The position numbers and the translations under genes are program-made. From Planctomycetota bacterium (GTDB taxonomy: Bacteria > Planctomycetota > Phycisphaerae > Phycisphaerales > SM1A02), in NCBI GenBank assembly GCA_022566725.1, contig JADFIM010000002.1:1-33893 (forward strand): a DNA stretch of 33,893 bases, written 5' to 3'. Positions 1-33,893 of this stretch are shown here, one piece after another. The notes beneath the pieces are model-generated. The model did no database searches. It was not told the DNA's origin and was given only the letters and a program-made list of their open reading frames with translations. The stretch's first letter is position 1. The number at the start of each line of letters is the position of its first letter.

Positions 1-249
1 TTCCACGGCCAACTGCTCCGCTCCCAGGAAGACGTTGCCGTCGCGCGTGACTGCCACCACAACGGCGTCTTCCTTATCGGCGTCCGGCATCTCCCGGGGG
101 TTGACGGTTCGTACCATGTCCACGCTGACGTCTTTTTGCAACATCGGAGTAATGACCATAAAAATGATGAGCAGCACGAGCATGACATCAGCCATCGGAA
201 CCACGTTGGGCTCCGATGTTATGTCTTGCAGTTGCCTTCCAATCGCCAT
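1..249 (-). CDS. exbD: Biopolymer transport protein ExbD, truncated by window start
   Basis: Translating down from ATG at 249: MAIGRQLQDITSEPNVVPMADVMLVLLIIFMVITPMLQKDVSVDMVRTVNPREMPDADKEDAVVVAVTRDGNVFLGAEQLAVE; ExbD/TolR signature. ATG overlaps the exbB stop (TAATG). Confidence 0.93.
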   Translation of the reverse strand, partial: MAIGRQLQDITSEPNVVPMADVMLVLLIIFMVITPMLQKDVSVDMVRTVNPREMPDADKEDAVVVAVTRDGNVFLGAEQLAVE

Positions 250-980
250 TATTTTTTACTCCCTTTTGAGGTGCGTTTAATGAAATAGTCAATCAGCTCG
301 GACGAAGAATTATCCATCTCAATGTCAAAGGATTCGACATTGGTGGTAAAATAGTTGAACATCCACACAGCCGGGATGGCTACGAACAAGCCGATCGCGG
401 TGGCGACCAGGGCCTCGGAAATGCCGCCGGCGACGGCTGCCAATCCGGTGGCTGCTTCCGCCGCAATGCCTGCGAACGCGTTGATGATACCCACGACCGT
501 CCCGAACAGCCCGACGAAAGGAGCCGTGGCGCCGATGGTTGCCAGCCCGCTCAAGCCGCGCTTCAGTTCCGCATGGACAATGGCTTCGGCCCGGTCCAAA
601 GCGCGCTTGGAAGCTTCGATTTCCGTTCCTGAGATTTCGGCGCTGGCTTGATGGGCCTGAAATTCCTGCAGCCCGGCCGTAATCACCTTTGCCAAGTGGG
701 ACTTCTTATGCCGCTCCGCAATGTGGATGGCTTCGTCCAGCTTCCCGTCCCGCAAAGCGCCCGCCACCAGCGGAGCAAACGTGCGGGACTGCTTCCGCGT
801 AGCCGAAAATGCGAGATAGCGGTCAATCATGACCCCGATCGACCACGCAGACATTCCAAACAGGGAAATCACTATGAGCCGGGCCGGCCAGCCCATTTGG
901 TTCCACATCGACATGGGGTCCCACCCAACCGCTTCTTGCAACAACCACATCCCAAACAAACTTATATTGGCTTCTGCCAT
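249..980 (-). CDS. exbB: MotA/TolQ/ExbB proton channel family protein
   Basis: 243 aa with the typical ExbB motif GLSGLATIGATAPFVGLFGTVVGIINAF...GGISEALVATAIGLFVAIPAV; adjacent to exbD and tonB. Confidence 0.95.
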   Translation of the reverse strand: MAEANISLFGMWLLQEAVGWDPMSMWNQMGWPARLIVISLFGMSAWSIGVMIDRYLAFSATRKQSRTFAPLVAGALRDGKLDEAIHIAERHKKSHLAKVITAGLQEFQAHQASAEISGTEIEASKRALDRAEAIVHAELKRGLSGLATIGATAPFVGLFGTVVGIINAFAGIAAEAATGLAAVAGGISEALVATAIGLFVAIPAVWMFNYFTTNVESFDIEMDNSSSELIDYFIKRTSKGSKK

Positions 981-1133
981 TTTTGATTCTCCCTCCTAAG
1001 CAACGTATGAAGTTCAATTTTTCTTTCACAAAATTTATCCGGTCTCATAGAGCCGGAAGCCCGGATTCCAGCCTGCTTTGTGCCCTTCCCTTCTGCGCCT
1101 TCCACCGGGCAGCAGCAATTCATCTGTCACCAG

Positions 1134-1856
1134 CTATCGCATCGTGAAGTTGACGTCAATCGTGGTGATGACTTCCACCGGCACGCCGTTCAGCAAAGTG
1201 GGCTGATAGCGCCATTGGCGCACCGCGTTCAAGGCCGCCTGAATCAACAATGGGTGGCCGCTCACGACCTCCAAATTTTCAATCGTCCCGTCCCTGCTGA
1301 TGATCGCCTCCAGGCGGACCGTACCCTGAATGCGAGCCTGCCTGGCAAGCGGAGGATACACCGGCCTGGTTTGGTTCAACAACCTAGCAGCCGCTACCTG
1401 ACCACCCACGCGGATGGGGGCAGCTGGGGGAGGAGGAGGAGGCGGCGGCGCCGCGCTGATGATCCCTCCCAAAACTCCTCCAGGCCCTCCGATCAGGCCG
1501 CCGGAGATCCCTCCGATCACTCCGCCAACCGGACCCGGCGGCGGACGGGGGTCTTCCCTAATCATCGCCACCTGTTTGGGGATCGCCGCGGGTTGAACCA
1601 TCTCTTGCGGCTGGGGCCTGGGCCTCACCTGCACCCTCGGCGCAATCTTCGGAGGCGGCGGGGGGGGCGGCGGCGGCGGCGGCGGGGCCATCAGAAAGGT
1701 CATCAACTCGGCTTTCGGAAGAGCCTCCGTGTAGATCAAAGGAATCAGGACCATGATTCCCAGCATCATACACTGCCCCACAAAGGAAATAAGCACCGTA
1801 ACGGGTTTCTTTGTCTTCCCCCTGCCTCCATAATCCAAAAGGCTGTCTTCAAACAT
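1134..1856 (-). CDS. tonB: Energy transducer TonB
   Basis: N-terminal TM, poly-proline spacer, C-terminal TonB domain (RQARIQGTVRLEAIISRDGTIENLEVVSGHPLLIQAALNAVRQWRYQPTLLNGVPVEVITTIDVNF). Confidence 0.93.
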   Translation of the reverse strand: MFEDSLLDYGGRGKTKKPVTVLISFVGQCMMLGIMVLIPLIYTEALPKAELMTFLMAPPPPPPPPPPPPKIAPRVQVRPRPQPQEMVQPAAIPKQVAMIREDPRPPPGPVGGVIGGISGGLIGGPGGVLGGIISAAPPPPPPPPAAPIRVGGQVAAARLLNQTRPVYPPLARQARIQGTVRLEAIISRDGTIENLEVVSGHPLLIQAALNAVRQWRYQPTLLNGVPVEVITTIDVNFTMR

Positions 1857-1872
1857 ATCTCAAAGCTCCCTG

Positions 1873-1893
1873 CGTTCCCTGAGAGAGGGAACG
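1873..1893 (-). promoter_or_regulatory. Perfect 8-bp hairpin in the tonB 5' leader
   Basis: CGTTCCCT-GAGAG-AGGGAACG, just upstream of the likely tonB Shine-Dalgarno (GGGAG) and start at 1856. Confidence 0.5.
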
Positions 1894-2155
1894 TAAGTGT
1901 TTCAGTTCAAACCAACGGTTTGGACTGCATTCCAATCTACAGGAATCAAGCCGTACGATTAAATGCCCGTATGGGCTAATTGTAAAACCAATATTTCTTA
2001 TAGTCCCCATAAATAATATTTATGAATGCACGCACCCAGCCCTAGCTAGCAGGGATGAACTTATCCCGATTTAATGCGCACAGCGTACCTAATTTTGTCT
2101 TCCATTGCAAGTCCCCTTACACGATTGCTTCGCGCGGGCTCCGGCCCTCGGGGAT

Positions 2156-3151
2156 TCAAACCTTGGCGCCGGCGCTGAGTTTGGGGCGCTTCGCTTTGCC
2201 CCGGTCCCGTTCGAGGGCCCCCACCTTTCCCGGGCGCCGGACACGGCTCCCATACTCCCGCCAACTCACGACCAGCGTGCTTCCGATGGCTACGGAAGAA
2301 TACGTGCCGACCAGGACCCCCACAACCAGGGTCAAGGAAAACCCCCGCAGCACCTCTCCTCCAAAAAGGAACAAGGCAAGCACCGTGAGGAACGTGAGGC
2401 CGCTGGTAAGAACCGTCCGGCTGAGGGTCTGGTTGATGCTGCGATTGGCGATCTCGCTGATCCTCTCCCGCCGCATCAATTTCACATTCTCGCGCATGCG
2501 GTCGAACACCACGATCGTGTCATTCACGGAAAAGCCGACCAGCGTCAGCAAAGCGGCGATCACGGTCAGGCTGATCTCGGTGTCGGTCAGCGAAAGAAAG
2601 CCGACCGTAATGATCACATCGTGAAACACAGCCATGATTGCCGCGACGCCGTAAATCCATTCAAACCGAATCCCAATGTAGATCAGCATGCTGGCCAGCG
2701 CCAGCAGGGTTGCACTCAAGGCCTGTCGCCGCAATGCGGCTCCGACTTTGGGACCCACCAACTCGATATTGCGCACCTCAAAACCGGCCTCTTCTCCAAA
2801 CTCCTGGCGAAGAGCGTTGAGGATCGCGCTTCTGCCGGCGTCCAGGTCCTCTTCGCTGGTGGCCTCCAAATCCAGCCCAATCAGAATCTCGTGGTCAGCT
2901 TCCGGCCCGTACTGCTGCAGCGTGCTGTTACCCAGTTCTTGCGATCGCAGGGCGGAACGAATGCGGTCCAGCGACGGCTGCTCCTGAAACTGGAGGTGGA
3001 TCAGAGTGCCGCCCTTAAAGTCGATTCCGTATCGCGGCCCTCCCTTCGCAATGAGCGAAACCATTCCAACCACGCTCAGAACAACGGAAAGGCCAATCAA
3101 ATGCCATTTCTTGCCGATCCAGTTAATATTTGGGTTCCGAAATAATTCCAT
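2156..3151 (-). CDS. secF: Protein translocase subunit SecF
   Basis: YGIDFKGGTLIHLQF; FSVNDTIVVFDRMREN; six-TM RND-like SecF architecture; next to secD. Confidence 0.96.
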   Translation of the reverse strand: MELFRNPNINWIGKKWHLIGLSVVLSVVGMVSLIAKGGPRYGIDFKGGTLIHLQFQEQPSLDRIRSALRSQELGNSTLQQYGPEADHEILIGLDLEATSEEDLDAGRSAILNALRQEFGEEAGFEVRNIELVGPKVGAALRRQALSATLLALASMLIYIGIRFEWIYGVAAIMAVFHDVIITVGFLSLTDTEISLTVIAALLTLVGFSVNDTIVVFDRMRENVKLMRRERISEIANRSINQTLSRTVLTSGLTFLTVLALFLFGGEVLRGFSLTLVVGVLVGTYSSVAIGSTLVVSWREYGSRVRRPGKVGALERDRGKAKRPKLSAGAKV

Positions 3152-3283
3152 CTGACGATTGCTGAACCTGGAAAACTGCTTTACCCGCTCTGCAGCCGGG
3201 CCCTCTCTTTCCGTTTGGACACCGTACTATAGCCAAAAGTTCCGGCTCCTGCACCCTCTTTTTTTTGCCGCTCATTCCAATAC

Positions 3284-4900
3284 TCAGATACTGAGAGTGG
3301 CCTGGCGCGGTTTGCGCGAAAGAATATAATCAAAGATCACCCGGGAAACAAAAACGGCTGTGAAGATATTCGCCACCAGGCCGATACTCAACGTGACGGC
3401 AAAACCCTTGACGGGGCCGGTCCCAAACAAGAAAAGGAAGAAGGCGGCGATCAGGGTTGTTAAGTTCGTGTCGATGATGGTTAAAAACGCCTTGTGGAAG
3501 CCGGCTTCGACGCTGGAGACGACGGTCTTGCCGGTGCGCAACTCCTCCCGAATCCGCTCAAAGATCAGCACATTGGCATCCACGGCCATGCCGATGATGA
3601 GAATCACGCCGGCGATGCCCGGCAAGGTCAGCGTCGCCCCGGCATAAGCCAGCGCCGCCATCAAAAGGATAAGGTTGAGCAGGAGGGCGACAATGGCGTT
3701 GACCCCCGCCAGCCGGTAATAGATCAACATAAAGCAGATCACCCCCAGCAACCCCGCCAGGGAGGCCAGCAAGCCGGACCGGATGGAATCGGCCCCCAGC
3801 GAAGGCCCTACCGTGCGCTCCTCCAAATAACGCATCGAGGCCGGCAGCGCCCCGGCACGGAGGACCAAGGCAAGGTCATTGGCCTCTTGCAGGGTATAGC
3901 TGCCCATGATGCGGCCGGAATCCGTGATGCGGCTTTGGATCGTCGCGACGGAGTGGATCCTGTCGTCCAAGACGACCGCCAGGAGGTTCCCGATGTTATT
4001 TTCCGTGAAATTGCCGAACCGGACACCGGCATCGCTGCTCAGGGTGAAGTCGACTTCCGGAAGATTGTTCTCATCACGGCCCACCCGGGCATTGCGCAAA
4101 TCCCGTCCGGTAACGACAGATGCCCGCGCTACCAGATACCACTCTTCCTCGTCCGGACCGGCTCCTCCCTTCCCGACCGCTGACTCCAGCAGTTCCGTGC
4201 CGGTCGGCAAGATGCCCGAGTTTTGCGCCAAAGCCGCCTCGCGGGAAGGGTACGGGCCGCTTCTCACCGCTTTGATTTCCAGCAGGGCCGTGGTCTGCAT
4301 GATAGCTTTCACACGGTCCGGGTCATCTACGCCGGGCAACTGCACCAGGATTTCATACTCTCCCCGGCCGCGCTCCTGGATGGTCGGCTCGCTGACACCT
4401 AAACTATCCACCCGGTTCCGTATGGTCTCTATGGATTGCCGCAAGGCCTGCTGGCGAATCTCCCGCAATGCGGAAGCCAGCATAGTCATTTCGTAGGAAC
4501 CGGGCTCGACCTGCCGTACAACCCAGTTCGGTTCGTTGAGCCCGACGGTATCACGGAAGGCGGCGGTCTGCTCCGCCGGAATTCCTTGCACCAGAATTCC
4601 GCCGTCTTCCAGAACGTCGGCGGCGATGATGGGAGTGAACCCGCCGTAATCGATTCGCTCCAGGTCGAGAGCCGTTTTCAGGCGTTCGATGGTTTGGTCG
4701 GTCTCGGCGTTGACGGCGTCGTTCACCCTCACCTGCAAGACCAAGTGCGTCCCTCCCCGGAGGTCCAGACCCAGGCGGATGTTGTCCCGCACATTCGCCT
4801 TCAACGACTCCCCGCTGGTGGGCAAGCCGATGATTCCAAAGATCGAGACCAGCACAACCACCCCGATAAAAACAGCCTTCTTCCACAAATTACGGTTCAT
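3284..4900 (-). CDS. secD: Protein translocase subunit SecD
   Basis: LGLDLRGGTHLVLQV; GMAVDANVLIFERIREEL; start set at MNRNLWKK (4900) rather than the upstream M at 4930. Confidence 0.95.
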   Translation of the reverse strand: MNRNLWKKAVFIGVVVLVSIFGIIGLPTSGESLKANVRDNIRLGLDLRGGTHLVLQVRVNDAVNAETDQTIERLKTALDLERIDYGGFTPIIAADVLEDGGILVQGIPAEQTAAFRDTVGLNEPNWVVRQVEPGSYEMTMLASALREIRQQALRQSIETIRNRVDSLGVSEPTIQERGRGEYEILVQLPGVDDPDRVKAIMQTTALLEIKAVRSGPYPSREAALAQNSGILPTGTELLESAVGKGGAGPDEEEWYLVARASVVTGRDLRNARVGRDENNLPEVDFTLSSDAGVRFGNFTENNIGNLLAVVLDDRIHSVATIQSRITDSGRIMGSYTLQEANDLALVLRAGALPASMRYLEERTVGPSLGADSIRSGLLASLAGLLGVICFMLIYYRLAGVNAIVALLLNLILLMAALAYAGATLTLPGIAGVILIIGMAVDANVLIFERIREELRTGKTVVSSVEAGFHKAFLTIIDTNLTTLIAAFFLFLFGTGPVKGFAVTLSIGLVANIFTAVFVSRVIFDYILSRKPRQATLSI

Positions 4901-5024
4901 CTCTGGAATTCCCTCATGGAGACTCCTCAATGGAGCCTATAGATACTATGTGCCCGTGGACCGGGGCTCCAAACCATTCCCGGACCGCGTGCGAGTGCCC
5001 CTCACAAACTGGAGCAGCGTCCTG

Positions 5025-5342
5025 CTACTTTTGTTCTTCCGGCGGGGCCTGTTTCTCCGCTACCGCGCTGCGTGACAGCTCCAACTTCACTTGCTCCGGA
5101 GGCACCCGCAGCACGACCACTTCGTCCTTAACGCTTATGATTGTACCCCGAATACCGCCGTTGGTGACGATCCGGTCGCCGTTCTTCAGGTCCGCCCACA
5201 TCTGTTGCTGCTCTTTTTTGCGTTTTTGATTCGGCAAGAACAGAAGAAAATAAAAGATCGCAAAGATCGCTATAATCGGCAGGAAACCCACCAGCGGATT
5301 GGTCGCCCCCTCTGCCTGCCAGAAAATCATTGCTACTACCAA
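5025..5342 (-). CDS. yajC: Preprotein translocase subunit YajC (start TTG 5342 or ATG 5330)
   Basis: FLPIIAIFAIFYFLLFLPNQKRKKEQQQMWADLKNGDRIVTNGGIRGTIISVKDEVVVLRV; upstream of secD-secF. Confidence 0.94.
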   Translation of the reverse strand: MVVAMIFWQAEGATNPLVGFLPIIAIFAIFYFLLFLPNQKRKKEQQQMWADLKNGDRIVTNGGIRGTIISVKDEVVVLRVPPEQVKLELSRSAVAEKQAPPEEQK

Positions 5343-5446
5343 TTTGTTTTACTCCTGTGTATTTATGCCATCCGAACAGACCGGAACTTTCGTTTGTGGG
5401 CTAGGGAATCTTCTCCTTGCAATAGGGTGATATCGGAGTATCCAGC

Positions 5447-6124
5447 CTAAGCGTTAGGCTTGCATATCACGTCCAGCAGGCCCAATAAAACAAATGCATT
5501 GGGGACTTCACTCAGCGCACTTCCAGTTGAGTACTTTTTCCCGAGCCGCCACACGTAAAAGGTTCCTTTCTGGATTTGGTAGTCGGCAAGCTGCTCCCAA
5601 GGAATTTTTATGAAACGGAACCACTTCTTTACTCTGATGCCATTGCCCTTGGAAACATGGATAGGCCCAAAATCTAGTTCAATCCCGCTGTCGAATATAG
5701 TCGCAGCTTTTCGAAGGAGCGGCTCGTAAGTGTACTGAATCAGCTTTGCCCCAAGCTCACTTGGGCGCTCCATGCGGTTTCCAAAGAAGATTTTCTGTCC
5801 CTTCCCGTTAACAAATTTAAACCGATAGTATGTCCCCACCGGGATAAAATTGATACTTCGCTTAACGGAACTGTAATAAAAACGCTCAACCTCGTCCCAG
5901 CGCATTTCTTTCGATCCAAACAAGGACCGGTACGAAATCCCATCCTGGTAGAGCATAACGCTGACTGATAAAAGCCAGAAGATGAGAAGGGCGAAGACGC
6001 CTAGCACAACAAGGGCATAAAGCATCACAGAGGCGGCGAAATAAAGAAAGCAAAAGCCCAATACCACTACAATTGCCAAAATAGCTTTGCTGGCCTTAAA
6101 CGTCTCTACTGGCGGACTGAGCAT
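5447..6124 (-). CDS. Membrane protein with PH-like domain (DUF6585-like), inserted between tgt and yajC
   Basis: N-terminal TM segments followed by DGISYRSLFGSKEMRWDEVERFYYSSV...YYRFKFVNGKGQKIFFGNR, a PH-like/DUF6585-style pattern. Family call is by pattern only. Confidence 0.55.
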   Translation of the reverse strand: MLSPPVETFKASKAILAIVVVLGFCFLYFAASVMLYALVVLGVFALLIFWLLSVSVMLYQDGISYRSLFGSKEMRWDEVERFYYSSVKRSINFIPVGTYYRFKFVNGKGQKIFFGNRMERPSELGAKLIQYTYEPLLRKAATIFDSGIELDFGPIHVSKGNGIRVKKWFRFIKIPWEQLADYQIQKGTFYVWRLGKKYSTGSALSEVPNAFVLLGLLDVICKPNA

Positions 6125-6155
6125 GGCGTTTGCCCCAAAACAGCTAACCGCGGAA

Positions 6156-6230
6156 TTAGTCCAAGAAATTTGGTAGCACGCTGACCAGCAGATTGGTCGC
6201 CTCCCATGCCTGCCAAAGAAAAATTGCCAT
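6156..6230 (-). pseudogene. Relic of a second yajC 5' end
   Basis: Encodes MAIFLWQAWEATNLLVSVLPNFLD*. The 66-nt stretch 6171-6236 aligns ungapped with the yajC start 5277-5342 (49/66 identical by hand count). Confidence 0.75.
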
Positions 6231-6298
6231 TACCAACTTAATTTACCCTTTCTTCCCCTTCACGGGCAAGCACACCCGAACCAGACCTCTGATTTTGG

Positions 6299-7444
6299 CT
6301 ACGGAGCGTCCCCTTGCAACCGTGAGTTGAAATCAAAAAGGAATGGGGAAAAGTCACCGGACGCGATAGAATGCCGAATCCTTTGCATTGTGTCAAGATA
6401 AAAATAGACATTGTGGTAGCTGTTCAAAATCCTTCCAAGCATCTCACCCGTAACGAATAGATGGCGCAAATAAGCCCGGGAATAGCGGCGGCAAACCGGG
6501 CAGCCGCAGGCCTCATCGGCGGGCCGGGAATCGCGCGCATAGCGGGCCTGCCGGATGTGCAATTTCCCCTGGGAAGTGAACAGGCAGCCGTTACGGCCGT
6601 TCCGTGTAGGGAGCACGCAATCCATCATATCCACACCGCTGGCAACGTAGTGGGCCAACTCCTCGGGCAGTCCCACGCCCATTACGTACCGCGGCTTATC
6701 CTCCGGCAGACATTCCTCCGAGGCCGCCACCATATCCAAGGTCTGTGGCCGGGCCTCGCCGACCGAAAGGCCCCCGATGGCGTAGCCGGGCAAATCCATC
6801 TCCACCAGCCGGGAGGCGCATTGGCGTCGCAACCGCGCGTGAGTGCCTCCCTGCACGATGCCAAATAAAGCTCCCGCCGGACTCTTTCCATCGGAATGGG
6901 ACGCGCGCTGCCATGCGCGCTTGGACCGTTCCGCCCACCGGAGCGTCCGTTCCATCGATTTTTCCGCCTCCGCCAGCCCGGCTGGAAACTCGGTGCACTC
7001 ATCGAGCGCCATCTGAATGTCCGATCCCAGGGCGTCCTGGATCTCCATGGCCCGCTCGGGGGATAGAAAATGCAGCGAACCGTCCAGGTGCGAGCGAAAC
7101 TCCACCCCTTCCTCGCTGACCTTCCGGAGCGCGCTGAGGCTGAAGACCTGATATCCGCCGCTGTCGGTCAGAATCGGACGGTCCCAGGAAATAAACCGAT
7201 GCAGCCCGCCCATCTCCCGGATCAGGTCCGGGCCGGGGCGGAGGTAGAGGTGATAGGTGTTGGCCAGGATGATGGAGGCGTCCAACTCCTCCAGGTTTTG
7301 CTGCGACAGACCCTTGACGGTTCCGAGCGTCCCCACCGGCATAAAGGCCGGTGTCTCCACCGTGCCGTGGGGGGTCGTCAGAAGCCCGGTTCGCGCCTTT
7401 GTGTTGCGGTTCCGGTGAATTACCCGAAACTGAAAATCCTGCAT
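6299..7444 (-). CDS. tgt: Queuine tRNA-ribosyltransferase
   Basis: TPAFMPVGTLGTVKGL, ILTDSGGYQVFSL, GGLSVGE, RYVMGVGLPEEL, zinc site CGCPVCRRYSRAYLRHLF. Confidence 0.97.
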   Translation of the reverse strand: MQDFQFRVIHRNRNTKARTGLLTTPHGTVETPAFMPVGTLGTVKGLSQQNLEELDASIILANTYHLYLRPGPDLIREMGGLHRFISWDRPILTDSGGYQVFSLSALRKVSEEGVEFRSHLDGSLHFLSPERAMEIQDALGSDIQMALDECTEFPAGLAEAEKSMERTLRWAERSKRAWQRASHSDGKSPAGALFGIVQGGTHARLRRQCASRLVEMDLPGYAIGGLSVGEARPQTLDMVAASEECLPEDKPRYVMGVGLPEELAHYVASGVDMMDCVLPTRNGRNGCLFTSQGKLHIRQARYARDSRPADEACGCPVCRRYSRAYLRHLFVTGEMLGRILNSYHNVYFYLDTMQRIRHSIASGDFSPFLFDFNSRLQGDAP

Positions 7445-7493
7445 GTTGCGGGGTGGAAATTCCTCCCATCGAAGTGCCCGGCGGGAACGGCGT

Positions 7494-8822
7494 TTACCCT
7501 TCCGCCGCTTCGGCGTAGATCTGCAATACCCGCTCGACCGACCGTTCCCAACTAAACCGTTCCAGTTGCCGTTTTCCCCGGCTGCGAAGTTCCTGCCGCA
7601 GTCCCTCCTGCAGCAGCACCTGTTCTATACCGTGAGCGATATCGAAAACGTTCTCCGGATGCACCAGCACAGCCGCGTCTCCGACCACCTCCGGCAGCGA
7701 GGAGACGTTGGAGGTCACCACGGGCGTGCCCTGAGCCATCGCCTCCAGCGGCGGCAGCCCGAAGCCTTCATACAACGAGGGGAAGACGAAAACCTCCGCC
7801 GACTGGTAGAAAACCCTCAGCGTCTCCACCGGAACAAAGCCCAGGAAGCGCACGTCGTTTTGCACGCGCGTCCGAAGGACGGTGCGCCGCAGATCGGAGT
7901 GCGCGCTCAGGTCGTCTCCAATGATGACCAGCCGCAGATCGCGATAGACGGGGTGGTTCCGCAGCCTTCCCTTAATCACGGCGAACGCCTCGATCAAACG
8001 TGGAATATTTTTTTGCGGTTTGACGTTGCCCACGTAGAGCAGGAACGGATAGTTGACCTGGTATCGTTCCAGAATCAGTTGCTGCTCTTCCCGGCGGCTG
8101 CTCTGGGTGAAGCGCTCGTCGATGGCATTCTCCAGCAGTTCGTATCGAAGTTCATGCAGGGTCATCGATACGATGGACATGCCGACGAGCCGATCAATCA
8201 GCGTCCATTGCGATGCGGCCGCGCGTCCCAGTGCAAGCGAATGTTCAAAGGCGGCGATGCGCTGGACCTGATTACCTTGCTGTGCTTCGAGCCGCATCGA
8301 CGCGGTGAGGGCCTTGGCGAGGTGGAGGAATTGCGTGAGCTCCGGCAATTGGATGTTCATGAACAACGGTGGTGAACCCCGGGCTGGACGCACTGCCCGC
8401 GGGCAGGCGGCAGCTTGGGCCAGCAGATCAAACGCGCCACGCTCGCGCAGCATCTTGACCGCGAGGCGCTCCGGTTCGATGTCAGGCGGGATCGCCTGGG
8501 AGCCATACACGCGCGAAAAGTCCAGATAGAACTCCTTGTCTTCGTCGTGAGGCGCGAACTCCATCTCCTGAATCGCCGCCAGGACCTCATCGACGTATCC
8601 GCCGGCTTCGATGCACAGCGGCCAGCCGTTTTCACCTGCGGGCTGGGCTGATTCGCTCAGTTCAACGAGCTTCGCCGCGTAGTCGATCACTGGCGCCGGT
8701 TCGGCGATCGCCGCCCAATACACCTGATAGGCGATGAACAGGGCCGCTGCGCCACCGAGCCCAATGGCCAGATTGCGCGGCCGATACCATCGCTTGCGTC
8801 GCGGGGTCATAGCCGGAATCAT
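7494..8822 (-). CDS. Chimeric ORF: unrelated N-terminal hypothetical protein joined to the C-terminal part of a GT4 glycosyltransferase
   Basis: From 8822 down to ~8135: signal/TM hypothetical protein. From ~8115 down to 7494: GT4 Rossmann half (FLLYVGNVKPQKNIPRLIEAF, FVFPSLYEGFGLPPLEAMAQGTPVVTSNVSSLPEVVGDAAVLV). The GT N-terminal half is missing. Confidence 0.85.
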   Translation of the reverse strand: MIPAMTPRRKRWYRPRNLAIGLGGAAALFIAYQVYWAAIAEPAPVIDYAAKLVELSESAQPAGENGWPLCIEAGGYVDEVLAAIQEMEFAPHDEDKEFYLDFSRVYGSQAIPPDIEPERLAVKMLRERGAFDLLAQAAACPRAVRPARGSPPLFMNIQLPELTQFLHLAKALTASMRLEAQQGNQVQRIAAFEHSLALGRAAASQWTLIDRLVGMSIVSMTLHELRYELLENAIDERFTQSSRREEQQLILERYQVNYPFLLYVGNVKPQKNIPRLIEAFAVIKGRLRNHPVYRDLRLVIIGDDLSAHSDLRRTVLRTRVQNDVRFLGFVPVETLRVFYQSAEVFVFPSLYEGFGLPPLEAMAQGTPVVTSNVSSLPEVVGDAAVLVHPENVFDIAHGIEQVLLQEGLRQELRSRGKRQLERFSWERSVERVLQIYAEAAEG

Positions 8823-8916
8823 TGGATGACCTCCGCCGAACGACCCAGCCTAGCGCGCTCGGCTCGAGCTGGCGTGTCCGCAACTCGGGGCCGACGGACA
8901 TAGGAGCGCTGTCGGA

Positions 8917-10110
8917 CTATTCCACCACTCGGCCGATGATGCGCAGTTGCGCGGTATAGCCTGAGGCGTTCAACGTGAGTATCCCGTACAGCAGACCGGG
9001 CTTGGCCTGGACCGGCGTGATGCGAATTCGGAACTGGAGGAACTGGCCGTCTTGCTGTGCCTCGAGAAGCTGGGCCTCAAGGAACGGTGAATCGCTGGTT
9101 ACACCGGCCGTCATCGGATCGGGCGTATATCGCTCAACGAACTCGATCTTGGTGGCTACCTCAAACGGGTCGCCATCGCGCACCTCGCCCACGAGGATTC
9201 TCTGATCTTTCGGCACCCACGGCCGGCCGTGCGGTCGAGTCGGCTGCGTGGACTCGTGGCGAACTCGAACATCCACGACCGGGCAGTCCGCCCGGTCCGT
9301 CTCGATGACCCAGAACCATGGGAGAGAGGCCTCATTGAGCCGGTCCAAATCCCATCGGATCGTGTACGCACTGGCCGGCGGGTCGGTGGCGGGATCGAAG
9401 CCGATGAACTGGGGCGGCTCGCCGTGTGATCCCAGAATGCGAAACGGCTTGCCGTCCGTAGATTCCACGCGCAGTTCGCCTGAGGTCGTGTGCACCCATT
9501 CGTTGGCAACCCGTTCGGACGCCCGAATGTACGGCGGGGTGACGCGAATCGGCAAGCTGACCTCAGCCGTGAAGTAATACACCGCGAAGGTCTCGGTATA
9601 CCCCTCAAACACGATGCTGATCTTCTCCTTCTTCTCACCAAGTCCCGATTTCATATTCATTGTGGTGCTGAACTCGGTGAATCCGCCCGGCAGGATCTCC
9701 CGGCCGGCGAGGTTCTCGGCGACCGTGCAGCCACAACTCGTTATCGACCTGACGATCTTGAGCGGTTCTTGGCCAACATTCCAGATCTTGACCAACCCTG
9801 TGCCGGTTCCGCCCGGGGGGAGGTTGCCGAAGTCGAGCTGGGGGGGTTCGAATTCGACCGGCGGCCAGCCGGGGGGGTTGTCCTCGACCGATGACCGCAC
9901 GGGAATCGACCCAAGGTTGGGATTGCCAGCCGGCTTCACCTCGGATGGGTCAGGGTTCGAGCTTGTGACAGGGTTAGTCTCCGCTCCACAGCCGGCGATG
10001 CCGACCAACATCAACAACGTGACCATCAAAGCCCGCACAGTGATCGCGATCCGCCGGCCGGTCATCAGTCGCTGCAATCGCACCTCAACAGATTTGGTTC
10101 GCCCATGCAT
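8917..10110 (-). CDS. DUF1573 domain lipoprotein
   Basis: Lipobox-like LVGIAGC; FGNLPPGGTGTGLVKIWNVGQEPLKIVRSITSCGCTVAE matches the DUF1573 pattern. Confidence 0.75.
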   Translation of the reverse strand: MHGRTKSVEVRLQRLMTGRRIAITVRALMVTLLMLVGIAGCGAETNPVTSSNPDPSEVKPAGNPNLGSIPVRSSVEDNPPGWPPVEFEPPQLDFGNLPPGGTGTGLVKIWNVGQEPLKIVRSITSCGCTVAENLAGREILPGGFTEFSTTMNMKSGLGEKKEKISIVFEGYTETFAVYYFTAEVSLPIRVTPPYIRASERVANEWVHTTSGELRVESTDGKPFRILGSHGEPPQFIGFDPATDPPASAYTIRWDLDRLNEASLPWFWVIETDRADCPVVDVRVRHESTQPTRPHGRPWVPKDQRILVGEVRDGDPFEVATKIEFVERYTPDPMTAGVTSDSPFLEAQLLEAQQDGQFLQFRIRITPVQAKPGLLYGILTLNASGYTAQLRIIGRVVE

Positions 10111-10124
10111 CGGACGTACTCCGA

Positions 10125-11396
10125 TCAGCCGCTGGTATCGACGGCTTCCGTCAGCGGCTGCGCTTGGGGTTTCGCCTCACCGTTGGGCAGGTGCGCCCCG
10201 GCGATCTTCGGGAAATACTCGCCCTTCCAGCTTTCCGGATATTCCTGATCGTCCAGCTCCAACGCCGCCTTGGTCGGATACAGTGGGCGGAAGGTATCGC
10301 ACATCACCGCCAGCTCGTTGGTCCACTGCTTGCCGAGCGACAGCTCAACGGTACCCGGATGTGGGCCGTGGGGGATGCCTTGGGGGTGCAGGGTGATCGA
10401 GCCGATTTCGATCCCCTTACGGGCCTTGTAGTTCCCGTCAACGTAGTACAGGACTTCGTCGGAGTCGATGTTGGAGTGGTTGTAGGGGATGGGAATCGCT
10501 TGGGGGTGCCAGTCGAGCGCGCGCGGGCAGAATGAGCAGATCACGAAGTTGTGTGCCTCGAACGTCTGGTGCGTCGGCGGCGGCATGTGATGCTTGCCCG
10601 TAATCGGACTGAAATCGTCGATGTTGAACCGGTACGGGTAGTAGCAGCCGTCCCAGCCGACCACGTCCAGCGGGTGATAGTCGTAGATGTAGCTGTGTAC
10701 GCGGTCGCGGGCCTTGATCCTCACCTCGAATTGGCCCGCTTCGTCGTACGTCAACGGAAGCTCAGGCGGGCGCAGATCGCGCTCGCAGTACGGGGCATGC
10801 TCCAGGAACTGGGCGGTCTTCTTCGACAGGTATCGCGGCGGGGGCAAGATATGCGAGCCGTTGGCCGTCTCGATCACCAGGAACTTTGGCTTCGGCTCGC
10901 CCTCGGCGGGCTTGTCGAACTCCATCTTGTACGTGGCGCCTTTGGGGATAATGATGTAGTCCTTGGGGCGAAAGTTCAGCGTGCCGAAGGAGCTGTACAC
11001 CGTGCCCGAGCCGTAATGGATGAAGACGCACTCGTCGCCCATACCGTTCTTGTAGTGGTAGTTCATCGCCTCGGCGGGTGCGCAGAGGCTCATTTCGCAA
11101 TCGGCGTTGCCGAACAGTACCACTCGCCCAGTGATCGGATCGCCTTTCGGCTTCATCGGCATCGTCTTGAGATGCCGCATCCGCATCGTGTCGGTCTCGA
11201 CGTACTCGGGCTTCGTCGAATAGAGCGTCTTCCAACCGGTGACCTGCGTCGGCGGATGGATGTGGTACAGCGTGGTGGTGGGCCCAACGAATCCCTCTGT
11301 GCCAAAGACCTCCTCGGAATACAACGCACCGTCGGGGCGACGAAACTGAATGTGCCGCTTGGGCGGCAATTGACCGAGCTTGAAGTAGTAGGGCAT
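10125..11396 (-). CDS. hmgA: Homogentisate 1,2-dioxygenase
   Basis: PYYFKLGQLPPKRHIQFR; DECVFIHYGSGTVYSSFGTLNFRPKDYIIIPKGATYKMEF; LHPQGIPHGPHPG metal-binding region. Confidence 0.9.
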   Translation of the reverse strand: MPYYFKLGQLPPKRHIQFRRPDGALYSEEVFGTEGFVGPTTTLYHIHPPTQVTGWKTLYSTKPEYVETDTMRMRHLKTMPMKPKGDPITGRVVLFGNADCEMSLCAPAEAMNYHYKNGMGDECVFIHYGSGTVYSSFGTLNFRPKDYIIIPKGATYKMEFDKPAEGEPKPKFLVIETANGSHILPPPRYLSKKTAQFLEHAPYCERDLRPPELPLTYDEAGQFEVRIKARDRVHSYIYDYHPLDVVGWDGCYYPYRFNIDDFSPITGKHHMPPPTHQTFEAHNFVICSFCPRALDWHPQAIPIPYNHSNIDSDEVLYYVDGNYKARKGIEIGSITLHPQGIPHGPHPGTVELSLGKQWTNELAVMCDTFRPLYPTKAALELDDQEYPESWKGEYFPKIAGAHLPNGEAKPQAQPLTEAVDTSG

Positions 11397-11505
11397 GGGG
11401 CTTGCTCCTCGGCAATCTGCTCGAATTCGACCCCTATTGTAGCGGGATCGTCTGCTGAGGACGGGTTGAGTTGAGCGAGCCGCGCCGTCCTCAGCCTCGG
11501 CCCGC

Positions 11506-12105
11506 CTATGAGGCGCGGAGGCGGGGAAGGAAGCGCCCGGTGCGGCTCATGTACGCGCGGTACTCATCGCCGAACTTCGCGATCAGATTCGCCTCTTCCC
11601 TGGAGGTTCGCGCCCGCAGCACAGCGAAGGCCAGCCCGCACATGAGCAATATGAACCAGTTGGCGGTGAGCAGAACATAGGCGGCGCACAGCACCACACC
11701 GGACGAGTACAGCGGATGCCGAACCCAGCGGTAAGGGCCGCCTGTCACCAGGGTGTGATGCGATCTCGTCCGCGCAGTACGAGTGACGTTGGCTCCAAGG
11801 TGTCGCAGCGTCCAAAACAACAGACCCAGCACGATCAGACCGAATAGTCCGCCGAGCAATCGCAGCTGCGGCACAAGTTCAAGCTGCGACCATGCCATCC
11901 ACTTGGGATTGATGAGATAGGTCACGACACTCGCCATTGCTCCGAAGCCAAACAGCGACAACAAGGTGTCAATCGCGAGTCCATTCTCGCGTGGCGAGAT
12001 GGGTCCGCCGGACTTGGCCCCTTTGCGGCGAAAGTAGATGCTTATGCCGGCGCCGCTGACGATGATCGCCAACAACACCCATCTGTACACGTTCTCATCG
12101 ATCAT
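11506..12105 (-). CDS. Isoprenylcysteine carboxyl methyltransferase (ICMT/PEMT) family protein
   Basis: LVTGGPYRWVRHPLYSSGVVL...EEANLIAKFGDEYRAYMSRTGRFLP is the ICMT-family C-terminal motif. Confidence 0.85.
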   Translation of the reverse strand: MIDENVYRWVLLAIIVSGAGISIYFRRKGAKSGGPISPRENGLAIDTLLSLFGFGAMASVVTYLINPKWMAWSQLELVPQLRLLGGLFGLIVLGLLFWTLRHLGANVTRTARTRSHHTLVTGGPYRWVRHPLYSSGVVLCAAYVLLTANWFILLMCGLAFAVLRARTSREEANLIAKFGDEYRAYMSRTGRFLPRLRAS

Positions 12106-12155
12106 GTGAGCTCATCCCGCACCGCATACTGTCGCGCGGTCATGCGTTTCGACGG

Positions 12156-12401
12156 TCATGCGGCCGTCTCGACGTATTCCGCCGTTGCCGATGGCTTGGG
12201 GATCGCCTGGCCGTCCTCTTTCATACCCTGCAGATGCAGTTCGATCGCCTCGGTGATACGCTTCCGCACAAGCGGTTGCGTCCGACCGGTTGCTACACAG
12301 CCGGGCAGATCAGGAACGTACGCAGAAAAGTTTCTATTCGCCTTTTCGATAACGACCGCGTACCGCAGTGAGTTCGCGCGCTTCGATTTCATCAACATCA
12401 T
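12156..12401 (-). CDS. HicB-family antitoxin-like protein (no HicA seen)
   Basis: RYAVVIEKANRNFSAYVPDLPGCVATGRTQPLVRKRITEAIELHLQGMKEDGQAIPKP. Confidence 0.88.
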   Translation of the reverse strand: MMLMKSKRANSLRYAVVIEKANRNFSAYVPDLPGCVATGRTQPLVRKRITEAIELHLQGMKEDGQAIPKPSATAEYVETAA

Positions 12402-12419
12402 TTACTCTGGGGGAGCTTT

Positions 12420-12513
<94 letters not shown>

Positions 12514-12747
12514 TCATCCGGCCTTGCCATCCTTCTCGTCGATTCGCCTGACGTGATAGTGCCCGTGTTCATCGGGGACCGATTCGTAGATCCAGCCCAT
12601 CTTCTCGGCAAAAGCGTCGGCTCGCTCGCGAATGTAAGCGTCCCGCTGTTCGGCGGTCATGCCCTTGGTCTCCCCCGCGACCCGGGCCTGAATCTGCCGC
12701 TTCATTTGAACACAGTCAAAGTCGTTCTTCGTCTTTGCCATAGACAA
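12514..12747 (-). CDS. Putative antitoxin partner of the PIN protein
   Basis: Small protein with FDCVQMKRQIQARVAGETKGMTAEQRDAYIRERADAF; start overlaps the 3' end of the PIN ORF; stop directly abuts the hppD repeat. Confidence 0.65.
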   Translation of the reverse strand: MSMAKTKNDFDCVQMKRQIQARVAGETKGMTAEQRDAYIRERADAFAEKMGWIYESVPDEHGHYHVRRIDEKDGKAG

Positions 12748-13201
12748 TCTCTGGGGGGGAGTGGATGCTCAGCGATCGGTAGTTCAGCCGCAGGTTGACG
12801 GCATTGAATCCACGTATCCTATCGTAGTTGACAATGTGCCGGAAGTTCCAACTGACCAACAGATCGGCATTATGGGCTGTCGCGATGGCCACATGAGTCG
12901 CATCATCAAACGATCCCGTCCCGAGGACTCCGGCATCGAGATAGGCTTGGCGCAGTTCGGCAACATCGGGCGTTATCGGGCAACGGATGATTCGATCGTC
13001 GGATAGGCTGGCAACGATCTCCTGAACGTGATCCGGCGCGAGTGCTAACTCCGCTTCGGTCGTCGCGCCCAGCAGCACGAGAAACCGTCCGGCGTTGACT
13101 CCCTCGAAGAATCGCTTGCTTGAATCCTGAAATCGTTCCTCGAAGCATCCGCCGAATACGGACGTATCGGCGTAAGCGCGGATCGGACGAGTAGAGGTCA
13201 C
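12716..13201 (-). CDS. PIN-domain toxin-like protein (GTG start)
   Basis: RAYADTSVFGGCFEERFQDSSKRFFEGV...SFDDATHVAIATAHNADLLVSWNFRHIVNYDRIRGFNAVN is typical of PIN. GTG start overlaps the hppD TGA. Confidence 0.85.
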   Translation of the reverse strand: MTSTRPIRAYADTSVFGGCFEERFQDSSKRFFEGVNAGRFLVLLGATTEAELALAPDHVQEIVASLSDDRIIRCPITPDVAELRQAYLDAGVLGTGSFDDATHVAIATAHNADLLVSWNFRHIVNYDRIRGFNAVNLRLNYRSLSIHSPPEIVYGKDEERL

Positions 13202-14394
13202 AGATTCCCTCGGCGGGCTTGTTCGAGCTCCAGCGACTCGAAGAGGGCCTTGAAGTTGCCTTTGCCGAAGCTCTGCGATCCGCGTCGGCAGATGATCTCG
13301 AAGAACAGCGTCGGGCGGTCCTGAAGCGGCTTGGTGAACAGTTGCAGCAGATACCCCTCGTCATCGGCGTCAACGAGGATGCCGAGGTCCCGGATGCGCT
13401 GGTGATCCTCCTTGATCTCCCATCCCATCTTGGACACGCGGTCCCAGACGGTCTGGTAGTACTCATCGGGGATGCGCAGAAAATCCACCCCCCGGCGGTG
13501 CAGCTCCGCCACGCTGGCCAGCTCATCATCGGTGCGGAAGGCCAGGTGCTGCACGCCCGGCTCATCATCGTGCCAGTCGAGGTACTCCTGAATCTGGCTC
13601 TTGCGTTTGCCGTGGGCCGGCTCGTTGATGGGCACCTTGATAGTGCCGAAACCTGAATCCATCACCTTGGACATCAGCGCCGAGTACTCCGTCGAGATGT
13701 CCTTGTCGTCGAAGTGCTTGAACTGCTTGAAGCCGAGCACATCTTCATACCACTTCACCCAATGGTTCATCTTCCCCAGCTCGACGTTGCCCACGCAGTG
13801 ATCGACGTACATCAGCCCACAGGGATGGGCCTGGTTGTACTCGTTGAGCGCAAATGACTCCACGGGCTCGAACCTGGGCATGAATGGGCCGCCGCCCTGA
13901 ATGTTCTCCAGTTTGTACCGGCCGTTGCGGGAGACGAAACTGTGGACACATCGGCCGAAGGTCTTGATCCCGGCGATGACGACCGTGCCGTCCCCGGAAT
14001 CGTCAGTCATCTCGACGGGTTCGTAGGCAGGTTCCCCGCCGTTCTTGATGGCCTGTTCGTAGGCGGCAGCCGCGTCGCGGACGGTGAAGGCGATGTCCTT
14101 GATCCCGTCGCCGTGGCGCATCACCTCGCGCTGGGCGGCGTGGTCTTTGTGCAACCCGGTGCTCAACACCAAACGAATGTTGCCCTGGGTGAGCAGGTAG
14201 CTGGCTTCCTCGCGGCAACCGGTGGTGAGGTCCGCAAGCTGCGCGACCTGGAAGCCGAAACAGTGCGCGTAGAAATACGCCGCTTGCTTGGCGTTGCCGA
14301 CGTAGAACCGCACGTGATCTACGTCGATCAGTCGCAGCGGATCGGTTTCTGGGGCGGTCTTGGGCCTTGACGACGGTGTGCTGGCGGTGGTCAT
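13198..14394 (-). CDS. hppD: 4-hydroxyphenylpyruvate dioxygenase
   Basis: Two VOC domains: LRLIDVDHVRFYVGNAKQAAYFYAHCFGFQ; YVDHCVGNVELGKMNHWVKWYEDVLGFKQF; GVQHLAFRTDD; LLQLFTKPLQDRPTLFFEIICRRG. Confidence 0.95.
   Translation of the reverse strand: MTTASTPSSRPKTAPETDPLRLIDVDHVRFYVGNAKQAAYFYAHCFGFQVAQLADLTTGCREEASYLLTQGNIRLVLSTGLHKDHAAQREVMRHGDGIKDIAFTVRDAAAAYEQAIKNGGEPAYEPVEMTDDSGDGTVVIAGIKTFGRCVHSFVSRNGRYKLENIQGGGPFMPRFEPVESFALNEYNQAHPCGLMYVDHCVGNVELGKMNHWVKWYEDVLGFKQFKHFDDKDISTEYSALMSKVMDSGFGTIKVPINEPAHGKRKSQIQEYLDWHDDEPGVQHLAFRTDDELASVAELHRRGVDFLRIPDEYYQTVWDRVSKMGWEIKEDHQRIRDLGILVDADDEGYLLQLFTKPLQDRPTLFFEIICRRGSQSFGKGNFKALFESLELEQARRGNL
13200..13293 (-). repeat. hppD 3' end, direct repeat copy 1
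   Basis: Same 94-nt unit as 12420-12513, offset exactly 780 nt. Confidence 0.97.
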
Positions 14395-14671
14395 GGGAGT
14401 CGATCTCCTGGATCTGGGGCGGTCGCCCGCCATTTGCGGCGATGGCACAACACGCTTGGCGTATGATATGGGCCGCCACCGGCTCGGGGCATGACCATGG
14501 GCCCTGTTGGCCTAATTGCAGCGGGGCCAGGTCTGAACCCGCCTCGGCTCTGGCGAATCATGGCCAGTCGGGCGGCGGTAGGGACGTGTCCGAGCGACTT
14601 GACCGGCGGGCCTGAACGGCCGGGGGGAGTTAGGGTACACTGCTTGACCATTTTAGAGAAAGGATAATGTC

Positions 14672-16258
14672 ATGGGTGTAGTCATTGTCGTCGGGCTGGG
14701 ATTGGCTATCGCGATTGTTGTGGCAGCGGTGAAATATCCCGCCGCGAGCCCCCGTGCCACCGCCAGCCTCCGTGCCGGAGCGGGGGTGGTGGCGTTGTTC
14801 GTATTGGCTGTGTCGGTCGTGATGAGCTCGGTTCGGTACGTCGGCGAAGATTTCGCGGGGATCGTCATCAAGAACATCGCCGTCAAGGACCTTCCCCAGG
14901 GGCAGATCATCGCCACCCAGGGCGAGAAAGGGCCTCAAGCCAAGATCCTCGGTCCCGGCTGGAAGTTCGGCTACTGGCCGGTCATCTACGACATCGAGAA
15001 AGACCGCGTGATCGAAATCAAGGAAGGCCAAGTCGGCCTCATGACGACGACGGACGGACGGCCGCTGCCGCTGGGTGAGATCTACGCCCCGGAATGGTCG
15101 CAGGAGGAGTTCCAAAAGATGCTCGGTGCCGAGTATTTTCTCGGGCCCGCCCAGGGATACAAAGGACCGCAGGCATCCGTGCTCACACCCGGCAAGTACC
15201 GGCTGAACACCCGGCTGTTCCATGTCGAGATTGTCCCGGTGACGAACATCGAAAAGGCGACGGTCGGCGTGGTCAAGGCCAACGTCGGCGAGAAGGCACC
15301 CGCGACAACGGACATGGCCATCGTCGACCGCGGGCAACGAGGCATCTGGCGCCAGCCACTAATGCCAGATAAATACTATCTGAACACGAAGGCGTTGCAG
15401 ATGACGATTGTCTCCACCGAAGCGCAGGTCATGCGATACACCAAGGCCGCGCAGGCCGGCGAGGAGCGGGAGATCACGGTCCGCTCCTCAGACGGTTTCA
15501 CCTTCCCGGTCGATGTCCGCGTGGAGTACGAGATCACACCCGACGACGCGGCGATCGTCGTTGCGAGGTTCGGTGGCGACTGGGAACGGATGCAGAATCG
15601 CTTGAACTCCGCGGTTCGGGCGATCTTCCGCAACAACGCCGAGGGCGTCAAGGCCCTGGACTACGTGCAGCAGCGATCGCTGCAGGAGTCACAGTCGCTG
15701 CTGCTGCTGGCCGCGGAAATGTCGAAGGTCGGCGTGACCGTGACCGCAGTCCGCATCGGCGACGTTGGCGATGAGCAGACGCTTGGCGCGCTGTTGAAGA
15801 CCCAGACCGATCGTGAAATCGCACTTCAGGAGCAGGTCACCTTCCAGGAGCAGCAGCGGGCGGCGGAGCAGCAAAAGGCGTTGTCCCGAACCCAGCAGGA
15901 AGCGGAGGAAGAACGGCGTTTGGCGACCGCGATGTATGAAGTCCAGATCGCCGAGCAGGACAAAGAGCGCCGCATCATCGAAGCGGGCGCCGAAGCCGAG
16001 GCGATCCGGATCAAGGCCGAGGCACAGGCCGAGGCCTATCGCGTCATTGCCCTGCAGATCGGCTCGGGCAACGCGGCGCTGCTCGAACTGCTCAAGATCG
16101 TCGGCGAGCGCGGCATCAACATCACCCCCCGCGTCATGGTCGTCGGCTCGAATGGTGGAAATGTCGGCACAGGGGGATCAACCGAAGCCACGGCTCTCAT
16201 CGGCACTATGCTCGACACCATGATCAGCCGCCAGGAGCCATCCGCCAAGCCTCAGTAG
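14672..16258 (+). CDS. SPFH/Band 7 (flotillin-like) domain protein
   Basis: N-terminal TM segments; SPFH-like EREITVRSSDGFTFPVDVRVEYEITPDDA; long Glu/Gln/Ala-rich coiled coil; GITITPR-like C-terminus. Confidence 0.85.
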   Translation: MGVVIVVGLGLAIAIVVAAVKYPAASPRATASLRAGAGVVALFVLAVSVVMSSVRYVGEDFAGIVIKNIAVKDLPQGQIIATQGEKGPQAKILGPGWKFGYWPVIYDIEKDRVIEIKEGQVGLMTTTDGRPLPLGEIYAPEWSQEEFQKMLGAEYFLGPAQGYKGPQASVLTPGKYRLNTRLFHVEIVPVTNIEKATVGVVKANVGEKAPATTDMAIVDRGQRGIWRQPLMPDKYYLNTKALQMTIVSTEAQVMRYTKAAQAGEEREITVRSSDGFTFPVDVRVEYEITPDDAAIVVARFGGDWERMQNRLNSAVRAIFRNNAEGVKALDYVQQRSLQESQSLLLLAAEMSKVGVTVTAVRIGDVGDEQTLGALLKTQTDREIALQEQVTFQEQQRAAEQQKALSRTQQEAEEERRLATAMYEVQIAEQDKERRIIEAGAEAEAIRIKAEAQAEAYRVIALQIGSGNAALLELLKIVGERGINITPRVMVVGSNGGNVGTGGSTEATALIGTMLDTMISRQEPSAKPQ

Positions 16259-16406
16259 CAACCGGCTTCAACGCGCAAGATTGAAAGAGAGCAAATCCCC
16301 GGCCGGTTATCGCCGACCTCCATTCTTGGTCGGGGCTGTTACACCATCCGGTCCAACGCCAACCAGGCGGACCCGCGCAACGTCAACGGACTATTATCAC
16401 GGCGCC

Positions 16407-16724
16407 ATGGCTAAGGCGAAGTCGTCAATCAAATCGCTTGAAACCGTCGAGCCGATCGGCAATCGCGTCCTGATCCGCAAGGATGCGGACAAGAAAGTGA
16501 CCAAGGTCGGCATCCATCTGCCGGACAAAATCGAGATCCCCACCCTCACCGGCCGGATCGTCGCCGTCAGCGCCCAGGTGGAGCACGATGAAGACTATCC
16601 GATCAAGCAATACGACCGTGTGCTGTTCAACCCCAAGAACAGTCTCCCCGTCGATTTCGAAGGCGACAACCAGCTGTTTGTGATTCCGATCGAAGACGTG
16701 GTGGCGGTGTTTCGGAAAGAGTGA
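16407..16724 (+). CDS. GroES-like co-chaperone family protein
   Basis: VEPIGNRVLIRKDADKKVTKVGIHLPDKIEIPTLTGRIVAVS...QYDRVLFNPKNSLPVDFEGDNQLFVIPIEDVVAVF. Confidence 0.75.
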   Translation: MAKAKSSIKSLETVEPIGNRVLIRKDADKKVTKVGIHLPDKIEIPTLTGRIVAVSAQVEHDEDYPIKQYDRVLFNPKNSLPVDFEGDNQLFVIPIEDVVAVFRKE

Positions 16725-16763
16725 GGGGACTGCGTCCAGCACCCGGAGAGGGTTAGAGTGGGC

Positions 16764-16803
16764 CGATTCCCTCTCCCTTTGGGAGAGGGTTAGGGTGAGG
16801 GCG
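16764..16803. repeat. Hairpin-containing CCCTCTCCC(TTT)GGGAGAGGGTTAGGGTGAGGGCG repeat, left inverted copy
   Basis: Internal stem CCCTCTCCC/GGGAGAGGG; inverted relative to the copy at 17187-17226. Confidence 0.85.
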
Positions 16804-16811
16804 TCCTGAGC

Positions 16812-17231
16812 ATGTCGCATCGCATCGAACCATACACGTCACAGCACATGAAGACGCGCGCGAGGAAGCTCCGTCACGCCGGCTCCGTCCCCGAGCGCAT
16901 CTTGTGGGGCATGTTGCGAGCCCGCAGGCTTAGCGGCTTCAAATTCAGACGACAGCAGCCCATCGGTCCGTTCGTCGTAGACTTTTTCTGCGAAGAGGCC
17001 GAGCTTGTCGTAGAGCTCGACGGAGAATCGCATGTCGGCCAAGGCGAGATGGATGCGCAGCAAAGTGCCTTGCTCAGGAAGCGGGCCCTGCCCGTTATGC
17101 GGATAACCAACGACGATCTGTTGAATCATCGGGATGAAGTTGGCGAGGCAATCCTTCCAGCGGCGCAGCAGCCAAAGCACCGAAGCGCCCTCACCCCCAA
17201 CCCCTCTCCCAAGGGGAGAGGGGGGCAGTGA
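16812..17231 (+). CDS. DUF559 domain (VSR-like endonuclease fold) protein
   Basis: ARKLRHAGSVPERILWGMLRARRLSGFKFRRQQPIGPFVVDFFCEEAELVVELDGESH...LPVMRITNDDLLNHRDEVGEAIL. Confidence 0.9.
   Translation: MSHRIEPYTSQHMKTRARKLRHAGSVPERILWGMLRARRLSGFKFRRQQPIGPFVVDFFCEEAELVVELDGESHVGQGEMDAQQSALLRKRALPVMRITNDDLLNHRDEVGEAILPAAQQPKHRSALTPNPSPKGRGGQ
17187..17226. repeat. Right inverted copy of the hairpin repeat, encoding the DUF559 C-terminus SALTPNPSPKGRG
   Basis: CGCCCTCACCCCCAACCCCTCTCCCAAGGGGAGAGGGG; reverse complement aligns with 16764-16803. Confidence 0.85.
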
Positions 17232-18580
17232 TTGACTACACGCTACCGCTGGATCGACTGCCCGATCCCCTGCCGATCGAGCCGCTGACGAGGCCGTTTG
17301 ATGTCACCATCACGCCGCCGGGCTCCAAGAGCATCACCTGCCGGGCGTACATCCTGGCGGCGCTGGCCGAAGGCGAGTCACAGATCATTCGTCCGTTGCG
17401 AGCCGACGATACGGACACCCTGCTCAAGGCACTGTGTACGCTCGGCGCCGAGGCCCGTTGGGAAGGTGACAACGTGCACATCAACGGAGTGGGGGGACGG
17501 TTTCCCCGAGGCGGTCGCGTCAACCTCGGCGACGGCGGCGCTCCGACCCGCTTCATGATCGCCGCTGCGTGTCTTGCCGCAGAGCCGGTCATCGTCGATG
17601 CCAGCCCACGCATGCGCCTGCGCCCCATCGCCGAGGGTATTGACATGCTCCGCCAACTCGGCGCGAAGATCGAGTACGTCGATGACGACGGGCGATTGCC
17701 TGTCCGAGTCGTGCCGAGTGAGACATTCGTAGGAGGAGAGATCGACTATCGGGCGACGGTATCAAGTCAGTTCGTGTCCGCGGTTCTCTTGATTGCGACT
17801 TTTCTTGAGCGGGGAGCCACCTTCATCCTACATGATGAAATCACAAGTTCTCGTTATGTGAGCTTGACTGAGAGTGTTGTGAGTCAATGGGGCGTAGTTG
17901 TCACAGACCAGTGCTATGCCGAGTCAGACGGGAAGCGAGTATCGGAACCAAGATCTCCCGAGCTGAAAATCGGCCCGAGCGACCTTCGCGCAAGGGAGTA
18001 CGCCATCGAACCGGACGCAAGCAGCGCCGCATATTGGATGGTAGCTGTAGTGATTCTGCCGCACGCGAAGCTGTACCTACCGGGAATGTGCCGATCTTCG
18101 CTTCAGCCGGACATTGAGATTGTTGGCGTACTCGATGACCTGGGGGTCGATGTTCATGAGATCGAATCTGGATTCGGCATACGAGCACCGCAGCGGCTTC
18201 GGCGGGCAATTGATGTGGATGCTGCGAGCATGCCTGACGCGTCGATCGCTCTTGCCGTCGTCGCATACAAATCCGACAAGGCAAGTCGCCTCACCGGACT
18301 TGATACACTCCGCGTGAAGGAAACTGATCGGATCGCCGCGCTAGCCAACGAGCTGCGCAGGATCGGCTGCACGATCGAGACCACCGACGATTCGATCGCC
18401 ATCGATCCCTCGACCCGCCATGACAAACCCGTGGTGATCGAAACCTACAACGATCACCGCATGGCCATGGCGTTTGCGGTGCTCGGCCTCGCCCGGCCGG
18501 GGATTTCCATCAAGAACCCGGCCTGCGTGAGCAAGAGCTACCCGACGTTCTGGAAGGACTTCGCAAAGTTGTATCAGTAG
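17228..18580 (+). CDS. aroA: 3-phosphoshikimate 1-carboxyvinyltransferase (GTG start)
   Basis: PPGSKSITCRAYILAALAEG, GDGGAPTRFM, EYAIEPDASSAAYWM, LRVKETDRIAALANELRRIGC, YNDHRMAMAFAVLGL. Confidence 0.95.
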   Translation: MIDYTLPLDRLPDPLPIEPLTRPFDVTITPPGSKSITCRAYILAALAEGESQIIRPLRADDTDTLLKALCTLGAEARWEGDNVHINGVGGRFPRGGRVNLGDGGAPTRFMIAAACLAAEPVIVDASPRMRLRPIAEGIDMLRQLGAKIEYVDDDGRLPVRVVPSETFVGGEIDYRATVSSQFVSAVLLIATFLERGATFILHDEITSSRYVSLTESVVSQWGVVVTDQCYAESDGKRVSEPRSPELKIGPSDLRAREYAIEPDASSAAYWMVAVVILPHAKLYLPGMCRSSLQPDIEIVGVLDDLGVDVHEIESGFGIRAPQRLRRAIDVDAASMPDASIALAVVAYKSDKASRLTGLDTLRVKETDRIAALANELRRIGCTIETTDDSIAIDPSTRHDKPVVIETYNDHRMAMAFAVLGLARPGISIKNPACVSKSYPTFWKDFAKLYQ

Positions 18581-18590
18581 CGTGCCGCCG

Positions 18591-18619
18591 GAACCGCGGT
18601 CGAGGACGACGCGGCTCGC
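18591..18619 (+). repeat. Intergenic repeat copy 1: GAACCGCGGTCGAGGACGACGCGGCTCGC
   Basis: Near-identical to 18662-18690 and 20635-20663, same orientation. Confidence 0.8.
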
Positions 18620-18661
18620 CCAAGCCAACGAAGAGCCCGATCACTGTACGGCCGCCCCGCA

Positions 18662-18690
18662 GCAACCGCGGTTGGGACGACGCGGCTCGC
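18662..18690 (+). repeat. Intergenic repeat copy 2: GCAACCGCGGTTGGGACGACGCGGCTCGC
   Basis: Core CCGCGGT(N)GGACGACGCGGCTCGC with short dyad CCGCG/CGCGG. Confidence 0.8.
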
Positions 18691-18728
18691 TGTACGGGCG
18701 TGTATCGAGAGGCAATACTATCTGCACT

Positions 18729-20546
18729 ATGGCTGCCTTCTGGACCTATGCCAGGCAGATGCTGCGGAACCGGGCCACGGTGGCATGGGCGTTTGTCTTT
18801 GCATTCATCTCAGCCAGCGGGCTCGGCGTGGGGTTGCTCACACTTGGGCCGATGCTGCGGCTCATCCTGCGCGGTGATTCACTTGATCAGCTCGCGCGAC
18901 AGTTCAACGAGAAGGAGCCTTGGATCCGGGTCCCGGACGAGATTATCGCCAGACTCCCGCCGGAGCGGTTCGACGGCGTGGTGTTGATTATCTTCGTGAT
19001 CGCGGTGCTTACCGTGCTGGGCGGCGCAGCGAACTTCATGCATCAATACCTGAGCCAGACGCTAGCCACGAAGACCATCGCGCGCATCCGCCAGGACACC
19101 TATCGCCACGTGCTCCACCTGCCGCTGAGCCGGGTCATCGCCCGCGGGCCCTCGGAGTTCGTGGCCAGGATCGTTCGAGATGCGGCTGAGTTACAACGCG
19201 GATTCATCGCTGTCACGAGCAAGGCGGTCACACACGTGCTCAAGGGATTGGCCGCATTTGCCGCGGCACTCGTCTTCGAGTGGCGATTGACACTTTCGGC
19301 GGTTGTAGCGGCCCCGTTGCTGTTGATCGTGCTCCGCAAGCTTGGCAAGCGGATCCGCCGAGGCACTCGGGGATCCCTCGAGGCCCAGGAAGGGCTGCTG
19401 AGGGTCGCCACCGAGACGCTGCACGGGCTGCGAGCGGTCAAGGCCAACACCGGCGAGCGGCACGCCGCAAGGTGGTTCCATCGCATCAACAAGGCGGTCG
19501 TGAAGCAGGAGCTCAGGATACGCACGGCCCGGGCCCTGACAGGGCCGGTCGTGGAAACGCTGGCCGTGTTGATCATCGGTTCCCTGGCCATTTTCGCCGC
19601 CAAGCAAATCATCGCCGGCAATCTCCCGTTCGAGCGGTTCGTCCTCGCCCTGGGTTCGCTGGCCGTGGCGGGCGCGTCGTTTCGCCCACTGGCCGGGCTG
19701 GTCAACGAGATACACGCCGCCGCCGCCCCCGCTGGACGTCTTGATGAGATCCATTCCCAACAGCGAGAGGCAGCCGGCTCGCTACGACTGCCCAACCTGT
19801 TGCGTCATTCCAAAGCGATCGAATTCGCCAACGTCTCGTTCACCTACCCCGGGTCGGATCGCCCGGCGGTGGATCGGCTGACATTGACGATCGCGCACGG
19901 TGAACGGCTGGCCCTTGTCGGGCCAAACGGCTCCGGCAAGACGACGCTCATCAGCCTGCTCCCACGCCTGCTCGAGCCGGATTCCGGTCGGGTGTTGATC
20001 GATGGCATTGACATTTCAACCGTCAATCTGACCAGTCTTCGCCGGCAATTTGGTGTGGTGACGCAGGAGACGGTCTTGTTTCGCGGCAGCGTCGCTGAGA
20101 ATATCGGCTTCGGGGCGGGAGCCCCGAGTCGCGAGCAAATCATCGACGCCGCCCGACGGGCACACGCTGAAGATTTTGTCCTCGAACTGCCCAATGGGTA
20201 CGACACCGACCTCGCCGAGCAAGGCGCGTCACTCTCCGGCGGGCAGCGCCAGCGTCTGGCCATCGCCCGGGCCATCCTGCGTGACCCGTCGATTCTCATC
20301 CTCGATGAGGCGACCAGCCAGATTGACGCCGAGTCCGAGGCGCAGATCAACGCCGCCCTGGCCGAGTTCTGCCAGGGTCGCACGGCTCTGCTCATCGCCC
20401 ATCGATTGTCCACGGTGCTCAACGCCGACCGCATCGTGGTGATGGATGGCGGCCGCATCATCGCTGAGGGCTCGCACGAGGAGCTTCTCGAAGATTGCGA
20501 TCTCTACCGACGGCTCACGAAGACCCAATTGGTCGCGGCCGGCTAA
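18729..20546 (+). CDS. ABC transporter, fused permease and ATP-binding protein (MsbA-like exporter)
   Basis: TM domain followed by NBD: LVGPNGSGKTTLISLLPRLL, LSGGQRQRLAIARAILRDPSILILDEATSQID, ALLIAHRLSTV. Confidence 0.93.
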   Translation: MAAFWTYARQMLRNRATVAWAFVFAFISASGLGVGLLTLGPMLRLILRGDSLDQLARQFNEKEPWIRVPDEIIARLPPERFDGVVLIIFVIAVLTVLGGAANFMHQYLSQTLATKTIARIRQDTYRHVLHLPLSRVIARGPSEFVARIVRDAAELQRGFIAVTSKAVTHVLKGLAAFAAALVFEWRLTLSAVVAAPLLLIVLRKLGKRIRRGTRGSLEAQEGLLRVATETLHGLRAVKANTGERHAARWFHRINKAVVKQELRIRTARALTGPVVETLAVLIIGSLAIFAAKQIIAGNLPFERFVLALGSLAVAGASFRPLAGLVNEIHAAAAPAGRLDEIHSQQREAAGSLRLPNLLRHSKAIEFANVSFTYPGSDRPAVDRLTLTIAHGERLALVGPNGSGKTTLISLLPRLLEPDSGRVLIDGIDISTVNLTSLRRQFGVVTQETVLFRGSVAENIGFGAGAPSREQIIDAARRAHAEDFVLELPNGYDTDLAEQGASLSGGQRQRLAIARAILRDPSILILDEATSQIDAESEAQINAALAEFCQGRTALLIAHRLSTVLNADRIVVMDGGRIIAEGSHEELLEDCDLYRRLTKTQLVAAG

Positions 20547-20567
20547 GCGCCCAGCCACGAGCCGGTG

Positions 20568-20598
20568 GCGAGCCGGCTCGTCCCCGAGCCCGGCATCG
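20568..20598 (+). repeat. 31-nt repeat, inverted relative to 25337-25367
   Basis: GCGAGCCGGCTCGTCCCCGAGCCCGGCATCG; the 18 nt at 20581-20598 are the exact reverse complement of 25337-25354; 28/31 identical overall. Confidence 0.75.
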
Positions 20599-20634
20599 TC
20601 CGACCTGCATCGGGCGCCCGTTGCGCGCCGGAAG

Positions 20635-20663
20635 AAGCCGCGGTCGTGGACGACGCGGCTCGC
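20635..20663 (+). repeat. Intergenic repeat copy 3: AAGCCGCGGTCGTGGACGACGCGGCTCGC
   Basis: Matches copies at 18591 and 18662. Confidence 0.8.
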
Positions 20664-20723
20664 CTACGCCGACCCCAGGTTCCGGCGAAAAACATGCAGC
20701 GATCATTCGCGCGCCCGTCACTT

Positions 20724-21440
20724 TCAGGCCAGCAGCGCCAGCGCCACCACGATGATTGCGAGGATTGACGTCGCTCCGCAGAGGCCCACAACCAGGATCA
20801 CCCTTTTCTGCGCGCGTTCCAGTAATCCAACCAGCTTGGCGTCGCGGTCCTCACCGGATCGGTCTGCCGCAGAGAGAACTTCCAGCGTCCGACGGGTGGA
20901 TTTGGCAACGTCGTGAAGGTCTCGACTGACGGCGCCGATGGATTCGGCCGCCTTTTGGATTGTTTGAGTATTCAAATCGAGCTGCTGCTGAACCTCTTGA
21001 AGCCCCTTGGCGTCATGTGCCGTCGTGTCGCTGAGGCGCCCCAGCGCGGCGTTGATGGCCTCCTCGCGGGCCCTGGCCTGATCAACCTGACCGCGGGAAA
21101 GCTCAAGCATCTGCGAGCATTTACCGCTGACTTCCGCCAGGGCATCCATCGCCTGGGGCAACTTCTCCATCGGTTGCAAGAGGCGCTGGGTCTGATCGGT
21201 CTGGGCCCCTAGACGATCGTCAATCTTGCCCAACAAGCTGGCGACATCACTCTCGCCCCGCTTCGCCGCTGTCGATTCTCGCCCAGGGCCCTTGGGCTCG
21301 GCGGAGGCGGAGCGGTTGGCGAACGAAGGCTCTGCCGCCTGCACTCTCTGGGGCAATTTCTCGGCCTGCGTGCCTCGCAGATCAACCTCCACAGGCATCT
21401 TCTTGCGCGTAACCAGGTTGCGAATACCGGACAGCAATGT
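20724..21440 (-). CDS. Hypothetical coiled-coil protein with C-terminal TM anchor
   Basis: Heptad-like central region and hydrophobic C-terminus RVILVVGLCGATSILAIIVVALALLA; start set at MTLLSGIRN. Confidence 0.7.
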   Translation of the reverse strand, partial: TLLSGIRNLVTRKKMPVEVDLRGTQAEKLPQRVQAAEPSFANRSASAEPKGPGRESTAAKRGESDVASLLGKIDDRLGAQTDQTQRLLQPMEKLPQAMDALAEVSGKCSQMLELSRGQVDQARAREEAINAALGRLSDTTAHDAKGLQEVQQQLDLNTQTIQKAAESIGAVSRDLHDVAKSTRRTLEVLSAADRSGEDRDAKLVGLLERAQKRVILVVGLCGATSILAIIVVALALLA

Positions 21441-21704
21441 CATTTCGCGCCCCCTTTCCCTCAAATAGGACGACTTGGTAGCTCAGGACCACTGTACAAT
21501 CGGCGTGATGCAATGGTCAACCCCCAAGGCATGGGCCGGTTGCCCTGCTCCCGCCGCAAGCAGCGTCTTCGGCACCCGCCCGGGACGCCCTGAACGGACT
21601 CTACGCTTGACGCACCACCTGAGTTTCGTGTTCCATCCCTGTCCCTGCAGACCCATTGAGCCACGCCTATTGAAGGCGTCGGCCCTCAATCTGGGGCAAC
21701 CAAA

Positions 21705-22151
21705 ATGAAAACATCTCGTTTCCGTCCGTCCGCTCTCGCTCTGGGTGTCGCCGCTGTCATCGCGCTGGCGACCGTTTCGTTGACTGCTTTGGCCTTTGCT
21801 GGCCGGCTGGCGAGCGGCCCAGCTGGGCACCGCGTGCGACTCGTCGTAGACTACAACGACGGAGTGCAGAAGCACTTCACGGCAATTGATTGGCGCAAGG
21901 ACATGACCGTTTTCGACGCCATGAATCAGGCGAAGAGTTCACCTCACGGTATCCTCTTCGAGTACAAAGGATCGGGGCAGACGGCGCTGCTGACCAGGAT
22001 CGATGACCTCGAAAACGAAGGCGGCGGCGCAGATCACAAGAACTGGCTGTATTGGGTCAACACGGATTTTGCCGACAAGAGCTTCGGGGTTCAGAAGCTG
22101 CAACCGTCCGACGTTGTCCTGTGGAGATTCGATGCCGGGAAGGATCAATGA
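21705..22151 (+). CDS. DUF4430 (transcobalamin-like C-terminal) domain protein
   Basis: Signal/TM N-terminus; VRLVVDYNDGVQKHFTAIDWRKDMTVFDAMNQA...HKNWLYWVNTDFADKSFGVQKLQPSDVVLWRF. Confidence 0.75.
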   Translation: MKTSRFRPSALALGVAAVIALATVSLTALAFAGRLASGPAGHRVRLVVDYNDGVQKHFTAIDWRKDMTVFDAMNQAKSSPHGILFEYKGSGQTALLTRIDDLENEGGGADHKNWLYWVNTDFADKSFGVQKLQPSDVVLWRFDAGKDQ

Positions 22152-22161
22152 CGAGGCCGCT

Positions 22162-22785
22162 ATGAACAAATGGGCTTTCAAACTAAGCCGGCGAACCCTG
22201 CTAGCGGTACTTGTCTTTGCGATCCTGCTAGGGGTGGGAATCGCGGGTCGTCTCCTGCCGCACCCGCCGAACTTCACCCCGGTTGCCGCCGCAGCCCTTT
22301 TTGCAGGCTTCTTCTTTACCCGCCGCACCGTCGCAGTGTTCGTCCCTGTCGCGATCCTCGCATTCAGTGACCTGCGCTTGGGCACCTACAATCTCGGCAT
22401 CATGTTGATCGTCTACGGCGCTTTTCTCTTCCCCGTCGCGCTACGGCCGTTGCTGCGACCAAGGGTGACTGCCCTAAGAGTGGGCGCTTGCGCCGCCTCC
22501 GGGTCAGTCTTCTTCTTCCTCAGCACAAACTTCGCGGTCTGGCTGTTCGCGCCCCACTACGCCCACTCGCCGGCCGGGTTGTTGCAGTGCTACGTCGCCG
22601 CGGTGCCATTCTTCAAATTCACAGTCCTCGGCGACCTGCTTTGGTCGGGCGTGTTCTTCGGGACCTACGCCGTTGTAACCCAAGCGCTGACGGGCGTCGC
22701 GACCGGACGCAAGCGGCTCTTGGGCATCAGGTTCGAGTTGGTCGAGCCGGGGCAACCAAAGCCGAACCTCGTCGCAAGGACGTGA
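22162..22785 (+). CDS. DUF6580-like integral membrane protein
   Basis: RLLPHPPNFTPVAAAALFAGFFFTRRTVAVFVPVAILAFSDLRLG pattern; multiple TM segments; 10 nt downstream of the DUF4430 gene. Confidence 0.7.
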   Translation: MNKWAFKLSRRTLLAVLVFAILLGVGIAGRLLPHPPNFTPVAAAALFAGFFFTRRTVAVFVPVAILAFSDLRLGTYNLGIMLIVYGAFLFPVALRPLLRPRVTALRVGACAASGSVFFFLSTNFAVWLFAPHYAHSPAGLLQCYVAAVPFFKFTVLGDLLWSGVFFGTYAVVTQALTGVATGRKRLLGIRFELVEPGQPKPNLVART

Positions 22786-22813
22786 TCGGCCGCCGATCAG
22801 CTATAATCTGATC

Positions 22814-23545
22814 ATGTTTGGTAAGTACTGGTGGGCAATCATACTGGCCATTGTCGCCTGGCAGGTGCTCGGCTCGCTCGCCGAGCGGCTGAATAAGAAG
22901 CCGCAGGAACAGCGTCTCAAGGACCTGGCCGAGCAACGCCGTCGTCAGGCGGCGGCGCGCCGCACGGAGTCCGGCCCAGACGATCTTGTGGCTCGTCGCC
23001 GAGCCCAGATTGAAGAGCTTCGGGCCCGCCACGGGAGCAGCCGCCCGGAGCCCCAATTGCATGTGCCCACCCGTCCGTCCGGGGCGACGTCAGCCCCCCC
23101 AGCGGCCCGCACGCCATTCCCAGTGCCATCACGCCCAGCTGCACCACCGCCCAGCCAGCGGTATGCCCCCCAACAGCTCCAGGCCCGAACCGGACCCGCC
23201 GTCCCCAGCCCCGCTCGTCCGCCGGTCGGCATCGCACCCGTCCCGCGTCGTCCAGCCCCCCAGCCGACCGCCCAGCGGCCGCAGCGACCCCAGGCGACGA
23301 TGCCCGCTCCGGCTGCACCACCGCTGGCGATGAGCGGCGCAGAGCTGCAGACGCTCCTGCAGCTTGCTCGATCGGCTCAGGAACAAAGACCACAACCACC
23401 CGCCTCGCCACAGCACCTCGGGCACCCCCTTTTCGGCGCAGACGATACCCCCCGGGCACAGACCCTGCGGCGAATGATCGTGCTCAAGGAGGTGCTCGAT
23501 CTGCCGGTGTCCCTGCGTGATCGCGACGTTTGGGACAAACTCTAG
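22814..23545 (+). CDS. Hypothetical proline-rich protein with N-terminal TM
   Basis: MFGKYWWAIILAIVAWQVLGSLAERLNKKPQEQR, long Pro/Ala/Gln linker, conserved-looking tail RMIVLKEVLDLPVSLRDRDVW. Confidence 0.65.
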   Translation: MFGKYWWAIILAIVAWQVLGSLAERLNKKPQEQRLKDLAEQRRRQAAARRTESGPDDLVARRRAQIEELRARHGSSRPEPQLHVPTRPSGATSAPPAARTPFPVPSRPAAPPPSQRYAPQQLQARTGPAVPSPARPPVGIAPVPRRPAPQPTAQRPQRPQATMPAPAAPPLAMSGAELQTLLQLARSAQEQRPQPPASPQHLGHPLFGADDTPRAQTLRRMIVLKEVLDLPVSLRDRDVWDKL

Positions 23546-23607
23546 AAGAAACATGGCAGTTCGCGACAGATGGCTGCAAGATCGCGGCGATGTTATACTA
23601 CTGGCCG

Positions 23608-24768
23608 ATGAGCACGCCCGGCCACGAGCCCGTGTCAGCGGCCACGATCGCCGCCTGTTCAGCCCGCCAGCATCGCCTTGGTGAGGTGATGGCTGGTCGC
23701 GGGCTCGACGCACTACTGGTCTCGAACGCCAAGGACATCCGGTATCTGACTGGGTTCATCGGCGATGACAGCCTTTTGGTGGTCTCGGGTGATGTCGCGG
23801 CGATCATCAGCGACGCCCGGTACGACGAATTCCTCGAACCCTGGCGGCAGAGCCCCCTCGCGGAAGTCGTCATGGGCATCAGGCATCGTCTGGAGCAGTC
23901 AGTGCAGCAACATTGTCGCCGCAGCGGCGTGAAGCGCCTGGGCGTTCAGGCGGAACACCTCACCGTCACGAAGCGGGCAACGCTCGGGGCGGTCCTCGGC
24001 GAGTCAAGCCTGGTCGATACCGAGGGGCTGATCGGGCGGCTCCGAATGCGCAAGGACGATCTGGAGATTGAGACAATCCAGCGTGCCATCGCTATTCAGC
24101 AGGAAGCACTCGACGAGGCCCTTGGCCGGCTTTCTATGGGCATGACCGAATTGGAGCTGACCGCTGTGCTCGAATATGAGATGAAAGCGCGCGGAGCAAC
24201 CGGTCCGAGCTTCCCAACCATGGTCGCGGCGGGGGCGCGCAGCTCGATCATTCACTACGTCAGCGGCCCGGCAGAGATCCAAGAGGGGACACTGCTCATT
24301 GATTGGGGCGCCGTCGTTGACGGCTACTGCTCGGATATGACCAGGACGTTCGGCGTCGGCCAACTGCCGCAGAAGGTTCGCGAAATCTACCTGATCGTGC
24401 TGGACGCCCAGCGTGCTGCGATCGACGCCTGCCGGCCGGGCAAGACATGCGCCGAAATCGACGCCGTGGCCCGCAGGCTGATCGACGCGGCGGGATATGG
24501 CGAGCAATTCGGACACGGTCTTGGCCACGGCCTGGGCCTGGACATCCACGAAGACCCCTATTTCAACCAGCTTGCCACCGATGTTGTGCTCGAGCCGGGG
24601 ATGGTGATGACGGTCGAGCCGGGGATTTATGTTCCGGGCGTTGGCGGTGTGCGCATTGAGGACGATGTCCTGATCACTGATGACGGCTGCCGAGTGCTTA
24701 CGGATTACCCGAAGGATCCAGCGGCGTCGGTGATCGAGCCCGCCGTGGCGAGTGGACCGGCCAGGTAG
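23608..24768 (+). CDS. M24 family metallopeptidase (Xaa-Pro aminopeptidase-like)
   Basis: LLIDWGAVVDGYCSDMTRTFGVG; FGHGLGHGLGLDIHEDPYFN; MVMTVEPGIYVPGVGGVRIEDDVLIT. Confidence 0.93.
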   Translation: MSTPGHEPVSAATIAACSARQHRLGEVMAGRGLDALLVSNAKDIRYLTGFIGDDSLLVVSGDVAAIISDARYDEFLEPWRQSPLAEVVMGIRHRLEQSVQQHCRRSGVKRLGVQAEHLTVTKRATLGAVLGESSLVDTEGLIGRLRMRKDDLEIETIQRAIAIQQEALDEALGRLSMGMTELELTAVLEYEMKARGATGPSFPTMVAAGARSSIIHYVSGPAEIQEGTLLIDWGAVVDGYCSDMTRTFGVGQLPQKVREIYLIVLDAQRAAIDACRPGKTCAEIDAVARRLIDAAGYGEQFGHGLGHGLGLDIHEDPYFNQLATDVVLEPGMVMTVEPGIYVPGVGGVRIEDDVLITDDGCRVLTDYPKDPAASVIEPAVASGPAR

Positions 24769-24779
24769 AGGACCATGCC

Positions 24780-25259
24780 ATGATTGACATCCGCAAACTC
24801 AAGGAGCTGGTGCGCTTGATGGTCGCCAACGACCTTACCCAACTGGATCTTCGTGACAGCGAGGAGCAGGTGACGCTGCGGCGGGATGGTCTCAATCAGG
24901 TGCCGCAGGTGGTTGGGGCAGCGGGTGCCCCGCCGGCGTCGGCGGCGACCGCAGGGCCAAGCACGCCCGCGTCGGCCTCGGAGCCCATCGCTGCACCCGA
25001 GGCCCCCGGCGAACAGGGGCTCGCGAAGATCGAAAGTCCGATGGTCGGCACGTTCTACGCCGCGTCGAATCCGGACTCCTCACCGTTCGTGGCTGTGGGC
25101 TCGTCCGTGGACCCGGACACCGTAGTTTGCATGATAGAGGCGATGAAGATCTTCAACGAGATCAAGGCCGAATGCTCCGGGACCATCGAGAAGGTCCTGG
25201 TGAATAATGGTGAATCGATTGAATTCGGCCAGCCGCTTTTCATCGTGAGGCCGAGTTGA
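24780..25259 (+). CDS. accB: Acetyl-CoA carboxylase biotin carboxyl carrier protein
   Basis: SPMVGTFYAASNPDSSPFVAVGSSVDPDTVVCMIEAMKIFNEIKAECSGTIEKVLVNNGESIEFGQPLFIV. Confidence 0.96.
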   Translation: MIDIRKLKELVRLMVANDLTQLDLRDSEEQVTLRRDGLNQVPQVVGAAGAPPASAATAGPSTPASASEPIAAPEAPGEQGLAKIESPMVGTFYAASNPDSSPFVAVGSSVDPDTVVCMIEAMKIFNEIKAECSGTIEKVLVNNGESIEFGQPLFIVRPS

Positions 25260-25336
25260 GTGTTAGTGCAGGGCGAACCCGGCCTTATTCGGCCCCGGCA
25301 ACGTCGCAATGGGACCGACGATTCTTGCAAGTCGCC

Positions 25337-25367
25337 CGATGCCGGGCTCGGGGAGGCGCCAGCTCGC
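25337..25367 (-). repeat. 31-nt intergenic repeat, inverted relative to 20568-20598
   Basis: See 20568-20598. Confidence 0.75.
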
Positions 25368-25405
25368 TTGGACCTTGGCGCCTTTGTGACTGATTCGGTA
25401 GCCCC

Positions 25406-26803
25406 ATGTTCAGCCGCATTCTAATCGCCAATCGAGCGGAGATTGCACTTCGGATCATTCGCGCAGCGCGTGAGCTGGGCATCGAGACGGTGTGCGTCTA
25501 TTCCCAAGCCGATGCGGACGGCCCGTGGCTGAAATTCGCTGACGAGACAATCTGCATCGGCCCCGCAGAGGCGAGCGAGTCGTATCTGCGGATCGATCGA
25601 ATCATCTCCGCGGCTGAGATCGCCAACGTTGACGCCATTCATCCCGGCTATGGGTTCCTGGCCGAGAACGCCCATTTCGCCGAGGTTTGCCGCGACTGTC
25701 ACATCGAGTTCATCGGCCCGAGCCCGGAAGCGATGAGCCTGCTGGGAGACAAGCTGTCATGCCGGCGGATGGCCAAGGCCTCGCGGACACCGATCTTCCC
25801 TGGAAGCGACAAGGCGATCGAATCGGAGGATGACGCGGTCAAGCTGGCCTCTGAAATCGGGTACCCGGTGATCGTCAAAGCCGCGTCCGGCGGAGGTGGC
25901 CGGGGAATGCGCGTCGCCCATAACGAGATGGCGCTGCGGCCGGGCATCGCGGCGGCATCGCAGGAGGCCCAGGCCGCCTTCGGCAACGGCGCCGTCTACA
26001 TTGAGAAGTACCTGGAAGACGCCCGGCACGTCGAGATTCAGGTGCTCGGCGACAAGCACGGCAATTCCGTGCACCTGTTCGATCGAGACTGTACATCCCA
26101 GCGCCGCCACCAAAAGCTGATCGAAGAGGCGCCGGCCCCGGGCGTGGACCCCAAGAAGCGCGACGCCATCGCCAGAGCCGCAGCGGAACTGATCCGCCGG
26201 GCCGAGTATGCCGGCGCGGCCACCGTTGAGTTCCTCATGGATCGCGATCAGAACTTCTTCATGCTCGAAGTGAACACTCGCATCCAGGTGGAACATCCGG
26301 TCACGGAAATGGTCACCGGCATAGACATCGTCAAGGAGATGATCCGTATCGCTGCAGGAGAACCCTTGCCGTGGAAGCAGCGGGACATCACGCTGCGAGG
26401 GCATTCCATCGAATGTCGAATCAACGCCGAAGATCCCCAGCGCGGCTTCATACCGCAGCCGGGGCTGGTGACCGAGTTCTCACCCCCGGGAGGAATCGGC
26501 GTTCGTCTGGATACGCACTGTTGCAGCGGCTATCGCATTCCGCCGGACTACGATTCGATGATCGCCAAGTTGATTGTTCACGGCGACAGCCGAGACCAGG
26601 CGATCGCCAGGATGCGCGGCGCGCTCGGAGAGTTCCGAATCGGGCCGATCAAAACGACGATTCCGTTGCACCGGCGATTGATGGACGAGCGCCAGTTCAT
26701 CGACGCCGAGTTCGACATCCGCTACATCGAGCGACTGCTCAGAAGCGACGGCGCCGGCGTGACGGAATCCGTCAACGTACCCCGTCCACCTGCCGGGCGG
26801 TAA
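25406..26803 (+). CDS. accC: Acetyl-CoA carboxylase biotin carboxylase subunit
   Basis: MFSRILIANRAEIALRIIRAARELGIETVCVYSQAD; KAASGGGGRGMRVA; EVNTRIQVEHPVTEMVTGIDIVKEMIRIAAGEPL. Confidence 0.97.
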   Translation: MFSRILIANRAEIALRIIRAARELGIETVCVYSQADADGPWLKFADETICIGPAEASESYLRIDRIISAAEIANVDAIHPGYGFLAENAHFAEVCRDCHIEFIGPSPEAMSLLGDKLSCRRMAKASRTPIFPGSDKAIESEDDAVKLASEIGYPVIVKAASGGGGRGMRVAHNEMALRPGIAAASQEAQAAFGNGAVYIEKYLEDARHVEIQVLGDKHGNSVHLFDRDCTSQRRHQKLIEEAPAPGVDPKKRDAIARAAAELIRRAEYAGAATVEFLMDRDQNFFMLEVNTRIQVEHPVTEMVTGIDIVKEMIRIAAGEPLPWKQRDITLRGHSIECRINAEDPQRGFIPQPGLVTEFSPPGGIGVRLDTHCCSGYRIPPDYDSMIAKLIVHGDSRDQAIARMRGALGEFRIGPIKTTIPLHRRLMDERQFIDAEFDIRYIERLLRSDGAGVTESVNVPRPPAGR

Positions 26804-26866
26804 CCTGCCGGAGCGGTGTTTCTGCGTGCTGCCGCTCTGGCTACACGTAGTGCTTCGCGGCCGGCG

Positions 26867-28486
26867 CTACCTTCTTCTTTTTCTCTCGGTCACGATCAGG
26901 TTGCATGTGCCGACGGCGACGTCGCCCAGCCGAAAGCCAACGATGGTGACGTTGTCGGTGACGCGAAACACCAACCGCAACTCCTGCTCGCCGGTGGTCG
27001 GAAGATGGGGCAGATCGTCCGCTGACGCGATGCCCCGAACGGGGTCCAGGAAGATTCTGACGCCCTCGGGGTTCACGTGGATAAAGCCAATGGGTGAGTA
27101 TTGGTGGCCTTGACTGTCGATCAGGACGGGCCGAGCCTTGGCGCCGGCCCGTTCCCGCAGGGGTCCGAAGATGTCTGCGGACCTTCCCCGGCTGACGTTG
27201 AACTGGACGATTCTCGTGCCGCCAGGCTCGTCGATGCCCTTGATCCGCAACTCTCGCGAGACGCGGGCTCTGCCCGTCTTGAACAGGGCGTCACCGCTGA
27301 CCAGGTACTTGTTCGATTCCTTTATTGTGCCCGGAAGCTGGTTGCTGCTGACGACCACCCGGCGGATGGAGTTGGAAAGGGTGATGTCAGCGTCATCAAT
27401 CGGGCGGGCCCCGGCCAAATCCGTCAGCAGCCCGACCGTTGGGGAAGTTCCACCCATGCCGCTGAGAACTGCCTCGTACTCCAGCCGCGTCCGCTCCTCG
27501 GCTTGAGGAAGGTCGTATCGCGTCCCCTTGATCTGAATGAAGCGCGGCTCCAGTTCGGCGGGAAACGGAAACACGATCAGCACGTCGGCGTCTTCGCGCC
27601 CGGGCACGCTCCTGATGTAATGCGATAGGTCGTCGAAGAGAAAGGTTCCCATTCCCACGCCCTTGATTTCCTGCGTCCAGCTCACCGGGAACGATATGTA
27701 GGGCTTGTCTTTCCCTTGCGGCCATGCGATCAAGCGCAGCTGGGCAGCGGAGATCGTCAACTGCTCGCCGAAATCCATGGCACCCCGTCCGAACTTCACG
27801 CGGACCGCGCATCGTCCCAGATCGGAACAGACATACACTGCATCAACCGAGGCCGCAGACGGGAGCAGCGAAACCTGCCCGCGCCCGCCACGATAGGAAT
27901 CTCGTATGAGCGAAACCGCCTGATCCGACAGGTTGGGGTAGTAGTGCCGAAGCGGCCGGGGGGTGCTCAGCGAGCCCACGCTCAGCTGGCTGTAAAACTC
28001 GTCGGTCCACTTGTGGAACGGCAGCCACATTCTCGACCCGACGTTACCGACCTGGCCGGTCCTCGCGCTGCGGGCCGACCCGACATGTCCAAAGATCTCG
28101 CGCTCCGATTGAATGAACCCCATGCCGATGATCAGCATTCCAATTGTTAGCACGCCCGACGCCGCGCCGACCGGGAAGCCGAAGCTGAGATTGGCCCAGT
28201 GTGGCAGGTCAACGTTGGCGGGAATGAGCTTGTTGGTGGCCAATCGCAGCAGAAGCAGCGCCGCTACGAACAGACCAACCAGGCTGACGCCCCAGGCATA
28301 GTTATCGAATGCGTTGCCGTGCAGCAGGAGGCCGACCGTCAGCGGCTCCCAGAAGGCCAGCGCGATCGCGCCGGCAACAATCACGCACAGCAAATGAATG
28401 ATCGCGCTGAACAAGCCTTGATTGGCCCACCAGTACGCGATCATCGCAACCAGCGCGATAAGGACAATGTTGAGGGCGTAGATCAT
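26867..28486 (-). CDS. CvpA-like N-terminal membrane domain plus large extramembrane domain, hypothetical
   Basis: Four hydrophobic segments in the N-terminal ~150 aa in CvpA-like arrangement; ~390 aa C-terminal region of unrecognised family. Confidence 0.6.
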   Translation of the reverse strand: MIYALNIVLIALVAMIAYWWANQGLFSAIIHLLCVIVAGAIALAFWEPLTVGLLLHGNAFDNYAWGVSLVGLFVAALLLLRLATNKLIPANVDLPHWANLSFGFPVGAASGVLTIGMLIIGMGFIQSEREIFGHVGSARSARTGQVGNVGSRMWLPFHKWTDEFYSQLSVGSLSTPRPLRHYYPNLSDQAVSLIRDSYRGGRGQVSLLPSAASVDAVYVCSDLGRCAVRVKFGRGAMDFGEQLTISAAQLRLIAWPQGKDKPYISFPVSWTQEIKGVGMGTFLFDDLSHYIRSVPGREDADVLIVFPFPAELEPRFIQIKGTRYDLPQAEERTRLEYEAVLSGMGGTSPTVGLLTDLAGARPIDDADITLSNSIRRVVVSSNQLPGTIKESNKYLVSGDALFKTGRARVSRELRIKGIDEPGGTRIVQFNVSRGRSADIFGPLRERAGAKARPVLIDSQGHQYSPIGFIHVNPEGVRIFLDPVRGIASADDLPHLPTTGEQELRLVFRVTDNVTIVGFRLGDVAVGTCNLIVTERKRRR

Positions 28487-28564
28487 GGTGACGGGAGCCC
28501 TTCGAACTCCATGCGGGGAAAGGCGCCAGCGCCGGCGGATAGTACGCTCGCCTGGCGGGCGAAG

Positions 28565-30259
28565 CTACGTGGTCGGCGCGGGATCCGGTTTCGGACGCCG
28601 TGCGGTCTCCGCGCCGCTTTGGGCGGGAGCCGTGACTCGAATAACCTCCTCGATGCTTGATTCACCGTTGACAACCTTGCTCAGCGCCGCTTCCTGCAGG
28701 TAGATCATCTTGTTGCGGCGGGCGTAGGCCAACGCGCCCTTGAGGTCGCCGGCCACCAGAAGCCGGCGGGCTTCGTCGTCGATCATCATCACCTCAAACG
28801 CGCCGGTCTGACCGAGATAACCGGTGCCTCCACACACCGGGCAGCTCTCAATCTTGTTCTTGACCTGAACCTTGCCATTGGCCCGGTACAGCTGGCTGAC
28901 TTTTTTCGCCGGAAGGTTCATCCTCTGGAGCTGTTCGGGTGTAGGCTGATAGGGGTGGCGGCAATTCGGGCAGAGCGTGCGCACGAGCCGCTGATTCGTC
29001 ACGGCACGAAGCGTCCGCGCCGCCATCTTCAGATCGCCGACATATTTGACCCACTGGCGTATTTGCTCGGAGATCGCTTTGGCCCGCTGTGGGATATAGA
29101 TCAGCGGCCCCTGCAAACCGGGCGCCGCCGCGATTCTCGCGGTTTCATTGTCGGCCAGTGTAGCGAGCAGCACCACGTCGGGGTCTCGGCGGAGGATGGA
29201 CTGAAGGTTCGTGGCGTAATCCACATCGGGATTGTTCGGGTCCCATTGGGCCTGATCAACGCCGTCAATCAACGCCTGGATTTCACGCTCCAGCGTCTTG
29301 ATGTTGGAGGTGTAGGGGTCGTGCCTGGACATGAAGCTATACGAGGAGGTGGATAGCCCATGTCCGGGCGGAGCCCCAAGAAGGAGGACGCCGTGGCGCT
29401 CATGCGACGGTTCGAGCGCTCGCAGCGCCGCCAGTTGCGACCGCAGTAGCCCGAGCCCGTCAAACGGCTTGAGCAGTCGTTTGCTACGGTCGAAGTCGAG
29501 TTTCATCACCTGGCCGCTCGATGTGCCGGCGGTGATCAGTGTAATCTGCACTTCGCCGTCGGGGGCGAGCATTCGAAACTCCGCCGTCTGCCGTCTTCGG
29601 CGGTCATCGACGTTCAGCGCGGCAATCTCCTTGAGGTACGCGATCAGATGCGCTGCCGATTCAGGCTGCAGCGGTTCGCGCTTGTATCGAATGCCGTCGA
29701 TGGTCTGCGCGACCCTGCCGCCGCCTGCGCCGACGGTGAGTTCGATCTGAGTTGCCCGAGCGGCGACCGCCGGCGCGATCAGGTCCTCCGCCAGGATGTG
29801 GATCGGATACAAAGGATCGTCTTTGGGCGGGACATTGCGTTCGTTGCCCTTTGGGTCAATGAATCGCAGCATCGCGCCGCGGGCGCTGCGGGCGAGCTTG
29901 CGGGCTTCGAGTCTGGCAGCAAGTCCCTCGCCGCTGAGCTTGAATCGCTCGGTTTCGGGGACTTCACGGTTTCGAATCTGCCAGTAGGCGTAGAGGGGGG
30001 CGGCGAGGATGATCATGCCCAGGGGCCAGCTGAGCCAGAACGTCGGCGGAATGAAGAGCATCGCCGCCAGCGCGGCCACGCCCGCAGCCAGATGAATGCC
30101 GTTCCACATCTGATGATTGAGGTGGTAGAAGCGGGCATCCTTGTCAAGCTTCGACGAGATCAGCCATGCCCACGGCACAAACGGCGCGAACATCAGCAGC
30201 GGCTTGTAGAAGCTCACCAATTGAGCGGAGACGTTCGCGAACAATATCTGCACGGTCAT
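28565..30259 (-). CDS. Membrane-anchored GspE/PilB-like ATPase homologue with degenerate Walker motifs
   Basis: N-terminal TM segments; GspE-like core LRRDPDVVLLATLADNETARIAA, tetracysteine CPNC...CPVCGGTGYLGQTGAFEVM; Walker A reads GAPPGHGLSTSSYS. Confidence 0.85.
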   Translation of the reverse strand: MTVQILFANVSAQLVSFYKPLLMFAPFVPWAWLISSKLDKDARFYHLNHQMWNGIHLAAGVAALAAMLFIPPTFWLSWPLGMIILAAPLYAYWQIRNREVPETERFKLSGEGLAARLEARKLARSARGAMLRFIDPKGNERNVPPKDDPLYPIHILAEDLIAPAVAARATQIELTVGAGGGRVAQTIDGIRYKREPLQPESAAHLIAYLKEIAALNVDDRRRRQTAEFRMLAPDGEVQITLITAGTSSGQVMKLDFDRSKRLLKPFDGLGLLRSQLAALRALEPSHERHGVLLLGAPPGHGLSTSSYSFMSRHDPYTSNIKTLEREIQALIDGVDQAQWDPNNPDVDYATNLQSILRRDPDVVLLATLADNETARIAAAPGLQGPLIYIPQRAKAISEQIRQWVKYVGDLKMAARTLRAVTNQRLVRTLCPNCRHPYQPTPEQLQRMNLPAKKVSQLYRANGKVQVKNKIESCPVCGGTGYLGQTGAFEVMMIDDEARRLLVAGDLKGALAYARRNKMIYLQEAALSKVVNGESSIEEVIRVTAPAQSGAETARRPKPDPAPTT

Positions 30260-30280
30260 CTGATTGCGGCTCGTGGGGAA

Positions 30281-31342
30281 TCAGGAGATGCCCTTGAGGC
30301 GCATCTTGAGTTCTTCGGGCTTTGGCGTCGCTTCCATCGCGACGCGGTGATGAATCCATTCAGCTTCGACGAGCTCCACCAGCGCGCTGGTGAAGTCGAT
30401 CATGCCTTCTTCCCGGCCTTGGCGGATGATGTCCAGCAACTCGCCCTCTCGGCCGTCAAGGATGTACTTCTGCACCGGCGGCGTGTTGATGAGGATTTCA
30501 ATCGCGGGTATCCGGTGGATGTCGTCTCGCAACGTCGGCAGAAGTCGCTGGTAGATGATTGCTCGAAGGTTGTACGCCAGCAGCTTGCGGATCTGGTCGC
30601 GCTCGGGCTCCGGGAACATGTCGAAGATGCGCCCGAACGCCTGCCAGGACGACGAGGCGTGGATCGTCCCGAAGACCACATGGCCGGTCTCCGCGGCGCG
30701 GATCGCCGCCTCGAACGTCTCGTAGTCACGCATCTCGCCCACCAACACCACATCCGGGTCCTCTCGCACCAGCGTTCGAAGCGCCTCGTTGAAATCAATG
30801 CAGTCGATGCCGACCTCGCGCTGATTGATCGTCGCCTTGTCGTCTTTGAAGATGTATTCGATCGGATCCTCGATGGTGACGATATGGACCCGCCTGCGTT
30901 CGTTGATGTACTGCAGCATGGATGCGATCGACGTCGATTTGCCGGACCCGGTGATGCCCGCGAAGAGAATCAGCCCCTGGGCGCTCAGGGCCAGATCTCC
31001 CAGCGATTGCGGCAAGCGAAGGTCCTCGAAGGTCTTGATATTCGACGTGATCAACCGGGCCGCCAATGAAGGTTTGCCCCGAGCCATGAACAGGTTGATC
31101 CGGAAGCGATCGTCCTCGTCATAGTCGTACGCGAAATCGACCGAGCCGTGGTGATGGAAATACGCGTACTGCTTTTCATCCAGCACGTCCTTGGCGATCT
31201 GGAACATCAACTGCTCCGAACACTCCTCGGTTTGCAGGTTCTTCAACGCGCCGCGGAGCCTGATCCGCGGAGGCAGATCGACTTTCACGATCAGGTCGGA
31301 TGCCTCGTAGCGCACAGCCGCTGCGAGATATTTCATCAGCAT
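30281..31342 (-). CDS. PilT-like twitching/secretion ATPase with canonical motifs
   Basis: FAGITGSGKSTSIASMLQYIN; TIEDPIEYIF; REDPDVVLVGEMRDYETFEAAIRAAETGHVVFGTIHASS. Start set at MLMKYLAAAVRYEASDL rather than 31648. Confidence 0.9.
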   Translation of the reverse strand: MLMKYLAAAVRYEASDLIVKVDLPPRIRLRGALKNLQTEECSEQLMFQIAKDVLDEKQYAYFHHHGSVDFAYDYDEDDRFRINLFMARGKPSLAARLITSNIKTFEDLRLPQSLGDLALSAQGLILFAGITGSGKSTSIASMLQYINERRRVHIVTIEDPIEYIFKDDKATINQREVGIDCIDFNEALRTLVREDPDVVLVGEMRDYETFEAAIRAAETGHVVFGTIHASSSWQAFGRIFDMFPEPERDQIRKLLAYNLRAIIYQRLLPTLRDDIHRIPAIEILINTPPVQKYILDGREGELLDIIRQGREEGMIDFTSALVELVEAEWIHHRVAMEATPKPEELKMRLKGIS

Positions 31343-31875
31343 CCGCCGGCCTTCGCCCGGCACCGTCCCCTTATCGTGATGGACGGGATCACAGAGTTCC
31401 TCAGGGACTACTCTTGTCGTTGTAATCGTCACCTTGAGCCTCCTGGAAGTTCTGCCGCCGGTTTCATTCGCCGCCTCAACGACGGCCAGGCCACAACGCA
31501 CGAGCACTGTGGAATCAATTCGATGCTGACCGAGCCGAGTTCCCCCTTTTCCGTGCTCAACTTTCGCCCCGGCCATTCGGTGGGCCGGACGCGGCGGGAG
31601 AGTTCCCCGACCGGCCCGCTGACCCGAATCGAGCCTGTCCAGCAACACGCATTTGGCCGGCTCTTTCCTCCGTACGAAGGTCTAGTCTACGCAGTTTCCG
31701 GCGTCCAAGGCCCGGCGGTGGGCGCAGCCATCCATGTAGAATAGCACACCCCGGGTCGAAACCCAAGACCGAACCCGCCCGAATCTCGGCCGAGGGACGG
31801 CCCACGCCGCCTGCCGACGCCCACTCGCGGCGCGACGGATTTGACAAGTTCCGAGAATCCGCCCATCATTGGTCA

Positions 31876-33351
31876 ATGGAACGCAAGATCGTCCAGCAAG
31901 GCATCACTTTCGACGACGTCCTGCTGCTTCCGGACTACAGCGAGGTCACGCCGGACAACGTCGATACGGCCACCCGCCTGACACGCAACATTCCGCTGAA
32001 CGTCCCATTGGTGTCCGCGCCCATGGACACCGTCACCGAGTCTGCGCTGGCCATTGCCCTGGCGCAGGAAGGCGGCATCGGAATCATCCACCGCAGCTTG
32101 ACGCCCGACGACCAGGCCCGGGAGGTGGCCAAGGTCAAGCGCAGCGAGAACGGCGTCATCAATGATCCGATAACGCTTGGCTTCGGCGACACGGTTGCTA
32201 GGGCGCTTCGACTAATGGACGAGCAGAACGTCTCCGGTTTTCCCGTGACCGAAGATGGATCGAGCCGCGGCCGGGTCGTGGGAATCCTCACCCGCCGTGA
32301 TATGAAATTCGTGATCGGATCATCCGACCGCCAGGTCGGGGAGGTGATGACGAAGACCAATCTGATCACCGCTGCGCCGGACACCACGCTCGAAGCGGCG
32401 GAGTCCGTTCTCAACGAAGCTCGGGTTGAGAAGTTGTTGCTGGTCGATCGAGACGGGTGCCTGGCGGGACTGATCACCATGCGCGACATCGAGAACCTCC
32501 GCAAGCATCCCAACGCCTGCCGCGACGCCCGCGGTCGGCTTCGCGTCGGCGCGGCGGTGGGCGTGGATCAGTTGGACCGCGTTGACGCCCTAGTCCATGC
32601 TGAAATCGACGTCATCGTGGTCGATACGGCCCACGGCCATTCCCGCAATGTCATCAACGCTATAAAGAAGATACGCAAGCGTTATGACCTGGACATTATC
32701 GCCGGCAACGTCGCGACCGCGGAGGCTGCGGCGGATCTCGTCTCGGCCGGCGTCGATGCGATCAAGGTCGGAATCGGGCCCGGATCCATCTGCACGACTC
32801 GGATGGTGACCGGCGTGGGCGTGCCGCAGCTCACTGCAATCTTCAACGTCGCTCAGATTGCGGACGAGCATGCAGTGCCCGTGATCGCGGACGGCGGCAT
32901 CCGGCACAGCGGCGATATCGCCAAGGCCATCGCCGCAGGCGCAAGCAGTGTCATGCTCGGCTCGATGTTCGCCGGCCTTGATGAGAGCCCGGGCGAGTTG
33001 ATTCTGCACGGCGGGCGGCGGTTCAAGACCTACCGCGGCATGGGCAGTGAGGGTGCGATGGGGGCCGGCTCCGCTGACCGCTACAGCCAGCGGTGGGATT
33101 CGACCAAGTTCGTCCCCGAGGGCGTCGAAGGCCGCGTCCCGTATCGGGGTCCGCTCGGTGAGTTCCTCTATCAGATGGTGGGGGGCTTGCGGGCCGCGAT
33201 GGGATACTGCGGCTGCCGGACGATCGACGATCTACGCGAGCACGCCCGCTTTGTCCGCGTCAGCCCCGCCAGCCTCACCGAGTCGCACCCTCACGATATT
33301 CAGATCACCAAAGAATCACCCAACTATTCGCTTCATCCGCCGCGCGAGTAG
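31876..33351 (+). CDS. guaB: Inosine-5'-monophosphate dehydrogenase
   Basis: [16 protein letters not shown]; tandem CBS domains; [30 protein letters not shown]. Confidence 0.97.
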
Positions 33352-33382
33352 GCGCCTGCGCGAAACGCGTGTCCTTGGATGG

Positions 33383-33402
33383 CCGCGGATGCATATCCGC
33401 GG
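33383..33402. terminator. Hairpin downstream of guaB (terminator or 3' end structure)
   Basis: Perfect 8-bp stem CCGCGGAT-GCAT-ATCCGCGG; no T-run, so intrinsic termination is uncertain. Confidence 0.4.
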
Positions 33403-33480
33403 GCTCCGCAGTCGCGTAATTCGGTTGCGCCCGTTGACACCAACGCCCCCCGGGATAGACTCGCACCATGAACACGACCG

Positions 33481-33554
33481 GGGCCGTTAGCTCAGTTGGC
33501 TAGAGCGCCTGCTCGACACGCAGGAGGTCACTGGTTCAAGTCCAGTACGGCCCA
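33481..33554 (+). tRNA. tRNA-Val(GAC), CCA not encoded
   Basis: Cloverleaf: GGGCCGT/ACGGCCC acceptor, GCTC/GAGC D stem, CCTGC-TCGACAC-GCAGG anticodon arm, ACTGG-TTCAAGT-CCAGT T arm, discriminator A. Confidence 0.93.
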
Positions 33555-33893
33555 TTGCCCCGCGGCCCTTGGCTCTTGCACGGGGGCGGCGTCCTTTCGC
33601 ACCGTGTGCTGCACCCGATGCTGCACTGTCTGGCGCGCACCATCGCCAGGGTGAGCCCTCAGCGCGTTATCGGCATCGGTGCAGCGCACCCAGCCTTCCC
33701 CAGCGGCGCAGACGTCCGTACCACAGGGTTGACGCGGATCACCGGCCATCCGCCTCAGAATCGAACGCTGCAGCGGGTCGAGAATATGCCGGATGAGAGA
33801 CACCGCCACCAACGCAGGCCATGTTGCACCGGGAGATGTGGTAGCGGTGAGTTCGCTAGACAGCAGGGCACAGCGATCGCCATCAGCCACGTT

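Follow-up and report, generated by a model that had tools for sequence, protein, structure and literature searches.

The described systems closest to the locus analyzed here belong to type IV pili, type II secretion and the CvpA family of membrane proteins. In V. cholerae, PilT K136A still supports PilU-driven retraction and a pilT deletion does not, so that one of two related motor-family proteins can act as an ATPase-dead coupler (PMC6821130); PilU has been proposed to sit beneath PilT (PMC6762196). The function of PilT requires its catalytic glutamate and HIS box (PMC6858323), and in PilB the ASP-box glutamate is a Mg ligand (PMC5424180). The CvpA protein of E. coli, encoded upstream of purF, is required for deoxycholate resistance, and the deoxycholate sensitivity linked to CvpA in EHEC and vibrios provides an envelope-related hint (PMC6705877). 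The planctomycete locus resembles the PilT/PilU pair in joining two related motor-family proteins. As opposed to that pair, however, the apparently inactive partner is here natural, class-wide, GspE-type and membrane-anchored, and a CvpA-family protein takes the place of PilC. In the open-access literature searched, we found neither a description of such a module nor any natural, lineage-fixed pseudoenzyme of the PilT/GspE motor family.

The window, by which we mean the whole 33,893-nucleotide stretch of DNA under analysis, derives from a draft genome of 2.56 Mb that is 82% complete. On its minus strand lie three consecutive genes encoding a PilT/PilU-family ATPase (30281..31342), a membrane-anchored pseudo-GspE of 564 aa, here termed psE (28565..30259), and a CvpA/Colicin_V-family membrane protein of 539 residues (26867..28486), the last of which is absent from the first-pass annotation of this DNA. 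The three genes are separated by ~21 and ~78 bases, without a terminator-like site in between on the minus strand; counts of promoter and terminator patterns equal those of shuffled sequence, and these patterns thus add nothing. From inspection of the sequence, we take the divergent gene upstream of the trio to be guaB and the gene facing it downstream to be accC. Elsewhere in the window, positions 14672-16258 encode an SPFH/Band 7-domain protein of 528 aa that has no NCBIfam match, and the minus strand carries an HgmA-like gene (10125-11396) and an HPPD/glyoxalase-like gene (13198-14448), suggesting a homogentisate pathway cluster at 10125-14448.

The upstream gene had been read as a canonical PilT-like ATPase, and profile searches bear this out, its product scoring 396 bits against TIGR01420 (cut-off 319). 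The catalytic motifs of this candidate motor are all intact, including Walker A GITGSGKST (residues 129-137; 30932..30958, minus strand) and the catalytic glutamate E203 of VLVGEMRD (30734..30736, minus strand), and DPDVVLVGEMRD is likewise present. Across 15 orthologues, no variation is seen in Walker A, the Walker B glutamate or the HIS box. In place of the C-terminal AIRNLIRE motif, which is missing from PilU too (PMC6762196), the module PilT has VQKYILDG; a PilC-linked PilT of the same genome carries AVRNIIRE, a near form of the motif.

For psE, the GspE-like fold proposed by the first-pass annotation is corroborated by a Pfam T2SSE match of 116 bits, starting at residue 152, and by the match of the family profile to EpsE structures (E ~7e-78). 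Homology to GspE covers the N2 and ATPase domains, and psE shares with GspE/EpsE the N2 plus C-terminal domain fold and the tetracysteine metal site, formed by C430, C433, C473 and C476 (28832..28972, minus strand). Against TIGR02533, the GspE equivalog, psE reaches 184.6 bits where the cut-off is 630, a threshold also missed by those active GspE-type proteins of planctomycetes that were scored (406 and 445 bits), so that the cut-off alone is not decisive. What sets psE apart is that it lacks the GspE catalytic set (Walker A lysine, Walker B glutamate, arginine fingers and HIS box) as well as the soluble N1 domain that docks to GspL/PilM, for which a hydrophobic anchor has been swapped, and that no gsp genes lie nearby. 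Hence, we regard psE as homologous to GspE and do not file it as GspE. Its AlphaFold model, built on a five-sequence alignment, is poor (mean pLDDT 47).

To follow the fate of the active site, we aligned 126 pseudo copies with 15 anchored relatives whose motifs are intact and with 13 canonical entries, of which two are duplicates. As already noted from the window, and confirmed here residue by residue, psE has a Walker A of the form GAPPGHGLST, with the lysine replaced by Leu302 (29354..29356, minus strand), and a Walker B region, DPDVVLLATLADNETA, in which the glutamate is replaced by Thr367 (29159..29161, minus strand). The Walker A lysine is found in 15/15 anchored active and 13/13 canonical proteins and in none of the 126 pseudo copies, which hold ten different kinds of residue at that position; its absence from every aligned family member indicates that the loss is not a product of chance or sequencing error. 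An alternative catalytic lysine was sought in the psE alignment and none is invariant, the only near-invariant lysines being Lys19 and Lys40, both within the anchor region. The two arginine-finger positions, which we assigned ourselves by spacing and alignment to EpsE, hold arginine in 17/126 and 20/126 pseudo copies and in all anchored active and canonical proteins. Glutamate occupies the Walker B position in 28 of the 126 pseudo copies and aspartate in 41, and both HIS-box histidines have mostly been lost. On the other hand, the ASP-box Glu324 (29288..29290, minus strand), a P-loop glycine and Arg427 are kept in 126/126 copies, the next Ser/Thr of the P-loop in 123/126 and the tetracysteine in 122/126, and Arg221 is also conserved. 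Fold and some site geometry have thus been held, and the chemistry has not. Taken together, the alignments strongly support the prediction that psE is a pseudo-ATPase, dead for ATP hydrolysis.

The persisting residues might also suit a sensor that binds nucleotide or metal without hydrolysis through the P-loop Gly/Thr and the ASP-box glutamate, and the invariance in psE of a residue that serves PilB as Mg ligand makes some ligand role possible. As a sensor, psE is nevertheless very unlikely, given that the first P-loop glycine, the lysine and both arginine fingers vary freely. Broken catalytic motifs could also point to a pseudogene in decay or to an error of assembly, a reading to which we attach practically no probability. 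An orthologue of psE occurs in 60 of the 61 near genomes searched (the exception being G060), and a class-wide sample of 198 Phycisphaerae genomes yields full-length matches at E <1e-90 in 187, with copies, mostly cut by contig ends, in six of the other 11 (~193/198). This conservation, the retained tetracysteine and a dN/dS of 0.14-0.23 among four close genomes (few, very similar sequences) rule out decay.

The N-terminal transmembrane segments reported for psE correspond to a hydrophobic anchor at residues ~17-97 (29969..30211, minus strand; hydropathy), which occupies the place of GspE N1 and probably comprises three hydrophobic helices. According to hydropathy, each psE family member read has one to several strong hydrophobic segments within its first ~140 residues, and the canonical GspE of locus L129 has no N-terminal hydrophobic segment. 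Conservation of this anchor and class-wide catalytic erosion lend good support to the earlier description of psE as non-hydrolyzing and membrane-docked, at least as far as sequence analysis can predict it.

Anchored proteins are also encoded in other planctomycete families (denoted by f-codes, with L-numbers for loci). Families f49 and f56 combine the anchored architecture with all catalytic residues (15/15 relatives aligned), and f70 and f73 hold anchored copies with intact Walker motifs. In a tree of the ATPase domain from which the catalytic columns had been removed, the Phycisphaerae pseudo copies form a single clade (SH-aLRT 100), joined by the active f49 copies (98) and separated from canonical GspE (88). 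Since the anchored relatives of other families are catalytically complete, the anchor is probably older than the catalytic loss, and the simplest history is probably one in which the anchor came first and was followed by one catalytic loss at the base of Phycisphaerae. A lone copy outside this class, L157 (f99), has also lost the Walker A lysine and kept the ASP-box aspartate; its branch is long and unplaced, and a second, independent catalytic loss is possible there.

Is this, then, part of an ordinary pilus or secretion system? The lack of PilC or secretin genes nearby, pointed out in the first-pass annotation, holds for the entire contig, and pairing of the two ATPases inside ordinary T4P/T2SS operons, which that annotation had named as grounds for rejecting its proposal, is not what the loci display: PilC/GspF lies near only one of ~143 (L084, beside a second PilT), which indicates that the trio is not an ordinary T4P/T2SS operon. 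As a positive control, the same PilC/GspF profile detects the genome's own pilus loci. In the source genome, 14 hits to the GspE/PilT family, seven proteins of GspF type and three above-cut-off secretin matches were counted, all of them on other contigs except the two window ATPases; canonical systems thus exist and are separate. One GspF/PilC-type gene of this genome resides on a short contig without a GspE/PilT-family hit (G000:C55, L218). The many canonical GspE, PilT and PilC genes elsewhere in the genome, together with the conservation of Arg221, Arg427 and similar residues, would be in line with psE acting as a negative or spatial regulator of ordinary type IV pili, which controls retraction by capturing PilT or by poisoning GspE/PilB rings through mixed assembly. 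We consider this improbable. It leaves unexplained both the linkage to CvpA and the full catalytic sets of the anchored relatives in other families, and psE has lost both of the arginine fingers, which are needed across subunit interfaces. A defense-system reading was rejected, as PADLOC gave no relevant hit.

The third gene matches PF02674 marginally in the window (29.4 bits, cut-off 29.3), and the same profile is matched by 14/14 aligned CvpA-like members. Its product shares with CvpA a four-helix membrane domain, with four predicted transmembrane helices, followed by a ~400-residue C-terminal domain that is probably periplasmic. Phycisphaerae versions differ from CvpA in that most carry this large extra domain and stand beside motor ATPases. 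No Pfam match to the C-terminal domain was obtained in the 14 members, nor any convincing PDB match, and the AlphaFold model (four-sequence alignment) is poor, with a mean pLDDT of 33.

Gene order is kept on one strand as PilT-psE-CvpA in all 55 loci first examined, which belong to the window's order (Phycisphaerales, a part of the class Phycisphaerae), and in 100/141 loci overall. A CvpA-family gene lies downstream of the anchored GspE in 135/141 loci; of the remaining six, three end with their contig and three belong to f49. Among the pseudo loci, it follows psE in 123/123 where the contig continues. The psE-CvpA link is thereby a strong one. PilT is adjacent in 106/141 loci, including 100/126 pseudo loci, and several genomes have the PilT orthologue elsewhere, away from psE. 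Among active anchored proteins, those of f56 and f70 occur with PilT and CvpA, and that of f73 with a Colicin_V-like protein. Linked PilT and linked CvpA are mutually exclusive in the f49 genomes read, where PilT without CvpA appears at three loci (L151, L158 and L219) and CvpA without PilT at nine. No conserved neighbors were found beyond the trio and the flanking genes vary, identifying the trio as the unit; no fusions of its genes were seen in the loci read.

The first-pass annotation had cast psE as a partner of PilT, and the evidence divides on this point: adjacency in 100 of the 126 pseudo loci upholds it, whereas the constant neighbor is CvpA, and f11 seems to dispense with the PilT orthologue. 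In that family, 8/8 genomes tested hold no PilT scoring like the module orthologue (330-352 bits at best, versus ~450-680) and retain psE and CvpA. Such observations, and the far greater constancy with which CvpA follows psE than PilT precedes it, would fit a psE that serves CvpA chiefly as scaffold or gate, with PilT as a frequent and optional companion and any motor of the cell, be it another PilT or an active GspE, able to engage it. A candidate of the latter kind is seen at two f8 loci (L129 and L233), where an active GspE bearing an FHA domain at its N-terminus (L129:5716-7605) lies directly upstream of psE and, where the locus shows it, after PilT, an arrangement that suggests phosphothreonine-dependent regulation of the f8 module. 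At two further f8 loci, a similar unknown ORF of ~630 aa upstream of psE replaces PilT (L137:9124-11013 and L188:260-2149). A scaffold with interchangeable motors is conceivable and, in our judgment, unlikely. It sits poorly with the presence of PilT beside psE at every locus examined in the window's order, and with PilT being the slowest-evolving of the three proteins (mean column identity 65% against 45% and 37% for the other two; dN/dS in the same four close genomes 0.03-0.13, compared to 0.32-0.45 for the CvpA-like protein).

The precedent of PilT K136A and PilU, in which an ATP-dead ring can act as a needed coupler, leads us instead to favor an inner-membrane PilT-psE-CvpA module with PilT as the motor, psE as a fixed dock and CvpA as the part that is moved or gated, a proposal that we hold to have an even prospect of being correct. 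Under this model, the anchor of psE would hold a ring at the membrane, a task that falls to N1 in GspE or PilB, thereby providing a membrane-fixed docking ring on which PilT, the sole intact ATPase of the trio, would stack or which it would join. ATP hydrolysis by PilT would supply the mechanical cycle, and psE would relay the movement to the CvpA-family protein, which would stand where PilC/GspF does in pilus machines and in this way drive or gate an envelope process. We infer ring formation, the PilT-psE contact and the transfer of force to CvpA, and with them the coupling of PilT and the output of the module. The main reservation against PilT as the motor comes from the genomes with psE and CvpA and no evident PilT orthologue, to which the 26 of 126 pseudo loci with a non-adjacent PilT must be added. 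More tentatively, and with some doubt, one may envisage an envelope machine that works without pilins or PilC and is ancestral to parts of Planctomycetota. In it, a membrane-anchored GspE and PilT would act on a CvpA-family protein in place of PilC; in Phycisphaerae, its GspE arm would have lost catalysis and turned into an immobile coupling ring, so that PilT alone remained as motor.

The locus described here looks like a conserved and undescribed motor module, and through psE it presents a pseudoenzyme of the motor family that is nearly universal in one bacterial class. The intact anchored relatives found elsewhere in the phylum offer a before-and-after comparison of the role that these rings play beyond the burning of ATP. 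More generally, the operon connects CvpA proteins, a family that is poorly understood, with a motor, and this would give CvpA a testable function.
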